Origin: Rhodococcus sp. UNC23MFCrub1.1
Lineage (GTDB): Bacteria > Actinomycetota > Actinomycetes > Mycobacteriales > Mycobacteriaceae
Reading direction: 5' to 3'
DNA length: 64,000 bases
Assembly (NCBI RefSeq): GCF_000686025.1
Contig: NZ_JMLQ01000013.1
Coordinates: 1-64,000 of the forward strand
Each line of letters starts with the position of its first letter. Position 1 is the first letter of the stretch. Below, piece by piece: positions 1 through 64,000 of the stretch. A program made the position numbers and the translations under genes. The notes under the pieces are model-generated. The model was not told the origin of the DNA and made no database searches. It saw only the letters and a list, made by a program, of their open reading frames with translations.

Positions 1-636
1 GAGCGCCAGGATCGATCCGACGAAGGTGGTCGATGTCCCGAGGGCAGCGGATGATCCGACCTGCCAGAACACGTTGCAGGGCTGGGCACCGTTGACGAGG
101 TTCACGGTGCTGTTCGACGCGGTGGTCAGGGTCGACCCCGCTTGAAAGATGAACACAGCGTTCGGGTCCGACTGAGCATCGAGTGTGACGGTGCCGGTGA
201 GTCCGAGTTCGGTGTCCGCCTTGTACACACCGGAGACGAGTGTGCGGCCGCCGATCTCGACGGGCACGGCGGTCGGGGGTGTGCGGCCGGCGGCGTCGTT
301 GTACGCGACGGTCAGATCGGCCTGCGCCTGCGCCGCGACGGGGTCTGCCCGGCGGATGACACCATTGGTGACGATTCCCGGTGGGAATCCGTCGACGGCG
401 GATCCTGCGCTGACACCGACCGATCCGCTGATGTTCGACACGCCGGTGTTGGTCACGGCTGCGCCGGCCAACACTGCGAAGGGGTCGGCGGTACCGAGTC
501 CGACGGTCGGCGTCGCAGCCGAGGCGACTGCCCCGTTGGTAAGCATCAGCGCTGCCGTCGCTAGTGCGGCCACCCCGACCAGAGGGGGCAAGGACCAGTT
601 GAAGCTGTTGTGCGGGCGATGATTCGGGTGCGTCAA
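1..636 (-). CDS. Secreted ice-binding-like protein (DUF3494 type), C-terminus cut off by window edge
   Basis: The minus-strand frame reads through to base 1, so only the first 212 residues are present. An N-terminal signal peptide runs to about residue 40 (hydrophobic core LVGVAALATAAL, cleavage near AVASAA). The mature part has features I associate with the DUF3494 ice-binding/adhesion family: GTADPFAVLAGAAVTNTG near the start, then NAVFIFQAGSTL and the late GSSAALGTSTTFVGSILAL segment. The start is a TTG with AGGA six bases upstream; it is the only in-frame start that includes the whole signal peptide. The family forms exported beta-solenoids that bind ice or act in adhesion. Which of these applies cannot be told here. 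Confidence 0.8.
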   Translation of the reverse strand, partial: MTHPNHRPHNSFNWSLPPLVGVAALATAALMLTNGAVASAATPTVGLGTADPFAVLAGAAVTNTGVSNISGSVGVSAGSAVDGFPPGIVTNGVIRRADPVAAQAQADLTVAYNDAAGRTPPTAVPVEIGGRTLVSGVYKADTELGLTGTVTLDAQSDPNAVFIFQAGSTLTTASNSTVNLVNGAQPCNVFWQVGSSAALGTSTTFVGSILAL

Positions 637-1132
637 GAGGGATCCTGGTGAAGGAGAAGCGCGCGCAGCGAGTAGTCGTCGATGCGCTCGGGCACGCATC
701 GCCGGCCCCCGACGGGCACTGGCGGTGCAGGTGAAACGTCCCCACGACGGTCGGCGTCGTTCCGCACCTCGATCACGAGGAAGATGCGGCGCACGAAGTC
801 TCGTGAACACTGCGAAAACGGTGAAATTCGTCGACGCGCTCTCAGCGGAAACGACGGTGATCGAAACAGTGCAGCCCGCACCCGGAGGATGCGTCATGGC
901 AAACGTTGCGTCTTGTTGCTGACGGTACACCCAAGCGACGTTTCACCTGGGGTTCTTCCGATTCCCGAATCCATGCTGCGAGATTGCACGTACTGGGATT
1001 AGGAAGTGCGCCGCGCATATGACGCCGTTCCTGCACGTGCCTCGACTCGTCCGCCTCATCACCGCCCACGAGCACGAACCCGGCCGGTAGACACCGCTGC
1101 GTGGCCGCACGAGGGACGACGGTGCGCCTGCG
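637..1132. other. Gene-poor stretch with one putative leader peptide
   Basis: About 500 bases lie between the ice-binding-like gene and the reductase-like gene. The only supported element is the short Cys-Cys leader ORF described separately (896-922). A 23-codon ORF at 1019-1090 (+) has ordinary codon use but no close ribosome site, and I do not call it. No RNA gene was recognised. Confidence 0.5.
896..922 (+). CDS. Putative cysteine-sensing leader peptide MANVASCC
   Basis: An eight-codon ORF starts with ATG seven bases after a perfect GGAGG and ends in two cysteine codons followed by TGA. In actinobacteria, short upstream ORFs ending in consecutive cysteines are known to attenuate cysteine and sulfur-assimilation genes by ribosome stalling. 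Here no sulfur gene follows on the plus strand: the next gene (1133-2479) is on the opposite strand. If real, it is an orphaned leader left after a rearrangement. The strong ribosome site is seen; the function is inferred. Confidence 0.45.
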   Translation: MANVASCC

Positions 1133-2479
1133 TCAGGAATCCCAGATGGGACCGAAGGCGGGGATGCCGCGGCGTTCGAACTCGCTGACCACTCGGTCGG
1201 TGACGGCCTTGTTGGAGACGATGATGACCGCGTCGGCGCCGGAGTCCACGAAAGCCTTGTACGAGAGGTCGAAGACGTCGGGTTTGCCCTGCTCGCTGGT
1301 GTTCCAGATGACGGCCTCCGGCTGCGATCCCTGCACTTCGTCGACGAGACCGTCGCCGTACGTCGCGCGCGGATTCTTGGTGACCCACACCAGACGTGCT
1401 CCTCGGGTGTCGGTGAGGAGGTGGCCGAGGGTCGGTCCGATTCCGCTACCGGTCGCGATGTAGAGGACGCGGTCGAAGAGCCTTTTGGCATTGGCGACAC
1501 CGGCGGTCGGGATCCCACGTACCCATACGTGGGAGGGCGGATTCTCGATGAATTCACCCGTCCAGCCGCCCGCACGGGAGACGACCATGCGGTACCCGCT
1601 CTCGCCCGGAGCCGCGGGAACACACGCGAAAGGATGCCACCCGAGGAGCGGGTGACGGCTGATCGCGCGAGTGGTGCCCACGGCAGGGGTGAACCCGTGG
1701 TCGAGCCGGACGATGACGGTGTGATCGGAGGGGCGCTCGGTGGTGATCGCGACCTTGCGGAGCAGAAGCCACGGCCACACCGCCAGACTGGTGGACACCA
1801 CCAGCATCCAGAAGATCGGGGAGGACACCAGCGCGTCGCCGAACGGGCGGGCCGGCCTGTGCAGATGGGCCAGGATCAGCGTGTTCGCCCAACTCAAAAC
1901 CAGCACCGTCCACGTCCCGAATCGGTGCGAGGCCTCGAAGATGTCGTGGTGTCGGGTGCGTAAACCCGGTGAGGCCAAGACGCAGATGGTGATCAGCGTC
2001 AGGCAGACCGCGACGGCGATGCCCATGGACACGTCGTCGAAGCCCAGCACTCCGTCGAACCACGCCGGCGCCAGCTCGACCTGGTAGACCACGTACCAGA
2101 GCGTGCCGGAGATGGCGCCGCCGACGTGAAGGCCGCCCACGTGGTAGTACTGCGCCAGCCGCCAGCGCAGCCGCAGCGGCCAGGATGTGGGCGCTTTTGT
2201 CGCGAGGTAAGACAGCAGGTTCACCATCCAGTGTTGGCGCGGCAGGATCGCGAACAGGATGTTGACCTGGGAGATCGCCGCGATCACCTGCAGGCTGGGC
2301 GCGTCCGGTCGCCACCAGTTCGCACCCACACCCCAGAGGAACAGCGCAAGGTTCGCCGCGACCACACCGACGAAGAGCACGACGTACGTACCCACACGGG
2401 CCCGGCGTCGGCGATCGGGTTCGGCGAGGTTCGAGCCGTCGGCAGTGATCAGACCCGCGTCATTGGCCACGCGGCTCAT
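1133..2479 (-). CDS. Membrane-bound flavin/NAD(P)-binding reductase-like protein
   Basis: 448 residues. The first half has several transmembrane helices (VGTYVVLFVGVVAANLALFL, then segments around GTLWYVVYQV, MGIAVAVCLTLITICVLA, WTVLVLSWANTLILAHLH). The histidines in this part would suit a ferric-reductase-like haem or quinone core. The second half is soluble and resembles ferredoxin-NADP reductase: LYIATGSGIGPTLGHLL is the typical nucleotide-binding stretch, and the protein ends in aromatic IWDS. The start at 2479 is chosen because AAGGAG lies four bases upstream; an ATG directly before it (2482) is too close. The gene stands alone. Electron transfer across the membrane is inferred and the acceptor is unknown. 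Confidence 0.6.
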   Translation of the reverse strand: MSRVANDAGLITADGSNLAEPDRRRRARVGTYVVLFVGVVAANLALFLWGVGANWWRPDAPSLQVIAAISQVNILFAILPRQHWMVNLLSYLATKAPTSWPLRLRWRLAQYYHVGGLHVGGAISGTLWYVVYQVELAPAWFDGVLGFDDVSMGIAVAVCLTLITICVLASPGLRTRHHDIFEASHRFGTWTVLVLSWANTLILAHLHRPARPFGDALVSSPIFWMLVVSTSLAVWPWLLLRKVAITTERPSDHTVIVRLDHGFTPAVGTTRAISRHPLLGWHPFACVPAAPGESGYRMVVSRAGGWTGEFIENPPSHVWVRGIPTAGVANAKRLFDRVLYIATGSGIGPTLGHLLTDTRGARLVWVTKNPRATYGDGLVDEVQGSQPEAVIWNTSEQGKPDVFDLSYKAFVDSGADAVIIVSNKAVTDRVVSEFERRGIPAFGPIWDS

Positions 2480-2766
2480 CATTCTCCTTATCGTCAATTT
2501 CTGTCGCCGTTCGAGCAGTCGCACGAGACGGCTCTTTAGGACTCGACGACGCCGACACGTATCCGGTGGGCTGCGTTTCCCGGCGGAGGGCTTCGATGAA
2601 GCCGTTCACTCCGATTCTGGTCGTGTTGTACACCCATTGCGCTGTGAGCTGCGCGGCCGACGATCGACGAGACGTCGACGATGACGGACACGCGGGGGGC
2701 GTTGTCGACCAGTTGCCGCCGGGGATGTGCCGACAGAATCGTGTGGGAGGACCACGTCGAGGGTCC

Positions 2767-3165
2767 TCAGGGTGTGGGGGGTGTGAATCCCCTTGTGTCC
2801 CCGGCGGGGAGGTTCGTGACCGTCACACGTGCGCCGTTGTCGAGAAGGGCGATGGTGAGGTTTCGGTTCGTGCGGTTGTCGACGTAGAGAAGATCGCCCA
2901 GGCGTCTGCTGTCGGCCGGGAAGAAGGTCAAGTTTCCGTTCTCGCCGTCCCTGATGATGATCTCCCGGTACGGGATGATGGACGCCGAACCGACCGAGGC
3001 CCCGGTGGCCGGGTCGATGACGGCGACCGCGTAATGGCCACGATCGATGGTGGCGGCCGCGGGCGACGCGAGCAGCACCGGGGACAGAACGAGCGCGGCC
3101 GGGGCGAGGACGCGGCCGGCGATTTTGGCAACTGCGGACGCGGTCGGGTGCGGGGTGTTCGACAT
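2767..3165 (-). CDS. Small secreted protein of unknown function
   Basis: 132 residues with a clear signal peptide (LAPAALVLSPVLLASPAAA, cleavage near residue 38). The mature part is about 95 residues and rich in short beta-strand patterns (YAVAVIDPATG, REIIIRDGENGNLTFFP, LTIALLDNGARVTVTNLP). It has no cysteines and no motif I recognise. It is divergent from the TetR gene at 3442, with 276 bases between them. A ribosome site (AAGG) lies about eleven bases before ATG. It may be a small exported beta-sandwich protein; function unknown. Confidence 0.65.
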   Translation of the reverse strand: MSNTPHPTASAVAKIAGRVLAPAALVLSPVLLASPAAATIDRGHYAVAVIDPATGASVGSASIIPYREIIIRDGENGNLTFFPADSRRLGDLLYVDNRTNRNLTIALLDNGARVTVTNLPAGDTRGFTPPTP

Positions 3166-3441
3166 GAGGGCCGTGACCTTCTTTCGTGGGTGAGTGCGGC
3201 GTCAGCGACGGTCGAGCGACGAGTGGGTCGTGCGTGTGCGTCACCGGTCCGAACGGGCTCGGCCCTGACCACCGGTTTCGCTCCACTTGTCCGGGCGCCC
3301 TGCGAACGCTACGGGGAACCGGCACGGCAGGGTGAACGGTGTTCACCGTGACCTTTTCTCCGCCGTTACCGTGTGCGTGGTACCGCGAGTTCGCAGTACC
3401 ACCGGTGCCGGACGGCGTCGTTTCGTGCAGGGGGAACTGTC

Positions 3442-4101
3442 TTGGTTGATCGCCGACCGAAGCGCCGTCAGGCCGGCCGCGGTGACGGGGCGCGGTTGCG
3501 TGAAGATCTGCTGCGGGCGGGCGGGGACATTCTCGCCGGATCCACCGGTGTTGCGGACTTGACCGTGCGTGCGGTGTGCGACCGAGTGACGGTCGCCCCG
3601 GCGTCGTTCTACTTGCATTTCGCAGGCCGCGACGAGTTCCTGTACGAGTTGGCCTACCGACGACTCGGTGATAGTGAGGCGACCCTCGCGCTCACCCTGG
3701 CCGCAGTGGACGATGCCTTCACGCGGGTGGAGTTGCGTGGGGAGTCGTACGTGAACTTCGCACTGTCCAACCCGGATCTGTATCGGGTGCTGTTCATGGG
3801 AAGCGGCCACGAGTCCACCCCGACTCGATTCGAGGAGGCCAGTACGTTCGCCGACACCGGGCTGGGGGCGTTGTCGGCCGATGTGGCCCAAGCAATGACC
3901 GAGGGCACCATCGCGGCCGGTGACCCCGACGCAGTGGCTGCGGTGCTGTGGATGAGCCAGCACGGCTTCGCCTCGCTGTTGATCTCTCTCCCCGACTTCC
4001 CCTGGCCCACGGTCGCGGCGTTACGCAGCACACTGTCCGCTTTCACCGGTGCCGCACTGGCCGGCCCGGAACAGCGCGGCCCGGTGCCGCCCACTCACTG
4101 A
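3442..4101 (+). CDS. TetR-family transcriptional regulator
   Basis: 219 residues. The N-terminal helix-turn-helix spans roughly residues 15-60 (LTVRAVCDRVTVAPASFYLHFAGRDEFLYELAY). The C-terminal part resembles the WHG-type TetR ligand domain (YVNFALSNPDLYRVLFMG). The start is a TTG eight bases after GGGGGA; reading further upstream gives residues unlike the family. It lies just upstream of two co-directional membrane-protein genes (gap 67 bases) and probably regulates them, itself, or the divergent secreted-protein gene. The ligand is unknown. Confidence 0.85.
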   Translation: MVDRRPKRRQAGRGDGARLREDLLRAGGDILAGSTGVADLTVRAVCDRVTVAPASFYLHFAGRDEFLYELAYRRLGDSEATLALTLAAVDDAFTRVELRGESYVNFALSNPDLYRVLFMGSGHESTPTRFEEASTFADTGLGALSADVAQAMTEGTIAAGDPDAVAAVLWMSQHGFASLLISLPDFPWPTVAALRSTLSAFTGAALAGPEQRGPVPPTH

Positions 4102-4168
4102 TCGTTTCTCGGCCGCGCTCATTCGAGCGTGGGGCCCCGCACCATCCCGACCGACGAGGAGAACACCG

Positions 4169-4750
4169 ATGTGGTCCGACGCCTGGAACAGTGCCCCCGA
4201 CTACGGGCCGGTGGCTGTCCCCCTGATCAGCGTCATCGGGGCTGTCGTCAGCATCCGGCGACACCGCGGCGACCCCGCCGCGCCCTCGCCCGGTGACACG
4301 CTCCTGCTCTGGCTGTTGGTCGGAGTGGCAGGGGTCGGTGGCCTGGTGGTCACCGGCTCCCACGTGTTCGCCGCCGACGCCACTGCCGAGCAGATCGGCT
4401 TCCCCGCCGGAAACCCGTTCCAGTTCGAGGTCGCGATGGCCAACCTCGCTTTCGCCGTTCTCGGATTGCTCTGCGCGACACGAAAAGGGTCGTTTCGCAC
4501 AGCAACCGCGATCGGATTCTCGGTCTTCTACCTCGGCGACGCCGTCGGGCACTTCGTGGAACTGGTGCGCAACGACAATTACGCCCCCTACAACTCCGGT
4601 CCCATCCTGATCGTCGACGTCGCTGTCCCGGTGCTGGTTCTCCTCGCGCTCTCCGCCGCCCACCGACACCGAACACGCCAACCGATTCGCACGGACCACG
4701 AGACAACAGTGGACCCGAACGGCGCTGCGGCACAACAGGAGATGCGATGA
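4169..4750 (+). CDS. Four-helix membrane protein (DUF6790-like)
   Basis: 193 residues with about four to five hydrophobic helices (VAVPLISVIGAVVSI, LLLWLLVGVAGVGGLVVTG, FEVAMANLAFAVLGLLCA, IGFSVFYLGDAVGHFVELV, ILIVDVAVPVLVLLAL). The stretch HVFAADATAEQIGFPAGNPF matches what I recall of DUF6790-type proteins; no biochemical role is known to me. The start is set by GAGGAG about eight bases before ATG, which lies well inside a longer open frame. Its stop overlaps the next start by four bases (ATGA), so the two are translationally coupled. Confidence 0.75.
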   Translation: MWSDAWNSAPDYGPVAVPLISVIGAVVSIRRHRGDPAAPSPGDTLLLWLLVGVAGVGGLVVTGSHVFAADATAEQIGFPAGNPFQFEVAMANLAFAVLGLLCATRKGSFRTATAIGFSVFYLGDAVGHFVELVRNDNYAPYNSGPILIVDVAVPVLVLLALSAAHRHRTRQPIRTDHETTVDPNGAAAQQEMR

Positions 4751-5385
4751 CCACCCCCCACCCGATCGCAGATGCGGCAGTGAAGTTCACCGACAACCCC
4801 GCCGCGGGTTTCGTTCCCTGGATCGCGTTCTGGGTCATCGCCAGCAGTCCCAGCACGTGGGTCTACGGTGCGGCGGCGGCCGCCCTGGCGGGTGCGGTGA
4901 TCTGCGTCCCGGACCTCCTCGCCCGGTCCCCAAAAATGCTCGACATCGCCACGACGGTGTTCTTCCTCGCCCTCACCGTCATCGGGGTGATGATCGGACC
5001 CGCGGAGGGTGACGTCGTGGACCGGTGGTCGAACGTCATCTCCAGCGCCGCGCTCGCCGTCATCGCGCTCGGCTCGTTGTTGTTCGTGCCGTTCACCGAG
5101 CAGTACGCCCGCCGGGGCGTTCCCCGCGCCGTCTGGACCACCCCCGCCTTCAAGCGCATCAACCGCGTCCTCACCGCAATGTGGGGTGTGGTCTTCGCTG
5201 CGATCGCTCTCAGCGGGGTCGTCGCCATCACCGCCCCCGCTACGGCCGACTGGACCAACTGGGTCATACCCATCGTCCTGCTCGTCGCGGCGATGAAGTT
5301 CACCGGCTGGTACCCCGACGCCGCGGCTCCTAACTCCCCGACACCGACTACCGCAGCCCGCGACGACCGGACGACGAGGGCGTAA
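4747..5385 (+). CDS. Multi-pass membrane protein, unknown function
   Basis: 212 residues, about six to seven predicted helices with few polar breaks (GFVPWIAFWVIASSP, AAAAALAGAVICVPDLL, IATTVFFLALTVIGVMIGP, VISSAALAVIALGSLLFVPF, VLTAMWGVVFAAIALSGVVA, WVIPIVLLVAAMKF). A conserved-looking loop FTEQYARRGVPRAVW precedes the last helices. It overlaps the upstream membrane gene by ATGA and is probably controlled by the TetR gene at 3442. It may be a permease or membrane partner protein; no family was recognised with certainty. Confidence 0.7.
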   Translation: MTTPHPIADAAVKFTDNPAAGFVPWIAFWVIASSPSTWVYGAAAAALAGAVICVPDLLARSPKMLDIATTVFFLALTVIGVMIGPAEGDVVDRWSNVISSAALAVIALGSLLFVPFTEQYARRGVPRAVWTTPAFKRINRVLTAMWGVVFAAIALSGVVAITAPATADWTNWVIPIVLLVAAMKFTGWYPDAAAPNSPTPTTAARDDRTTRA

Positions 5386-5644
5386 CGAACACGGCGGCAT
5401 CGACCATCACCTGAACCAGGTCTTCGACTCGGATGTACGGCCCGTCGATGGCGCGGGGACTGCAGACTCGACCCCCCCCACGCCATCGACAGCGCGGGAT
5501 TCTCGGCGCGGCGGAGTTCGCCGCGATGCGTCTGTTGCCGCGGCCTCAATGCAACGAACCCTACGTTTGAGTTATTTTTCGATCAGCCCACTGCCCACAC
5601 GTGGACCGGGCCCGACAGTAAAACTCACGTGCGGGGGTTCCGGG

Positions 5645-6109
5645 TCAGTTGTCTTGGGGTGCGCGCTCCACCCGAGCGACAATCGATTCGGCGAGCTCGC
5701 GCATCGAGGCGGCGTCGCCGGGGGGGGGGGCATGCCGAGCTCTGACATGGTCCAGTGCCCATAGGCCAGAGCGAGAATGCGGTACGCGGCCTTGCTGTAC
5801 AGCACGTCCGGTCGATACGGGTGATCGGCGGCCACTGCGTCGGCGACTGCGCAGTGCAGATCCATGTACGCGGCACGAATCTTCCGACGCAGATTCTCGT
5901 CGAAGCGAGCGGAGGCGATGAGTGCGTCGATGGCGGCGTAGTCGTCATCGACGGTGGTCGGTGCGACCCTCGGCGAGCCAGGCGTCGACGCAGGCGATCG
6001 ACACCGGAAGCCGGGCCCACCGAACCCGAACAACGATGTCTCGGCCGGTAGGCAACACTCCGACGCCACCCGAGAGTTGTCGGTGACCGGCCGGTTCGCG
6101 CGGAGTCAC
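5645..6109 (-). pseudogene. Small gene broken by two frame shifts (or two overlapping small genes)
   Basis: Coding-like sequence on the minus strand changes frame twice. 6109-5945 gives a 54-residue piece with strong coding character (PTGRDIVVRVRWARLP, CVDAWLAEGRTDHR). A second piece continues one base off (DDDYAAIDALIASARFDENL, then YRILALAYGHWTMSELGMP) with no usable start codon. At 5720-5730 an 11-base C tract shifts the frame again; in the frame restored by 9 or 12 Cs, the end reads DAASMRELAESIVARVERAP and stops at 5645. The parts look like one helical protein. The homopolymer break may be a sequencing error or phase variation; the first break has no such excuse. Function unknown. Confidence 0.5.
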
Positions 6110-6245
6110 AATCTGGGCACCGACGACGGAACTCAGCGACGGCGGGCGAGCCCACCGAGACCGGCCGCTGAAACGGGAGAGCCTCGCTCGATTCTCGGCA
6201 GCACCCCCCTCGCGCGAGCGGCGGTACAGATCCGGCTAGCTGCAT

Positions 6246-6257
6246 AGCTGTACAGCT
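6246..6257. promoter_or_regulatory. Perfect 12-bp palindrome, candidate operator
   Basis: agctgtacagct is a perfect palindrome. It sits inside a larger imperfect dyad (about 6233-6270) that repeats ctagct and gctgc half-sites on both sides. It lies between the small gene ending at 6287 and the broken gene starting near 6109, both on the minus strand. It is a plausible binding site for a dimeric regulator; which one is unknown. Confidence 0.4.
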
Positions 6258-6286
6258 GCCTAGCTTGCTACCGAGTGCGGCCCGAC

Positions 6287-6592
6287 TCAGAACATCGCCA
6301 GTTGAGCGGGGTCGTTCGGCCTCCCCCGCCGCGTGGACACGACGCGGATCGACGAGGGGGCGTACCCGGCCGCCGCCAGGATCGCCGACCTCACTGCCTC
6401 ACGTTCCCGCGGCGATATCGACGGCCGGCGAAATTCCGTCAGCCATCGGGCGGTGCCGGGTTGCGGTGCGCTCACGACGCGGTCGGTGAGCCGGTCGAGG
6501 AGAACGTCGACGCGATCCTGAAGAACCGCCGCGGCCTCCGTGACCGCCGCGGCGTAGACGGACGGCGGGACGCCGCGGCGGCCGGTCACCAC
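6287..6592 (-). CDS. Small helical protein, unknown
   Basis: 101 residues. The start is a GTG with GGGGAGG directly upstream, and it overlaps the stop of the preceding small gene (TGGTGA), which indicates translational coupling. The sequence is mostly amphipathic helix (YAAAVTEAAAVLQDRVDVLL) with a basic tail (STRRGRPNDP). No family recognised. Together with its upstream partner and the broken gene downstream it forms a three-gene minus-strand cluster next to lsr2. Possibly a small DNA-associated or plasmid-maintenance protein, but nothing in the sequence proves that. Confidence 0.6.
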   Translation of the reverse strand: MVTGRRGVPPSVYAAAVTEAAAVLQDRVDVLLDRLTDRVVSAPQPGTARWLTEFRRPSISPREREAVRSAILAAAGYAPSSIRVVSTRRGRPNDPAQLAMF

Positions 6593-6789
6593 GCCTCCCC
6601 TCTCGCTGGCGCAGACTCGTCCCGGTCGGTGTCCATCCCAACAACGTTCGCGGTATGCGCCAGGATGATCACCCGACAGGTGTCAGCGACGATTTCGTGA
6701 GGAAGCGGCGGCCCTGCCAGCGTTCTGATGCGCACGGATGCACTGTGCACTCCCCCACCGACAAACACGTGTCCACTTTCGGACAGCAC
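6586..6789 (-). CDS. Small hypothetical protein coupled to the next gene
   Basis: About 67 residues if the GTG at 6789 is used; the frame stays open to 6870 and the start is uncertain. The C-terminus (ESAPARGEAW) ends in a TGA shared with the following GTG, a typical coupled pair. The core alternates hydrophobic and polar residues (GHVFVGGGVHSASVRIRT, then HEIVADTCRVIILAH) and could form a small beta-alpha fold. It is divergent from lsr2, so both may share the 6790-6942 promoter region. No family recognised. Confidence 0.45.
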   Translation of the reverse strand: MLSESGHVFVGGGVHSASVRIRTLAGPPLPHEIVADTCRVIILAHTANVVGMDTDRDESAPARGEAW

Positions 6790-6942
6790 AATTCGTACCG
6801 TCCATCTCGTATTTGTTCCAACCCTCGGCCTGTTTTCCTGGCGAGGTACGCCGAACGCCCGGCCTCGCAACTATAGGTACGCGAAAAGCCGTGGTAGAAC
6901 TCGACAGAGCACAGTTCACCGCGACGAAGAGGACCTTTACCC

Positions 6943-7311
6943 GTGGCCAAGCAATACGTCGTCGAATTGACCGACGACATCGACGGAACCGCCATCGCCG
7001 ACGGCACCGGAGAATCGATCAGCTTCTCGGTCAACGGAGTCGACTACAGCATCGACCTCAAGGACAAGAACGCCACCGAGTTCCACCGCAAACTCGACTA
7101 CTACATCCAGCACGCCGAACGTGTGGGTGGTCGCAAGCGCAAGACCGCCACCCCGAAGCCGTCTGCAGCGGCCGAATCGGCGCCGTCAACGAAACGTGAT
7201 CCCGAGCAGACCCGCGCCATCCGTGAGTGGGCGAACGCGAACGGTTACACCGTCAACTCCCGCGGCCGCATTCCCGCCGAGGTCGTCGAGGCCTACGACT
7301 CCGCGAACTGA
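6943..7311 (+). CDS. lsr2: Lsr2 nucleoid-associated protein
   Basis: 122 residues, the usual Lsr2 length. The N-terminal dimerisation domain ([15 protein letters not shown], then [14 protein letters not shown]) is followed by a basic linker and a C-terminal DNA-binding domain with the RGR minor-groove motif ([17 protein letters not shown]). Lsr2 is the actinobacterial H-NS analogue: it bridges AT-rich, horizontally acquired DNA and silences it. The start is GTG, preceded by a GAGGA-type site. A copy on a mobile element probably represses the element's own cargo, as proposed for R. equi virulence plasmids. A decayed second copy lies at 55633-55813. Confidence 0.95.
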
Positions 7312-7398
7312 CCCCCGCCACGATCCCCCGCGGTTCCTTGCGACGCCGTCCCTAGCGTGGTGGTCGTTGCATCACGCCCGCGGGGGCCACGACACCAG

Positions 7399-7917
7399 TC
7401 AGCGGGCGCTCAACGCTCCGGTGACGGTGGTCATCTCGGCGGCAGCGCGCCGTAGATGCAGCATCGTGGTCCGGTCGGGTCCTGCTTCCCACGGCACCGG
7501 TGGCCCGGACCGGACCATCAGGTAGCGCACGACGGACTTCACGGTGTCGGCGATCGCGACAGCGAGCACCCGATATCCGGCGGCCGGGTTGTCGCAGGTG
7601 CAGTCGGCCAATTGCAGCACGTCGCAGAGGTCGTCGAACGCCGCCCGCGCTTCCCACGACGCGATGTCCGCATCACGTCCGAGGGCGACGTACCAACTCT
7701 CGGCGGCGCGGCACACGTGACCACGGGCGGTCTCGAGCGCTCCGGCCAACTCCGGGTCGGCGTCGACGGTGCGATGCACCAGGCGCAGCGCGAACGCCAC
7801 CGTCTGCACGTCTGTGGGGGTGAGGTCGTCACCCGACGGCACCGACATCAGCGCGGCGGCGGCCGCAGCGACAGGTGCGGTGTCGCAGCGACCCGGTCCG
7901 GTGTGTTTGGTCTGCAT
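7399..7917 (-). CDS. Last gene of the transfer operon, cytoplasmic helical protein
   Basis: 172 residues, no signal peptide or membrane helix. The start at 7917 has GGAGG seven bases upstream. The sequence is nearly all helical (VQTVAFALRLVHRTVDADPEL, then RAAFDDLCDVLQLADCTCDN) with a Cys-x-Cys pair and ends in LHLRRAAAEMTTVTGALSAR. It follows the VirB8-like gene by 29 bases in a 16-gene run, so a role in conjugation, its regulation or an accessory function is likely by position. No family recognised. Confidence 0.65.
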   Translation of the reverse strand: MQTKHTGPGRCDTAPVAAAAAALMSVPSGDDLTPTDVQTVAFALRLVHRTVDADPELAGALETARGHVCRAAESWYVALGRDADIASWEARAAFDDLCDVLQLADCTCDNPAAGYRVLAVAIADTVKSVVRYLMVRSGPPVPWEAGPDRTTMLHLRRAAAEMTTVTGALSAR

Positions 7918-7946
7918 CGGTCGGCCTCCGTCGCGGTCGTGGGCGG

Positions 7947-8525
7947 TCACAGGGTGCTGCTCAGGATGCGGTAGTTCGCTACTTTCCACGACTCCTCGAC
8001 CCGAGTCAGCGTCACGTCGGCGGTGTAGGTGGTGAACGGGGTGCTCTCCCGCGAGCGATGCAGCACCGTCTGGGAGATGGTCACCGGCACCGTCGCGGTG
8101 CCCCCGTCGACAACGGTCTCGCCGGGCGCTTCGACGGCCGCGGTGACGGTGTCGTCGCTGCGCGCCCACCCCGCCCACTCGCTCATCAGACGCGGCGCCG
8201 GCGTCGGGGGTGTGGCGGCGGCGGTGGCCATCGGCCCGGTCAGGAACGCGCTCTGGGTGTGCAGGGCGTCCCAGGTGGAGTCCTGCACCGACGGTTGCCA
8301 GGTGTAGATGCCGGCCATGACCACGGTGGCCACCGAGGTCGGATAATCAGCAATCGGGTCGATGGCGAAACCGGCGTCGGTGCCGCCCCGCTCGCCCTCA
8401 CCGCGGGTGGTGCCGGTCAGGACGACCAGCGCAGTACCGACCGCGATGAGGGCGACGACGGCGACGGCCGCGAGGACGGCGGCGGCGACGCCGGGTGTGC
8501 GGGTGGTGGTGCGGTAGGCAGGCAT
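7947..8525 (-). CDS. VirB8/TcpC-like single-pass transfer protein
   Basis: 192 residues. A single membrane helix near the N-terminus (VAAAVLAAVAVVALIAVGTALVVL) is followed by a periplasm-facing domain of about 150 residues. That domain ends in a beta-rich segment (TATVPVTISQTVLHR, TYTADVTLTRVEESWKVANY) with the look of an NTF2-like fold, as in VirB8/TcpC assembly factors. In type IV secretion these proteins nucleate the channel. Genes on both sides in the same operon encode other transfer functions. The family assignment rests on architecture rather than a diagnostic motif. Confidence 0.6.
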   Translation of the reverse strand: MPAYRTTTRTPGVAAAVLAAVAVVALIAVGTALVVLTGTTRGEGERGGTDAGFAIDPIADYPTSVATVVMAGIYTWQPSVQDSTWDALHTQSAFLTGPMATAAATPPTPAPRLMSEWAGWARSDDTVTAAVEAPGETVVDGGTATVPVTISQTVLHRSRESTPFTTYTADVTLTRVEESWKVANYRILSSTL

Positions 8526-8549
8526 CGGTGGTGTGTCCGTTCTTTTCGG

Positions 8550-10175
8550 TCAGCGGGCGAGGTCGTAGGCGGCGGCGGTGCCGCTGATGGTGGTGACGTA
8601 GTTCTGTGTTTCTGCATAGGGCGGGATGCCGCCGAACTGTTGGACGGCGCCGGGTCCGGCGTTGTAGCCGGCGAGCATCAACGCGACCGGGTCACCGGTG
8701 ATGGCACCGGATTCGATGCCCGGCCTCAGTGTGTCGGCGACGGCGCAGTTGTAGCGGCCCTGCGCCATGACCGCGTCGCCGACGTCGTTGGGGTCACCGG
8801 CCCCGGCGGGCCCGGTGACCTGACCGGCCTCGTCGACCGGGTAGCCGTAGGAGGCCCAGGTGCCGGGGAGGAACTGCGCGTACCCCTGCGCCCCGGACGG
8901 GCTGGTCAGCCCCGCGGTGAACCCCGACTCCTGCTTCAGTTGCGCGGCGAGGATCGCCGGGGACAACTCGCGGCACTGCGCCGCCGAGAGCGGCAACCAT
9001 CTCTCGAACTCCGGCGGGATCTGCCCGGCGGCGAGGTCACCCGTGCCGCCCAACCCGGCACCGGGGGCGGTGGTGCAGCTGCCGTTCGCCTTCGGTGCCG
9101 ATCCGGCCCCGCCGGGGGCGGGTCCGTAGGTCTGCCCGGGTGCGGGCGGGCCGTGGCCGGCGACGGTGACGTGGACGTGGTCGAAGTGGTTCTGCGTCGG
9201 TGATCCCCTGTCCTCCATGATGTTCGGCTCACCGGTCGACGGGATGTACTGCTGACGCCAGATCATGTACTCGATCTGCAACACGTCGCGGTTGGCCCAC
9301 AGGTAGTCCTTGACCTGGTCGCCGAGGGCTTTGCCGTCCTCGGTGGACCAGTTGTCGATCGTCACGTCGACGGCTCGGCCGGAGGGGTGGTCGTCGAATC
9401 CGCCGCCGTCGGCGCGCCACCCACCGATACGGGTGATCTGCGGGAACGTCGCGTGGACGGCGCGGGCGACGCGGACGGTGTCGACCTGGAAGTGCTCTTC
9501 CGAGCCGACGGAGGCGGGCAGCGCGGCCATCTCCGCGGCCCCGGCGGCGGTGTCCGGGGTGGACGGTGGCGAGGACGGCGGCGGCGACGGTGCCGACCCG
9601 GGCGCGCCGGTGCCGGGGTCGGCCGCGGCGGCGTAATAGGGGGCGGGGTCGATCGCGTGGCCGGGCGCCCACCCGCCGGGGTGGTACTCGAAATGCAGGT
9701 GCGCCCCGGTGGACTGGCCGTCGTTGCCCTCGTTCGCGATGTGCTGCCCGGCGGTGACCCGGTCCCCGACCTTCACTAGCACCCCGTCGGCGAACATGTG
9801 GCCGTAGACCGTAGAGACGAGCCGGCCGTCGATGTTGTGGTCGAGGACGATCCAGTTGCCGAACCCGGACGCAGGTCCTGCCTTGGAGACGATGCCGTCG
9901 GCGTAGGCGTAGATGGGGGTGCCGACCGGGCCGGCGATGTCCATCCCGTTGTGCTGAGTTCCCCACCGCGCCCCGAACGGACTGGTCACCTGCCCGTCGG
10001 AGGTCTTCATCGGCTTGGCGAACGACCCGGCCGGTACTCCACCGGCTGTCGAGCTGCTGCCGCCGCGCGGGATGCACGGATCGTCCGGGTCCGTGCCGAT
10101 GGTGGTGACGAACAGGACCACGAACAACGCCGCCGCGAGCGCCGTGACCAGCGCGATCGCCCCGCCCTTCTTCAT
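8550..10175 (-). CDS. Three-module cell-wall hydrolase of the conjugation system
   Basis: 541 residues, anchored by an N-terminal helix (AIALVTALAAALFVVLFVT). Module 1 (about 55-185) is a LytM/M23 endopeptidase with the zinc residues H75 and D79 (QHNGMDIAG) and H159/H161 (GAHLHFEYH). Module 2 (about 225-340) resembles a DD-peptidase-like (ARB_07466/M15-like) domain: DDHPSGRAVDV and HFDHVHV. Module 3 (about 395-541) is a lytic transglycosylase with catalytic E416 (QLKQESGF) and AQGYAQFLPGTW. Conjugation systems use such enzymes to open peptidoglycan. The combination of three hydrolytic folds in one chain is notable. It overlaps the HTH gene upstream by four bases. Confidence 0.85.
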   Translation of the reverse strand: MKKGGAIALVTALAAALFVVLFVTTIGTDPDDPCIPRGGSSSTAGGVPAGSFAKPMKTSDGQVTSPFGARWGTQHNGMDIAGPVGTPIYAYADGIVSKAGPASGFGNWIVLDHNIDGRLVSTVYGHMFADGVLVKVGDRVTAGQHIANEGNDGQSTGAHLHFEYHPGGWAPGHAIDPAPYYAAAADPGTGAPGSAPSPPPSSPPSTPDTAAGAAEMAALPASVGSEEHFQVDTVRVARAVHATFPQITRIGGWRADGGGFDDHPSGRAVDVTIDNWSTEDGKALGDQVKDYLWANRDVLQIEYMIWRQQYIPSTGEPNIMEDRGSPTQNHFDHVHVTVAGHGPPAPGQTYGPAPGGAGSAPKANGSCTTAPGAGLGGTGDLAAGQIPPEFERWLPLSAAQCRELSPAILAAQLKQESGFTAGLTSPSGAQGYAQFLPGTWASYGYPVDEAGQVTGPAGAGDPNDVGDAVMAQGRYNCAVADTLRPGIESGAITGDPVALMLAGYNAGPGAVQQFGGIPPYAETQNYVTTISGTAAAYDLAR

Positions 10176-10474
10176 TGCGCTGCGATCGAGCGAGGCGAGA
10201 CGGCGGCGAGCCGGTCGGTCAGGTCACGGTTGACCCGCAGCAGGCGTTCGATCTCCGCTTCGGCGGCGCGGAGCTTGGCGACCACCTCGTCCGCCGCCGG
10301 TGCGCGGGAGGGCCCGAACTCGAGCTTGATCCACCGGTTCACGGTGTTGACGTGCGCGCCGATCTGCTCGGCGATCGCGGTCACGCACTGGTCCCGTGAG
10401 GGGTAGTTCGGGCGGGAGGAGCGGTAGGTCTCGAGCGCCCACTCCTTGACCTCGGCGCCGTATTCGGCCCTCAT
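10172..10474 (-). CDS. Transposase OrfA-like helix-turn-helix protein inside the tra operon
   Basis: 100 residues. The sequence looks like the IS3-family OrfA/HTH_Tnp_1 domain: EVKEWALETYRSS, RDQCVTAIAEQIGAHVNTVN, then a C-terminal coiled coil (RAAEAEIERLLRVNRDLTDR). No integrase-type OrfB, inverted repeats or target duplication are present. It overlaps both neighbours by four bases, so it is a fully integrated operon member rather than an insertion. It is likely a domesticated DNA-binding protein, perhaps a tra regulator or auxiliary relaxosome factor; this is inference. Confidence 0.75.
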   Translation of the reverse strand: MRAEYGAEVKEWALETYRSSRPNYPSRDQCVTAIAEQIGAHVNTVNRWIKLEFGPSRAPAADEVVAKLRAAEAEIERLLRVNRDLTDRLAAVSPRSIAAQ

Positions 10475-12300
10475 CGGTACACCGGCCCGATCGCTTCGTC
10501 GCCGGCCGCGGTGGGAGTGGCGGCGGTGTCGAAGTAGTCGGCGAAGCGGGCGTTGGTGTCGTGGACACCGGAGTCGATCTCGAGGTCGGTGAACACCGTC
10601 TGGATGGGGATGCCAGGAGTGTTGTCCTTGGCCACTTTGATCAGGAACTTCCCCCGCCCGATCGGTGAGCGGGCGGTGCGCCGCTCCGCCGACCGCAATG
10701 CCGCCCCGCGGGACCAGGAGGTCACCATGTCCTGCTCGGCGGAGGTGAACTTCAGCTCGCCGGAGAGGCGTTCGACCTCACCGATGGGCAGGCCCCCGCA
10801 GACGACCATGCCGGCGCGGTCGATGAACCCCTTGGCGGTCTTGATGTCCGCTTCGGTGGGCAGGGTTTCGAGGTCGCGGCCGGTGTGGGTGATCATCAGC
10901 AGCCCGGTGGCGTCGGTGCGATTCAGGCGGGAGATCTCGTTGACGCGGGCGACCATGCCGGGTCCGGCGCCGATGACCTGCCACAGCTCGTCGAGGGCGA
11001 GCAGGAACAACCGCTGCCGGTCCAGGCCGGCGTCGGCGAGCAGGTGCGCCGCCTCCACAGTGCCGTAGGCATCGGCCCAGCAGGAGAGCATCACCGCGGC
11101 CTTGAGGGCGGTGTCGCCGCGGTCGAGGGAGGAGACGTCGATGCAGATCATGGGGACGTCGAGGTCGAGGGGCTGGGAGGTGTGGTCGGCGAAGATCGTC
11201 CCCAACGGACCCGAGATCAGCGCCCCGAGCGCCTGCATCAGCTCGGTGATGTGCGCCCGGTATCCCTCCCGGGTGGTTTGGTACGTCGCGCGCCGCATCG
11301 CCTCCGATCCGGTGTCGATGCGCTGGTAGAGGTCCCGGATCAGCGGCGGGTTCGCGTAGTCGAACCCACCGTCGGCGCCGTAGAGCTCGTCGAGGGCGAT
11401 ACCGATGATGGAGTTCTCGAACGCCCGCACCGAATGGGTGTCGTAGCGAATCAGCTCGATCAACGCGCACACCGCGTTGACCTGCCGCGTCCGCACCGTC
11501 AACTCCGCGGTGCCGAGCAGCTCGCCGAGGTGATCGACGCGCGCGGTGTCCCCGGCCGCGGCGGCGTCCGTGCGGGCAGCCCGCAACCGCACGACGGCGT
11601 GGCCGAGGGTGCCCGCGGCGAGAGGGTTGAGGTGCCCACCGCCGTGCCCGAGGGTGACGACCTGACCGCCGAGCATGGTGGTCAGGGCGACGTATTCGGC
11701 TTTGATGTCTCCGGCGACGATCGGCGTCTGCCCCCACGCGGTGGCCCCGAGCAGCACCTTGCGGATGAGCGAGGACTTCCCCAGGCCGGGGAGGGAGAGG
11801 ACGAACATCGACGGGTTGGCGATGTGGTTGTCGCGGAAGTACGCGAACGGATCGCACGCGACGGCTTCTCCGGTGACGGCGTGCTGGCCGACGATGGTGC
11901 CCGAGTTCGGGGCGGCCGCACCGATGGCCCACGGGTTGAGCCCGCACAGCTGCACCGACGACGCCTCGTACTCGATCGGGGCGGGCACCGAGGTCATCCG
12001 ACCGCCGCCGGCGCCCCGTGCCCCGTCCGCCGTGGTCGTCAGCGCCGACCGCCAGTCCGGGTCCGCGCGATGTTTCCCTTGCGGCGCAGCGGTGTTGGAG
12101 CCGGAACCGGCCTCGTCGCTGTGGGTGTTGCGCCAGCGGGCCAGGCCGATCCCGATGCGGCTGAGCTTCGCCGGTTCGGGCGTCTCGCCGGCCTCGATGC
12201 GGGCGGCGAGGTCGGCGTAGTCGAGATCCGGGATGAACCCGCGCCGCCGCGGCGGCTCATCGGAATCGGTGGAGGCTCTGCGGGTGTCGGTGAGTGTCAT
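10471..12300 (-). CDS. VirB4-like conjugation ATPase
   Basis: 609 residues. A Walker A motif lies at about 170-177 (LPGLGKSS) and a Walker B at about 431-439 (LFLLALDELW), followed by a sensor-like segment LLMITHTGRDLETLP. The N-terminal 110 residues are polar and probably form a docking region. VirB4/TraC ATPases power pilus assembly and substrate transfer at the cytoplasmic face. It sits between the SCO6880-type gene (30-base gap) and the HTH gene (ATGA overlap). It is shorter than proteobacterial VirB4, as is common in Gram-positive systems, where the N-terminal part is carried by a separate SCO6880 protein. Confidence 0.85.
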   Translation of the reverse strand: MTLTDTRRASTDSDEPPRRRGFIPDLDYADLAARIEAGETPEPAKLSRIGIGLARWRNTHSDEAGSGSNTAAPQGKHRADPDWRSALTTTADGARGAGGGRMTSVPAPIEYEASSVQLCGLNPWAIGAAAPNSGTIVGQHAVTGEAVACDPFAYFRDNHIANPSMFVLSLPGLGKSSLIRKVLLGATAWGQTPIVAGDIKAEYVALTTMLGGQVVTLGHGGGHLNPLAAGTLGHAVVRLRAARTDAAAAGDTARVDHLGELLGTAELTVRTRQVNAVCALIELIRYDTHSVRAFENSIIGIALDELYGADGGFDYANPPLIRDLYQRIDTGSEAMRRATYQTTREGYRAHITELMQALGALISGPLGTIFADHTSQPLDLDVPMICIDVSSLDRGDTALKAAVMLSCWADAYGTVEAAHLLADAGLDRQRLFLLALDELWQVIGAGPGMVARVNEISRLNRTDATGLLMITHTGRDLETLPTEADIKTAKGFIDRAGMVVCGGLPIGEVERLSGELKFTSAEQDMVTSWSRGAALRSAERRTARSPIGRGKFLIKVAKDNTPGIPIQTVFTDLEIDSGVHDTNARFADYFDTAATPTAAGDEAIGPVYR

Positions 12301-12330
12301 CGGTGGTCGCCTTCTTCCGAGGGTGAGGGG

Positions 12331-13830
12331 TCAGCTGCGGCGGACCAGGGCGGAGGTGGTGATGTGGTCGGGCAGCAGCACCCCGAGTCCGAGGCCGGCG
12401 GCGAACCCGGCGTCCTGGAATCCGTGCGCGCGCCGTAGCCGCAGGCGGGCGCGGGCGGCGAGGGATTCGGTGACCGCCGCGGCGTTCCCCACCTCGGCCG
12501 GGTCTTGGGCGGTGATCGTGAGCAGCGCCGAGTACCGGAGCTGCCCGGCGCCGGAGACCATCTCCTTGCGGGCCTGGGAGGTGATCTCGAGACGCTTCTC
12601 CGCCTCGGCGGAGCTGATCTTGGCGCCGCGGGAGTTGATGGCGTGCAGGGCGTCTCGGTGTTGCTTCTCGACCTTCTTCGCCGCGTCCCCGGCCGAATAC
12701 GGCCGATAGATCAGGGTGAGGCGTTTGCGGGGTAGGTCGTCGTGCGGGGCGAGCAGCGGTTTGAGGACGGTGTCGGTGAACACCGACTCCGGTGGTGCGG
12801 CCATCTCCCACACCACCGACGTCGCGCCGTCGTGCCGGTAGTGCCCCCACTCGGTGCGGGCCCGGCCCGGTCCGGCGTCCTCCCACGCCACCCCGTGCGG
12901 TAGTCCGGCGATGTCGAGTTCCTCGAAGTCGTTCTCCGTCGAGGGGTTGTAGGAGCGGTGTGCGGTGGCCACGATCTCCGCCGCCGTCATCGGTTGGGCG
13001 TCGACACCGGCGCCGGCGAGGTGGCCGTAGAGGTCCGGCAGCCGCCGGGCCAGCTCCGCGGCCATCTCCTCCGGTTCCTTCTGTCGTTCGCGGGTGGTGG
13101 CGCGGAAGGTGATCGACAACCGCGCCAGGGTGCGGTGTCGACCCGAGGGCATCCGCACCGACGACTGCCGCACGAACTCCGCCGACAGCCCCGGCGCACT
13201 ACCGGCCATCTCCCGTTCGACGAGGCGGGCCAGGCGCAGGCCGGTGGCGGGAATGTTCTCCACCACCACGGCCGCGCCGACGATGTCGCCGGGCAGCCCT
13301 AGGTCGGCGAGGTAGACGCCCCAGTCGGCGGTGTAGAGGTCCTTTTCGCTGCGCACCACCGCTTCGTCGCCGCCGGGCAGGCAGTCCACGATCACGGTGT
13401 AGCGGTGATCGGCGGGGTGGTGGATCATCCCGAACTCGTTGCCGTGCCGGTCGGTGCCGACGTGCAGGGTGGTCTTGGCGAGCAGTCCGGGGAGGCGGTA
13501 GCGGCCGCCGGGGATCTGCGAGTGCGGTCCGGCGTGGTACTCGGTGGAGCGGGAGATGTGCTTGCGGTGGAACCACTGCATCGCGAACTGTCCTGTCTCG
13601 TAGAGGGATCGCCCGTTCGGGGCGACCACCAGCGGCACCAGCAGCACGGCCATGACGGCCATGAGCGCCAGGCCGGGGATGACGCCGACGAAGATCAGCA
13701 CCGCGAACGAGACGGCGAACCCGGCGGCGGCGTAGCCGACGGCTTTGACCGATAGTCCGTACGCGAACGTCGACTTCGGTCGGGTGCCGGCGGAGAAGAT
13801 CGCCGGTTCGTCGTGCGTCGTGGCGGTCAT
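12331..13830 (-). CDS. SCO6880-type conjugation protein
   Basis: 499 residues. Two or three membrane helices lie near the N-terminus (AVGYAAAGFAVSFAVLIFVGV, LALMAVMAVLLVPLVVAPNG), then a long cytoplasmic domain with mixed alpha/beta character (RYRLPGLLAKTTLHVGTDRH, YTVIVDCLPGGDEAVV). A putative coiled region precedes the end. This matches the SCO6880 family, which in actinobacterial type IV systems fuses a PrgI/VirB3-like membrane anchor to a VirB4-N-like domain and partners the ATPase encoded downstream. Its start overlaps the stop of the TrbL-like gene (ATGA). Confidence 0.8.
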   Translation of the reverse strand: MTATTHDEPAIFSAGTRPKSTFAYGLSVKAVGYAAAGFAVSFAVLIFVGVIPGLALMAVMAVLLVPLVVAPNGRSLYETGQFAMQWFHRKHISRSTEYHAGPHSQIPGGRYRLPGLLAKTTLHVGTDRHGNEFGMIHHPADHRYTVIVDCLPGGDEAVVRSEKDLYTADWGVYLADLGLPGDIVGAAVVVENIPATGLRLARLVEREMAGSAPGLSAEFVRQSSVRMPSGRHRTLARLSITFRATTRERQKEPEEMAAELARRLPDLYGHLAGAGVDAQPMTAAEIVATAHRSYNPSTENDFEELDIAGLPHGVAWEDAGPGRARTEWGHYRHDGATSVVWEMAAPPESVFTDTVLKPLLAPHDDLPRKRLTLIYRPYSAGDAAKKVEKQHRDALHAINSRGAKISSAEAEKRLEITSQARKEMVSGAGQLRYSALLTITAQDPAEVGNAAAVTESLAARARLRLRRAHGFQDAGFAAGLGLGVLLPDHITTSALVRRS

Positions 13831-15347
13831 CGGGGGATCCGGCCGTGGTAGTTGCCGACCGCCCCGCCGGCGGCGGACCCGAGGCCACCGGCGACCTGCG
13901 CTGCACTGCGCGCCCCGGACGCCGCCGTGCGCACTGCGCCGGCCGCGCCGCCGAGGGTCGCGGCGGTACCGCCGCGGGTGGCGGCCGCGACACCGGACGC
14001 ACCGCGTGCTGCGCGTCCCACCGCACCGGAGGCGGTGTGGAGCTTCCCCAGCACGGGGGCTCCGCCGGTGTACTGACCGCGGTACCCCGCCGGAGCCTTT
14101 GCGCCCGTGCCCGCCGCGCCCATCCCCGGGCCGGGACCGGACCCACCTCCGGTGCCGCCGAGCGCGCGGGCACCCGTCGACAGCGCTTTCGCACCGAGCA
14201 TTCCGGCTCCGCCGGCGAGGGCGCCGCCCGCCGCGGCCAACCCGGCCGCCTGCACGCCGCCCGCGGCGATCGTCTCCGCTGCGGGGGCGATGATCCGCAC
14301 CAACGTCGGCAGCGCGAACCCGACGACTGCAAGCAGGACCGAGCCGATGATGACCGAGGCCACCGGGTCACCGGAGGACGAGGACTGCGCCCAGAACGCG
14401 AACAGATACAGCAGAGTCGCGACGGGCTTGAACAGCAACGCCCCCAACGTGAACGCGATCATCGACTTGTAGGACGAGCGGCCGGTGGCCGTCGCCGACG
14501 ACGCCGCCGCGAGCGGGATCACCGCCACCACCACGCACAACACCGCCTCCCGGATCAGGAGGGCGATCAGCTGCGCGACGGAGCCGAGGAAGGCGAACCC
14601 GGCGCACGCGAGCGCGAACACCGGCCCCAGGCCGGTCTTCTCGTCGAAAGCGGTGATCGCAGTGATCTTCTCGTTCAGATCACCCCCGACGAACCTTTCG
14701 AGGGCGTAGGCCGAGGCGGCGTCGCCGCCCTGGTGGAACATCAGCACCAGCACCGGGAGCAGGGCGACGGTGAACACCGTCCGCACCAGCATCGACGCGG
14801 TTTCCGTCGCGCCTTCCATCACCGCTTGCTTGCGGGCGACGGCGAGTTTGGTCATCGCGATCACCAGCGAGGCGAACAGGGCGGCGACGGTGAATCCGGT
14901 GACGATGTTCCGCAGCCCCGACATCGCGGTCTCCGCGCCGAGGCCGGGGATGCCCGCGGTCATCCAGAACGTCATCACCGTCCGGAATGCCTGAGCGTTG
15001 CCCTCCATCACCGCCTTGGCGAAGTCGCCGACCGAGTCCCCCCAGAACGCCGACGCCGCCGACGACGCGGCCGTGGCCACCGCGTCACCCGGGTTGTCCT
15101 CGAACGACTGGATGAGGCACGCGCCTTCGGCCACCACTTCGCCGGTGACTTGGTTCATGAAGTTCTGGAAGGCGTTGCCGTCGAGGGTGTCCGCCAGGCA
15201 CTCCCGGCGTTGCTGCTGGAACGCATTGCCGTCCTCGGCGATACCGGTGATCGGGGCGACCGGCTCGGGTTCCTGAGCGGAGGCGGTTCCGGCGCCGAGA
15301 CCGATGAGGGCCAGGAGCAGGACGACCGCGGTGGCGAGCCGCCTCAC
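13827..15347 (-). CDS. TrbL/VirB6-like polytopic transfer protein
   Basis: 506 residues. A signal-like helix (LATAVVLLLALIGLGAGTASA) is followed by an exported segment and about six to eight membrane helices (IVTGFTVAALFASLVIAMTK, VFTVALLPVLVLMFHQG, FALACAGFAFLGSVAQLIALL, AVLCVVVAVIPLAAASSA, VIIGSVLLAVVGFALPTLV). The tail is long, Gly/Ala-rich and low-complexity. TrbL/VirB6 proteins form the inner-membrane channel of type IV systems. The start is a GTG overlapping the previous stop (GTGA); the longer open frame upstream lies inside the preceding gene. Confidence 0.8.
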   Translation of the reverse strand: MRRLATAVVLLLALIGLGAGTASAQEPEPVAPITGIAEDGNAFQQQRRECLADTLDGNAFQNFMNQVTGEVVAEGACLIQSFEDNPGDAVATAASSAASAFWGDSVGDFAKAVMEGNAQAFRTVMTFWMTAGIPGLGAETAMSGLRNIVTGFTVAALFASLVIAMTKLAVARKQAVMEGATETASMLVRTVFTVALLPVLVLMFHQGGDAASAYALERFVGGDLNEKITAITAFDEKTGLGPVFALACAGFAFLGSVAQLIALLIREAVLCVVVAVIPLAAASSATATGRSSYKSMIAFTLGALLFKPVATLLYLFAFWAQSSSSGDPVASVIIGSVLLAVVGFALPTLVRIIAPAAETIAAGGVQAAGLAAAGGALAGGAGMLGAKALSTGARALGGTGGGSGPGPGMGAAGTGAKAPAGYRGQYTGGAPVLGKLHTASGAVGRAARGASGVAAATRGGTAATLGGAAGAVRTAASGARSAAQVAGGLGSAAGGAVGNYHGRIPR

Positions 15348-16162
15348 GACAATGCCCAGGGGGTGGAGCCGGCGATGCTGGTGACGTCCGTCGTCGCGGA
15401 GACCGACCGGTTGTCGAGTCGAGCGCGCCATTCACCACCGTCGTGGAACAACGCCGCGCGCATGACCTGCCACACCGGCGTCGTGCGCCGCTGCCCGTTG
15501 TCGTCGATCGGGATGTTGATCGCGTACTCGACGGAGGCGAAGTCGTCGGTGCAGCTGACGATGCGGAATGCCTCCGGGGCGGGCAGCGACTGCGCCGCAC
15601 CGAATCCGTTCCCGGTCCATGAGTCGCCGTCGACGAGGGCGTCGAGCTCCGGCGTCGAGACGGTCAGCTTGTCGTAGGCGTCTTTCGCCACCGGTCCGGG
15701 CCCGTAGAGGCGGCCGATCCAGTTCCAGCCGGCTAGGGCAGCTCCTTGGGGGGTGCGGCTGTAACCGGTGAGAACGTTGCCGTCGATGCGGGTCGGACCG
15801 TCGGTGGCCGAGACCAGCGTGGGGAGCCCGACGGTCTGCTGGATCTGCACACCACCGGGTGAGGGCACCGGACCGGCGACGTCGCAGCCGGTCCGGTCCT
15901 CGGTCGCTTGCTGCGGGAGCGGGGAGCCGACGGGGTTGTTCGGCACGGTCACCTTGCGACCGAGGATGTCGACGGTGGGAGTGCCGAAGCCGCTGCTGCC
16001 GTTGTCGATCGACCCCGGTGCGGGTGCCGGTGTGGTCGGAGTCGCCGGTGGGGCGGCGGTGTCATCGCCGCGCAGGTTCGGGACGACGAACGCAATGGCG
16101 CCGACGATCACCAGGACCAGAACAGCGACGGCGGCCACGATCAGGGTGCGGGTGCGGGTCAC
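15344..16162 (-). CDS. Single-pass exported transfer protein, paralogue of the upstream lipoprotein
   Basis: 272 residues. An N-terminal anchor (TLIVAAVAVLVLVIVGAIAFV) is followed by a Pro/Thr linker and an outer domain. The domain shares the pattern GYSRTPQGAALAGWN with GYERTPQGAVLAAIN of the gene just upstream, as well as a terminal VW-QV/W-I-L region, so the two are duplicated relatives. The start is GTG overlapping the upstream stop (GTGA). It probably forms part of the extracytoplasmic transfer apparatus. Confidence 0.7.
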   Translation of the reverse strand: MTRTRTLIVAAVAVLVLVIVGAIAFVVPNLRGDDTAAPPATPTTPAPAPGSIDNGSSGFGTPTVDILGRKVTVPNNPVGSPLPQQATEDRTGCDVAGPVPSPGGVQIQQTVGLPTLVSATDGPTRIDGNVLTGYSRTPQGAALAGWNWIGRLYGPGPVAKDAYDKLTVSTPELDALVDGDSWTGNGFGAAQSLPAPEAFRIVSCTDDFASVEYAINIPIDDNGQRRTTPVWQVMRAALFHDGGEWRARLDNRSVSATTDVTSIAGSTPWALS

Positions 16163-16797
16163 GATGCCCCTTCCAGGGTGGTGTAGCCGGTGAGGTCGGC
16201 GATCTCGGCGGCGTCGATGTTGTCCTCCGGAGTGGGCAGGACGATGCGCCAGTCGTCGTCGATCCATTGCAGGGCAACGGGATAGGCGTAGAGCTGCGGG
16301 TCGGTGCCGATGGTTTGTGCCACCGACACCGCTGCGGTCGGTGGGTCGAGCTGGTAGTCGGTGACCTCGAACCCGACGAACCGTGGTGCGGCGGTGGTGG
16401 GGACGGTGCCGGCGACGGTGACGCCGGCGCGGGCGACGGCGAACGCATCGCGGCCCGGTCCCGGTGCGGTGACGGTGTTGACCACCTCCGGCCAGGTGCG
16501 GTCGTCCGCGACGGCGAGTGCGGTCTGCCCGTTGATCGCGGCGAGCACCGCGCCCTGCGGGGTGCGCTCGTATCCGTGCCGGGCCGCTCCTGTCCCGGCG
16601 GTGGGACCGGCGGTGCGGGAGGTGGGGACCGAGACACCGGCGACGGTGCGCCACTGCAGGTCCTGCGGCGCGGAGGCGGTGTCGACCGAGGGGGTCGGGT
16701 CGGCGGTGTCGGAGGCGTCGTCGGTGCCGCATCCGGCGGCGGCGAGGATCACGGCGATTCCGGCGACGGTGAGGCGGGCGGTGCGGGAGACGGTCAC
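16159..16797 (-). CDS. Transfer-operon lipoprotein
   Basis: 212 residues with a type II signal peptide (LTVAGIAVILAAAGC, lipidated Cys about residue 23). The mature domain has DLQWRTVAGVSVPTSRTAGP, GYERTPQGAVLAAINGQTAL and a beta-rich end (YAYPVALQWIDDDWRIVLP). It resembles the product of the next gene (15344-16162). It is a likely surface component of the conjugation machine. Both members of the pair keep the TPQGA motif, which may mark a conserved binding surface. Confidence 0.7.
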   Translation of the reverse strand: MTVSRTARLTVAGIAVILAAAGCGTDDASDTADPTPSVDTASAPQDLQWRTVAGVSVPTSRTAGPTAGTGAARHGYERTPQGAVLAAINGQTALAVADDRTWPEVVNTVTAPGPGRDAFAVARAGVTVAGTVPTTAAPRFVGFEVTDYQLDPPTAAVSVAQTIGTDPQLYAYPVALQWIDDDWRIVLPTPEDNIDAAEIADLTGYTTLEGAS

Positions 16798-16824
16798 GGG
16801 CGGGGCACCTTTCGAGTGGGTGGA

Positions 16825-17112
16825 TCAGGCGAGGACGGCTTGGGCGATGCCGGCGGCGCCGCCGATGACGGCGGCGCAGACGAGGATGCGGCCGAGGGTG
16901 GCGTCCTCGACGACCTGCGTTCCGGTGGACTTGCGCTGGTTGACGAACACCGCACCGCAGACGAACAGCGCGGCGATGCAGGTGCAGATCGCGAACCACA
17001 GCAGCCACGACAGGGCCGTCATGAGCGGCCCCCAGACCTCGGAGGGGAAGGTCACCGGGGAGGTCGGTGGCTGCGCGAGCACCGTCGCCGCGGCCGCAGG
17101 AGCGGCGCTCAT
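16825..17112 (-). CDS. Pilin-sized two-helix membrane protein (1 of 3)
   Basis: 95 residues, two hydrophobic helices (ALSWLLWFAICTCIAALFVC and RILVCAAVIGGAAGIAQAVL) separated by a basic loop (NQRKSTGTQVV). The sequence resembles the gene at 17399-17683 (matching SWL-W, C-A-, Q-, IGGAAG positions). Size and topology suit a VirB2/TrbC-type pilin or a small channel subunit. The start overlaps the previous stop by four bases (ATGA). Confidence 0.7.
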   Translation of the reverse strand: MSAAPAAAATVLAQPPTSPVTFPSEVWGPLMTALSWLLWFAICTCIAALFVCGAVFVNQRKSTGTQVVEDATLGRILVCAAVIGGAAGIAQAVLA

Positions 17113-17402
17113 GTGCCGATCCCGGCGGTGGTGGCGTGGCCGATGATCCAGTCGATGCCGCCCGAGAGTCCGACGGTGGCCAGGACGACGCCGGTCACGC
17201 TGCCGAGGATCGTGCCGACGGCGCGGGAGCTGCCCGAGACGAGCATGACCACCCCGACGGCGATGCCGATGGCGGAGACGATCAACGCCCCGCGGGCGAG
17301 CAGTTCGAGCAGGCTCACCGCGGAGTCGACGGCGCCGGTGACGGTCTCGTTCAGCTCGTCGACCCCGGTGGCGGTGGGCGCGGAGGTGGCCCCGGTGGTC
17401 AC
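17109..17402 (-). CDS. Pilin-sized two-helix membrane protein (2 of 3)
   Basis: 97 residues with two to three hydrophobic helices (LLARGALIVSAIGIAVGVVMLV; TILGSVTGVVLATVGLSGG). The acidic N-terminal part (GVDELNETVTGAVDSAVSLL) is amphipathic. The start is GTG overlapping the upstream TGA. It sits between two related small membrane genes and is likely a structural partner in the same complex. A more exact name is not supported. Confidence 0.65.
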   Translation of the reverse strand: MTTGATSAPTATGVDELNETVTGAVDSAVSLLELLARGALIVSAIGIAVGVVMLVSGSSRAVGTILGSVTGVVLATVGLSGGIDWIIGHATTAGIGT

Positions 17403-17683
17403 AGGATGAGTCCGTTGACCAGGCCGGCGGCGCCGCCGATGATGACCGCGCCGACCAGGCCGCCGACGAGCTTGCCGGTGCTGTCTCCGCCGCCGCCGGT
17501 CATGCGCTGGTAACCGAGGGTGGCGCCGCAGATCATGATCGCGGCGACGGAGGCGAAGATGCAGCCCCACATCAGCCAGGACATGAGCATGTTGATCTTG
17601 TCGCCGAACTCCCCGCTCGGCGCGCTGGGGTCGACGTCGCCGATGTTCTGGGCCAGGACGACGGTCGCGGTGGTGGTGAGCAT
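17399..17683 (-). CDS. Pilin-sized two-helix membrane protein (3 of 3)
   Basis: 94 residues. An N-terminal hydrophobic leader (MLTTTATVVLAQ) is followed by a short polar stretch and two helices (MLMSWLMWGCIFASVAAIMI, VGGLVGAVIIGGAAGLVNGL). The GYQRMTGGGGDSTGK loop lies between them. A GGAGA ribosome site sits close to ATG. It parallels the product of 16825-17112, suggesting duplication. A VirB2/TrbC-like pilin role fits the size, topology and operon position. Confidence 0.7.
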   Translation of the reverse strand: MLTTTATVVLAQNIGDVDPSAPSGEFGDKINMLMSWLMWGCIFASVAAIMICGATLGYQRMTGGGGDSTGKLVGGLVGAVIIGGAAGLVNGLIL

Positions 17684-17727
17684 GGGGTCTCCGGTGGTGT
17701 GAGCGGTGTTGTCGGGGTTGGGGTCGG

Positions 17728-18372
17728 TCAGCGAGTGGTGGCGGCGGTGCGGGCGGCGTCGAACGCGGCGTGCCCGGCCGCGACGAGACCGGGGTGCGGG
17801 GCAGCGGCCGACGTCACCGACCGCATCCGACCGGGCGGGGCCGGGTCGGGTTCGGCGGGTGACCACGGGGCGAGATCGGTCAGGGTGTGCACCCGCAGAT
17901 CCGGCACCCACGGCAGGTGCCACACCACGGGCGCGGCCGAGGCGACGACGTCGGCGCTGCGCCGCAGGGTCTTCGGGAGCTTGCCGGGGGCGTCGGGCAC
18001 CAAAGCCAGTCCGAGGACGGTGCACCCGCCGACGAGACCGGCGGCAGCTTGCAGGAGGAGGTCGTGGGCGGCGGCGAGGCCGGTGCGGTGGGTGCGGGCG
18101 ACGACGATCACCGACCGGTACTGGTCGGCGGCGGGCCACCCCCTGCGGGCATCGGCGGCCGGGGCCCACACCCGGGCGAGGGTGGAGGCTCCGGCGCCGC
18201 CGTGCGCGCCGAGCAGCCACATCACCGGTGGGCGTCCCGGCCCGGCCACCGGGTCCGCATGGACCGGTGCCTGCCGGTCCGCCGGGGGGATGCGGAGTCC
18301 GGCGGGAACGGGCGTCGAGCCGGTGGTGTCGTCGGTGTAGAGCTGGTGGTCGTCGATCGGTTGTGCGGCCAT
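17728..18372 (-). CDS. P-loop-like ATPase-fold protein (DUF6668-like)
   Basis: 214 residues if the ATG at 18372 is used; AGGAGGGA lies eight bases upstream of it. A GTG at 18405 that overlaps the preceding stop is an alternative, adding 11 residues. The motif MWLLGAHGGAGASTLARVW resembles a MinD/ParA-type deviant P-loop (GGAGASTL), and the following beta-strand SVIVVARTHRTG fits the fold, but no clear Walker B is visible. I recall this pattern from DUF6668 proteins in actinobacterial transfer regions. Role: probably positional or assembly control. Confidence 0.65.
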   Translation of the reverse strand: MAAQPIDDHQLYTDDTTGSTPVPAGLRIPPADRQAPVHADPVAGPGRPPVMWLLGAHGGAGASTLARVWAPAADARRGWPAADQYRSVIVVARTHRTGLAAAHDLLLQAAAGLVGGCTVLGLALVPDAPGKLPKTLRRSADVVASAAPVVWHLPWVPDLRVHTLTDLAPWSPAEPDPAPPGRMRSVTSAAAPHPGLVAAGHAAFDAARTAATTR

Positions 18373-18401
18373 CTCCGTCCCTCCTGGATGGGGTGTGTCG
18401 G

Positions 18402-20075
18402 TCACCGGGTGCCGGTCGAGGACGCCCCGACCGGTGCAGTGCTGGTGGTCGCCGACGGCGTCGTGGTCGACGGGGTCGCCGTGGCCGACATCGTCCGCGC
18501 GGACGCAGTACCGGCGGCGGCGAGGATCTGGCCGGCGGGGCGGACGGTGTCGGTGGTCGCGAGCAACTGCGCGCTGCGAGTCAGGACGGCCCCGACCTTC
18601 TCGGCGAGGGTGCTATCGCCGGTGAGGTCGGCGGCGAGGGCGACGATCCACCGGACCGTGAGCTGCACCGGAGTTTCGCCGCGAGTTCCGACCGGGACGC
18701 TGTCGTAGGAGCCGTGCTTGGCGGCGGTGTTCCAGTACGAGGTGTCGGTCACCAGCTTCGCCAGGCCCGCGTTGTCGTCGACGGTGCGGGTGACCTCGTC
18801 GAACGCCACGGCCACGGCGGAGTCGATCGTCGCCGGCGGCACCAATTTCACCGCCGCAGCACCGACCTTGGTGGCGAGGACGGCGAGCGCAGCCGGGGGG
18901 TTCGCCAGCCCGACGGCGGCGAGCTGGCCGATGGTCTCGGCAGTGATGACGTCCTTGGCGACGGTGATCGCCGCCCCGATCGCCATGCCGGCGATCTTGG
19001 TGACCGCGCCGACCGCTTCGTCGACGGCCTCGCCGTCGGTGACGGCGGTTGGGTCGGAGTACTTCGCCATCTTCCCCAGCACCGTCTCCGATGCGGGGTT
19101 GACCTCGAAACGGCCTGCGCGGGAATCGAAGTCGATGTTGTCGTTGACGGCCGAGGCGCTGGTGAGCAGGGCGGAGCGGCCGACCGCGGCGGAGACGTCG
19201 GTGAGGATGCGCACCGGGTCGCGGGTGTCCATCGAGGACTGCCCGGCAATGTTGGCGACCAGCTTCGCAGCGGGTGCGTCGGCGGGAGTGTCACACGCCA
19301 GATCGCCCGCGGTGCAGTAGGAGGCGACGCGGTCGGCGACGGCGCCGAAGTCCGCGTCGGCGGGGTCGGGGGCGATGCCGCCTCCGGCCGGCGGTGACGC
19401 GGCGACCGCGGGCGCGAGCTGGACGGACTGCACCGCGTCCCCGGTGGTGCCCGGGGCCGGTGCCGGTGCGCGGTCACCGCCGCCGAGGACGGGTTCTCCC
19501 TGGCCGCGGGTGGGGTCGGAGAACAGGGCGCCGCCGGCGAACCGGTCGGCGTCGATGGGGCCGGTTCCGGCGCCGATCTCGCGGATGACCTCGGAGGCGA
19601 TCTGCCCGCCCTGCGAGTAGCCGGAGACGAACACCCTGGTGCCGGGGCACTTCTCGGCAATGTCGCCGATCATGGTGGTGGCGTTGTCGATGCCGGTCTG
19701 CACGGACGCCGCGTAGGTGTCGGCGCTGCGGTCGCCGGGCTTGCCGCCGAACGATGCCGGGTAGGGAACGTAGCTGCGCTCCAGTGCGGGTTCAGTGCCG
19801 GAGTTGGCGTCGCGCATGGCCGGGACGGTGAGCCGGGAGAAGAACCCGGAATCGGCGTCGGGTGAGCTGTTCTCGTCGATTTCGGTGGTGCCGGGGACGA
19901 CGAGAAGGTGCAGCGGTGCGCACCCGTCAGCGGCGGGTGCCGTGGTGGTCGGGGTGGCGGTGGCGGTCCCGGTTGTTGCGAGGAGTCCGATGACTGCGAG
20001 TAGCCATGCCATGACCGCGTGAAGGAGTAGGCGGGGTGGGCGCGCCGGTGGTGCGGCGTTGCGTGTGGCGGTCAT
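18402..20075 (-). CDS. Cutinase-family secreted hydrolase with a large insertion
   Basis: 557 residues with a signal peptide (VMAWLLAVIGLLATTGTATA). The cutinase core is visible: LHLLVVPGTTE, the nucleophile S154 in GYSQGG and the acid D258 in YCTAGDLACD. In ordinary cutinases the catalytic histidine follows within about 15 residues; here no histidine occurs until H454 (AAKHGSYDSVP), after about 190 mostly helical residues. Either the insertion displaces the triad His, or the enzyme is inactive. Cutinases cleave lipid or polymer esters. One in a conjugation operon may loosen the mycolate layer of donor or recipient. Confidence 0.85.
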   Translation of the reverse strand: MTATRNAAPPARPPRLLLHAVMAWLLAVIGLLATTGTATATPTTTAPAADGCAPLHLLVVPGTTEIDENSSPDADSGFFSRLTVPAMRDANSGTEPALERSYVPYPASFGGKPGDRSADTYAASVQTGIDNATTMIGDIAEKCPGTRVFVSGYSQGGQIASEVIREIGAGTGPIDADRFAGGALFSDPTRGQGEPVLGGGDRAPAPAPGTTGDAVQSVQLAPAVAASPPAGGGIAPDPADADFGAVADRVASYCTAGDLACDTPADAPAAKLVANIAGQSSMDTRDPVRILTDVSAAVGRSALLTSASAVNDNIDFDSRAGRFEVNPASETVLGKMAKYSDPTAVTDGEAVDEAVGAVTKIAGMAIGAAITVAKDVITAETIGQLAAVGLANPPAALAVLATKVGAAAVKLVPPATIDSAVAVAFDEVTRTVDDNAGLAKLVTDTSYWNTAAKHGSYDSVPVGTRGETPVQLTVRWIVALAADLTGDSTLAEKVGAVLTRSAQLLATTDTVRPAGQILAAAGTASARTMSATATPSTTTPSATTSTAPVGASSTGTR

Positions 20076-20100
20076 GGGTGGTGCCTCTCTTCGAGTCGGG

Positions 20101-20922
20101 TCAACGGCGGGTGATGGCGGTGATGGAGGTGGTGCCGCCGGCCTCGGCGGTGGTGAAGCGTTGAGAGGAGGTGCGTGGGTCGATGCCGGGTCCGCGTTCG
20201 ACCACGGTCACGTCGTAGACGCCGGATGAGACGGGGTTGGCGAGGACGCAGAACTCGACCGACGGTTCGAGGGCGTCGATGCCCATGCGCAGGCGCTCGG
20301 CCGATGCCATGACGGCTTCCGGTGCACCGACGGCGCGGGCCGCGACCGGGTCACGGTCGTAGTAGAACGCCTTCTCGAAGCGCCAGATCGCGCTCAGGCC
20401 GGGATCGGTGGTGTCCTCGGTGACCGGTTCCCCGGCACCTTGGCCGGCGCACCAGGTGAAGTCCGCGGCAGCCGCGGCGCCCGCTGCCGACTCCGCCGCG
20501 ACAGGAGGAGTGGCCCGGGTGGTCGGAAGAAGTGGTGCCGGATCCGCGGTGAAGGTGTCCTCGGTGGCTCCGGTGAGGAACACGGCGGTAGCGCCCACCG
20601 CACCCACCAGGACCAGCAGGGACGCGGTGACCGCCACGGCGGACCGATGACGACGCCACCACGAGGACCTGACAGCGGGGCCGGCGGCTCCGCTGCGCAG
20701 GGTCTGCGTCTGCACGTCGAACGTCGGTGTCGGAGCGTCCGCGAGCCATCCGTCGCCGTCGTCCGTGCCGGTGTCTCGGTCGGCGAGGACGGTGAGGCGC
20801 CTGTTGGGTGGCGTGTCAGTGGACGCGGCGGGACTGGCGGGCGGGACGGGCGAGCGTTCGCCTGTGGCGGGCGGCGCGGCCTCGAACCAGTCATCGGCTG
20901 CGCTGTCGTCGGGATGAGCCAC
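20101..20922 (-). CDS. Single-pass transfer-operon protein
   Basis: 273 residues: about 85 polar, acidic, proline-rich cytoplasmic residues, one helix (SAVAVTASLLVLVGAVGATAVFL), and an outer domain of about 160 residues. The outer domain has two cysteines likely bonded (FTWCAGQG, VEFCVLANP) and a beta-rich end (SGVYDVTVVERGPG). No enzyme motif is visible. By topology it resembles VirB10/TraM-like scaffold proteins of actinobacterial transfer clusters. It follows the first gene of the operon with a 73-base gap. Confidence 0.6.
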   Translation of the reverse strand: MAHPDDSAADDWFEAAPPATGERSPVPPASPAASTDTPPNRRLTVLADRDTGTDDGDGWLADAPTPTFDVQTQTLRSGAAGPAVRSSWWRRHRSAVAVTASLLVLVGAVGATAVFLTGATEDTFTADPAPLLPTTRATPPVAAESAAGAAAAADFTWCAGQGAGEPVTEDTTDPGLSAIWRFEKAFYYDRDPVAARAVGAPEAVMASAERLRMGIDALEPSVEFCVLANPVSSGVYDVTVVERGPGIDPRTSSQRFTTAEAGGTTSITAITRR

Positions 20923-20995
20923 AGCGGGACCTCCTCGGTCGGATCGGGCGAGCGTCGGGCGCGGACGAGCGGTGCCGGCCGCACCCGACGCAAGG

Positions 20996-22174
20996 TCAGG
21001 CCCCGATGTTCAGAGCGGACAGTGCGCCGGTCAGGGCTACTGCGCCCTGATCGAGTGCGGGGGCGTTGTCGGCGATCACGGTGTCCACCGCGGCCAGGAC
21101 GTCCACGCCGCCCGGCGCGTCGGCGACCGCCTGGCGGGCCTGCTCCACGTAGGCCGGGGCTGTGTCGCCGACCTGTTGCACCTGCTCGGGGGGTGTCCAC
21201 ACCGGAGCGGCCGGGGCGGGAGCCGGTGCCTCGGGCGCGGGTGCGGGAACAGGGGCGGGTTCGGTGATGGTGGTCTGCTGACCGCCGAGTGCGGTCGCAC
21301 CGATAGCACCGCCGATCGCGCCGCCGATGCCGGCACCGATGACGGTGGCCGGGACGCCGAGCGCCGCCGCTCCAGCGCCTGCGCCGATGGCTGCGCCGAC
21401 TCCGGGTCCGAAGACCCAGCCGACGCCGGGTGCCCACCAGGTGAACGGCACGGTGGCCGCGCCGACCCCGAGACCGATCAGTCCGCCGCCGACAGCGCCG
21501 AGTGCGGTGGCGGGGACACCGAGTGCGGCTGCGCCGACAGCGCCGCCGACGACGATGCCCGTCGCCGCGCCTGCTGCGGTGCGGTCGGCCTGCGGTGCGT
21601 CGACGAGGCCGGCGTTCACGAGAGCGTTGGCGCCGTCCGCCTGCAGGGCGGAAGCGGAGTTGTTGAACTGCTCTGCGAAGCGGGGATCCACCCAGTCGGG
21701 GCGGGCGATGGCCTGGCTGCCGATGAGGATGGTGCCCTCGGGTGCGTCGACCGGGGCGATGATCTTGCGGTCGACGGTGGGGACGGGAGGCGGCTGCGGC
21801 GGGGCGATCGGTGCAGGGGGTCCTACCTGTGGGGTCGGCTGCACGGGAGGTGCCGCGTAGTAGGTGGTCGCGGCGGTGGCGGACTGCTGGCGGCCTGACT
21901 GGTAGTCGTCGTAGCTGCGCCACTGCGACTGCTGTACCTGCGGGGACGGGGTGAAGCCTGGCAGGAACTCGCGCTGCTGGGTTGGTGCCGGGACCGGGGT
22001 GGTGTCGGTGGTGCCGGACTGGGCGGTGTCGGGAGCGGTGACGAAGTCCTGCGGAGCGGCGTTCGCCGTCGCAGAACCCATCGCCACGGCGAACGCGATC
22101 GGGACGGCCGTCAAGACTACAGCTCGTTCCTTACGTCTGCGGTGTCGGCCGCCGATTCCTTGCTGAGGAGACAT
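20996..22174 (-). CDS. First gene of the transfer operon: secreted Gly/Ala-rich protein
   Basis: 392 residues. The start at 22174 has AAAGG about 13 bases upstream and is followed by a basic n-region and signal peptide (VVLTAVPIAFAVAMGSATANA). The middle is proline/glutamine-rich. The domain around residues 200-300 is a string of Gly/Ala-rich hydrophobic segments (GIVVGGAVGAAALGVPATAL, VIGAGIGGAIGGAIGATAL) with the repeated phrase AALGVPAT, followed by a Pro/Ala linker. It could be a surface or membrane-inserting component. It lies opposite the XRE regulator, so the promoter of the whole operon is expected in 22175-22682. Confidence 0.65.
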   Translation of the reverse strand: MSPQQGIGGRHRRRKERAVVLTAVPIAFAVAMGSATANAAPQDFVTAPDTAQSGTTDTTPVPAPTQQREFLPGFTPSPQVQQSQWRSYDDYQSGRQQSATAATTYYAAPPVQPTPQVGPPAPIAPPQPPPVPTVDRKIIAPVDAPEGTILIGSQAIARPDWVDPRFAEQFNNSASALQADGANALVNAGLVDAPQADRTAAGAATGIVVGGAVGAAALGVPATALGAVGGGLIGLGVGAATVPFTWWAPGVGWVFGPGVGAAIGAGAGAAALGVPATVIGAGIGGAIGGAIGATALGGQQTTITEPAPVPAPAPEAPAPAPAAPVWTPPEQVQQVGDTAPAYVEQARQAVADAPGGVDVLAAVDTVIADNAPALDQGAVALTGALSALNIGA

Positions 22175-22682
22175 GGCTAATGGTGCCTTTCGTAAAGCGC
22201 TGCGTCGCAGCGGCAATGAGCAGTTCAGGGAGGTCGTTGTTGGTGGAACCGTTAACGACCGCGATGAATGGAGCTGCGCGACCGAAGGCGAGGGCCAGCG
22301 TTCGGGAGCGCGAGCTCGGAGAAGTGGGCATGACGGTCGGCCTGGTCGCATGATCTGACCAGTTCGAGCCAGAACAACGGTTGCCGAAGACGACGGGCAT
22401 GCGGGCGGTTGCCGGGTCTCCGACTCGGAGGAGCGTGCACCGCAGCGAGCACAAACAATCCGTGACCGAAGGTGCGCAGGCAAGTAGCCTGGAGCTACCA
22501 CGCCCTTTTCTGGTGTGTGGGTTGGTCCCTGGACGCGCTACGCGGACGGCAATCAGCTTGCGCGTTCAGGGACTTCTTCAACTTGTAAGGCGACCCCTTT
22601 CTGTGTTGCTGGTCTAAACAACCAGCTTTAACGTAGCATCTAAACATCCGTTACGTGCTACATCAATGGAGCAAGTGGCATC
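22175..22682. other. Divergent control region between tra operon and XRE gene
   Basis: About 500 bases without a convincing gene. The half nearest the XRE gene is AT-richer and carries dyads described separately (22608-22661). The half nearest the tra operon (22180-22450) has open frames on both strands, none with a ribosome site or recognisable protein. The operon promoter is expected here; I could not pick out a reliable -10/-35 pair. Confidence 0.5.
22608..22661. promoter_or_regulatory. Two inverted repeats, candidate operators for the XRE regulator
   Basis: GCTGGT (22608-22613) pairs with ACCAGC (22621-22626), and GTAGCA (22633-22638) with TGCTAC (22656-22661). Both dyads are in the last 80 bases before the XRE start, where an autoregulator would bind. 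Spacing differs between them, so they may serve different proteins. Confidence 0.4.
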
Positions 22683-23150
22683 GTGCCCACTCGTGAGGTT
22701 CCTTCGTTGAGGCGGCGACTGCGAGGCTTCGCGCCAGAACGGCTTCGGGCACGTCGCCTTGCCGTAGGCCTCAGCGGAGCGGAAGTGGCCCGTCTGGTGG
22801 GTGTCGCGTCGTCGACGTACTCGCAATGGGAGCGGGGACAGTCGCACCCTCGAATCGACTCACTAGCTCGCTGCGCGGAGGAACTGGGTCGGCCGATCAG
22901 CGACTTCGTCTTCGTAGTCGAGGAAGAGGAGTACCTGGGAGACCTACGCACGTCTCGCGGGCTGACCCAAGGCGCGCTGGCCAATGAGGTGGGTGTCAGC
23001 CCCCAGTACATCGGAGCGCTGGAGCGAGGCCAGAGCCGACTGAGCGACTCGACCGCATCAAAAATTGCAGAGGTGTTGCAGTATCCCGCTCCACGCGTTG
23101 CCGCGGCATACGAACGGGTCCGTAGCCGTCCGCGAGGCGAGCCGGCCTGA
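22683..23150 (+). CDS. Double-HTH XRE-family regulator
   Basis: 155 residues with two complete Cro/C1-type helix-turn-helix domains: about 15-70 (RLAVGLSGAEVARLVGVASS, TYSQWERGQSHPRIDSLARC) and about 85-140 (SRGLTQGALANEVGVSPQYI, GALERGQSRLSDSTASKIAE). The start is a GTG with GGAG eleven bases upstream. It is divergent from the 16-gene transfer operon and is the obvious candidate for its repressor or activator. Two DNA-binding domains in one chain suggest binding to paired sites even as a monomer. Confidence 0.85.
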   Translation: MPTREVPSLRRRLRGFAPERLRARRLAVGLSGAEVARLVGVASSTYSQWERGQSHPRIDSLARCAEELGRPISDFVFVVEEEEYLGDLRTSRGLTQGALANEVGVSPQYIGALERGQSRLSDSTASKIAEVLQYPAPRVAAAYERVRSRPRGEPA

Positions 23151-23304
23151 CGCTGCTGTGGCTGTAGGAACAACATGGGCAAACTCCAGACGCAGTATCG
23201 ACGTCACGGAAGCGAACAAGCACCCGTGATGGATAGGCTGCGTCTGAAGGCCGTTCGGCCAACAGGAATCTCGACCCAGGAGGGCGAGTGCCTTGGAGAA
23301 GGTA

Positions 23305-24348
23305 TCACGACTGCCGCCGGACCGGAATCCTCGCCAGACCATCATGTGACGTCGGCGCGGACGCGGGTAGCACAGCCAGGACCAGACGCTCGCTCAACTG
23401 TCCTGGGTAGGGCCTGAGCTCTACTTCCGTACGTTGCCACCGCCAATCAGCTCCGTTCTTGGCCCTGATGCGAACGATCGCGACGACGGGTCGATAGGTA
23501 GATCGCGACCACTGGTCGAGGGCATCGGTCAAGACCGATCGATCTTCCTCGTGGACAACATCGCGTCCGCTGGCGACGTCTCTCCATCGGACCCATTCCG
23601 GCGCATCCGTCAGCCACATTGTCAGGATTCCGGTATGCGCATCGAACACCGCCATCCGGGTGCCCGCGCTCTCTAATGCGCTGGGTAGGCCCAGTTCGAG
23701 CAGCGTCGGCTTGTCAGGTGGAGTCGTGTCGGTGATGTCGTGCCACAGCAGTCGCAGGCCGACGTTGCCGGGGTCAGTGCGCCCCTTGCCCCAGCAGTGC
23801 CAACGCATGATGTGCCCGTCAGCGTGTAGGACGGACATCGGTCCTTCCCAACTTTTGCCATGCTCCGGGTTCAACGCCGCGGCGAACAGCGACTCCGAAT
23901 CATCGAACTTGACAGCTTTGGCGTAGTACTCGGCGGGCGTGCGTTCTGGGACGTGATCGGCGGGGTTCACACCGGACATCAAGGCCGCCTCGAGTGACTG
24001 GGCGATTACCGTGCGTTGCAGCAACCACGAGATTCCCGAAACGATACGAGGTGGGTCAGGAACGATCCCGGACTCGCCCAACCACAGCTGAGCGCCATGT
24101 GCCTCGCCGGAGGGCCCCAACACCGGAACCACGCGGATCAGAATCAAGCCGCGGCGGCTCGCGACACGGTGCTCTTGGATCTGCCGAGAGTGGCATGCGT
24201 GTGTGATGAGAGAGGGCAAATCGATGTCCGGAGCGGGAGAGAGGCGGTCGACCTTTGTCCAATTCCGGGTCCTCCCACCCGAACTGACGACCGTCATTAC
24301 TCCCGGTGTAAGAGTCTCGATCAAGTGCCAACTGTTCAGAACATCCAT
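23305..24348 (-). CDS. PAS/GAF-like protein next to P450 (DUF5593-like)
   Basis: 347 residues, no membrane helix. It looks like two sensory-type domains: one at about 1-130 (WHLIETLTPGVMTVVSSGG, RRGLILIRVVPVLGP) and a PAS-like one from about 230 (GTRMAVFDAHTGILTMWLTD, WRWQRTEVELRPYPG). The layout resembles DUF5593-type proteins of Rhodococcus and mycobacteria, as I remember them. It lies 39 bases downstream of the P450 gene on the same strand and could sense the substrate or the redox state. Function not established. Confidence 0.6.
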   Translation of the reverse strand: MDVLNSWHLIETLTPGVMTVVSSGGRTRNWTKVDRLSPAPDIDLPSLITHACHSRQIQEHRVASRRGLILIRVVPVLGPSGEAHGAQLWLGESGIVPDPPRIVSGISWLLQRTVIAQSLEAALMSGVNPADHVPERTPAEYYAKAVKFDDSESLFAAALNPEHGKSWEGPMSVLHADGHIMRWHCWGKGRTDPGNVGLRLLWHDITDTTPPDKPTLLELGLPSALESAGTRMAVFDAHTGILTMWLTDAPEWVRWRDVASGRDVVHEEDRSVLTDALDQWSRSTYRPVVAIVRIRAKNGADWRWQRTEVELRPYPGQLSERLVLAVLPASAPTSHDGLARIPVRRQS

Positions 24349-24387
24349 GCGCGAACTCCCCCGACTAGGCGAGACCAGACGTTACAT

Positions 24388-25815
24388 CTAATCGCATCGT
24401 GAGAGCCGCAATCGAACCCCGTGGGGTCGCAAAGTGATGGCCTCCCGCACGTCGAGCTCGTACGTGCCGTCAGGTGTCACGTTGTACCGCCGGACAATGG
24501 ACGCGAGGGCCAACACCGCCTCGTGGAGGGCAAACTGACGACCGATGCACGCTCTCAAACCTGTCCCCCACGGCTTGTAGACACGATCGGGGGCATGGTC
24601 CATCCTGCCGGCCATGAACCGATCGGGGTCGAAGCTTCTGGCGTCTGTTCCCCAGGATGCAGATCGATGTACCTGTGGAAGGAGAACGAAGACCCATCCT
24701 TCGGGAATCTCGTAGCCGCCCAGTTCAGCCGGGCCGCGTTCACGCGCCTTACGGAAGTAACCGGGTGCAGCGGGCCAGAGACGCAGCGTCTCGTCGACCA
24801 CTCGGCGAACGCGACGGAGCTTCGGTACGTCGTCGAACTCGACCGCGCCGCCACCGGGAGCGACGTGTTTCACCTCTTCCCGCAGAGACTGCAGCAGACC
24901 CGAGTCACGACTCAAGAAATGCAGTGCGAACGCCATGGTGGACGCAGTCGTCTCGTTCCCAGCAACGAGGAAGGTGATGATTTGGTTCTTGATGTTGCCG
25001 ATGCTGAGACCACTCCCAGTCGTGGGGTCGACCGTCTCGAACATGTGTTGTAGCAGGTCCGAGTTGGCGTTGACGCCGGAACGGCGAGCGAGAATTCGGC
25101 TGTCGACGAGTGAGTCGACAGTATCCCGGATCAGTGCCAGATCCTGCCCGTGTTGCCGCGCGGCGGATCGACCTGTGACGGCTCTGACCACGGGGACGTC
25201 GTTCGATGACCGATTGACGTAGCCAAGCGCCCGGGCAATTGCTTCTGCGAACGGCACGTTGCCGTCGAACGTCCCGAAGTTGTGTGACAGGGCGCACCGC
25301 CCAATCACATCGAATGCCAGTTTCGAGCACTCGTCGTACGCATCGACCGATTTGGAAGCGGACGAGTTGTCCCAGGTTGTCAGCAATCCGTCGATGGAAT
25401 CCTGCATCGATTGGTGGTAGCGGCGCATCGCGGCCTTGTTGAAGGCTGGGCCGAGTACCGAATGACCCAGTTGCCAGTTGGGTTCGGAGTTGAATGCTGT
25501 GAACAGCCCGTCGCCCGCGATGCCACGTAGCTTGCGGTGCGGGAGGCCGAGAAACTTGGTCCAAACCTTTTCGTCGTTGACCTCGTTGACCAGAATCGGA
25601 TCAGACACCACCACGAGTCGATGTCCGAATATTTTGCGTTCGTAGATACCCCCGAGCTCATCGGCCATCTTCATCTCGCGCTGCACAGGCTTGGATGAGT
25701 CGACGCTGAGCAGATCCCCCGCGATGGGAAGCCGGAACTTCGGATGCGGGAGGCGAGCGAGCGGTGGTCCAGCTTGTTCCATGGAGACAGTGTCCCTCAG
25801 GACGGTGCCGGTCAT
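24388..25815 (-). CDS. Cytochrome P450, CYP102-like, without reductase domain
   Basis: 475 residues. Signatures: I-helix AGNETTAS, K-helix ETLR, PERF-like FDPDRF, and haem loop PWGTGLRACIGR with Cys423 as ligand. The N-terminal KPVQREMKMADELGGIYE closely resembles CYP102 (BM3-type) fatty-acid hydroxylases, but the chain ends just after the haem domain, so it needs a separate reductase. None is encoded beside it; the flavin-reductase-like gene at 1133 is far away and membrane-bound. The start may be 25815 or the internal ATG at 25782; neither has a strong ribosome site. Confidence 0.9.
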   Translation of the reverse strand: MTGTVLRDTVSMEQAGPPLARLPHPKFRLPIAGDLLSVDSSKPVQREMKMADELGGIYERKIFGHRLVVVSDPILVNEVNDEKVWTKFLGLPHRKLRGIAGDGLFTAFNSEPNWQLGHSVLGPAFNKAAMRRYHQSMQDSIDGLLTTWDNSSASKSVDAYDECSKLAFDVIGRCALSHNFGTFDGNVPFAEAIARALGYVNRSSNDVPVVRAVTGRSAARQHGQDLALIRDTVDSLVDSRILARRSGVNANSDLLQHMFETVDPTTGSGLSIGNIKNQIITFLVAGNETTASTMAFALHFLSRDSGLLQSLREEVKHVAPGGGAVEFDDVPKLRRVRRVVDETLRLWPAAPGYFRKARERGPAELGGYEIPEGWVFVLLPQVHRSASWGTDARSFDPDRFMAGRMDHAPDRVYKPWGTGLRACIGRQFALHEAVLALASIVRRYNVTPDGTYELDVREAITLRPHGVRLRLSRCD

Positions 25816-25924
25816 TTTGGGTCGCGATTACGGCGTGTCCTCCCCGCGCGGGGCCTGTCGCAGGGCAGTATCGGGCTTGCCGTCCGTGGTTGTTTGCACC
25901 GAACCCGACAAGGAGGTACACCTC

Positions 25925-26125
25925 ATGGGACGTCCCCATCTCGGTCCGACTACTCGTCTCGGATCAGTCCCGACGGAGGTCTACGCGGCGCTGACCGCGG
26001 CGGCAGCACAGCACGGCTACAGGGAGACGACGGCTTACGTCTCGGACATCCTCAGTCTTCATGTCGGCCGGCCCGACAAATTACGCGGCGCACTCAGCCA
26101 GGAGGTGCTGCCACTGACGGGCTAG
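25925..26125 (+). CDS. Small ribbon-helix-helix (CopG-like) protein, copy 1
   Basis: 66 residues. The start follows a perfect AAGGAGGT by seven bases. The sequence has the ribbon-helix-helix pattern (RLGSVPTEVYAALTAAAAQH, then TTAYVSDILSLHVGRPD) and ends EVLPLTG. It is paralogous to the gene at 26501-26743: both have a GRP-L opening and a LP-TG ending, and each is followed by the same multi-hairpin element. CopG-type proteins repress replication genes on plasmids. Its position two genes before the replication initiator suggests copy-number control. Confidence 0.75.
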   Translation: MGRPHLGPTTRLGSVPTEVYAALTAAAAQHGYRETTAYVSDILSLHVGRPDKLRGALSQEVLPLTG

Positions 26126-26184
26126 TTCGGCTACTGAAATCTGCGCAGCATCTACGTGTGCAGAACATACGAGCGAGCCAACAA

Positions 26185-26316
26185 ACACCGAACCCCCCGA
26201 CCCGTGGGCCGAGGGGTTCGGTGTCAAGGACGAAGGGCCAACTTCGTCCTCGGGTGCAGCTCACCAACTGAAGGGACAGACTGTGTCGGTCTGGTCTCAG
26301 GGTACAACACACCCTG
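26185..26316. repeat. Multi-hairpin element, copy 1
   Basis: Four stems in order: a 12-bp stem ACACCGAACCCC (26185-26196) with its partner at 26213-26224; AGGACGAAG (26227-26235) with CTTCGTCCT (26242-26250); CAGAC (26277-26281) with GTCTG (26289-26293); CAGGGT (26298-26303) with ACCCTG (26311-26316). The block GGTCTCAGGGTACA and a preceding AAGGGAC are shared with copy 2. The first stem may act as a terminator (on the minus strand it is followed by TTTGTT). The element could be a minus-strand antisense RNA or a plus-strand leader; strand is undecided. Confidence 0.6.
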
Positions 26317-26500
26317 ATGCACGTTCAGGAAGTAACTGCCGTGTCTCCGCGCCCACCGCACGGGCGGTTCCTCACGTACCCGTCCAACGCCTGGGTCTCG
26401 TCACGTGGGGTGTGTTGCCTTGACACGGCTATCTGAAAATCTCTCGAGGTGTCGGCGTGTCGCAGCACACCCGACGGGGCCTCGAGGCAACATTCCTGCC

Positions 26501-26743
26501 GTGCCCAGGCCACCGAGAACACGTCCAATAGGGCGCCCACAGCTGCCCTATCGACCGGTACAGATGAACACCAAAGTGCACCCCCAGGTCAAGCAACAGC
26601 TCACCGCACTGGCTGCGGAGCGAGGAATCACGTTGGGAGCTCTGCTCGCCGAGCTAACCGCGCGCGCCGCAGGGAGCACTGTCGAAGAGTTGACTGCAGG
26701 TGGGTTCGACCACAACCCGCAGGAGCTGCCGATGACGGGTTGA
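26501..26743 (+). CDS. Small ribbon-helix-helix (CopG-like) protein, copy 2
   Basis: 80 residues from the GTG at 26501; an ATG at 26564 is an alternative. The GTG is preferred because the resulting N-terminus (IGRPQLPYRPVQMNTK) aligns with GRPHL of the copy at 25925. Core: VHPQVKQQLTALAAERGITL, then LGALLAELTARAAG, ending ELPMTG. It is followed by the second multi-hairpin element and then the replication gene. It is probably a paired repressor with copy 1, perhaps forming heterodimers. Confidence 0.6.
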   Translation: MPRPPRTRPIGRPQLPYRPVQMNTKVHPQVKQQLTALAAERGITLGALLAELTARAAGSTVEELTAGGFDHNPQELPMTG

Positions 26744-26810
26744 TCGCTCTGACACAACGCTCGTTCGGACGAGAACGCCGACGAGCTTCATAAAACAGCA
26801 CCGACATGAC

Positions 26811-26936
26811 GAAGCCCCCGGCGGGGCGGCCGAGGGCTTCAAGGTCATTAGGAACGAGCGGGAACTCGAACCTCGGTGCTGCTAATCCCCGAAGGGACTG
26901 TCTTGCTGGACAGGTCTCAGGGTACATGCTGCCCTG
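26811..26936. repeat. Multi-hairpin element, copy 2
   Basis: Same order of stems as copy 1: GAAGCCC (26811-26817) with GGGCTTC (26834-26840); GGAACGAG (26851-26858) with CTCGAACC (26865-26872, two mismatches); CTGTC (26898-26902) with GACAG (26909-26913); CAGGG (26918-26922) with CCCTG (26932-26936). The third stem differs in sequence from copy 1 (CAGAC/GTCTG there) but still pairs, a compensatory change that supports a functional RNA fold. It ends 38 bases before the replication-initiator ATG, which has no ribosome site of its own. Confidence 0.6.
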
Positions 26937-26974
26937 ATCAAGCTTCAAGTATCGATGCACGTGTCGTGTCGCCG

Positions 26975-28894
26975 ATGTCGGCACCGGACGCTGTGTGGCG
27001 GCGCTTGTCGCCCATGGTGGCGGCGCGCCGGTCCATGCGTTTGTACGACGCGGCGGCGCGGTCCTTCACCTCGTCGCGGGCGCTGACGAGCAAACGGCCG
27101 CTGGTGCCGGCGGCGGTGCCGCTGTTCGCCCACGGGCGTGCGCGGGTGCTCGCGTTGGACTTCGACGCCAAGATGCACGGCGCCGCCGCTGTCGAGGCAG
27201 ACGTGGCACGGGTTCTCGGGTGGTTGACCGAGACTGGTGGCCGCGCGGTCGTCGACATCTCCACCAGCGGCGGCCGCCACGTTCTGGTCCCCTTAGCCCC
27301 GGGCGTCACCGCCGGCGTCACCGAGCTGCGTCCGCTGTTGAATCTGCTGGCCGCTCGCCTGCCGACGTTAGACATTGTTCCGATGACCAACGCCGCGACC
27401 GGATGCATCACCGTCCCCGGCTCCGCGTGCAGAGAAGGCGGGCACCGGCATCTGATCGGTGACCTGGCCACCGCGACCGACACCCTGACCATCGGTTCCG
27501 AGCCTGCGGTCTTGACCCGCCTCGCAGCGCTCCTCGGCGGGCTACCTCACGTCCGCCCGCGCGCCGGGGCTGCGGTGCGCACCGTAGACGACGAGATCCG
27601 GGATACCACGGTCGCCGAGCGTGTCATCGGGAAGGGCCGCGCAGCTCGGTTGCACAGCCGGTTCTGCCGTACCACTCCCCCACCCGCGGCGGTCCGTGTG
27701 TTCGCTGCCACCGGACGACTGGATCGCTCTCGGTGGGCGTCTCGTTCGGAGGCCCGCCAGTCCGTCATCGCGCACGCAGTGCTCTCCGGCAACACTGCCG
27801 ACGACATCGCCGCCCGCCTCGACACACCCGAATGGGCTGGCGTCCGGGACGCGTACGCCCATTACGGCGATGCTCTCGGCGCCGTCCGCCGCGACACCGC
27901 ACGCGCGCTCGAATGGGCTGCGTCGTCGCTGCCCGAACCAGTCCGGCACACGGGGCACAAGCTAATGCACACAGGGGGGGGTAACGACCCGGTCGTTTCG
28001 GGCTGGCTGGCCGCGGCCCAAGACTGGGCCGGTCGGGAATACGCCTCGCGGCGAGATCGGTGGTCCACCCATGCGGTGCTGCAGGCGCTGGCATGGGGTG
28101 CGGCAACAGCAGGAGAAGTCATCGAGGGTGTCCCGGTGGTGGCGTTGGGTGGGCGATCGTTGTCCACAGCTGCAGGGTTGCTGCCGGAGACCACCGTGTG
28201 GTCTGTGCTGGCGCGACTACGGGACACTCCCGGTTCCCCAGTCTTGCTCATCGCCCGCGGCGTCGGCCAGAACGCCGACCGTTACGCCCTGGTACCCCCG
28301 CGAGGAGAAACACCGTCACAGAGCCACCCAGAGCGTCAATTTCGGGCGGCGGGCATCGACACGGTTCACCCGGCCTGGAGCGTCGTCGGTTATCGTCACC
28401 GCGTCCTCTACGACGCGGTCGCGGCCGCCGCCCGTCCCATGACCGTCGACACCCTGCTCCAGCAGGTGCGAATCGGGCGATCCAGCGGTTACGACACCGT
28501 TCTGGATCTGCGCACCGCGGGCTTGCTCACCGTCACCGACGGATATGTCCAGCTCGGCGACGCCGATCTCGACGACATCGCCCACCGCAACGGCCTCGCC
28601 GCCGCACTACGCTCACGCACCGTTCGGCACCGGGCCGAACGCGTCATCTGGCGGCAGTGGCTCGCCGAACGCGAAGCCCAACACATCCCCACTCCCCCAC
28701 CGATGTCCACAGCCGCCGTCATCGTCGACGACGGCATCGCACCTCCCGACGAAGGGCTCTGGGACTCCGTCATGGCCGACGAACCCCGATACCGACCCGA
28801 CAACGACCCCTTCGCGTCATTGAGCACCCTGCTCGACGCAGTCGACCCCATCACCACCGCAGCCAACCAACGCAGCACAACGCTCGGCGCATGA
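26975..28894 (+). CDS. Primase/polymerase-like plasmid replication initiator
   Basis: 639 residues from the ATG at 26975; a GTG at 26966 is also possible, neither with a ribosome site. The N-terminal half has archaeo-eukaryotic primase (PrimPol) motifs: hDhD as LALDFDAK (D62, D64), the sxH motif STSGGRH (H102) and a later acidic TLDIVPM. A middle helical region follows, then winged-helix-like segments (WSVVGYRHRVLYDAVAAAAR, GYDTVLDLRTAGLLTVTDGY). Rep proteins of this kind start replication of Rhodococcus plasmids. Upstream lie the two RHH genes and the structured repeats, consistent with an origin and copy-control region. Confidence 0.75.
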   Translation: MSAPDAVWRRLSPMVAARRSMRLYDAAARSFTSSRALTSKRPLVPAAVPLFAHGRARVLALDFDAKMHGAAAVEADVARVLGWLTETGGRAVVDISTSGGRHVLVPLAPGVTAGVTELRPLLNLLAARLPTLDIVPMTNAATGCITVPGSACREGGHRHLIGDLATATDTLTIGSEPAVLTRLAALLGGLPHVRPRAGAAVRTVDDEIRDTTVAERVIGKGRAARLHSRFCRTTPPPAAVRVFAATGRLDRSRWASRSEARQSVIAHAVLSGNTADDIAARLDTPEWAGVRDAYAHYGDALGAVRRDTARALEWAASSLPEPVRHTGHKLMHTGGGNDPVVSGWLAAAQDWAGREYASRRDRWSTHAVLQALAWGAATAGEVIEGVPVVALGGRSLSTAAGLLPETTVWSVLARLRDTPGSPVLLIARGVGQNADRYALVPPRGETPSQSHPERQFRAAGIDTVHPAWSVVGYRHRVLYDAVAAAARPMTVDTLLQQVRIGRSSGYDTVLDLRTAGLLTVTDGYVQLGDADLDDIAHRNGLAAALRSRTVRHRAERVIWRQWLAEREAQHIPTPPPMSTAAVIVDDGIAPPDEGLWDSVMADEPRYRPDNDPFASLSTLLDAVDPITTAANQRSTTLGA

Positions 28895-29019
28895 CCGGCC
28901 TTTGATGACCTTCGAGACGTGTCCGCGTATGAACTAAGAATGAGTTACCCATCAGGGGAAGTCGTCGGCAGATTGACGCGTTCGGGTTCCGTACCGCGCA
29001 CGAGTGATCCGTTCAACTT

Positions 29020-29799
29020 CTAGTCCGCAGAGGGAACGTCCAGGTACCTGCGCAGAGCTTCTTCGACGAGAGCGCTCCTACTCCCGGCGCCCCAATCGAT
29101 GGCCAGTTGATCGAGGAGTGATGCGTCGGCATTGATGACCCCCGCGAGAGGTACGCGTGCCCGCGGTTCTTGGTGCCGCCTACGTGTCGGTCTGCCGGCC
29201 TCAGCACGTTTAAACAGCCCTGATGAGGCACGGCTCGCCACGCCTACCCAGTGATCCTGCAATTCGTCCGCGTGTTTTTCGACAGCATCAAGAACTACTT
29301 GTCCGTATGAGCGGGCGGTCGCTGGGTTCGAGTTGCGCTCGTCCAGCGTGAGCGACCGAAGGGCGACATACAAAGCCTGCGGCAAAGCAACCTCCGGGGG
29401 CGCAATGCGGCTTGGAGTTGGAGACGAGTCGCGCCGGGTGTTGCGCCGACGCGCGTCCGCACGGCGGCGCGTGTTCGTGTCGTCTACGACAGCGGCTGTC
29501 CGGACTCCCTCCGACTGTTCCTTCCGCGGCGTCGAATCTTCCTGATGGGAACCTGATGACGATGAAGGTGCCTCTTGCTGCGGCGTGGGTTTGACCGGGT
29601 GATCTTCATCGGGATCGTCTCCCGTCCCACCCGAACCCACAACCGACAGAGTGGTCACTGGCTTGGCCGCGTCGTCGCTGTTCACAGAGTCGTGGTCGCG
29701 GCCGCCGGAACCTTGCGCGGGCTCCACAGGTGGTAGCACGTCAGCGAGATCCCCCAAGAGCTCGGGATTGAAAGCCGCACGTCGTTTGCGGCTGCTCAT
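29020..29799 (-). CDS. parB: ParB-like plasmid partition protein
   Basis: 259 residues. The first 135 residues are polar and disordered-looking (acidic, then Arg-rich). The C-terminal part has a helical region (ALYVALRSLTLDERNSNP, AVEKHADELQDHWVGVASRA) and an RHH-like end (LLDQLAIDWGAGSRSALVEE). Its start overlaps the parA stop (ATGA), the normal parAB arrangement. It probably binds a centromere; candidate repeats lie in 30717-32180. It is not a canonical chromosomal ParB (no CTPase motif seen). Confidence 0.75.
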   Translation of the reverse strand: MSSRKRRAAFNPELLGDLADVLPPVEPAQGSGGRDHDSVNSDDAAKPVTTLSVVGSGGTGDDPDEDHPVKPTPQQEAPSSSSGSHQEDSTPRKEQSEGVRTAAVVDDTNTRRRADARRRNTRRDSSPTPSRIAPPEVALPQALYVALRSLTLDERNSNPATARSYGQVVLDAVEKHADELQDHWVGVASRASSGLFKRAEAGRPTRRRHQEPRARVPLAGVINADASLLDQLAIDWGAGSRSALVEEALRRYLDVPSAD

Positions 29800-30716
29800 G
29801 CGACGCCACCTTCGACACGCTGACGTTCAGCACGGGTCACGCGGGTCAGGATCTCGCGGGTGAGTGCTTGGTAGTCGCTAGCGAGGCCGGAGGGGTCTCG
29901 TGACCACAGTCTTTCGCCCGGCTTGCTTTTCTGGCGAAGTCGCTGCAACCGATTCTTTTGGTCCGACTCAGCGGCTTCCACTAGTTCCAACGGTGTGAGG
30001 TGTCGTGTTCGTAGATCGACCGCAGCGGCTCTGTCGGACCGAATGAACGCCTCGAACGGATCGGCGCCGCTGCCTTCAAGTAAGTCGTTTACCTGGTCGA
30101 AGACATCGCGATTCCGGGCCGTGGCGCGGGGGTTGGTATCAAAGAGCACCACGCCGAGAAGCTCGATAACAGACCCTGCTTGGCGTGCGCGGAGGTAACG
30201 AAGAGCAAGCAGTTCAACCCCAGACAAGCTCGCGTCGTCGTCCCTGGTGGGCACGATGAGATACCTGGCTGTGCCGAGTAGTGCATCAAGTAGCGGCGCG
30301 TCGCCGGGCCCCGAGTCGATGAGGATCAGCTCATACCCCTCAGTCGCGCACAACGAGTTGAGGGTGTGGTCAAAGTTCGCTCGAAGATCAATCCCGGTCT
30401 GGCCCGCAGTGGCCGCCACCGATGCGACGACCGCAAGAGCAGGTCCCCCAGGGATGACATCCATGTTCGGGCGCACGTTGCGAATGGGCTGTAGTTCTTG
30501 CGCGAACTGCAGAGCCATGCTCAAGCCTCTACCGCCGTCGCCTTCGACACCCAGATCTGAGGAACTGACGTTCGCTTGTTGGTCGGCATCAACAACGAGC
30601 ACTCTGCGACCCGCTGCAGCGACCATGCCGGCTACCGCGGACACGATGGAGCTCTTCCCAACGCCGCCCTTCTGGTTGGCGACCAGCAGAGTCCTTGAAG
30701 TTCCCGATGTCGTCAC
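29796..30716 (-). CDS. parA: ParA partition ATPase
   Basis: 306 residues from the GTG at 30716. A deviant Walker A motif (ANQKGGVGKSS) starts at about residue 13, Walker A' is VLVVDADQQAN and Walker B ELILIDSGPG. The frame stays open further upstream but the sequence there is unlike ParA. The gene is followed by parB with a four-base overlap. ParA ATPases move plasmid-ParB complexes apart on the nucleoid. A convincing ribosome site is lacking, so the transcript may be leaderless. Confidence 0.9.
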   Translation of the reverse strand: MTTSGTSRTLLVANQKGGVGKSSIVSAVAGMVAAAGRRVLVVDADQQANVSSSDLGVEGDGGRGLSMALQFAQELQPIRNVRPNMDVIPGGPALAVVASVAATAGQTGIDLRANFDHTLNSLCATEGYELILIDSGPGDAPLLDALLGTARYLIVPTRDDDASLSGVELLALRYLRARQAGSVIELLGVVLFDTNPRATARNRDVFDQVNDLLEGSGADPFEAFIRSDRAAAVDLRTRHLTPLELVEAAESDQKNRLQRLRQKSKPGERLWSRDPSGLASDYQALTREILTRVTRAERQRVEGGVA

Positions 30717-31119
30717 CCCGCAGAAAGTACTGCATGTCGGCCAGAGTGGAGTGCAGCGACACGGCCCTGCCATCGACATGTCGAAGAGATTGACAGCGCG
30801 CTGTTGTAGCAGCCTGGCGCAGAGCAATGCACATGGTCGAGAACATGGCTGCACACGTGGTCATTGCTCTTGGTTGAGAGCTAGCTTGGTCAGCCGCCTT
30901 ACATAGGGGCATCATAATGACTACAACAACGGGCAGTGTAAAGGTATTACTTGGAGCCCGAAGGTCAGCCGTATGTGTGGAGCACCGTGCGGGCGCAGCA
31001 TTGTCCTTGAAAATGAACGTATTGCAGTCCATATGTAGCGCCATACACTCAGGTGCGATTCAGGTCTTACCTACAGCGCGTTGTCGCCCCATAATTCTAG
31101 CCTGACTGCGTGTCTGGCG

Positions 31120-31153
31120 TATGGCCATGTGTATGGGCGTGCACATGGCCATA
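31120..31153. repeat. Perfect 12-bp inverted repeat with 10-base spacer
   Basis: TATGGCCATGTG (31120-31131) pairs exactly with CACATGGCCATA (31142-31153). Each arm contains the palindrome ATGGCCAT. It lies 400 bases upstream of parA. Candidate centromere (parS), operator or terminator; no poly-T follows on either strand. Confidence 0.5.
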
Positions 31154-31754
31154 ACACGAGGTGGGTAAAATTAGCAGGTCAAGGCACGCAATGACCGATA
31201 TCAGACATCCATGGGCTCGCTCCCGAGGAAAGTGAGCGGACGCCGTTGAGGCACCAAAACCGTAACAAGTGAGCGATCCCATGGTTGCGGGGCGCGCTCC
31301 GGCGATGGCCCATACAGTCGGCTGTTGTTGTCCTGATGCATGCCAGTTCATATTGACTTCTTGCCTCACCGACGCGATGCCAACGCCGTCGTGATCGAAA
31401 ACTCGAAGATCCAACACGTTGTGTTATTTGTCCCTATCGCGAACTGAAGGGCGTCGCTCCAGCCATTGAGGAGCGGGTGGTCCAAGCATGACGCAGCGTT
31501 CCGACACCCGCTGATGGTCCGACCGGGTGTAAACGCGCTCGGTAACGACCCGACACGACTATGTCTCCGTGGATTGACCAGCACCCCTCGTCCTTGCCCA
31601 ATCCCAGCCCGCGAACACACGATTCGCAAGTACGGGCATACGTATGGCAGGTCGTATGGCCTTATTCAAGGCAGTTTGTTGCGACCAGTTCGCACGACGG
31701 CCCTCGGACCCTGCACCATGGACTCAGTATCGACACCATACGTCTTGAAAGTGG

Positions 31755-31767
31755 TGTCACTGTGACA
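31755..31767. promoter_or_regulatory. TGTCAC-T-GTGACA dyad
   Basis: A perfect 6-bp inverted repeat around one base, about 410 bases before the recombinase start. This size and symmetry fit a dimeric-regulator operator. No specific family is implied. Confidence 0.3.
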
Positions 31768-32180
31768 AAACTCCATCTACGGGAGCATCTACGGAGGAAA
31801 GCAAAGCCTGATCCCGTGGTGCTCTCGCGGGCATGCTGGCTAGCAGCCGCCGCTCGCTTCTCCGGGTTTCATGGTGTCTCTTCGACGACTACGCAGAAGC
31901 GGTGTTGTCCAGTACCTTCTGCACGCGCCTACCGATTGGGCCGGATGCGGCAAGACATACCTCACGACGACGGTGACCATCAGTTTCCCGTTCGGGTGCG
32001 CTCAACATCGCGTCGACGCGATGGTGCTTACGAGACCGGAAACTTAGTCACATGTTGTCACCCAATGTTTCAACGAGATTGATCGTGATAATTTCACTTA
32101 ACGCACTATCGAACCAGAATCGCCAGCTCAGCACAGTTTTGGCCCGCGACCATGTCGGACGAAGGGTCTAGGCTGCGGAT

Positions 32181-33353
32181 ATGGAGTCCCGACCTGTCGA
32201 ACCGGCCCCCGTGCGCCCGCTGGCGGCCGTCTCAGGTCCCTCGGAGGGCGCGAAAGCGCCGGCGATCCCCGCGGCGGTGGCCGCTCGCATTGCCGGAGCG
32301 GTGGAGTCGTCCCGGTCGGCCGGGACCCGCCGCGCCTACGCTGCCGGGTGGCGACGGTTCACCGCCTGGTGCACCCGCAACGGCCACGTCGCACTGCCGG
32401 CGCACCCCGTCACCGTCGCCGCGTATCTCGTCGACGCTGCCGACACCGTCACCGCGGCGGGGGAGAAGGCCTACGCCGCCAGCACCCTGTCGGCGTGGGC
32501 ATCAGCGATCAACCACTACCACCAGACCACCGGGCACACCTCGCCCACGAAGCACCACCTCGTCACGGCTGCGCTTGCAGGTATCCGCCGGCAGTACGCC
32601 AGCGCCGGCGACCGACCCCGCACCCAGCGAGCACCTTTACTGGTATCCGACATCCGGCACCTCGTCGTCACCGCCCGCTCGCAATGCGAAGGATGGGCCG
32701 ACGAGGTATTTGAGCGCCGCGACACCGCACTGCTACTTCTCGGATTCGCCGGGGCGTTCCGCCGCTCCGAGCTCGCCGACCTCGAGTGCCGCGACATCAG
32801 CCTGCACCGCGAGGACGGCCTGCACATCCGGCTCCGCAAGACCAAGACCGACCAGGAAGGGCAGGGCGTTATTCGGGCACTCCCGGCCACCGAATCGCAC
32901 ACCACGTGCTCACCATGTGCGTACGTGCGTTGGGTGCAGGTTGTGTCAGCCTTCGACGCCGGCGGACGCCCGTTTGTCATTCGACTGCTTCGTAGTCGGG
33001 ACCCGTTCGACGAGCATGTGTGCCGCGGGGGAGTGCCCCGCACTACCGCACGCGCGCCGCTGTTCCGGGCTATCGCCAAGAATGGCAACCTTGGGGACAC
33101 CTCGCTATCGGGGGCCGCGGTACACAAGACCATCCGACGCCGCGCCGAGCGCGCGGGTTATGACGCCACCCTCACCGTCCAGCTTGGTGGGCACTCGCTG
33201 CGCTCCGGATTCGTCACTCAAGCGTTCCGCAACGGTGCCGACGCGCACGCCATCATGCGCCAGACCGGCCACGCCACACCCGCCATGCTCGAACGCTACG
33301 CACGCGAGAACGCACCACTCATCGGCAACGCAGTTAACGACATCGGATTATGA
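32181..33353 (+). CDS. Tyrosine recombinase/integrase
   Basis: 390 residues, normal length. The N-terminal SAM-like core-binding domain spans about 30-140 (RRAYAAGWRRFTAWCTRNGH). The catalytic domain has Arg194 (GAFRRSEL), the beta-strand Lys near 222 (RKTKTDQEG), His338-x-x-Arg341 (GHSLRSG), His364 (QTGHA) and Tyr373 (MLERYARE), all present. It could resolve plasmid dimers or integrate the element into a chromosome. No excisionase gene was found next to it. A tRNA-3'-end-like fragment at 36558-36580 is a possible attachment site. Confidence 0.95.
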   Translation: MESRPVEPAPVRPLAAVSGPSEGAKAPAIPAAVAARIAGAVESSRSAGTRRAYAAGWRRFTAWCTRNGHVALPAHPVTVAAYLVDAADTVTAAGEKAYAASTLSAWASAINHYHQTTGHTSPTKHHLVTAALAGIRRQYASAGDRPRTQRAPLLVSDIRHLVVTARSQCEGWADEVFERRDTALLLLGFAGAFRRSELADLECRDISLHREDGLHIRLRKTKTDQEGQGVIRALPATESHTTCSPCAYVRWVQVVSAFDAGGRPFVIRLLRSRDPFDEHVCRGGVPRTTARAPLFRAIAKNGNLGDTSLSGAAVHKTIRRRAERAGYDATLTVQLGGHSLRSGFVTQAFRNGADAHAIMRQTGHATPAMLERYARENAPLIGNAVNDIGL

Positions 33354-33553
33354 CCGGAACAAGCTGAAGTACTGGAGCCAATGACCGCACGCCAAGCGGT
33401 GGCTGACTCGTCGTCCTCTGCCTACAGGTGAGTGAAGATGGTGAGAGCTGTCGTGTCCCAGGGACGGAAAACGTCATAACTCAGGGTCAACAGGATTGAC
33501 ACTGTTCGCAAGATGTGTCGGCCCCCTGCTGTCGAACTAGTAATCCACGCACG

Positions 33554-33691
33554 GTGGCGGACTTGCGACGTCGGGCTAAGCGTTCGCTTGAGACCGTCTC
33601 AGTGGCCGACCGACGCGACTGGGTGACGCAATTGGCGCGTTTCAAAGCATGGACCCTGCAGAACGACGCCCGAGCATACGAACACTATTAG
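33554..33691 (+). CDS. Possible small basic protein
   Basis: 45 residues from GTG at 33554; the frame is open back to a GTG at 33515. The sequence (ADLRRRAKRSLETVSVADRR, then WVTQLARFKAWTLQNDARAY) reads like a real amphipathic helical protein with normal codon use, unlike other frames here. No clear ribosome site. It lies between the recombinase and the DUF3892-like gene. It might be an excisionase-sized accessory factor, but no winged-helix motif is visible. Confidence 0.4.
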   Translation: MADLRRRAKRSLETVSVADRRDWVTQLARFKAWTLQNDARAYEHY

Positions 33692-33769
33692 TCAGGCGTG
33701 ACGCGATGTTGTCGGTACTCGGTGCTACAAACCGGCTGGTACCGACAACGAGAAACGAGGGTTCGAGTC

Positions 33770-34051
33770 ATGCCGCTTCAAATCACGCACATTCGCTTGT
33801 CAACGGGTGGGACGCGCAACGAGCACATCACCGATGTGTACTGGCAGGGCGACGCAGGGGAGGGCGCTGCGCCTGCCACTAAGGCGCAGATGGTGGACTA
33901 CATCGACAACCAGGGGTTCCGCGCCTATGTGGTGGGGCCACGGTCTCGCTCGGACGTGGTGACGGTAAAACGAGCGGGCACTGCGCCCTATCTGCGTACT
34001 GTCGCGAACGGCGTGGAGAACGATAATCTGTTGTCGCTGCCGAGGTTCTAA
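33770..34051 (+). CDS. DUF3892-like small protein
   Basis: 93 residues. The start has GAGG nine bases upstream; the longer open frame before it lacks one. The layout matches DUF3892 as I know it: an opening beta-strand (LQITHIRLSTGG), DVYWQGDAGEG, a central MVDYIDNQGFRAYVVG, and the family-like ending PYLRTVANG with DNLLSLPRF. Function of the family is not known; members are often found on mobile elements and phages. Confidence 0.75.
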   Translation: MPLQITHIRLSTGGTRNEHITDVYWQGDAGEGAAPATKAQMVDYIDNQGFRAYVVGPRSRSDVVTVKRAGTAPYLRTVANGVENDNLLSLPRF

Positions 34052-34143
34052 CGACCGGTCGAAAGCCCCCAAGTACCCTTTGCGTCGGCCTGGAGGCTCA
34101 CCTCAAGCGCAGCAGGGCGGCGACCGGGGCCGCACCAGACACA

Positions 34144-34335
34144 GTGAGCCGCGGTGCTTTGAGCTGTGGGCGGCGCGTCATCGACGGGCAGCGTTCTTCC
34201 TTGATCGGTACACCGGTGGGCCCGACTGTCAGCACATCGTCTGACGCATTGGTCGGGCCGGGTGAATTCGCCGCCGAGCGGGCGGCGTGGCTCCACACCG
34301 TTCGCGGGCACGAAGGTCGATCATTTGGTGCGTGA
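34144..34335 (+). CDS. Possible small protein coupled to the PIN-fusion gene
   Basis: 63 residues. The GTG start lacks a good ribosome site, but the stop overlaps the GTG start of the next gene (GCGTGA), a common operon sign in this DNA, and about two thirds of third codon positions are G/C. The C-terminal half (GEFAAERAAWLHTVRGHEGR) looks helical. A small gene directly before a PIN-domain gene would be the place for an antitoxin. No antitoxin fold is recognisable, so this is speculative. Confidence 0.35.
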   Translation: MSRGALSCGRRVIDGQRSSLIGTPVGPTVSTSSDALVGPGEFAAERAAWLHTVRGHEGRSFGA

Positions 34336-35882
34336 GTACTGAAGGCGGTGAACCATCGGCACCCTCTCCTCTGCGCTTCCTCCTCGATACGAACGCGTTC
34401 ATTGCGATGGAACCGTATGACGGCTTCCTAGAGGACGAGCTGGATGCAGCGACCACGGTAATGCGCCTCGCCCAAAAGCAGGGGCATTTGTTGCTCGTGC
34501 ACCCGGCAACACGCGATGAGCTAGGCGGTGGGGCGAACAAGCCGCGAACTGCTCAGCGCCTTGCTGAGCTGGCCAAGTTCACGATGGTGAGCGAGTCTCC
34601 CATCGCGGTATCGCTTCGTGAAGCGGCCGGTGACAGCGCAGCCGACACAAATGATCACCGCGATCTTCGAATTCTTGCGGGGCTGCACGCAAACGCTGCG
34701 CACTTCTTGATCAGCAATGATGCTGGACTTCGACGTCGGGCAGTGCGCGCGGGTATCGGAGATCGCGTTCTTACGCTCGCAGACGCAGCTGCGATGCTGG
34801 TTGACCTTGAACCTGGCATTGCAAAGCAGCCCCCAAGAGTCGAACGCATCGACGCGTACGCGCTCGACCTCGACCAAGAAGTGTTCGACGACCTACGAGC
34901 CGATTACGCCGACTTTACGACATGGATCGGCAAAGTTCGTGCGGACTCCGAGAATCGAGCTTGCTTTGTCATACGCGAAGTCGACGGTACCTATGCTGCT
35001 GTTGCTCTAGTGAAGCTGGTCGAGACGGAATGCGTGTACGGATTCTCCGCTCCAGTATCAAAGATCTCGACTTTCAAAGTCTCCAGCCGTCGCGCCGGAA
35101 ACAGATATGGTGAGCTCCTATTGAAGGCAGTTTTTCTCGCTCATCACGCTAACGGCACCTCATCTACCTATGTCGAGGTATTTCCGAAACACGAGCGTCT
35201 TGTCGACTTTCTGAAACTATTCGGATTCCTGAAACAAGAAGAACTGACGTCACGAGACGAACTGGTCTGCGTTAAAAGCTACAAGCCGGCGTCGGACGCA
35301 GAACCAACGATGTCGTCGTTCGACTTCCATGTGCGTTACGGGCCACCGGCGATTATGCGAGGCACCTCAACATTCGTCATCCCCATTGTGCCACGGTGGC
35401 ACTCGCAGCTATTCCCGGATGTCGCAGAGGAGATTGTCCTTGACGATCAGCTGCCGTTTCCGAATTTTGTGGGGGCGACGACACGTCCGTGGGGCAATGC
35501 CATTCGAAAGGCGTATCTGTGCAACGCGCCGACGAACCAGATGAAGTCCGGTGACACAGTGTTGTTCTATCGCTCACACGGAGCCGCTTCGGTCACGGCA
35601 GTAGGTGTGATTGAAGACACCTTCCGGTCGTACAGCTCCGACCAAATCCTCAACGCCGTTGCGGGACGTACTGTGTACAGCCGTGAAGCTGTCGGGGAGC
35701 TGTGCAACCATCCTTCGGGAGTCCTGGTGGTGCTGTTTCGCCAGGACCGACTGCTGGATCCAAGTTGGTCAATCGGGGAGCTCGTTGCCAACTCAGTATT
35801 GAAGGGACCGCCACAGACCGTGACGAGAGTGAAGGAGCGCGGTAACGCATGGGTGAACTCGCAACTAGTCGATCTGCGCTGA
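34332..35882 (+). CDS. PIN-GNAT-EVE/PUA fusion protein
   Basis: 516 residues from the GTG at 34332. PIN nuclease domain at about 14-150: FLLDTNAFIAME with Asp19, NDHRDLRILAG, and HFLISNDAGLRRRA with Asp130. GNAT acetyltransferase domain at about 170-315 with the acetyl-CoA loop SRRAGNRYGELLLKAV and GFLKQEE. EVE/PUA-like domain at about 395-510 (MKSGDTVLFYRSHGAASVTA, VGVIEDTFRSY, VLVVLFRQDRLL). PIN domains cleave RNA, EVE/ASCH domains bind modified bases or RNA ends. It is coupled by TGATG to the ASCH gene. Likely a toxin-antitoxin or defence module; target unknown. Confidence 0.75.
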   Translation: MSTEGGEPSAPSPLRFLLDTNAFIAMEPYDGFLEDELDAATTVMRLAQKQGHLLLVHPATRDELGGGANKPRTAQRLAELAKFTMVSESPIAVSLREAAGDSAADTNDHRDLRILAGLHANAAHFLISNDAGLRRRAVRAGIGDRVLTLADAAAMLVDLEPGIAKQPPRVERIDAYALDLDQEVFDDLRADYADFTTWIGKVRADSENRACFVIREVDGTYAAVALVKLVETECVYGFSAPVSKISTFKVSSRRAGNRYGELLLKAVFLAHHANGTSSTYVEVFPKHERLVDFLKLFGFLKQEELTSRDELVCVKSYKPASDAEPTMSSFDFHVRYGPPAIMRGTSTFVIPIVPRWHSQLFPDVAEEIVLDDQLPFPNFVGATTRPWGNAIRKAYLCNAPTNQMKSGDTVLFYRSHGAASVTAVGVIEDTFRSYSSDQILNAVAGRTVYSREAVGELCNHPSGVLVVLFRQDRLLDPSWSIGELVANSVLKGPPQTVTRVKERGNAWVNSQLVDLR

Positions 35883-36280
35883 TGTCGATACACCCGGTGT
35901 ATGCAACAGCAATAATGAGCGGGCAAAAAACAGTGGAGTTCCGGAAGCGGCGTCTTGCGGACGACATCACTACAGTGTGGGTGTATGCAACGGCGCCTGT
36001 TCAAGCAGTCGTTGGATGGTTCCAAATTGAAGAAGTGATTGAGGACAGTCCTGCCTCGCTATGGAGGCAATTCGGAGAAGTTGGGTGCATCAACCGTAGC
36101 GAATTCGACAAGTACTATAAGGCCCACACGTCTGGAGTTGGTATTCGTATAGGCAAGGTCGCCGAATTTGACAGTCCCTTGAATCTGTCGAGTGTCGTCG
36201 CTAGCGGCGTCCCTCCGCAGAGCTTCCTTTACATCAACGACGCGGTACTCAATGAGCTGCATGCGTCGCTGGCAGAATGA
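35882..36280 (+). CDS. ASCH-domain (PUA-like) protein
   Basis: 132 residues from the ATG that overlaps the previous stop (TGATG). An upstream in-frame ATG at 35849 has AAGGAG at loose spacing, but ASCH proteins normally start with this MSIHP-Y phrase. The diagnostic opening SIHPVYATAIMSGQKTVEFR is followed by VWVYATAPVQAVVGWFQIEE and a long helical part ending in YINDAVLNELHAS. ASCH proteins bind RNA or hydrolyse modified nucleosides. Paired with the PIN-GNAT-EVE protein, it may supply substrate recognition or immunity. Confidence 0.8.
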   Translation: MSIHPVYATAIMSGQKTVEFRKRRLADDITTVWVYATAPVQAVVGWFQIEEVIEDSPASLWRQFGEVGCINRSEFDKYYKAHTSGVGIRIGKVAEFDSPLNLSSVVASGVPPQSFLYINDAVLNELHASLAE

Positions 36281-36376
36281 GTCAATAGTTGGTGCACCCG
36301 CTGGGTGCGAGGTTACCGTCACTTTTGATGCGTGACTGCAATTGCGAGAACACTTGGCGCAACCAACGTGTGTACT

Positions 36377-36403
36377 CCCGCACGTTCGACCTTATCGTGC
36401 GGG
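36377..36403 (+). terminator. Hairpin downstream of the ASCH gene
   Basis: CCCGCACG (36377-36384) pairs with CGTGCGGG (36396-36403) around an 11-base loop, about 100 bases after the ASCH stop. A short TCCTTC run follows but no poly-T, so termination is plausible but not certain. Confidence 0.4.
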
Positions 36404-36516
36404 TCCTTCGCCGAGCATGACCACAACTCGGCGTCTATCAACAAACGCGCACGTCCGGCCAGTCAATAAGCGGTACTGTGGACCGCGAGCCAGCTCACGC
36501 ATTAGAAGGGCCAGTG

Positions 36517-36536
36517 AAAAAAGCCCCGCATCGGGC
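36517..36536 (-). terminator. Intrinsic terminator on the minus strand
   Basis: Read on the minus strand: GCCC, a six-base loop, GGGC, then six Ts. This is the clearest poly-T terminator in the window. It lies about 20 bases beyond the tRNA-3'-like fragment, the usual place for a tRNA terminator. Confidence 0.5.
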
Positions 36537-36557
36537 GCAGGTTCAGAAGAAACGGTC

Positions 36558-36580
36558 TGGTGCGGAGAACGAGACTCGAA
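36558..36580 (-). other. tRNA 3'-end-like fragment, possible attachment site
   Basis: On the minus strand the sequence reads as a T-loop (TTCGAGT), a 3' T-stem strand starting with C, a seven-base acceptor strand TCTCCGC, the discriminator A and CCA. The 5' half of a tRNA is not present. A terminator follows. Such 3' fragments are typical of att sites left by elements that integrate into tRNA genes. The matching full tRNA is not in the window. Confidence 0.35.
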
Positions 36581-37158
36581 ATGTCAAGCCACACTTTGCT
36601 TGTGCAAAGACGCAGGCTGGCAGCATCGCCGGTGCATTTCGGGGGTTTTCGTCCAATAGGTTCCGGACGGTTCGATACTATTCGTCGCGCTCCGCCGAAG
36701 TCAGGTGCACGGTGCGTTCTCAGTGTTACGCCAGCGACGGTGCGTTAACACGCATCCGCCGTACCTATGCCGTTCGCGCTAGGTGGTCTGGGCGCCAGGA
36801 AACACTGATGGTGCCCGCACGACCACGGAGCTCCCCGACCGTTCCGTTCGGGCTTGTCGACCGGTAAGTGATGGTGAAACTCAGGATGTGAAATTTGCAG
36901 CGCAGTGACACGTTGACACCGCACCGCCGGTCGATCCGAAAGTTGGCAGCTGAACTTCTACGCCTGCAAAGTTTCGGCGGCGCTTGTCTGCCGAATCATC
37001 CGCCTGTCACGGAGACATGGCTTGCTGACGTGTGCGGGTCCCGACCACAGGGCCGGTTGGTGCTGACAGCACGTAGTCGGTTCTCGGCGATCAGCCAGTG
37101 TCGGCCCGACGACGTGAGCCGACCGAGTGTAGTGCTGCGACCCCCGTGGAGTTGCGTC

Positions 37159-37527
37159 TCACCACCGCATGGGGGGCGGTGGTATCGGAACGATCTGTAT
37201 CGGTGCGGGCGATGGCTTGGGGGTTTGTTGCGGGATTGGTTGAGGTCGCGGTCTGGGGTACTGGGGTTGAAAACAGTAGGCGTCGTAGCACCCGCCCAGA
37301 GCGGGCAGGGCTTCGAGGATGCTGAGTGCACCGTCGCCGTTGACGTCGGATGCCGGGGCGTAGGCGGATGGCACCAGCGGAGCTTCCACGATCTCTCGAA
37401 CTGTGACGACACCGTCGCCGCTCGGGTCGAACGCGGGTGTCGCCGCCGCGGTAGCGGTGGTTGCCAGAATGGAGAGAACGGTCAGCGCGCCGATTGACAT
37501 CGCAGAGACCGCTATGCGGTGAGTCAT
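37159..37527 (-). CDS. Secreted EF-hand/dockerin-like protein with proline-rich tail
   Basis: 122 residues; GAGAGG close before the ATG. Signal peptide to about residue 34 (AMSIGALTVLSILATTATAA). Two calcium-loop motifs follow: DPSGDGVVTVREIV and DVNGDGALSILEAL, spaced as in the genes at 40399 and 43987. Instead of their C-terminal beta domain this one has two cysteines (CYDAYCFQPQ) and a Pro/Gln-rich tail. Calcium binding is predicted from the D-x-x-x-D-G pattern; the partner is unknown. Confidence 0.7.
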   Translation of the reverse strand: MTHRIAVSAMSIGALTVLSILATTATAAATPAFDPSGDGVVTVREIVEAPLVPSAYAPASDVNGDGALSILEALPALGGCYDAYCFQPQYPRPRPQPIPQQTPKPSPAPIQIVPIPPPPMRW

Positions 37528-38041
37528 GTGTACCTCTCGTCGTGTGCAGTCATCATCGACCCCGGCGGCGCATGTACAGGCTCTCAGCATTGCGATATGG
37601 AGACTCTTCAATCGGATGCGTAGTGCGACGCTGGTCGATGTACTGAGCGACTGACCGGACGATCAGTACGCGAACGTCGGCGCCCATCGCATGTACTGAG
37701 TCGAGTCACTTCCACGGGCCCAGGCACGAGAACGCAGTCGGGGCGATGGCGACACGAACTACATCCGAGGTGATGCATCTGTATTCAGCGCTTCCTCGGT
37801 AGACGACGTCGCTCGCCCACATCAGTGCGCTCAGGTAACCATTTTCGTCCGTAGTGCTGATCGATCGGTCAGTGTGCGGGCGCGAATGCCCCGCGTACTC
37901 GCGGTCTTCCTGTCATAGAGTCGCCGAGCGGTGCGCGGGGATGTCCCGACAGCGCCTGTCCCACAACGGTTGTGTGATGAACTGCGCGCGAGGCTGACCG
38001 GGTCGAGCGCGGGTCGGGGCCGCAGAGACACTAGGAGTGCG
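37528..38041. other. Divergent intergenic region, no gene seen
   Basis: About 510 bases between two divergent exported-protein genes. Promoters for both must lie here. No open frame with a ribosome site and no repeat of note was found. Confidence 0.5.
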
Positions 38042-39454
38042 ATGATCTTGAGGGGCAGACGGAGCGCCGCAATGGCGGTGGTGGCAGCTACGGCGCTGGT
38101 CGCCACCTCGTGTTCGCTATCTCCGCCGAGCCCCCAGTTCGTCACTGCCGACCCCGACGACGGCACATTGATCGCTGCTTCCGGATTCGATGTGCACCGC
38201 GACGGTTTCGGGTTTCGAAACTGGGGCCCGGCTGACGCAGCCCACGGACGGGTATTGACACCCGCGGCGATGCAGTCCTTGTTCGGCGACGGGGTGTGCA
38301 CACCCCCCGCAGCGATGGGATCCTGCAACCTGACCGCGGCCGGCCAGGTGTCCTCGGAGATCTTCGAACAGGGCATGAGTGGTGGGCACTGCTTCGGGAT
38401 GGCCGCGGTCGCAGGATTGTGGTTTCGCGGTCTCGTGGACACCGCGCCCTACGTCTCGGCCGGCGCTACGGTCTACGACACCGGACCCTCTCCGACGGTG
38501 GACGAGCTCATCGGGAGGTACTTCCTGACCCAAGGATTCGCCCCCACCGTCGCCGCCGCCGAGTCCGCTCCGGTCGCGGACATCGTCGACGACCTCGCCG
38601 CTGCATGGTCTCGTGGAGAGGATTACGTGCTGGGGTTCTACACCGACGCCGACAAGAACTCCGGCCACGCCGTCACCCCGATCGAGACCCGCGACCTCGG
38701 TGACGGTGAGGTCGGGATAGTGCTCTATGACAACAATTTCCCGGGTCGGGAGACGATGCTCGTGGCGAACCGCGACCAGGACACGTGGTACTACACCACA
38801 GCCGCGGACCCCGCTGACGACAGCTATCTTTTCGTCGGCGGACCCGACAACCAACTGGAACTCACGCCGTTGACGTCGATGACCGGCATGCACCAGTGCC
38901 CCATGTGTGAGGAGTCGGACGGTTCCGACTACGTCGCACTGGTTACCGACGGGGACCCCGATGCCGATCCGGCGTCGAACGAAGACCCCGAATGGTCGCT
39001 GGCGGTGGCCGATGCCAACGGCGATCATTCCGAGACCATCCGGCGTTCCGAGTTCTTCAACAACGACAACACCGCGCTGCTCGAAGCGCCCTTGAACACC
39101 CCGATGCGGTTGACTCTGTCGGATCTCGACGGTGATGCCGACAGCGCTGCCGCCACAGACCTCTCGATCATGGGAGACGGGTGGGTGGCGAGACTGCAAT
39201 CTCTGCAGCTCGATCTTGACGCCACGCTGACCGTCACTGCCGACCCCGCCGCACGTACCGTGACCCTTTTCGCTGATGCGCCCACTACCGCTGATCTGAC
39301 GGTTGCCGTCGACACCGACACGCTGTCCCGCTCGGCCACGGTCCGCTCGACCGCCGTGGACGCGGGGCAGACGGTCACGCTCGGCACGACGGGACAGTCC
39401 CTCATTCTGACGGACAGCGACGGAACGACGTTGCGAGAGGTAGAGATGCGTTGA
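38042..39454 (+). CDS. Lipoprotein with papain-like cysteine-peptidase pattern
   Basis: 470 residues; AGGAG lies four to five bases before the ATG. A lipobox ends at Cys24 (ATALVATSC). A candidate catalytic triad is visible: Cys117 in SGGHCFGMAAVAGLW at the start of a helix, His209 in NSGHAVTPIE and Asp230/Asn231-232 in LYDNNFPGRE, the order and spacing of papain-like folds. After about residue 300 come acidic D-rich segments (DGDPDADPASNEDPEW, LSDLDGDADSAAATD) and a beta-rich C-terminus. No family I can name. A secreted, membrane-tethered peptidase or transglutaminase-like enzyme is inferred. Confidence 0.65.
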   Translation: MILRGRRSAAMAVVAATALVATSCSLSPPSPQFVTADPDDGTLIAASGFDVHRDGFGFRNWGPADAAHGRVLTPAAMQSLFGDGVCTPPAAMGSCNLTAAGQVSSEIFEQGMSGGHCFGMAAVAGLWFRGLVDTAPYVSAGATVYDTGPSPTVDELIGRYFLTQGFAPTVAAAESAPVADIVDDLAAAWSRGEDYVLGFYTDADKNSGHAVTPIETRDLGDGEVGIVLYDNNFPGRETMLVANRDQDTWYYTTAADPADDSYLFVGGPDNQLELTPLTSMTGMHQCPMCEESDGSDYVALVTDGDPDADPASNEDPEWSLAVADANGDHSETIRRSEFFNNDNTALLEAPLNTPMRLTLSDLDGDADSAAATDLSIMGDGWVARLQSLQLDLDATLTVTADPAARTVTLFADAPTTADLTVAVDTDTLSRSATVRSTAVDAGQTVTLGTTGQSLILTDSDGTTLREVEMR

Positions 39455-39601
39455 ACCGATTCGACGGGGTGCGGACATCTTCGGCGGGTTCCCGTGTGCG
39501 AGTCCCGCGCCGTCATCCGACGATCACCGATGATGGTGGGAGACAGTGCCGAAACCGGGCGCGGCCGGATGGGTCGGCGTAGGCGCGAGGAGAGGGAACA
39601 G

Positions 39602-40153
39602 ATGGCTCAGAAGCAGACCACGCCGAGGACGCGAGCGTTCCGGCGCGCACGCGTCAAGTGGCGGGCGGTGTCGTCTTTGTTCGAGATCGAGCCGCTGGTG
39701 TACGGGACGGTCATCGTTCTGACCGTCCTGCTCGCCGCGGACGAGCACGTGGTCGACGACTACGGCGACGCGACCGGTCTCGTTCTGGGGCCCATGCTCG
39801 CGACGATGCTCGCGCACCTGTTCGCCTCGTCTTTAGGGTTCGTTCATCGCCACCATCGGGCACCCGATCGCGCTGAGGTGCGGCACCTCGTCCGTCATGC
39901 GGGCCAGTTTCTTTGGCTCACGGTCCTTCCGCTGATGTTGCTGGCGATAGGGCGAACGACAGGCACATTCTCGGCGCAGGGTGTCCTCGACGCAGTTGTC
40001 GAACTCGGCTTCTGGTTTCTCGTGGTGCTCGGTGGATTGGGCGGGTGGCACGCCTCTCCCTCGGCACGATGGTTGGGCGTCGGCGTCGGCGCGGTCGGTG
40101 CCGTGGTCATCGGCATGGTTCTCGTGGTGCTCAAAGCCGTTCTCGAACACTGA
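39602..40153 (+). CDS. Five-helix membrane protein, unknown
   Basis: 183 residues; GAGGAGAGGG precedes the ATG. Basic N-terminus, then about five helices (PLVYGTVIVLTVLLAAD, GLVLGPMLATMLAHLFASSL, FLWLTVLPLMLLAIG, LGFWFLVVLGGLGGWHA, GVGAVGAVVIGMVLVVLKAV). Histidines cluster in the first loop (FVHRHHRAPDRAEVRHLVRH). It follows the papain-like lipoprotein gene on the same strand (gap 147 bases). No family recognised. Confidence 0.7.
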   Translation: MAQKQTTPRTRAFRRARVKWRAVSSLFEIEPLVYGTVIVLTVLLAADEHVVDDYGDATGLVLGPMLATMLAHLFASSLGFVHRHHRAPDRAEVRHLVRHAGQFLWLTVLPLMLLAIGRTTGTFSAQGVLDAVVELGFWFLVVLGGLGGWHASPSARWLGVGVGAVGAVVIGMVLVVLKAVLEH

Positions 40154-40158
40154 CAGTT

Positions 40159-40239
40159 GGCGAATTGTCGGGTGAGTGCGCCGCGGAACGTGTAGGGGCA
40201 CCCTACGCGGCACCGCGGGTTCGATTCTCCTGTGCGCCA
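40159..40239 (+). tRNA. tRNA-like sequence, probably degenerate
   Basis: The 3' end looks like a tRNA: a T-arm with GCGGG-TTCGATT-CTCCT (one mismatch, two wobbles), then GTGCGCC and A. A 5' strand GGCGAAT pairs with it at six of seven positions. In the middle TGTAG/CTACG forms a five-bp stem around the seven-base loop GGGCACC, which would give anticodon GCA (Cys), but position 33 is G instead of the invariant U and no D-arm is evident. Most likely a decayed tRNA or an att relic rather than a working gene. Confidence 0.25.
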
Positions 40240-40398
40240 TGACGGTTCTTCACCACCCCGCAGTGGGCGGACACCGATCGGCATTTCGGGAGCGTTCGTC
40301 CCCTTGTCTGACCGCATGCGCCGTTCGGATGACCGATTTATGTCTCCGTACGCGGGGTGGGGCTCAACCGGGGATGCCGCGAGCGCAACCGCAGGTGT

Positions 40399-40983
40399 CT
40401 ACGAGGCGGCGATGCTCACTCGGACCAGTTTCGGGTCGAAACTGTCCCCGGCAGTCCACGTGTCGGCCGACACCCGACCTGCGGGCACTGTCAACCTGGT
40501 TCTGTAGACGGCGCCTGACACATCATGAAAACCGATCTGATAGGTCACCGTCTTGTCGGCGATCTGGTTTCGAACGAAGACGTTGTAGACATAGGCTCCC
40601 CTCTGCAGCGCGGTGGGTCGGTCCATTCCGACGACCCAGCGGGTGCTGTACGGGCCGTCGATATCCCCCTGCGATTGCCCGAGCTTGATATCTGTCTCGA
40701 GCGTGATCGAACCGGAGTTGGGAAGCGGGCCGGGTCCGGTGTGCATCACAGGTACCGAGCGCCCCAGTCCTTCGTTGATGCTCACTGCGCCGTCGCCGTT
40801 GGTGTCCGACCCGGGCAGATAGCCATCGGGTACCAGGGACGCATCGAGGACTTCATTCTGCGTCACCACCCCGTCGCCGTCCGGATCGAATGCAGGCCCG
40901 GCGTTCGCGGTTCCAGGTGTTCCGACGGCGAGGCCGGCGGCCACACCGAATGCCGCTGCAGTTCGTGCCTTGTACAGCCTCAT
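40399..40983 (-). CDS. Secreted EF-hand plus beta-domain protein
   Basis: 194 residues; GAGAGG seven bases before the ATG. Signal peptide (AAAFGVAAGLAVGTPGTANA), then two calcium-loop motifs (DPDGDGVVTQNEVLDA and DTNGDGAVSINEGL), then a roughly 105-residue beta-rich domain (ALQRGAYVYNVFVRNQ, VTYQIGFHDVSGAVYRTRL) ending KLVRVSIAAS. The same architecture is found at 43987-44541 and, decayed, at 43060-43576. An exported two-part protein, possibly calcium-triggered surface binding; function unknown. Confidence 0.75.
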   Translation of the reverse strand: MRLYKARTAAAFGVAAGLAVGTPGTANAGPAFDPDGDGVVTQNEVLDASLVPDGYLPGSDTNGDGAVSINEGLGRSVPVMHTGPGPLPNSGSITLETDIKLGQSQGDIDGPYSTRWVVGMDRPTALQRGAYVYNVFVRNQIADKTVTYQIGFHDVSGAVYRTRLTVPAGRVSADTWTAGDSFDPKLVRVSIAAS

Positions 40984-41065
40984 GACATTGCCTCTCGTGC
41001 TGACTCGGTAATTCTCGGGGGGGGTGCCGAACGCATTCGTCCTCGGCACAATGACGGGGCTCGGC

Positions 41066-41680
41066 TCACAGGCTGCAGTACGACGCGGTCGCGCGGGTGA
41101 GCGCTACCGCATAGTCAGCCCCGAGGGCCAGTCGTCCGATCGTGTCGGCAACGGCCGCGACGACCAGCGCTTCGCACCCGGGGCTGGTGAGGACGTGACG
41201 GTGCCGGTGGAGCTGATCCACCATCGCCACATTGAGCGCGTCGATGGTCGCACGTGCGGTCGACAGATCTGGTCGTACAGTCGGCGCCGTGTGCGGCAAC
41301 AGCTTCCACTGTGCAAACCGGGCGTATTCGACGGCTTCCGTGGCGTCGATCTGGTCCCGGAACACCCTGTACACGAAGGCCTGGTCCAGGCCCGCTTCCG
41401 CGGCCAGGCGAGTCACGGTATCGAGAACCTGCTTCTCGCGAGGGGGATCGTTGACAGGTGTGACCGTGCCCCATTTCGCACTGGCAGCGTCGTCAGCGAT
41501 CAGAAGTCGTTGGCCGGCGGCGAACACAAGCGCGTTCAGTGGCAAATCTGCGGCCTGTGCCGTCGTACCGGCGCCTACCGCGATCCCGGCGGTGACTGTG
41601 AGTGAGAGCGCGAGCGCGCGTGCCCATGAGCGGGCGCGGTGCGCTCGTGCCGAAGACGACATCGATCGGGGTGGTCGCAT
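41066..41680 (-). CDS. Secreted chorismate mutase (AroQ gamma type)
   Basis: 204 residues; AGAGAG six bases before the ATG. Signal peptide (LALSLTVTAGIAVGAGTTAQA), then an all-helical chorismate mutase: LVFAAGQRLLIADDAASAKW, VYRVFRDQIDATEAVEYARF, ARATIDALNVAMVDQLHRH. Two cysteines (PGCEAL, SYCSL) probably form the disulfide known in the M. tuberculosis enzyme Rv1885c. The reaction is chorismate to prephenate, here outside the cytoplasm. Secreted forms occur in pathogens and on R. equi virulence plasmids, where the role is debated. It sits among other exported-protein genes. Confidence 0.9.
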   Translation of the reverse strand: MRPPRSMSSSARAHRARSWARALALSLTVTAGIAVGAGTTAQAADLPLNALVFAAGQRLLIADDAASAKWGTVTPVNDPPREKQVLDTVTRLAAEAGLDQAFVYRVFRDQIDATEAVEYARFAQWKLLPHTAPTVRPDLSTARATIDALNVAMVDQLHRHRHVLTSPGCEALVVAAVADTIGRLALGADYAVALTRATASYCSL

Positions 41681-41747
41681 GAAGTGCTCTCTGAACAAGT
41701 GTCGAATGGACTGATGGTGACGGCGAACGGCGTGTTCGGGTCAGTCG

Positions 41748-42770
41748 TCAACTGCCGAAGACGGAGGGGGTGCTGGCAGTGGAGAGGGTGTAGGCAATCA
41801 ACCCTTGGCCTGTCGCGCCGGCAACGAACACCGTCGATGTACCGGAATCGTAAGCGGGACTGTGCAGCCCCGATCCGGGCGATGTCACGCGGTCGACGAC
41901 CGCCCCGTCCTCGACGCGCACCAGATCGCGCCCGTCAGCGAGATAGAACACATCGTCGCTCGGGCCGTACGTGACGTCGAGGAACCGGCCCGCCTCACCT
42001 GTGACGGGTGTGGTGACCCCGGTGGAGGTATCGAGGATCGACCCCACCCCGTAATCGGTGGTGAACACGTGACGTCCGCTGGGCGAGACGGCGATCTTGG
42101 TGGTCGATCCAGATCCGGCAACTCGGATCGGCCAACTCTTGCCCACAACCTTCGATCTGACATCCACCGGGAACAGCGTCGGGGGAGTCAAGCCGACCAC
42201 GTAGGCAGTGCGGCCGTCGCCTGATCGTGCCGGGCGTACGGCGACGGGGCTGACGTCGAGTGGTGCACTGGTCCCAGTGCGGGTGTCGATGATATCGGCG
42301 CCGTTCACGAGTGTCGTACGGACGAGGCTGTCGCCAGCGGTCGCCACCGCTGCGGTGGTCGACTGCGAGCTGATCACTGCGCTCACTGTCAAGTCGTGCA
42401 TGTTGACGCGAAGTATTCCATTCGTCAGCGCAACGTACGCTACCCAACCGTCGTCGACAGAGACGGACAGCGACCTGATCTGCGCCGCACCGGGGTCGGG
42501 TATGGGAAGCGTCACCCATCTGCCGACAGTTCTGCGTGTGTGGGCATCGACGACTTCCGCTGTCTTCCTGTCACCGTCGACGACCCACACCCAATTCGAG
42601 TCGGGCGACACTGCCACAAGTGTGGGTGTTCCCACCCGGTCCAGAGCGATGCTTTCAAAGCCGCTCGACCACATTGCCGGCTGCGCCTCGGCGGGCAGCG
42701 CTGACACCACGAGAGCGGTGGTCAGGGTCGCCAGGACGATGGTGAACCGACGTGTTCTACTCGTCAACAT
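41748..42770 (-). CDS. Secreted beta-propeller protein 1
   Basis: 340 residues with a signal peptide (VLATLTTALVVSALPAEA). Repeated blades of about 40 residues follow the YVTN/WD-like pattern, e.g. PTLVAVSPDSNWVWVVDGD, DDGWVAYVALTNGILRVNMH, TKIAVSPSGRHVFTTDYGVG, DVFYLADGRDLVRVEDGAVV. It ends in SVFGS. It is paralogous to 46248-47279, sharing VAVSPDSNWVWV, GWVAYVAL and the FGS end. Propellers bind ligands or proteins; no catalytic residues are evident. GGAGG lies about 13 bases before the ATG. Confidence 0.75.
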   Translation of the reverse strand: MLTSRTRRFTIVLATLTTALVVSALPAEAQPAMWSSGFESIALDRVGTPTLVAVSPDSNWVWVVDGDRKTAEVVDAHTRRTVGRWVTLPIPDPGAAQIRSLSVSVDDGWVAYVALTNGILRVNMHDLTVSAVISSQSTTAAVATAGDSLVRTTLVNGADIIDTRTGTSAPLDVSPVAVRPARSGDGRTAYVVGLTPPTLFPVDVRSKVVGKSWPIRVAGSGSTTKIAVSPSGRHVFTTDYGVGSILDTSTGVTTPVTGEAGRFLDVTYGPSDDVFYLADGRDLVRVEDGAVVDRVTSPGSGLHSPAYDSGTSTVFVAGATGQGLIAYTLSTASTPSVFGS

Positions 42771-43059
42771 GGTGGTGATCTCGCCTCCGTCGCTCCGCGC
42801 GAACGAATTCGATCGCATGTGAGCGAGGAAACCACGTGCTCGGATAGGCGAACGACCATCACACACCACGTCGCAGGATCTCCGGCGTGACCCTCGGACG
42901 AAACTCCACTTCACCGCAGCGTCGACTGACTGATCGCACAGACTCCGCCGGCGCATGATGGTGGTCGGCGATGTGGCGCAATTGGTTTTGAACACCATCG
43001 TGAGCACCGCGACGTTGGACGGTCCGATACCCTTCTCGGCCGAAGGGTTCGGCGACCCG

Positions 43060-43576
43060 ACGCCGACGAGACTGGCGTCGATCGTCACCCGGACGATCGT
43101 GGGTCGACGGGTCTGGTGAACGTGACCTTTTTCCGGATTGTGTTTCGCACCCACGGGCTGGCTGTCTTGTAGATGGCACCGGAGGCAACTTCGAAAGCGA
43201 ATTTGTAGGCCGACTATCCTGTCTGGCGCGGATCCATCTCCGGGTCGACCTCGACCTCGATCGAGGCGCGTCGACGCTGAGACGGCCGTAGGGCTCGTAT
43301 CGCGAGCCTGTGAGGTTCATCGTGAATCTTCCCGTCCACGTTCTGCTCGCCGGGGCACCGGCGGCTTCACCGAGACTGACGGCGCCGTCCCCCTTGCCCT
43401 CTCGGCCGGACGCGACCGTGGTGGGAAGCGGAGGTGCCGACAAGACCTCGCAGTCGGTCACGATTCCCGTCGCCATCGGGATCGAAGATCGGCGCGGCCA
43501 GCGCCGATTACATCGACCCGCCCGTCAGTGCAGCGATCATGGTGATCGTGGCAGCGGTACGACGTGGCTTCGTCAT
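43060..43576 (-). pseudogene. Decayed copy of the EF-hand plus beta-domain secreted protein
   Basis: Pieces of the 40399/43987 family are found in order but in different frames. The signal peptide starts at 43576 (MTKPRRTAATITMIAALTGG) and meets a stop. One base off come APIFDPDGDG, then in another frame GREGKGDGAVSLGEA, then RASIEVEVDPEMDP, then YKFAFEVASGAIYKTASPW, and finally TIVRVTIDASLVG, matching the C-terminal strand of the intact genes. At least three frame shifts and stops are needed, so it is a genuine pseudogene. Confidence 0.7.
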
Positions 43577-43986
43577 CGAGATGATCCGTCCTGTTAGCAG
43601 TTGGTTGATCGCGCAACTGACCCGACCTTCGCCGCAGCAGACCATGTCTGCCGGCAGGACCTGGAATCGAATGAGCCGACCACGCGTGCGCGTGCGGAGG
43701 TCACAACGTGATCCGATGTGCCCGGTTCGACCCCAGTCGGAGTCCGAGACACCCAGCTCAACCGTCCCCGTCTCTGGCGATGGTTCCGCGCCTCTCCCTC
43801 ACGCGTGGTGATCGATCCATGAGTTCGAGCGGGGGAATCGCGACTTCTAGCCGGTTGTCGCACGAGGCGTGCGGAGAGCAGGTGGCGCAGACTCCGCCGC
43901 CCGCGGACAGCTATTACCGGGAACGGGCTGGGTATTCTCTCGACAATGCTGCGCACGACGATGTGCCCGTGACATCGCCGACGGAG
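43577..43986. other. Intergenic, no gene seen
   Basis: About 410 bases between the pseudogene start and the end of the next intact family member. No open frame here resembles a protein or has a ribosome site. It may hold the old promoter of the pseudogene. Confidence 0.5.
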
Positions 43987-44541
43987 TCAGTGTCGGATGA
44001 TGACCTTCACAATGGTGGGATCCGAACTGTAGTAGCCGATCTCCTGGGTGCGATCGTGCACGTTGATAAAGGACTGCAGCTGGTACTGGTCGCCTGTGGC
44101 ATCCTCGAACGTGAACCGAAAATCCTCGAACCTCAGACCTTTGTCGATGCGCCTTACGTTGATCACGTACTGCCCCCACTGCACCAGAGCCGCCTTGGTC
44201 ACGCTGATGGACCACAGCGAATCCGCCGGCCCGCGGACGGACTTAGTCTCTCCGAACCTGATTGGTTCCCCAGAAAAGGTGATCTCCTCGCCGGTCGGCG
44301 CTACGAACGAGTCACCACCGCGAACTGCCTCGGCAATGCTCAGCGCACCGTCACCGTCGGCGTCCCGGTCCGGCAGGTATCCGGCAGGAACCAGCGGCGC
44401 AGTGAAGACCTCGGCAGGGGTCATGGTGCCGTTGTTGTCCGGGTCGAGAGCCGGTGTCGCTGCAGCAGGGATGGCGGCGATGGAAGAGAACAGTGTGGCA
44501 CCGAGGAGTGACGTGGCAGCTAATCGGACGATTGATCGCAT
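43987..44541 (-). CDS. Secreted EF-hand plus beta-domain protein, second intact copy
   Basis: 184 residues; AGGA about twelve bases before the ATG. Signal peptide (AATSLLGATLFSSIAAIPAAA), calcium-loop motifs DPDNNGTMTPAEVFTA and DADGDGALSIAEAV, then the beta domain (ALVQWGQYVINVRRIDKGL, FRFTFEDATGDQYQLQSF) ending TIVKVIIRH. Clearly homologous to 40399-40983 and the decayed copy between them; the beta domain also matches 45049-45678 (TDATGDVYSL). Tandem duplication has built this array. Confidence 0.75.
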   Translation of the reverse strand: MRSIVRLAATSLLGATLFSSIAAIPAAATPALDPDNNGTMTPAEVFTAPLVPAGYLPDRDADGDGALSIAEAVRGGDSFVAPTGEEITFSGEPIRFGETKSVRGPADSLWSISVTKAALVQWGQYVINVRRIDKGLRFEDFRFTFEDATGDQYQLQSFINVHDRTQEIGYYSSDPTIVKVIIRH

Positions 44542-45048
44542 GATGTGGTGAGTCCTGACATGAGCACGATGGATGGGGGACGGCATGATGGGCGAAACTT
44601 CGGCCACCGGTGAAATCGCCAGCGCACTGAATCTAGCTGCATGAATCATCGCAAAATTGAGTGAGTAGTCCGGCTGGAGAAACTGTCTTTTCCGAGGAGG
44701 CACTCGCTCCAGCCCTGGGTAGGGTTTTCCTGAACGATCGCTCAGCCAGCAATTTGTCGTGGTGTCGCACCGCCGCTTCCTCGTCGACGGCGAAGTACGG
44801 CGTGCCGGAAGCCAACGATCGAATGCGGGTCCGACGAGGGACCGAACGATCAGTGATCATGCTCTCGAACAGCGTGTTCGGGCCGCCGCCGACCCGAAGC
44901 GTCTCCACAATCGGCAGGGGTGTCCCGTCGTCCTGATGTTCAGGCGACAATGGAGCAGGATCAGCACGTAGATCAGGCGAGCGTCGCCATCGCCATTCAT
45001 TCCGAGTCGGAGCCGAGCAGTTGGTTTCGCCACAGAGAGAGAACAGTC
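44542..45048. other. Divergent intergenic region
   Basis: About 500 bases between two divergent members of the secreted family. A minus-strand frame at 44633-44950 contains a protein-like stretch (GTPYFAVDEEAAVRHHDKLL) but starts at a TTG without a ribosome site. I leave it uncalled; it may be a remnant. Confidence 0.4.
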
Positions 45049-45678
45049 ATGTCGCATTCATGTCGAGGCCGGGTTCAGGTGGCCGCAACTGCAACTGCAG
45101 CTGCATTTCTACTCCTGCTGGCGCAACCGACTGTGGCTGCCGCCCACCCTCTGCCCTGTTGCGCAGTACCCACGACGAGCGCGGCCACGGGCCCGGGATC
45201 GCACGTACTTCCTCCCGACCCGCAGCCCGCGGTCGTTCGTCCGACGCAGACGCAGGACGGCAGAGTCAGCGCTGTGGAGATCGACCTACGTGACGACCGT
45301 GTGTTACGGGACGGCGAAATGTTCGATGTGTCGGCAGCGCTGCGGGCCTCGGGTCTGAGCTTCACCGGCGCCATGGTCGAGATGGGGTGGCAGTCGACGA
45401 ACGCGAGCGTGAAGGTCACTACGCATCAACGGCTGTGGTACCACAACCGCATCACGACATCGGTCAACTTTCGTGACAAGTCCCCGGTGAAGGTGGACTG
45501 GTCATTCACCGATGCCACGGGAGACGTGTACTCCCTCTCCGACGAGACATCGGGTGAGCACACCGTGGACTACAACAGCGACAGTCCCACGCTCGTCCGT
45601 CTGACCGTCAAGGCAGAGTTCTCCTCGCCCGGGCCCGATCCGGGACCCGCTCCGTACCACGAGCAGTGGGCTTCCTGA
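45049..45678 (+). CDS. Secreted beta-domain protein without calcium module
   Basis: 209 residues; purine-rich AGAGAGAG before the ATG. Signal peptide (VAATATAAAFLLLLAQPTVAA) with a CC pair just after it (PLPCCAVPTT). A proline-rich linker replaces the EF-hand pair. The beta domain follows: SFTGAMVEMGWQSTNASVKV, VKVDWSFTDATGDVYSLSDE, SPTLVRLTVKAEF, then a Pro/Gly tail. It is on the opposite strand from its relatives, so an inversion or independent promoter is implied. Confidence 0.7.
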   Translation: MSHSCRGRVQVAATATAAAFLLLLAQPTVAAAHPLPCCAVPTTSAATGPGSHVLPPDPQPAVVRPTQTQDGRVSAVEIDLRDDRVLRDGEMFDVSAALRASGLSFTGAMVEMGWQSTNASVKVTTHQRLWYHNRITTSVNFRDKSPVKVDWSFTDATGDVYSLSDETSGEHTVDYNSDSPTLVRLTVKAEFSSPGPDPGPAPYHEQWAS

Positions 45679-46247
45679 TCAGTACAGGGTAAGTGCGTAG
45701 CAGGTCGAAGTACCTGTGCAACTCGGCGCGTTCGACGTCCGACGCGAGGGCGACACGATCGTCATCGGACTCGGAGGAAACGCCGTCGGAGCGTCCGCTG
45801 GCTCGGATTGGTCCTCGCAAGTTGCGACGTCGGCCAGACTCGGTCCGTGGTGGACACCAGAGATGCGAGCGACACAACCCGTCCGACGATTGAAGTGGTC
45901 CCCACACACCAAGTTGTGGGGACAGTGTTCTCGGCTCACAGCGGGTGGGTTCAGACCGGACTCGAAGGCGGTAACGAGGTCGTTCGACGTCCGCGTTCCG
46001 GCTTCTTTCGACCTGACAGCAATCACGGGCCCTACCGGCTCGGGCTGCTGTCGGTTCGGATGCATCACAGCGACTGTGACGATGCAGGATGTTGCGACAG
46101 TTCTGTACACGGCGTCGCGGCATCGCTCGTCGAGATGCATCACTCGGATTGGTGCCGGCGATGTGCGCTGAGGCGAACTGATCACTTGTCTCTCTGTCGA
46201 ACAGGCAGTCTTCGACGACAGGGCCCCGACGCTCGTGTGCTACGCGA
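45679..46247. other. 570 bases, possibly decayed coding DNA
   Basis: Open frames cover both strands (plus 45716-46171, minus 45679-46185) with coding-like composition but no ribosome sites and no recognised family. One could be a remnant of another exported protein. No convincing gene. Confidence 0.35.
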
Positions 46248-47279
46248 TCAGCTGCCGAAGGGGGATCGAGTCGTCGTCTGTGGATTGAGGACAGCGATCA
46301 GCACGCCCCCGCCAGCGGCGAACAGGGTGTTCGTCCCGGTCGCGTACACAGGATTGTGAACGGTGGCGGCAGGCGTGGGAATGCGGTCGATGACCGTGGC
46401 GCCGTCGACGAGTACCAGATCCGATCCCACAGCCACGTAGTACGCACCGTCGCGGGCGCTTGCGCTGACGTCTCCGGCGCGTCCGATACTTGCGGGTGCG
46501 GGTGTGCTGGCCCCGGTGGTGACGTCGACGGAGACGGCCGTTCCCTGAGCGCCGGAGGCGAAGAGATGTTGTCCGGACATCGATACCGCGGTCCGAGCCC
46601 CGGATCCGTCGTTGGCTTGCGGTACTGGGTGGCTGGCGACCGCCGTACGTGATCGGATGTCCACCGCCCAGAGTGTCGAGCCGGCGATCCGACGCACGTA
46701 GGCGGTCCGGCCATCAGAAGAGAGCGTCACACCGCTGAGTGGGCCCGGGACCGCGGGGACGGGCGTTGCGCTTCCACTCGCGAGATCGATTATCTCCGTG
46801 CCGGTGTCGAGACCGGCGACGACCAAGGTGTCGTCCACGCCGGCGACAGCACCCATGACGGAGAACCCGCCCTTGACTTCGGTCGACGTGAGGTTGTGCA
46901 TGTCGACCCGCAGGATGTTGCCGGACAGTGCGACGTAGGCGACCCACCCATCGGTGGGTGAGACCGAGATCGACCGGACGTCGATGTTCGCTGTGGTGCT
47001 CTCGAGTTGTACGTACCTGTTCGTGCGCGTGCGCGTTCTGGCGTCGACGACCTCGACCACCCCGGAGGTGGCGTCCGCTACCCACACCCAGTTGCTGTCG
47101 GGCGAGACCGCGACGTGTGTGGGGTTGAAGGTGTGTCCCAGTCTGACCGTCTGCACGGTTGTCCCCTGAGTCAGGGGTTCTGCCTGGCCTGTCACAGTCG
47201 TCGTTGCGACCAGCGCGCTGAACACCAGTGCGATTGTTCCAAGTCGCCACAGTGGTCCAGCGGTGAACAAACGCGTCAT
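46248..47279 (-). CDS. Secreted beta-propeller protein 2
   Basis: 343 residues; GGAG six bases before the ATG. Signal peptide (LGTIALVFSALVATTTVTGQA), then propeller blades (PTHVAVSPDSNWVWVADATS, DGWVAYVALSGNILRVDMHN, TLWAVDIRSRTAVASHPVP, GAYYVAVGSDLVLVDGAT) and the ending SPFGS. It is a close paralogue of 41748-42770 and was probably produced by duplication of a segment of this array. No active-site residues seen; ligand or surface binding is inferred. Confidence 0.75.
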   Translation of the reverse strand: MTRLFTAGPLWRLGTIALVFSALVATTTVTGQAEPLTQGTTVQTVRLGHTFNPTHVAVSPDSNWVWVADATSGVVEVVDARTRTRTNRYVQLESTTANIDVRSISVSPTDGWVAYVALSGNILRVDMHNLTSTEVKGGFSVMGAVAGVDDTLVVAGLDTGTEIIDLASGSATPVPAVPGPLSGVTLSSDGRTAYVRRIAGSTLWAVDIRSRTAVASHPVPQANDGSGARTAVSMSGQHLFASGAQGTAVSVDVTTGASTPAPASIGRAGDVSASARDGAYYVAVGSDLVLVDGATVIDRIPTPAATVHNPVYATGTNTLFAAGGGVLIAVLNPQTTTRSPFGS

Positions 47280-47501
47280 GGGGTACTCCGATCCTCACGC
47301 GCGGTCGAAGGAACTCGCGTCTGTCGGCAATCTTGCTCGCTGATCCACCGTTGGAGCCGCGCCGCACAAAATTCGGAGGTCCTCGACTGTGGTAGTTCGG
47401 GTGGAGGCCAGTTCGACGGCCCCCGCGCTGAGCGACCGCACAGGTGGTGACCAGATCCAGTGCGGCTTCGCGACCTGGTCGTAGGGGAAGTCACCGCGAG
47501 G

Positions 47502-48854
47502 TCAGCGCTTCTGCCGGCGTGCGGCGCCGAGAAGTCCCAGCGACGCCAGCATCAGAGCGCAGGGGACGACGAGGAGGAGGCTGTGCCGCAGTCCCGTCGC
47601 AGCGGCCGTGCCGGCGCCGAGGATGTCGGAGAGCGCGCCCACCAGGACAGGTCCGAGTGCCCCTCCGAGAAGGTAGAACGCCGCGTAGAACACGCCGACG
47701 GCTGAGCCACGCTGCTGTGGGGGGACGACGTCGAACAATGTTGCCAACGCAGCTGAGTGAAACGCGTTGACGCACAGCCACCCCGCGGAGAACACCACAA
47801 CGAATGCTTCGAAGGATCTCGATGAGAACGTGAAGCTCAGCGCGGTCAGTGGAACGGCCGCCAGCACCGCGAGTCCGCCCGCCGCGGAGCGGGCAGCGGA
47901 GGACCGCTTTCGAGCGCGGTCGGCCAGGACGCCGCCCAGCAGCAGTCCCAGCACGGCGCTGGCGCCGACCGTGACCCCGACTGTCGTGGCCGCCCGTGTG
48001 AGCGTGAGCCCGAAGTAGCGCTGAACATAGGCGGTGAGGAACGTCGCGACCGCGTACGAGGCGATCTGAATTCCGATTCCGCTGAGAACCAGCCACCGCA
48101 CCTCGGCGATCGAGACCAGGGCCATGATCGACCGGATGCTGCCGGAATCGTGGTCCGCGGGTGGTCGTCGATCCGCCGGCATGCGATACAGCATCGCTGC
48201 CACCACGCATCCGGCTGCGGCAGCGAGGACGAAAGGCGCCCGCCACGTCCCGAACGAGTTGACGACCGGTCCCACGGTCAATGCTGCCAGCACGAAGCCC
48301 ACCGGTATGCCGAGTTGCAGAACAGCTGTCGCCCGTCCACGTCGTTCGGTGGGGAACCGTTCTCCGATGAGGGAATTGGCGGCCGGGGCGAAGGCGGCCT
48401 CCCCGATGCCGACACCGGCCCGAGCAATGAGCAGGATGAGCAGACTCGACGCCGCTCCTGTCAGTGCTGTGAACGTGCTCCATGCCAGGACACCCAGGAC
48501 GAGAATGCGCCGACGGCTGTAACGGTCTGTGAGGCGACCCAGGTGCAGTCCTGCCAGCGCGTAGACCACCACGAACAGTGACCCGAGGGTGCCGATCATG
48601 GTGTCGGAGAGTCCGAACTCGGCTGCGACGGGTTCGACGAGTATTCCCGGGAGTGCTCGGTCGTAGAAATTGAGAACGTTGGCGAGCGTCAGCACCGCCA
48701 GAACACGCCACGCGGCCACTACCTGTCCACCCCTGACCGATGATCGTTCGACGGAATATGTTGCGCCGGAGACTGAGCGCCGCCGAATGGTAACGCTTGC
48801 CCGCATTGCCGGGGCTGTAATCGTCGTCCCGTTCGTTGTCGACCGGTGGCTCAT
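47502..48854 (-). CDS. MFS transporter
   Basis: 450 residues, 12 predicted helices. The MFS motif between helices 2 and 3 is GRLTDRYSRRRILVLGVLAW, and RAGVGIGEAAFAPAANSLI matches spinster-type MFS proteins. The first about 40 residues are polar and the true start may be later (an ATG at about residue 17); no start has a good ribosome site. It lies 57 bases downstream of the tandem TetR gene on the same strand. A drug or metabolite exporter under TetR control is the usual arrangement; substrate unknown. Confidence 0.9.
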   Translation of the reverse strand: MSHRSTTNGTTITAPAMRASVTIRRRSVSGATYSVERSSVRGGQVVAAWRVLAVLTLANVLNFYDRALPGILVEPVAAEFGLSDTMIGTLGSLFVVVYALAGLHLGRLTDRYSRRRILVLGVLAWSTFTALTGAASSLLILLIARAGVGIGEAAFAPAANSLIGERFPTERRGRATAVLQLGIPVGFVLAALTVGPVVNSFGTWRAPFVLAAAAGCVVAAMLYRMPADRRPPADHDSGSIRSIMALVSIAEVRWLVLSGIGIQIASYAVATFLTAYVQRYFGLTLTRAATTVGVTVGASAVLGLLLGGVLADRARKRSSAARSAAGGLAVLAAVPLTALSFTFSSRSFEAFVVVFSAGWLCVNAFHSAALATLFDVVPPQQRGSAVGVFYAAFYLLGGALGPVLVGALSDILGAGTAAATGLRHSLLLVVPCALMLASLGLLGAARRQKR

Positions 48855-48911
48855 CGACTGTGGGACCGATGTCGCCGATCCCGATCGGCGAGGCGCGGAA
48901 ACAGGGTTCGG

Positions 48912-50219
48912 TCACGACCTGTGAGTCTGTTCGGGGGAGGTGCGTACGCGCTCGCGCAGCACGTGCGCGGCCACCATGCGTGCGGTGTGGGAAGGGAACC
49001 TCAGGGTCCGTCGGATGGTCGCGATGATGATCATCGTCGCTTCCTCCATCCGATCGTCGTGGTCGCGGTGTCCGTCGTTCAACAGTTTGGCCAGCGCGGT
49101 GATGACGGTTTGCGGCGCACGGCGGGAGGTGGGATCGACGAGTTCCGCGAGGTACGGGGGTGCGATGTCGGTGCGGGTCGCGGCCGCGGTGACCAGAGCG
49201 CGCACAGCTCGCTCGAGCGAATCCGGCTGGTCGGCACCTTGATCGTGGCCGGTGCCACCTCGCAGTACCCCGTCTGCGGCCTGTTTGTCGAACAGTTCGG
49301 CAGCGAGCGCCGCTTTGGAGACGAAATGGCTGTAGAGCGTCGATTCGCTGACTTTCGCAGCTCGCGCGATCTGGGACATCTTGGTGACTGCGAAGCCGCG
49401 TGTGCCGAACTGTTCTGCAGCGGTGTGGAGAAGAACGGCGTGTTTGCGTTCGGAGATTTCGGTGATGGCCCGTCGTCCCCGCCGAAGTGGGTAGTAGTTG
49501 ATCTCACTGAGGCGGTCCTCGACGGTGTGGCGGTCGCCGATCACCCGCATCGAGATCATCGACATCGACGCGGCGGCGCGAGCGAAGGAGTCTATGTCGC
49601 CTCGGTCGGGGTCGATGAGGTGGCGGGTGACGGATCCGGACAGCAGCGACGAGTGTGCGGCGATATAGGTGCTCGGTGTCCACGGGGGACGTAGTTCGCG
49701 GCCCCAACTGTGCAATAGCTTGGCGAGCATGGGCTCGAGGCGAGCATCGATGGCCGCGAGATACTGCTGATACGCAGCGTCGGCCGTCGGTCCACCCAAT
49801 GCCCACACACCCAGACGCAACCGCAGCTCGGGATCGCCGGTGACCCGGAGAAACTCGTTGTGGTGCAAAGCCACGGCAGCATCGACAGGAAGTGCGGATT
49901 CCGCCAGTGCGTCGATGGTGGCGCCGACCTCCCCGGCGGGGACAGTGCCGGGATCGAAGATCCGGTCCACGACTTCGACCGCGAGTGTCTCGACCGAACC
50001 GAAGTGATGGAACACCAGGGCTGTCGACACGCCCGCGCGCCGCGCAATCGCACGGGTTCCGACTGCGCTCAACATCAGTGCGGGCGTCAGTTCGGACAGG
50101 CTCCGTACGGCTGCGGTGATGATGCGGTCGCGGGCGGAGGGCCCGGATTCGCGTAAGGCTGCCATGGCCGCCGACGTCTCCTCCGGGTCCGGGAAGTCTG
50201 ATGGTCGACGAGACGTCAT
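48912..50219 (-). CDS. Tandem (double) TetR regulator
   Basis: 435 residues, about twice the usual TetR length, with two complete TetR units. HTH 1 is at about 30-75 (GTRAIARRAGVSTALVFHHF) and HTH 2 at about 275-320 (MSQIARAAKVSESTLYSHFV); each is followed by a helical ligand/dimer region. TetR proteins normally dimerise; a covalent tandem could act as a single-chain pseudo-dimer with two different HTHs and so bind an asymmetric operator. It probably controls itself and the MFS gene downstream. Confidence 0.9.
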   Translation of the reverse strand: MTSRRPSDFPDPEETSAAMAALRESGPSARDRIITAAVRSLSELTPALMLSAVGTRAIARRAGVSTALVFHHFGSVETLAVEVVDRIFDPGTVPAGEVGATIDALAESALPVDAAVALHHNEFLRVTGDPELRLRLGVWALGGPTADAAYQQYLAAIDARLEPMLAKLLHSWGRELRPPWTPSTYIAAHSSLLSGSVTRHLIDPDRGDIDSFARAAASMSMISMRVIGDRHTVEDRLSEINYYPLRRGRRAITEISERKHAVLLHTAAEQFGTRGFAVTKMSQIARAAKVSESTLYSHFVSKAALAAELFDKQAADGVLRGGTGHDQGADQPDSLERAVRALVTAAATRTDIAPPYLAELVDPTSRRAPQTVITALAKLLNDGHRDHDDRMEEATMIIIATIRRTLRFPSHTARMVAAHVLRERVRTSPEQTHRS

Positions 50220-50400
50220 CGACAGATTCCGGCTGCGTCGGTCGATCGTTCGGTCGGGCCAACGGGCGGGTGGCCGCGTCGCGTCTCCATGATCATGCCG
50301 GCGGCCTCGCTCTGTTCATCGACCCATCGTGTCAAAGGTTGCTGATCATTCTCGCGAGGATCGACCGCACCGCAGATCGTCTGCCGCCTCGGGACTCGTC

Positions 50401-50934
50401 CTAGAACCCGGACTCCCGGCAGAGCTGGGTGTCGATGTCGCCTTGCGAGCACAGGTACTGCAGCTGTGCGTCGGCCGCTGACGGTGTGTCGCTCTGGTGC
50501 GGAACCGCGAACCCTGCGTCGGCGCACAGGCCGGTCCCGGCCTCGCCGCGAGAACACAAGTACTGGAGCTGTGCGTCGGCCGCGGAAGCAGCTGTCGGCG
50601 GGGACGGCACTTCGAACCCTGCGGCGCCGCACACGTCGGAGGCGGCTTCACCAGTCGAGCAGAGGTACCGCAACTGCGCGTCCGCCGCACCGGGTCCGGT
50701 CTGGCCCGGCACCGAGGGCGCTCGGGTGTCCATTGCTGATCCGGCGGTCGGCGTAGCCGGGACGGATGTGGGAACGGCGGTGGTCGTGGGCACCGTGGTG
50801 GACGGCGCGCCGCTGGCGGACGCGGCAGCACTGGCGGACGCGCTGGTCGCCGGGGTGGATGTCTCGCCCTGACTGCAGGCGGATGCGAAGACCACGTACC
50901 CCAGCGCTGCGATGGTCACAAGAATTCGCTTCAT
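50401..50934 (-). CDS. Lipoprotein with three Cys-containing repeats
   Basis: 177 residues. Lipobox at the end of ILVTIAALGYVVFASAC. A low-complexity Ala/Ser/Thr/Pro linker follows. The C-terminal half is three repeats of about 32 residues, each ADAQL-YLCS-GE then a second Cys and a closing GF: ADAQLRYLCSTGEAASDVCG, ADAQLQYLCSRGEAGTGLCA, ADAQLQYLCSQGDIDTQLCR. Each repeat carries a Cys pair spaced about ten residues apart, suggesting one disulfide per helical hairpin. Surface-exposed repeat protein of unknown role. Confidence 0.75.
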   Translation of the reverse strand: MKRILVTIAALGYVVFASACSQGETSTPATSASASAAASASGAPSTTVPTTTAVPTSVPATPTAGSAMDTRAPSVPGQTGPGAADAQLRYLCSTGEAASDVCGAAGFEVPSPPTAASAADAQLQYLCSRGEAGTGLCADAGFAVPHQSDTPSAADAQLQYLCSQGDIDTQLCRESGF

Positions 50935-51314
50935 GAACGTCCCGTCCGTGTCGGTTGTCTCGCACTCGTCGTGTCCCGGTGCCGAGCCGACAGTGTCACG
51001 GGTGGGACCCGGCGGCGGCGAGATCATGGGATCGTCCGAGTTCCTCGTTCCCGTTCTTGTCTCACGACATGGGCGAGGACGTCGATTCGCTGACAAACCG
51101 ATCAGTAGTTGTCGGTGAAATCGCAGCTCACCGGTACGCCGACTGATCCGCCCGCCTCGGGGACGCGGCCGCAGTGCTGTGGACGCAGTGTCCGACCGTG
51201 GCCCACCATGTGCTGGACCGGAGGGTGTCGTGCGGCGCCGAGCCGTACCGCGGAGCGAATCCCCGATTGTGATCACCGCGTCTGACCACTCGCATTCTCG
51301 GAAGGGATTCGAAC
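50935..51314. other. Divergent promoter region
   Basis: 380 bases between the repeat lipoprotein and the four-gene asparagine-synthase operon. No gene found; promoters for both directions are expected. Confidence 0.5.
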
Positions 51315-51956
51315 TTGCTGAACAACGGCGTCGGTCAACGATCGACCGGTGATCACGCTGCGCCGGAGGGTGACTCGGTCTTCGTTCCGGTGGACCGACG
51401 ATGGTGGGGCCTCGACCGCCGTTCGTTCGCGCCAGCTGCGATGCTGGTGGTGGTCGCGACCTGCCTGGCTGTGGTTCTGCCTCTGGTTGATGACGCGATG
51501 GCTGCCGAGAACCCTGCGGACGTCGGTGACATCTACGAACTCGACGGGGACATCACGGTCGTGCCGGCACGCGGGTGGGACGTCGTGGCCGGGGTGCGTC
51601 GAGGGCAGGGGCCGCCGGAGTACCCGTCCGTGACCGTGTTCGGCCGAGCTGACACCAGTTTCCAGATCAGCACCCGCCCGTTCATGGGTGACGCGACTGA
51701 ACTGCTGGAACAGAACGCTCCGCCGGCGGCATCCGATTCCGTGCAACGCCCGGTGACCACCGACAGCGGGCTGCACGGAGTGATCGCCGTGCGCGACCAG
51801 GTCGATGTCGATGCGACCGTCGCTGCCTTCGTCACCGAGAAGGGCGTCGGAGTTCTCGTCGTCGTGGCCGGTGCGCCCGCCGTCCTCGACGAGCGGACCG
51901 AAGCGCAGGTGCGCGAGATGATAGGCAGCATCGCGGCCGCGGAGTCCCCGCGATGA
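51315..51956 (+). CDS. Single-pass membrane protein, first gene of PrsW-AsnB operon
   Basis: 213 residues. The start is TTG eight bases after AAGGG. One membrane helix (APAAMLVVVATCLAVVLPLV) divides a short cytoplasmic part from an outer domain of about 140 residues with beta-strand character (DGDITVVPARGWDVVAGV, SVTVFGRADTSFQISTRP, GVGVLVVVAGAPAVLDERT). The stop overlaps the PrsW start (ATGA). It could be the protease substrate or an assembly partner; no family recognised. Confidence 0.75.
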   Translation: MLNNGVGQRSTGDHAAPEGDSVFVPVDRRWWGLDRRSFAPAAMLVVVATCLAVVLPLVDDAMAAENPADVGDIYELDGDITVVPARGWDVVAGVRRGQGPPEYPSVTVFGRADTSFQISTRPFMGDATELLEQNAPPAASDSVQRPVTTDSGLHGVIAVRDQVDVDATVAAFVTEKGVGVLVVVAGAPAVLDERTEAQVREMIGSIAAAESPR

Positions 51957-53122
51957 CGCCTGCGACCATGGTCGATGAGCGTGCGTCGGCAATCGCCGAA
52001 TCCGGCCGCGGCCACTCACCGACGCTGCTGCTGCCTCGCAACCTCACGATGTGGGTGGCCGCACTCATCGCTGTCTGCGGGACGACGGTGTTCGCCCGCA
52101 TGATCCTCGCCGGGGTAGCTGTGAGCGGTGATGCGGTAGCGGTCGCCGTGGCCATCATCCTCACCTTCAACGGTGTCTTGTTGCTCGGCATCATGCATTT
52201 CTGCGGTATAGGCCGTCCCCGTTCCGTTCTCGTCGCCGCCTTGTTGTGGGGTGTTTGCGCTGCGCCGTTCGCTCTGGCAGCTCCGGCGAATGGGGCGCTC
52301 GGGGGCATGTACGGCAAGCTCTTCGGTCAGGCGTGGGCGATGAACTGGAGTGCAGCGCTGTCAGCCCCCTTCACCGAGGAGATCGCCAAGGGCCTCGGCC
52401 TGCTCGTGCTGGTTGCCCTGTCGCCGCGCGCCGTGCGCACCGCTTTCGACGCTCTCTGGGTAGGCGCGGTCATCGGTCTCGGGTTCCAGTTCACCGAGGA
52501 CATCGCATACTCGATCATGACGATCGTCGCGGCAGACGACGCCCCTGTCAGGTCCGCGTCCGGCGTCGCAGTACTTCGATGCGTCCTCGGGGTGGCGGGT
52601 CACGTGGCGTACTCGGCTCTGTTCTGCGCCGGCCTCGTCTACCTCGTCGGTCGGTCAGCGCAACCACGCAGAGTCGTCCGCGGAGGTGTTCTCGTCGTCC
52701 TCGCAGTGCTGCTGCACGCGTTGTGGGACTGCGCACCGGCACTCGCCGGGGACAACGGCATCGGGGTGTTGGTTCTCATGGCGGCCATCACCACAGCCAC
52801 CATCGCAGCCGTCGTCGTCGAGTACAGACACGCGGTACGAACCGAACGCGAGCTTCTCCGGGCCGTTCTCGCCCCGGAAGTGGCGCTCGGTGTGGTGTCG
52901 CCGGCCGAACTCGACGCGCTGTGCGGGTCCGCTCGGACACGTCGGAGGTTTCTGCGGGCGGGTCGCCGCAGAGAGGTGAAGGGTCGCCGTCACCGGCTCG
53001 ACTCGTGCCGGGATCTCGCGCGGGCGCTGATCACCTCGGGAGGCGCTGTCTCCGAGGCGGTCCAGCGGAGGCGTCGCGAGGTCCACCGCGTTCGCGACAC
53101 CGACGGGCAGGTAGCGAGTTGA
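51953..53122 (+). CDS. PrsW-family intramembrane protease
   Basis: 389 residues with about eight helices in the first 290 residues. PrsW motifs are present: EE pair at 142-143 (FTEEIAKGLGLL), E182 (FQFTEDIAYS), and later histidines in GVAGHVAYSALF and LLHALWDC. The C-terminal 100 residues are cytoplasmic and basic. PrsW cleaves membrane anti-sigma factors in Bacillus; a substrate here is not known, though the upstream single-pass protein is a candidate. It overlaps both neighbours (ATGA, TGATG). Confidence 0.85.
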   Translation: MTPATMVDERASAIAESGRGHSPTLLLPRNLTMWVAALIAVCGTTVFARMILAGVAVSGDAVAVAVAIILTFNGVLLLGIMHFCGIGRPRSVLVAALLWGVCAAPFALAAPANGALGGMYGKLFGQAWAMNWSAALSAPFTEEIAKGLGLLVLVALSPRAVRTAFDALWVGAVIGLGFQFTEDIAYSIMTIVAADDAPVRSASGVAVLRCVLGVAGHVAYSALFCAGLVYLVGRSAQPRRVVRGGVLVVLAVLLHALWDCAPALAGDNGIGVLVLMAAITTATIAAVVVEYRHAVRTERELLRAVLAPEVALGVVSPAELDALCGSARTRRRFLRAGRRREVKGRRHRLDSCRDLARALITSGGAVSEAVQRRRREVHRVRDTDGQVAS

Positions 53123-54000
53123 TGCGGTTCAGCGAGCAGCATCCCTCGCGGGATGCTGCTGCGGAGTACCGGCGAGCGGTAGATGCTGTGGTCGACGAGG
53201 TCGAAGAAGCGGAAAATCGTGACTGTGCCACGTCCGCTGTGGTGTCCCACCACCTGAGATCGGGTGTTCTCGCACCGTACTTGCGGCGAGTGGACGAGGC
53301 CTTGATCGGGTCCGTGACCGTGGGAGTCGACGGCTTCGTTCCGACATCTGTGTCGACGGCGTCCGGTACGACTTCGCTGGTCGGTGTTCGGTTGCTCTCC
53401 TTGCTCGAGTCCGAATGGTGGTGTGGCGCCGACGCGTTCGACTCCGATCACGACGTGCGCGCCAGCACCGAACTCGTCGACCTGCGACGCGCTCGTCGGC
53501 AAGGTCTGCTCCTGTTCCGCTTCCGTGTGCAGACGCACCACATGGTCGGCCGAGTGGTGCGCGCCGTCGACCGTCGGTTGCTGCCGGGTAGAGCTCCGGT
53601 CACTATCGGCATGCGACTGCCGTTCGCGCGACCGGCCGTGGTGGAACTGCTCAACCACTGCGCGCACCGGCTCACTGTCGTCGATCCATGGGCGCCCCCG
53701 TTGTGGGTCAACAGCTGCACGCGCAGCGTCGACTACCAGACGTCACTGCGCGAGCGCGGATACGGCGCACGCGAGGGCAGTACACACTGTTCCGGTTGGG
53801 CTGCCGACATCGAGATGACGTGGATGCGGCGCCGCGGACACGGAGACGCCCTCGCCGAGGTGCTACACACCGTCCAGGCATCCGGAGAGGTCAGCGTCAT
53901 CGACGAGGGGCAGGCGTGGCACGTGTGCGTGGCACCGCACGCCGCCGAGTCCCTCACGCGCGACTGGCACCGCCACGTCGCATTCGCCGGTGTCGGCTGA
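53122..54000 (+). CDS. DUF5715-like, DD-peptidase-fold protein
   Basis: 292 residues from the ATG that overlaps the PrsW stop by one base. No signal peptide. The C-terminal half has NSCTRSVDYQTSLRERGYG, STHCSGWAADIEMTW and QAWHVCVAPHAAESL; the H-x-x-G-x-A-x-D then W-H pattern matches the zinc site of M15-type DD-peptidases. I recall this combination from DUF5715 proteins linked to asparagine synthases. Being cytoplasmic, it is unlikely to act on cell wall; it may cleave or modify a product of the neighbouring synthase. Confidence 0.7.
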   Translation: MRFSEQHPSRDAAAEYRRAVDAVVDEVEEAENRDCATSAVVSHHLRSGVLAPYLRRVDEALIGSVTVGVDGFVPTSVSTASGTTSLVGVRLLSLLESEWWCGADAFDSDHDVRASTELVDLRRARRQGLLLFRFRVQTHHMVGRVVRAVDRRLLPGRAPVTIGMRLPFARPAVVELLNHCAHRLTVVDPWAPPLWVNSCTRSVDYQTSLRERGYGAREGSTHCSGWAADIEMTWMRRRGHGDALAEVLHTVQASGEVSVIDEGQAWHVCVAPHAAESLTRDWHRHVAFAGVG

Positions 54001-55568
54001 TGTGCGGTATCGCGGTGATCGCCGGTTCCGCCGCTGACGAATGCACCCTCGAGGCGATGATCGCCGCGATCGAGCACCGCGGACTGGTCACCGAGACCGC
54101 GGTCGTCGGGACGGCAGCGGTAGCGACACGCCGACTTCCCATCGTCGACCGCACAGCGGCGGTGCAGCCAGTCACGCTCACCTCCCCCGGCGGGGGTATC
54201 CTGGCGTATAACGGCGAGATCTACAACTGTCCGGAGCTGCGAACCGAGCTCGCCACTGCTGGCGCGTCTTTCGTCACCGAGTCCGACACCGAAGTGGTGG
54301 CCGTGGCCATGGCCAATCTCGACGAGCACGCGGTGACGAAATTTCGCGGCGAGTTCGCGTTTGCCGTGGCCGATCCGACAGGTGGCCGTGTCTATCTCGC
54401 GCGAGACGCTCTCGGAGTCAAACCGCTGTACTACTCGTTCGCGCGCGCGTCGGTGTTCGTCGCCTCCGAGATCAAGGCACTGACCTTCCTCGGCACCGCC
54501 ATCCACGCGCTACCTCCCGGTAGCCATGGTTGGGTCCATGCGAATGGACACACCGCCCTGACGCCGTTCACGGCTGATGCACGGGTCGATGTGTTCGACG
54601 ACGTCCCCGCGGCGATCGAGGCAGTGCGGAACGCCGTGGTGGACTCGATCCGGGTGCGGCTCAGGACGGACCTCCCCGTCGCAGTGATCCTGTCCGGTGG
54701 ACTGGACTCCACGATCGTGGCCTGCGTCGCAGCGCGCGAACGCTCCGACGTCACAGCCTTCACCGTCGGAGACTCAGACAGTCCCGACGTCGTCTACGCC
54801 CGAAAGGTCGCCAGCCACCTCGGCATCGACCACGTCGTCGTCGACGTCGAGCATCGGACGGTGTCCGCGCGAGACGTGCGCGAGGCCGTCGCAGGAAGCG
54901 AGCTGACGGAGTACGGCGACGTGATCAATGCTGTCATCTCGAATCGGTTGTTCGCGACGATCCGCGATCACGGTTTTCGCATCGCGATCGGGGGAGATGG
55001 ATCCGACGAAGTATTCGGCGGGTACCCGATGTACGCGTCCACCCCGGACGACACAGTCCATGCACTTTTCGCTCACAAGCTCGGTCAGCTCCATCGCACC
55101 GAACTGCAACGCGTCGACAGAGCGAGCATGTCTCACACGGTGGAAGTACGAGTACCCTTCCTCGACCCCATCGTCGTCAACGCCGCACGTCGCATACCCA
55201 CTGTGTGGCGCCACGACGGCGACATCGACAAATGGCTTCTACGAGCAGCATTCGCCGACTGGGTGCCCGCATACGTCCTGAGCAGACCCAAACACGGTCT
55301 GTCGTACTCCTCAGGACTGCACGACCGCGTGCGCATGTTCAGGGCCGTCCACGAACGGGCATACCGTGCAGCTCGATACGACCTCCACGCACCCCTCCGT
55401 CGAGACTTCGACGCCGCATTGCGTCGCACACACGGTGGTCTCACCGCTCTCCTCGCCGACGGCGGCGACGGCGAAGCTCCGACACGCCTTGAGGTGACCC
55501 TCGACACCGTGTCGGCCATCAGGTGGAACCTGCAGCGCGTCCTCGGCCGACTGCGGATGAAGAAATGA
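54000..55568 (+). CDS. Asparagine synthase (glutamine-hydrolysing) type enzyme
   Basis: 522 residues from the ATG overlapping the previous TGA. Cys2 is directly after the start Met (MCGIAVIAG), the N-terminal nucleophile of class II glutaminases; NGEIYN (71-76) is conserved. The PP-loop motif SGGLDS lies at 232-237, and GDGSDEVFGGYPMY and VEVRVPFLDP follow. AsnB-type enzymes amidate aspartate or peptides. In a plasmid operon with PrsW and a peptidase-like protein it more likely amidates a peptide or envelope component than makes asparagine. Last gene of the operon. Confidence 0.9.
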   Translation: MCGIAVIAGSAADECTLEAMIAAIEHRGLVTETAVVGTAAVATRRLPIVDRTAAVQPVTLTSPGGGILAYNGEIYNCPELRTELATAGASFVTESDTEVVAVAMANLDEHAVTKFRGEFAFAVADPTGGRVYLARDALGVKPLYYSFARASVFVASEIKALTFLGTAIHALPPGSHGWVHANGHTALTPFTADARVDVFDDVPAAIEAVRNAVVDSIRVRLRTDLPVAVILSGGLDSTIVACVAARERSDVTAFTVGDSDSPDVVYARKVASHLGIDHVVVDVEHRTVSARDVREAVAGSELTEYGDVINAVISNRLFATIRDHGFRIAIGGDGSDEVFGGYPMYASTPDDTVHALFAHKLGQLHRTELQRVDRASMSHTVEVRVPFLDPIVVNAARRIPTVWRHDGDIDKWLLRAAFADWVPAYVLSRPKHGLSYSSGLHDRVRMFRAVHERAYRAARYDLHAPLRRDFDAALRRTHGGLTALLADGGDGEAPTRLEVTLDTVSAIRWNLQRVLGRLRMKK

Positions 55569-55632
55569 AGTCATCCGATCCGCTCTTGACCGCGGCACAC
55601 CGGAACAGGCTCGCTTCCGTTGCCCGGAAACA

Positions 55633-55813
55633 CTATGCGAACGTCACAGCACCCGGACTGCACGTCCACGGGTCCACGCCCACCGTCGTCGGTGACGTCG
55701 ACTCGGTGAGGTCGAGCGCGAACCGGGAACTGTCGTACCCGAATGCCACTGTCCGGTCCGCCCGCTCCTCCGGTGAGATCGTCCAACAGGGTGATCTCCA
55801 CCTTGCGAACCAT
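55633..55813 (-). pseudogene. lsr2 relic
   Basis: The minus strand starts like Lsr2 (VRKVEITLLDDLTGGA). A one-base insertion in the run after GGAGGAGCG breaks the frame; skipping it restores the Lsr2-like DRTVAFGYDSSRFALDLTE. The frame then degenerates and the C-terminal RGR DNA-binding domain is missing. GAGAGAGG lies before the ATG. It is a decayed second lsr2 next to the end of asnB. Confidence 0.6.
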
Positions 55814-55906
55814 GAACGTGCTGCCTCTCTCCGAGCTCCGATGAACGTTGTCGACCGTCTCGTCACCATCTTGCCTCTCGAGCCGCGCCGGTTTCCCATT
55901 CGGCGG

Positions 55907-57016
55907 TCAGCCCGATCCGTGCGACTGGACGACCGACCACAGTGGGTCGTCATAGCCGATGTCGAAGGTGCACTCGTTAGGGCGTGGGTCGGGGACGAAC
56001 GCCCACAGCAGGAAACCTGCAGACCCTGCGGCGCGTTGCCCGTCGACTTTGGTGTCGATGTCGTCGGCGCGTTCGACCGGGTCGAGGCAGGAACCTGCCG
56101 CTTGTCCGATCTCCGCGACCACCAACGGTTTCCCGGCGTCTGATGCTTGGTCGAGTCGCCGAGCGAGTCCGTTCCATTGATCACCCGGGAGGGCGACCCC
56201 GTCGGCGCCGTAGTCGTGGTACTGCAGGATGTCGACGTGCGGCGAGGCTGCGATCAGCCCGTACTCGTCGCCCTGGGTGCCGCACTGCCCACCACCGGTC
56301 AGCCCGGCGGTGATGGGGGTGGCAGTGTCCGTCGAGCGCACCACGGCGCCGGATGCGTCGGTGAAGGCACGCAGGACAGCGGCCGCGTCCGAGGGGCAGC
56401 TGCGGTCGGTCCAGTCGCACGTCTGCCCGCACACCGACGTCTCCGGTTCTCCGACCGTCTCCCACGCCGCGAGGGAGGGCTCGTCCCGCCACCGTTCGAC
56501 GGCGATGCCCACCCAGTCCTCGAACGAGACGATCGCCGAGGTGTCGGCGACGGAGCGCCATCCGTCGGTGTACCAAATGCGGTCCTTGAATTTCTCGTCC
56601 TCGCACGCTCCGTCCTGAGCGGTGAGGACCGGCACGACGAGTTGCCCGTGCACCCGCGCCGCTTCGAACACGGCGTCGATGGGCGCGAAGTTCAGCATCC
56701 CGGTGGTGCGGTCGATCGCCAACGACTGGAACGCGTTGAAACGCGTCAGTGAATTCGGCGGGAGGGAGGAGAAGTAGCGGTCGAGGTCCACCATGGCGCC
56801 GCACCCGAGATTGACCGACCAGTTCGTCGCCAACTGGTAGGCGTCGAACCCTGTGGGATACCACGGCCGACTGTCGAGCGTCAGCCCGCTCGCGGTCGCC
56901 CCCACGCGTGGTGGCGTGGGGGCGGCGGAAGACGGCGGCGCGGCGTGGGCGCAGCCGACCATGAGAAGAACGGCCGTCACGACGGTCGCCGTGAACATCC
57001 GACAGGTCCAGTGCAT
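55907..57016 (-). CDS. GH5-like glycoside hydrolase lipoprotein
   Basis: 369 residues with a lipobox (TAVLLMVGC, Cys22). A TIM-barrel glycosidase pattern: WYPTGFDAYQLATNW at the first strand, acid/base Glu190 (ETVGEPET), DILQYHDYG, and the nucleophile Glu302 (PLVVAEIGQ), then FLLWAFVPD. The usual NEP is GEP here. GH5-type enzymes cut beta-glucans or mannans. It is divergent from the BcsB-like gene; polysaccharide synthases often travel with such a hydrolase, which trims or releases the product. Confidence 0.8.
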   Translation of the reverse strand: MHWTCRMFTATVVTAVLLMVGCAHAAPPSSAAPTPPRVGATASGLTLDSRPWYPTGFDAYQLATNWSVNLGCGAMVDLDRYFSSLPPNSLTRFNAFQSLAIDRTTGMLNFAPIDAVFEAARVHGQLVVPVLTAQDGACEDEKFKDRIWYTDGWRSVADTSAIVSFEDWVGIAVERWRDEPSLAAWETVGEPETSVCGQTCDWTDRSCPSDAAAVLRAFTDASGAVVRSTDTATPITAGLTGGGQCGTQGDEYGLIAASPHVDILQYHDYGADGVALPGDQWNGLARRLDQASDAGKPLVVAEIGQAAGSCLDPVERADDIDTKVDGQRAAGSAGFLLWAFVPDPRPNECTFDIGYDDPLWSVVQSHGSG

Positions 57017-57305
57017 GGGATGAAACTATCCCCGCGTCGACACCGGTAAACGACGGCGCCACGAAACGGTGCACCAGGACCGAACAGCAATTGCGCAATG
57101 GTATCCGTGGCGGTTTGATCCCCTCATTCATGTCGTGTTGCCGGTCAAAACTGGCGTGTGTCAGCGGATGTCGTGGTGATCACAGAGCACGTTCCGTGGT
57201 TGGCGCGCGATCGCTGTCGTGCACTTTTACGATGACCAGGCAGTCGCAAGTGTGCGGGGGCACCGTTCACGGTTTCGTTCTGTCGAGAAAGTCGAGGCGC
57301 ACCGA

Positions 57306-59441
57306 ATGCGTGTGTCCGTTCGCCCCCGCCATGGAATTGGCTCCCGCCCTGGATTCCATTTCCGACCCGGTCGGTGTCCGCGTTCCCCGGGCCGCCTCGT
57401 CGCTCTGATCGTCGCGGCCCTCATGCTCGCACTCGGTGTCCCGACGACCGCGACCGCGCAAGAGGTCGACGACCAGGACATCACCGCGCAGGACGGGGCC
57501 ATGCAGGAGAGCACGACGCTGGAGGGGCCGGCGCCGGCGGCGTCTGCGTTGTCGTTCGGCGAGATGGGCCTCGGCGGGTCGGTAGCACTGACCGGCCAGC
57601 GTGGGCGGGCGACGATCACGGTTCCTGTTCCTCCCGGCACTGTTCCGGTGGCGCTGCGGGGCGTGCTCGAGGTACCGGCCGGCATCGACCGCGCGTGGCT
57701 GGATCTCACGCACGAGAACCGGTTCGTCGGACGCGTCGACGTGATCGGCGGCGCCCCGACAGCGGTGGTGAACGTCCCGCTTGCCGGTGTGGCGGTGACC
57801 GGTCGCAGCGTGACCTTGGATTTGAGCACCACCGTCGTCCCGGCGGCGGGCACGTGTCTGTACACCCCGGACACGTCGACCGTGCGACTGCAGGATCCCG
57901 TCGTGGACTTCGCGGGGGTTCCCGCGGCGCCGACGGTCGTCGCGGACTTCCTGCCGCCGGTGTTGCGGACGGCGACGGTCATCGCGCCGGACGAGCCGAC
58001 AGCGGAGCAGTCGACCGCTGTGCTGATCTTGGCGACGACTCTCGTGGATTTCTACGGGTCGCAGCCGGTGCGGGTGGTGGTTCGGTCGCAGAGTGAGCGC
58101 GCGGGCACCCCGGCGGACGGCCCGTTCGACCGCACCCTGGTCATCGCCGGCGGCGACGAGGGTGCGATCGAACTGGAGCCGGCGATCGACCCGGCCGCAC
58201 CGCCGGCGCTGCGCATCACCGGAAGCGGTGCCTCCCTACTCGATCAGATCGCCCTGCTTGCCGGCGACGCCGCAGCTTTGGCTGTCGCCGATCGAGCCTC
58301 GGCCGGTCCGATCACGATCGCGCCGGTGCTGCCTGCGGAGTCGATGACGTTGCGGGAGATGGGACTGGGGCCTGTCACCGGGCGCGGGGCCGGTGAGGTC
58401 ACGGTGACGGTGCCGGTGGATCAGACTCGGCTCGCCCGCGCCGGGTCGAATCTGCGGGTCCATCTGCTGGGCGACTACACACCTCTATCTTCTGGTGTGG
58501 CCGGTGGGTTGCGTGTCTCGGTCGGTGACACCGACCTTGCGTCGTCGGCCACGGACGCTTCCGGTGTCCTCGACCTGTGGGTCGACATCCCGCCGGCGTC
58601 AGTCGAGCGGGTCACGGCGGTGACCGTCACCCTGCGCACGACGGGCAACGGTGACACCTGCAGTACGGGCGGCGCACTGGCCCTGACTGTCCATGCCGAC
58701 ACGACGGTGTCGAGTTCCGGCGGCACTCCCGACACCCGCGGGTTCGAGTCCGTCCCGCAGTCGCTCATGCCGGGTGTGTCGGTGGCGTTGGCGGAGCAGT
58801 CGTTCGCGAACACGGCCCGAGCGGCGGCGGTGCTGACGGGGTTGCAGCGCCTGTCCGCGCGGCCCTTGGTGCCGACGGTGGCACCGTTCGCCGACGTGGC
58901 CGCGGCGACGACGCCGGCGCTGCTGGTCGCCCCGGACGGTCTTGCCGCGTTCGGACCGCAGGCGCAGAACATCCGACTCCCGCTGAGCACCACGGGGACC
59001 ACCGTCCTCACGGTGCGCGACGACAGCACCGGCGGCGGGGGTGATCAGACTCAGGTGACCGTCGACAGCGCCGCACCCTTCGGGTCGGTACAGGTGCTGC
59101 GTCAGAACGACCGGTCGTTGGTGGTGGCGACGTCGAACGGCGCCGAACAGCTCGACGGGGTTCTCGCCTGGTTGGGCGACGACGTGCGACGGTGGTCCAC
59201 GCTCAGCGGTGATGTGCTGTTCGGGACCGTTGCGCGTGAACCAGTGTCGCTGTCCTCGTCCGGGGACGCGGCGGTACCGGTAGTAGACGTGGCCAGTGGA
59301 TCGACGGCGCCGTCAGGGGTGTGGGCGATCCTGGTGATCGGCGGTATCGCCCTGGTGATCGGTGTGATCGGCGCGGCGCTGGTGTACATCCGCAGCCGCG
59401 GCCGATCGGACGCGGCGGCACCGCCGGGCGAGCGTTCGTGA
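57306..59441 (+). CDS. BcsB-like polysaccharide synthase subunit
   Basis: 711 residues; GAGG eight bases before the ATG. Signal peptide (LIVAALMLALGVPTTATA), two repeated halves marked by SFGEMGLGGSVAL and TLREMGLGPVTG, each followed by beta-rich segments, and a C-terminal helix (WAILVIGGIALVIGVIGAAL) with a basic tail. This is the BcsB architecture: an exported jelly-roll protein anchored next to a cellulose-synthase-like transferase. It overlaps the next gene (GTGA). The polymer may be cellulose or another beta-glucan. Confidence 0.8.
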   Translation: MRVSVRPRHGIGSRPGFHFRPGRCPRSPGRLVALIVAALMLALGVPTTATAQEVDDQDITAQDGAMQESTTLEGPAPAASALSFGEMGLGGSVALTGQRGRATITVPVPPGTVPVALRGVLEVPAGIDRAWLDLTHENRFVGRVDVIGGAPTAVVNVPLAGVAVTGRSVTLDLSTTVVPAAGTCLYTPDTSTVRLQDPVVDFAGVPAAPTVVADFLPPVLRTATVIAPDEPTAEQSTAVLILATTLVDFYGSQPVRVVVRSQSERAGTPADGPFDRTLVIAGGDEGAIELEPAIDPAAPPALRITGSGASLLDQIALLAGDAAALAVADRASAGPITIAPVLPAESMTLREMGLGPVTGRGAGEVTVTVPVDQTRLARAGSNLRVHLLGDYTPLSSGVAGGLRVSVGDTDLASSATDASGVLDLWVDIPPASVERVTAVTVTLRTTGNGDTCSTGGALALTVHADTTVSSSGGTPDTRGFESVPQSLMPGVSVALAEQSFANTARAAAVLTGLQRLSARPLVPTVAPFADVAAATTPALLVAPDGLAAFGPQAQNIRLPLSTTGTTVLTVRDDSTGGGGDQTQVTVDSAAPFGSVQVLRQNDRSLVVATSNGAEQLDGVLAWLGDDVRRWSTLSGDVLFGTVAREPVSLSSSGDAAVPVVDVASGSTAPSGVWAILVIGGIALVIGVIGAALVYIRSRGRSDAAAPPGERS

Positions 59442-60898
59442 CCGCCGTCCGCTCCCTGGTGGTGCGGTGGACGGTGCTGATCGCGGCGGTGGTCCTGGCA
59501 TTCCTGCCGACGTGGCGGCGGCTGGCGGTCGAGGCCTCGGGCGGCGCGGTCAGCGGATACCTGTTCGTGGTGCCGCTGCTCGCGGTGGTGGCCGGGCAGG
59601 GCATCGCGCGCAGGAGGGCGGGGGAGTTGCCCATCCACGATCGCCAGACCGACGTCATCGTCGGCGGCCTCGGGGCGTTGGCGGCGGTGGCGGTGCAGGC
59701 TCTGTGGCTGCCCCGGTACGCCGATCAATACGCGCTGCTGCACATCGACGTGGCGGCGGCGGGCATCTTCGCGATCAGCGCCGCGATCCTGCTGTTCGGG
59801 TTGCGCCCGGTCGGGCGGTTCTGGCCACTGGTGGTCCTGGTGATCGCACTCTCGCCGGTGCTCTACCGCACGGTCGCGGTGACACTCGGCGGCAGCCGAT
59901 TCGCCTACGGTCTGGTGCTGGTTCTGGTGGCCGGGGCGGCGGGCGGGATCGCCGTCGGCCGCACGGCGGCGCGCGGAGTCGCCGGATTCCTCGTCACGGT
60001 CGCCGTCGGGGTGGCGCTGCTGCGCGCGGTGCTGGCCGTCTCGCCCACGATCCACATCCTGTGGCTGCAGCTGATCCCCACGGTCGGTGCCTCGGCCGTG
60101 GCGGGCACCGCGTTCTACCTGCACGCTCGGCGCGGCACCACGAAACGGGTGCTGACCCGACCGGTGCAGAACCCGTCCGCGACATCCACCCGCTCCTCGG
60201 TGCTCACCGTCGCCGTCGTCGCCGCGGTGCTGGTCACGCTGCCGCTTCCGAACACCCCCGTGCCGCCGAGCGTCGCCGGCCCACCCGGCCCACCGGCGGC
60301 GACTCTCGCCGTCCCCGTCGGGTGGCGGCAGATCCAGGACGAGACTTTTCCGTGGGTGCGGTCCTTCTTCGGTCAGGGTGCCACCTTGACCCGGCAGGAA
60401 TGGCAGGCCGCCGCGGTGAATCCGGCGTGGGACGGAAAGGGCCGACCGCGCACGGTCATGGTGGACACCCTCGGCACCACCAACGGCGCCAGTCTCGGGG
60501 TCTACCCCGAACGCACGCTCTACCGACTCTCGAGCACCCGCACCAGCCCGTCGTTGCGCATCGATCTGGGCCGCGACATCACCGGGTCGCTCTACACCTC
60601 CGTCGACGACGCGTTGCTGTTGACCTGGACCAAACTGGTCTTCGAATGGGTGCGAGGACCGGTGTTCCAACGGGTGACGGTCGTCAGCGTGGACAACCAC
60701 GACCCCGACGCACAGTTCCCGATCCCCGAGCCGTCCATGGCGTCCAACCTCTCGGCGCTGGCCGCGGTGTTCCTGCGCGGTAACACCGTGGTGGGCGACG
60801 ACCGACCTGACTACGCGGACGCCGACCTGCTAACCACCGTCGGCCGAGACCTCGTCGCGGCGCAATGGCCACCCGCGCCGATGGGCGGTGACCGATGA
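59438..60898 (+). CDS. Polytopic membrane protein of the polysaccharide operon
   Basis: 486 residues from a GTG overlapping the bcsB-like stop. About eight to nine helices in the first 310 residues (RWTVLIAAVVLAFLP, GYLFVVPLLAVVAGQGIA, AAGIFAISAAILLFGLR, FAYGLVLVLVAGAAGGIA, GFLVTVAVGVALLRAVLA), then an exported domain of about 170 residues (PVGWRQIQDETFPWVRSFFG, PRTVMVDTLGTTNGASLGVY). The layout resembles an exosortase-EpsI fusion, but I do not see the exosortase Cys/Arg/His residues, so the name is not safe. It overlaps the GT2 start by four bases. Confidence 0.65.
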   Translation: MTAVRSLVVRWTVLIAAVVLAFLPTWRRLAVEASGGAVSGYLFVVPLLAVVAGQGIARRRAGELPIHDRQTDVIVGGLGALAAVAVQALWLPRYADQYALLHIDVAAAGIFAISAAILLFGLRPVGRFWPLVVLVIALSPVLYRTVAVTLGGSRFAYGLVLVLVAGAAGGIAVGRTAARGVAGFLVTVAVGVALLRAVLAVSPTIHILWLQLIPTVGASAVAGTAFYLHARRGTTKRVLTRPVQNPSATSTRSSVLTVAVVAAVLVTLPLPNTPVPPSVAGPPGPPAATLAVPVGWRQIQDETFPWVRSFFGQGATLTRQEWQAAAVNPAWDGKGRPRTVMVDTLGTTNGASLGVYPERTLYRLSSTRTSPSLRIDLGRDITGSLYTSVDDALLLTWTKLVFEWVRGPVFQRVTVVSVDNHDPDAQFPIPEPSMASNLSALAAVFLRGNTVVGDDRPDYADADLLTTVGRDLVAAQWPPAPMGGDR

Positions 60899-62394
60899 CG
60901 GCATCGGCGACACCGCCGCCGGTGGGCACCGAGACGCCGCAGTTCCGGGCGGCGGCCCTCGCGGACGCGATCAACGGTCTGGCCCGGAAAGACCCGCTCG
61001 CGTCGGCGGCGGTGGCGTTCGTCCCGTGGCAACGCAACACCGCCCTGCTCGTCCTCGCGGCCATCGCCGCGGCGCTGGCGCTCGCACCGGTCGCCACGTT
61101 GACCGTGATCACCGTGGTGTCCACAGCCGGGTACCTGGCGATGATGGCTGACCGCATCCTGCTCTTCACCCGCGGACTGGACGCATCGGCCATCGTGACC
61201 GTCACCGACGCCGACGCGTCGGCGGTGCCCGACGAGGACCTGCCCGCGTACACGATCCTGGTTCCCGCTTACGACGAACCGGAGGTGGTGGGCGATCTGA
61301 TCGTGGCGATGACGGCGCTGGACTACCCTGCGGACAAACTGCAGGTGCTGCTGCTGCTCGAGGAAGACGACGACGTCACCATCGCCGCGGCCCGCCGCGC
61401 CGGCGTCAGCGAGGTGGTGGAGGTCGTGCTGGTCCCGGCGGCGGACCCGCGCACCAAACCGAAGGCCTGCAACTACGGTCTGCACTTCGCCACCGGCGAC
61501 ATCGTCACCATCTTCGACGCCGAGGACCTGCCGGACCCGCTGCAGTTGCGCCGCGTCGTCGTCGCGTTCTCCCGGCTGCCGGCGACGGTGGCGTGCATAC
61601 AGGCGAAACTGGCGTTCCACAACGGATCTCAGAACTTGCTGACCGGATGGTTCACCGCCGATTACGCCCTCTGGTTCGGCTACCTGCTGCCCGGTCTGAT
61701 GAAAAGCCGCTCACCGATCCCGTTGGGCGGAACGTCGAATCACCTGCGCGCGGACGTCATCGCCGAGGTCGGGGCCTGGGACGGATTCAACGTCACCGAG
61801 GACGCTGATCTGGGAGTACGGATCGCTGCCTCGGGCTACTCCACGGCAGTGTTGGACTCGACGACGCTCGAAGAAGCCAACAGCGACCCGATCAACTGGA
61901 TTCGTCAGCGATCACGGTGGTACAAGGGGTATCTGCAGACCTGGTTGGTGCACATGCGCCGCCCCGCCCGTACCTGGCGCGCCCTGGGTCCGGTGGGGAC
62001 CTACCGATTCACACTGCTGTTGGCGGGAACTCCGTTGACGGCGTGCATCAACATGACGTTCTGGTCACTGACTGCAGCGTGGATCCTCGGGCAGCCGAGT
62101 GTCATCGTCGCGCTCTTCCCGCCGTACATCTACTACTTCTCGCTGCTGTCGCTGATCGTCGGCAACGTCGCCACCATCTACATGTATCTCGTGGCGTCGC
62201 GAGAGAGTGGAAACGCGTCCCTGCTGATACCCAGCCTGACGATGCCGCTCTACTGGGTGATGATGAGCGTCGCCGCACTCAAGGGCTGCTGGCAACTGCT
62301 GCGCAACCCCTCGTACTGGGAGAAGACCTTCCACGGGCTGTCGGTCCCGGCATCGTCTCCGGCGCAGGGCGACGACGCGGGCGATCCACGGTGA
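60895..62394 (+). CDS. GT2 cellulose-synthase-like glycosyltransferase
   Basis: 499 residues. Two N-terminal helices, then the GT2 domain: YTILVPAYDEPEVV, DAED (208-211), TED (301-303) and QRSRW (338-342), the D,D,D,Q-R-x-R-W set of processive beta-glycosyltransferases. C-terminal helices follow (FTLLLAGTPLTACINMTFWS, YYFSLLSLIVGNVATIYMYL). There is no PilZ domain, so c-di-GMP control is not expected within this chain. With the BcsB-like partner it should make and export a beta-linked polysaccharide. Confidence 0.9.
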   Translation: MTASATPPPVGTETPQFRAAALADAINGLARKDPLASAAVAFVPWQRNTALLVLAAIAAALALAPVATLTVITVVSTAGYLAMMADRILLFTRGLDASAIVTVTDADASAVPDEDLPAYTILVPAYDEPEVVGDLIVAMTALDYPADKLQVLLLLEEDDDVTIAAARRAGVSEVVEVVLVPAADPRTKPKACNYGLHFATGDIVTIFDAEDLPDPLQLRRVVVAFSRLPATVACIQAKLAFHNGSQNLLTGWFTADYALWFGYLLPGLMKSRSPIPLGGTSNHLRADVIAEVGAWDGFNVTEDADLGVRIAASGYSTAVLDSTTLEEANSDPINWIRQRSRWYKGYLQTWLVHMRRPARTWRALGPVGTYRFTLLLAGTPLTACINMTFWSLTAAWILGQPSVIVALFPPYIYYFSLLSLIVGNVATIYMYLVASRESGNASLLIPSLTMPLYWVMMSVAALKGCWQLLRNPSYWEKTFHGLSVPASSPAQGDDAGDPR

Positions 62395-64000
62395 AACTGT
62401 TCTCCGCCCTGTCGGCCGCCTACTTCGCGATCGGCGCCGTGCTGTCACTGCGATTCGGGTTGATGATGGGCGACGCGCTCAGCCGCACCTACGCCGCGCA
62501 GGCCGTGCTGCACAGCCGGGACCCGCACGTCGCGGCCATCGGGTTCGTCTTCACGCCAGTGACGGCCCTCCTGCAACTGCCCCTCGTCGCCTTCTCCGAC
62601 CTGCTCCCCGCCATCACCCGGTGGAACTTGTCCGCCGTCGCGGTGTCGGCGCTGTTCATGGCGGGAGCGGTGCTTCAGATCCGCGGCATCTGCGTCGACC
62701 GTGGTCTCGGCCGCATCCAGACCAGTTCCCTGACAGCGGTGTTCGCGATCAACCCCATGATTGTCTTCTACGCGGCCAACGGGATGAGCGAAGCGGTCTT
62801 CCTGTTCTTCCTCTGCTGGACGGTTCGCCGGCTGGTGCGGTGGATCTCCACCGACGACGTGCACGAACTGCTCGTCGCCGGCATCGCCCTGGCGCTGGCC
62901 TACCTCACTAGGTACGACGCCGTCGCGGCCATCGCCGCGGCCGCCGGACTGGTTTTCACGGTCACCGCGTTGCGGCGCGGGTGGGCGCACCGGAAGGTGA
63001 TGCTGCGCCGAGCCGTCCTGGACGCGGTACTCGTCGCCGGGCCCGGCCTGATCGCCTTCCTCGGGTGGGCGACGACGAGTTGGCTCATCACCGGCGAGGC
63101 GTTCGCGCAGTTCTCCTCCGCCTACGGCAACACCGCGATCCTCGCGCAGTCCGGCGGTGGCACCGACGACCCGGTGGGCAACACCGCCTCCGTCCTCACC
63201 GCACTCCTCGCGCTCGGCCCCGCGATCCCGTTGCTGCTACCGTCCGTCGCGGGACTGTCCTGGCGGCGCCGAGACGCCGAATTCCTGGTCGCACCAATAT
63301 TGTTCGGGGCCGTGCTGGCATTCCAAGCCCTCACCTACATCACCGGCTCGACCTTCGGTTTCCTGCGTTTCTTCATCGCGGCCATCCCGCTGGCGGCCGT
63401 GGGATGCGCGCAGGTCCTCTCCGCCCGCGGAACCATCACCGCGCGGCGGCCGGGGGAGTACGCACGCGACCGGATCGGGCCCGCAGCGCCGCGCGACCGC
63501 ACAACATTCCGGCGGGTCGTGGCGGCGGGTACCGTCGCGGTGTCCCTGGTGTCGTTGCCGCTGACGACCTACGTTTTCCTGCAGCCGTCGTTGTCGCCGC
63601 AGCAGTACGCCGTCGGGCACCTGCTCGATCGGAACCCACCCGCGCAGGCGCAGCAGATCATTGCCTCGTTCTCCACCGAGCGGGCCATCGCGGACTACCT
63701 CGACGCACAGAACCTGCCCGACGGCTCGGTGCTCACCGACAGCGTGTACGGCTTCGCGGTGGTTGCGGCATCAGCGCGGCCACGACAATTCATCGTGCCG
63801 TCGGACGAGGACTTCACCACCGTGCTCAACGACCCCGCCGACGCCGGAGTGCAACTGATGCTGACCGTGCCCAACACCGGGCGCGGCGAATCCGACGCCC
63901 TGAACCGCCGCTACCCCACCATCTGGGACAACGGCGCACAGATCGGCCTACTCGACGTCGAAGTGCCCAACGACGGCGCAGATCAACCCACCTGGCGCAT
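62391..64000 (+). CDS. GT-C type membrane glycosyltransferase, 3' end outside window
   Basis: At least 536 residues from a GTG that overlaps the GT2 stop (GTGA). About ten helices with an acidic residue early in the first loop (GLMMGDALSRTYAAQ), as in GT39/PMT-like and arabinosyltransferase-like GT-C enzymes that use polyprenyl-linked sugars. Outer loop at the end (LDAQNLPDGSVLTDSVYGF, NTGRGESDALNRRYPTIW). It is the fourth gene of the polysaccharide operon and may decorate the polymer or a protein. Substrate not deducible. Confidence 0.75.
   Translation, partial: MKLFSALSAAYFAIGAVLSLRFGLMMGDALSRTYAAQAVLHSRDPHVAAIGFVFTPVTALLQLPLVAFSDLLPAITRWNLSAVAVSALFMAGAVLQIRGICVDRGLGRIQTSSLTAVFAINPMIVFYAANGMSEAVFLFFLCWTVRRLVRWISTDDVHELLVAGIALALAYLTRYDAVAAIAAAAGLVFTVTALRRGWAHRKVMLRRAVLDAVLVAGPGLIAFLGWATTSWLITGEAFAQFSSAYGNTAILAQSGGGTDDPVGNTASVLTALLALGPAIPLLLPSVAGLSWRRRDAEFLVAPILFGAVLAFQALTYITGSTFGFLRFFIAAIPLAAVGCAQVLSARGTITARRPGEYARDRIGPAAPRDRTTFRRVVAAGTVAVSLVSLPLTTYVFLQPSLSPQQYAVGHLLDRNPPAQAQQIIASFSTERAIADYLDAQNLPDGSVLTDSVYGFAVVAASARPRQFIVPSDEDFTTVLNDPADAGVQLMLTVPNTGRGESDALNRRYPTIWDNGAQIGLLDVEVPNDGADQPTWR

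Follow-up and report, generated by a model that had tools for sequence, protein, structure and literature searches.

A predicted counter-transcribed RNA element at the start of a plasmid rep gene in Rhodococcus and related bacteria

The window, a 64,000-nucleotide stretch of DNA from Rhodococcus sp. UNC23MFCrub1.1, carries two small ribbon-helix-helix (RHH) genes, each followed by a multi-hairpin element, upstream of a gene for a predicted replication initiator (rep). A repeat search of positions 25500-28500 recovered both copies of the tandem unit proposed in a preliminary description of this DNA. One repeat family pairs 26288-26327 with 26908-26947 (73% identity, spacing 620) and the other, made up of terminator-like hairpins, pairs 26189-26226 with 26810-26847 (74%, spacing 621); the nearly equal spacings, together with the RHH gene before each copy, confirm the two units. 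The stem described as changed yet still pairing was also found, as CAGAC/GTCTG in the first copy (26277-26281 with 26289-26293) and CTGTC/GACAG in the second (26898-26902 with 26909-26913). The features of the locus are as follows.

25925..26125, plus strand: RHH1, a CopG/FitA-like ribbon-helix-helix gene (66 aa), kept in the loci L003 and L206
26185..26224, minus strand: terminator-like hairpin of putative antisense RNA 1, from the repeat and comparison with relatives
26270..26298, plus strand: ribosome-site-like GAAGGGA of copy 1 (26270-26276) and its stem SL1 CAGAC/GTCTG, with GTG in the loop (26283-26285)
26283..26423, plus strand: 46-aa open reading frame from the copy-1 loop GTG
26299..26328, minus strand: antisense promoter-like boxes 1 (-10 TACCCT 26304-26299, 18-nt spacer, -35 CTGAAC 26328-26323)
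26564..26743, plus strand: RHH2, a ribbon-helix-helix gene (59 aa; Antitox_RHH above the cut-off, E 2.7e-6)
26805..26913, minus strand: predicted counter-transcribed RNA 2 (about 105-110 nt, both ends predicted)
26810..26840, minus strand: terminator-like hairpin of antisense RNA 2, from repeat, fold and T-run analysis
26886..26897, minus strand: CCC-UUCG-GGG tetraloop hairpin; its plus strand holds the ribosome-site-like GAAGGGA (26891-26897)
26898..26913, plus strand: SL1 recognition hairpin CTGTC-TTGCTG-GACAG, its loop holding the predicted Rep start codon TTG (26903-26905)
26903..28894, plus strand: rep, predicted initiator (663 aa; proposed start TTG)
26918..26936, plus strand: second sense-strand hairpin CAGGG...CCCTG, overlapping the antisense -10
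26919..26948, minus strand: antisense promoter-like boxes 2 (-10 TACCCT 26924-26919, 18-nt spacer, -35 TTGAAG 26948-26943)

RHH1 is preceded by AAGGAGG (25910-25916) and matched the Pfam family FitA-like_RHH weakly, below the cut-off (E 0.039). The SL1 region of copy 1 (26270..26298) is identical in the window, L003 and L206; in the terminator-like hairpin of this copy, one stem pair has gone from A-T to G-C in L206, a compensatory substitution. In the window no Rep belongs to copy 1; in L003 and L206 the frame that opens at its loop GTG runs on into RHH2 (about 154 codons).

A covariance model of the element, made for this analysis, matched 99 of the 401 genomes of the GTDB family (E <= 1e-7), and most of the elements compared below were associated with rep genes. 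Genome matches below about 24 bits were judged by eye to be mostly chance; a phylum-level search gave two such matches outside the GTDB family (22-23 bits) and one within it (G123, 22.5 bits), all three of which were rejected. Among 72,556 plasmid records, three queries found the element or part of it in 76, 121 and 162 (E limits 1e-5, 0.01 and 0.1); the carriers include many plasmids of Rhodococcus, Gordonia and Mycobacterium, among them the sequenced pKB1, pREC1 of R. erythropolis PR4 (locus L019), pRECF1, pMAB23 (L207) and pRErm46. Chromosome-sized contigs (>1 Mb) hold 5 of 153 elements, which counts against the plasmid-control reading proposed below. In phages, blastn matches spanned the terminator hairpin only (15 records, E <= 1), and tblastn with one helix-turn-helix-type Rep gave no match. 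A pattern scan of viral contigs returned five stretches. No Rfam family reached its gathering cut-off in the window or in the loci of 20 relatives, including RF00236, the counter-transcribed RNA (ctRNA) of Corynebacterium glutamicum pGA1, and the other antisense families; at E <= 10, positions 26100-27000 gave four matches, none of them relevant or to a plasmid ctRNA family. The earlier remark that no described family has this form thus holds for Rfam 15 and among the matches listed by searches of an open-access paper collection.

For comparison of the elements, 174 were fetched, from which 14 that departed from the anchor pattern (several with GCC in place of TCT) and two that were mis-anchored were dropped, leaving 158 parsed elements that include some plasmids twice; the co-residence, upstream-RHH and stem-arm analyses used 156 after the removal of two more. 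The model and the anchor used for the collection already favour the -10 and the TCTC, which accounts for part of the conservation at these two places. Read as the sense strand, the SL1 loop carries an NTG codon directly behind GAAGGGA: of the 158 elements, 151 have NTG 12 nt upstream of the TCT anchor, a count slightly favoured by the weighting of NTG at -12 where several anchors were possible, and in 133 of these 151 the frame that opens at the loop codon runs for 300 codons or more without a stop. The per-position table was limited to NTG elements and forms no part of this evidence. The position of NTG and the long open frames lead us to predict that the window Rep starts at TTG 26903, with the N-terminus M-L-D-R-S-Q-G-T. 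The preliminary description saw no ribosome site at the rep start, a view that is not supported: the candidate start codon sits inside the element, not downstream of it, where it lies within the loop closed by the changing stem and is preceded by GAAGGGA 26891-26897. TTG is the loop codon in 59 of 88 distinct elements, whereas among 58 other genes annotated on these plasmids it is the start in 2. Counting against the reading proposed below, a long in-frame Rep is absent in 15 of the 151 loop-codon elements; these include some broken rep genes, five in which a short open reading frame comes first and Rep follows in a different frame, and copy 1 of the window. Among 16 annotated Reps inspected, two begin at the loop codon (L020:2598 and L022:2524) and 14 further downstream.

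The compensatory change seen between the two copies in the window was upheld by covariation over 103 distinct sequences (104 in total), in which 88.9% of cells pair. Across the whole structure, 76 cells were changed on both sides, compared with 17.3 +/- 3.5 in shuffles (0/500) and at most 27 in slid controls. SL1 shows two-sided changes in all five of its pairs and occurs as 24 distinct stems among 83 distinct elements, and arm shuffling never matched the real pairing (0/2000). By these sequence comparisons, the recurrence of the element and the covariation of its stems are far beyond chance. The same data bear on whether the DNA is conserved merely because it encodes the N-terminal Rep peptide M-x-D-R-S-Q-G-T/S. 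That peptide is common to the Rep families and the frame is kept; yet the conservation reaches back before the start codon (CCCC-GAAGGGA and the terminator), the paired stem substitutions alter residues 3-4 (for example DR, DW, EC, GT, VW), and serine codon 5 is TCT in 111 of 113 cases against 10% of serine codons in the same open reading frames, a preference for which the anchor partly selects. Conservation at the protein level is thus already disfavoured, and we regard it as very improbable.

Read on the minus strand, the element runs from promoter-like boxes through a 5′ SL1, the CCC-UUCG-GGG hairpin and a third hairpin to the terminator, and the minus-strand fold of 26800-26918 gave a z-score of -3.35. 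In 54 of 59 distinct elements, and in 110 of 133 in a larger set, a spacer of exactly 18 nt separates TTG, CTG or CTA from TANNNT, and this -35-like box stands amid low-information flanks. The longer T-run of the best-scoring hairpin, which is not always the terminator, lies on the antisense side in 101 of 146 contexts and on the sense side in 19, and the UUCG-type loop exists on the minus strand only. A sense-strand leader acting without any antisense RNA, whose hairpins attenuate or gate rep translation (in the gating variant, with the start codon in a loop and the ribosome site alternately paired), would leave all three of these observations unexplained. It would, however, account for the placement of the candidate start codon and the ribosome-site-like stretch within hairpins, and the sense leader does fold (z -2.31; six sense cores, z -0.90 to -2.45), which counts against an antisense-only reading. 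For the GGGA/TCTC extension of SL1, too, the sense strand gives the better pairing, and some of the selection may therefore be on the mRNA. On balance we consider a leader alone unlikely and an active RNA on the minus strand most likely. Of the two possibilities raised in the preliminary description, the antisense copy-control RNA is therefore the one that boxes, terminator, UUCG loop, covariation and rep association support well.

The window Rep has weak similarity to Prim-Pol/LigD-type primase-polymerases and to winged-helix-type proteins; among 10 Reps, Pfam and NCBIfam gave no match to RC-Rep and only weak Prim-Pol and HTH matches. Comparison of Rep profiles A3 and A4 gave a match confined to N-terminal columns 1-39, and that of A4 and A5 to columns 1-28; the stretch shared by two Rep families is the N-terminus encoded by the cassette and nothing else. 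The cassette thus appears common to two Rep families without other detected similarity and apparently unrelated. A protein search with the Rep body showed that 43 of the 58 loci listed, out of 73 matches, carry the element at E <= 2e-5, and 9 of the 15 loci lacking it have, by eye, a diverged version. An RHH-like gene lies upstream of 110 of 156 elements, part of these matches being the open reading frames that seeded the RHH profile, and where this gene is present its CopG-like product is probably a repressor of the operon promoter, adding a further level of control. RHH2 has an antitoxin-like name in Pfam, and PLSDB calls one relative a 'toxin-antitoxin system', from which the element might be taken to control a toxin-antitoxin pair rather than rep. 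The loop codon nevertheless opens a long Rep-type frame in the 133 elements counted above, no RHH match was found upstream of 46 of the 156, which also counts against the reading proposed below, and Pfam found no toxin family among the window proteins scanned; we hold this explanation to be the least probable of those considered.

We therefore return to the antisense RNA, and propose, with a probability of about 0.8, that the element is a shared 5′ control cassette of a plasmid rep gene from which a counter-transcribed RNA blocks Rep translation by pairing with the start-codon loop. A minus-strand promoter embedded in the first rep codons would give a short RNA of about 105-110 nt, with SL1 at its 5′ end and the hairpin that follows the RHH gene at its 3′ end. 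The 5′ stem-loop of this RNA would be the exact complement of the rep-mRNA stem-loop that presents the start codon, mostly UUG, next to the ribosome-binding stretch. Once the two loops had paired and a duplex had formed, the start codon and the ribosome site would be covered and Rep would no longer be made, such that more plasmid would mean more antisense RNA and less Rep. We infer transcription, pairing, translational block, copy-number effect and RHH role; the proposal is built on the promoter-like boxes, the covarying hairpins, the in-frame loop start codon, the terminator bias, the rep association and the sharing between two Rep families.

A counter-transcribed RNA combined with a CopG-like gene is a known kind of system. 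According to PMC4485353, pMV158 is under dual control, with the small RHH repressor gene copG followed by a gene for an antisense RNA, which lies on the opposite strand, and then by repB; its 48-nt RNAII matches, as a complement, the stretch of mRNA directly before the repB initiation signals and recognizes its target mainly via a 5′ tail, without a U-turn. The layout here is alike: the RHH gene, a predicted repressor, lies directly upstream in the same direction (in the window and in the 110 elements above), and the antisense RNA gene, predicted from sequence signals, would lie between it and rep on the opposite strand. Compared with what that source describes, the RNA predicted here has about twice the length, has the start codon in its recognition loop, and covers the ribosome-site-like stretch and start codon, whereas the RNAII complement lies upstream; Rep here is weakly primase-polymerase or helix-turn-helix-like, and pMV158 RepB is of the rolling-circle type. 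The same source describes the YUNR U-turn motif (PMC4485353). Where TTG follows C, the sense loop reads CUUG, which fits YUNR and, with the variable recognition loop on a hairpin, resembles the loop-loop RNAs of the CopA/Inc type (R1, pIP501, ColIb-P9); GTG and ATG loops have no YUNR at that place. The recognition loop of CopA/Inc-type RNAs is not known to be the rep start codon, whereas NTG is nearly invariant in the loop here.

More tentatively, we suggest that this is an undescribed portable RNA cassette of mycolic-acid bacteria, in which the initiation codon serves as the antisense recognition loop, NTG and a hypervariable second codon set compatibility, unrelated Rep families could swap control and the tandem arrangement, as in the window, would provide double control; we consider this possible but rather doubtful. 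If a few loop bases set compatibility, two Rep families could swap or renew copy control through the exchange of a 5′ end of roughly 150 bp. Co-resident elements (137 in 80 genomes) formed 66 pairs on different contigs, of which 63 differ in SL1, with about 65 expected by chance. Avoidance of identical SL1 was not found in this set: three pairs are identical (G496, G465 and G436) against 0.64 expected, the average obtained by shuffling being so low because SL1 is so diverse. SL1 was identical in 2 of 14 same-contig pairs. The co-residence test gives no support for incompatibility set by SL1 and points slightly the opposite way.

If the proposal is true, it would explain how copy number is controlled in many plasmids of Rhodococcus, Gordonia and relatives of Mycobacterium, and a different start codon would be proposed for many annotated Rep proteins. 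The covariance model would mark such replicons even where Rep has no recognisable name, and compatibility groups in these bacteria would become directly testable.

Two tandem units, each a small ribbon-helix-helix (RHH) gene followed by a multi-hairpin element, precede the rep gene in the window, as the preliminary description had proposed:

25925-26125, RHH1, first unit, before element 1
about 26185-26328, element 1 (copy 1), first unit, after RHH1
26564-26743, RHH2, second unit, before element 2
about 26810-26948, element 2 (copy 2), second unit, after RHH2 and followed by rep
26903-28894, plus strand, predicted Rep, beginning M-L-D-R-S-Q-G-T

The contig spans 72,622 bases. Behind rep come a gene for a ParA-type ATPase and one for a weakly RHH-like protein, so that the locus looks like the replication and partition region of a plasmid; among plasmids with names, the two best matches are both circular and belong to Rhodococcus sp. 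NBC_00297 and NBC_00294. Genes for cytochrome P450, for GAF- or PAS-type signalling proteins, or for both repeatedly adjoin rep (loci L003, L005, L006, L015, L018-L020 and L206; 23305-25815 in the window), and a protein matching cutinase and PE-PPE domains is encoded on the minus strand of the window at 18402-20075.

The compensatory change noted earlier in one stem was upheld in the recognition hairpin, SL1, which covaries over 103 distinct sequences with two-sided changes at all five pairs. In an alignment of 104 model matches (103 distinct), which was fitted to the model and hence leans towards the structure, 88.9% of cells were paired and both sides changed in 76 cells, compared with 17.3 +/- 3.5 in shuffles, none of which was as high; controls with a slid structure gave at most 27 such cells. 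The SL1 arms were therefore also tested without an alignment: the 83 distinct elements contain 24 different stems, and the observed degree of pairing was reached by 0 of 2,000 arm shuffles. Counts from the first 23 sequences were smaller, with 8 double-change cells against 1.6 and 3 pairs with two-sided changes, the latter reached by 46 of 500 shuffles.

Read on the minus strand, the element comprises a -35 triplet (TTG, CTG or CTA), exactly 18 nt, TANNNT, GAGA, SL1, CCC-UUCG-GGG, a third hairpin and a terminator-like hairpin. One of these triplets was present in 54 of the 59 distinct elements that formed a first set and in 110 of 133 in a larger one, with little information content at the flanking positions. 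Across 146 contexts, the best-scoring hairpin had its longest T-run on the antisense side 101 times and on the sense side 19 times. The stretch of copy 2 with the predicted RNA (26800-26918) folded with z = -3.35; the sense strand also folds, less strongly (leader, z = -2.31; six cores, z = -0.90 to -2.45). Taken together, the promoter-like boxes, the UUCG loop and the antisense-side T-runs support the minus-strand antisense RNA raised as an alternative in the preliminary description, as a prediction from sequence.

In 151 of 158 parsed elements, the SL1 loop contains, on the sense strand, an NTG located 12 nt before the TCT of TCTCAGGGTA, a count that, like those that follow from it, includes some plasmids twice. 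In 133 of these 151, the frame of the NTG stays open for 300 codons or more, or until the retrieved sequence ends at that length; in three the sequence ends earlier, and in 15 the frame is open for less than that, these being broken reps, cases in which a short ORF precedes a rep in another frame, or cases in which no rep was found. The rep start had been thought to have no ribosome site; by eye, GAAGGGA upstream of the loop codon resembles one at a normal distance. Among 16 annotated Reps inspected, two have their annotated start at the loop codon (L020, L022) and 14 further downstream (L003, L004, L006, L009-L012, L014-L016, L018, L019, L206, L207). TTG is the candidate start in 59 of 88 distinct elements, compared with 2 of 58 other annotated genes of these plasmids, an excess that would fit CUUG being favoured as a U-turn loop. 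In L130, L131, L165, L180 and L186, the loop codon opens an ORF of 36-46 aa with the Rep frame in another register just behind, possibly a leader peptide with translational coupling.

No description of the element was found among the matches listed in searches of open-access literature, in line with the earlier remark that no described family of this form was known. Related reports place the pGA1 ctRNA over the rep start (PMC9592669), deal with phage RNA origins (PMC7157519) and describe the pMyong2 replicon with no mention of antisense RNA in the relevant passages (PMC4378964). The predicted gene order here, cop-antisense-rep, matches that of pMV158 (PMC4485353), but the two systems have different initiators and places of pairing. 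An RHH-like gene lies upstream of 110 of 156 elements, as judged by a profile built from upstream ORFs (56 seeds) that include part of those 110 matches; the pMAB23 copy is a CopG-family protein in RefSeq.

The SL1, ribosome-site-like stretch and promoter-like boxes of copy 1 are identical in the window and its relatives L003 and L206, whereas the DNA behind has diverged. Its loop GTG opens only a 46-aa ORF in the window, and the frame continues into RHH2 in L003 and L206. Because the core is unchanged while the DNA behind it has diverged and the GTG opens only this short ORF, copy 1 has probably been kept by selection without a rep of its own, and is probably either a further input that controls the operon or a remnant that has been retained. 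Among these three loci, the stretch before RHH2 (26440-26563) is far better conserved than what follows copy 1, and it contains additional inverted repeats, such as ATAGGGC...GCCCTAT. Pairs of diverged elements in tandem, about 500 bp apart, also precede rep in three genomes of another genus (L243, L245, L247; weak matches of 17-22 bits), with the start codon before rep at -15 in L243 and L247. On one contig (G237:C2), the same SL1 sequence occurs in two elements, one of which precedes an intact rep and the other a broken one (L053, L087).

Further copies were found with a covariance model of the minus strand (52 positions), a search of the kind that had been proposed. At the genus level it matched 22 of 37 genomes (E<=1e-3; 17 of them at E<=5e-9), at the family level 99 of 401 (E<=1e-7), at the order level 34 of 397 (E<=1e-3; 20 of them at E<=4e-8) and, in a phylum sample, 6 of 396 (E<=1e-4). 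Four of these six belong to the family, and one of the four is at chance level. With blastn, whose counts vary with query and E limit, the element or part of it was found in 76, 121 and 162 of 72,556 plasmid records (E limits 1e-5, 0.01 and 0.1), from Rhodococcus, Gordonia, Mycobacterium, Prescottella and Mycolicibacterium, with one record each from Cryobacterium, Dietzia and Tomitella. Of 153 elements from genomes other than that of the window, 14 are on contigs >500 kb and 5 on contigs >1 Mb (L047, L060, L081, L139, L140), so that a few reside in a chromosome or at least on a contig of that size; some of the five may be chromosomal copies or integrated plasmids. The exact core pattern also occurs in five viral-collection contigs (L201-L205), which may be plasmids or phage-plasmids.

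Recruitment by Rep bodies alone (residues after the shared N-terminus) placed copies near rep genes: of 73 matches, 58 were returned as loci, two of them pieces of one split Rep, and the element is present at E<=2e-5 in 43 of the 58. Nine of the other 15 show a diverged version by eye (L224, L226, L227, L229, L231, L232, L253, L255, L257), in which the start codon stands at -12 or -15, and six of the nine are from one genus; L211 has an apparently truncated rep without the element, and no clear version was seen by eye at L218, L219 and L259-L261.

By linkage, the 133 distinct long ORFs divide into three groups (78, 41 and 14), and the record names of several members are rep or replication protein. 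Two of the groups, A3 (weakly similar to primase-polymerases) and A5, match each other along their length; the third, A4, with weak helix-turn-helix matches in two scanned members, resembles A3 over columns 1-39 alone and A5 over columns 1-28 alone, the part encoded by the element, so that two Rep families share one 5' end. Because A4 resembles A3 and A5 only in this N-terminus, the cassette has most likely moved between unrelated initiators.
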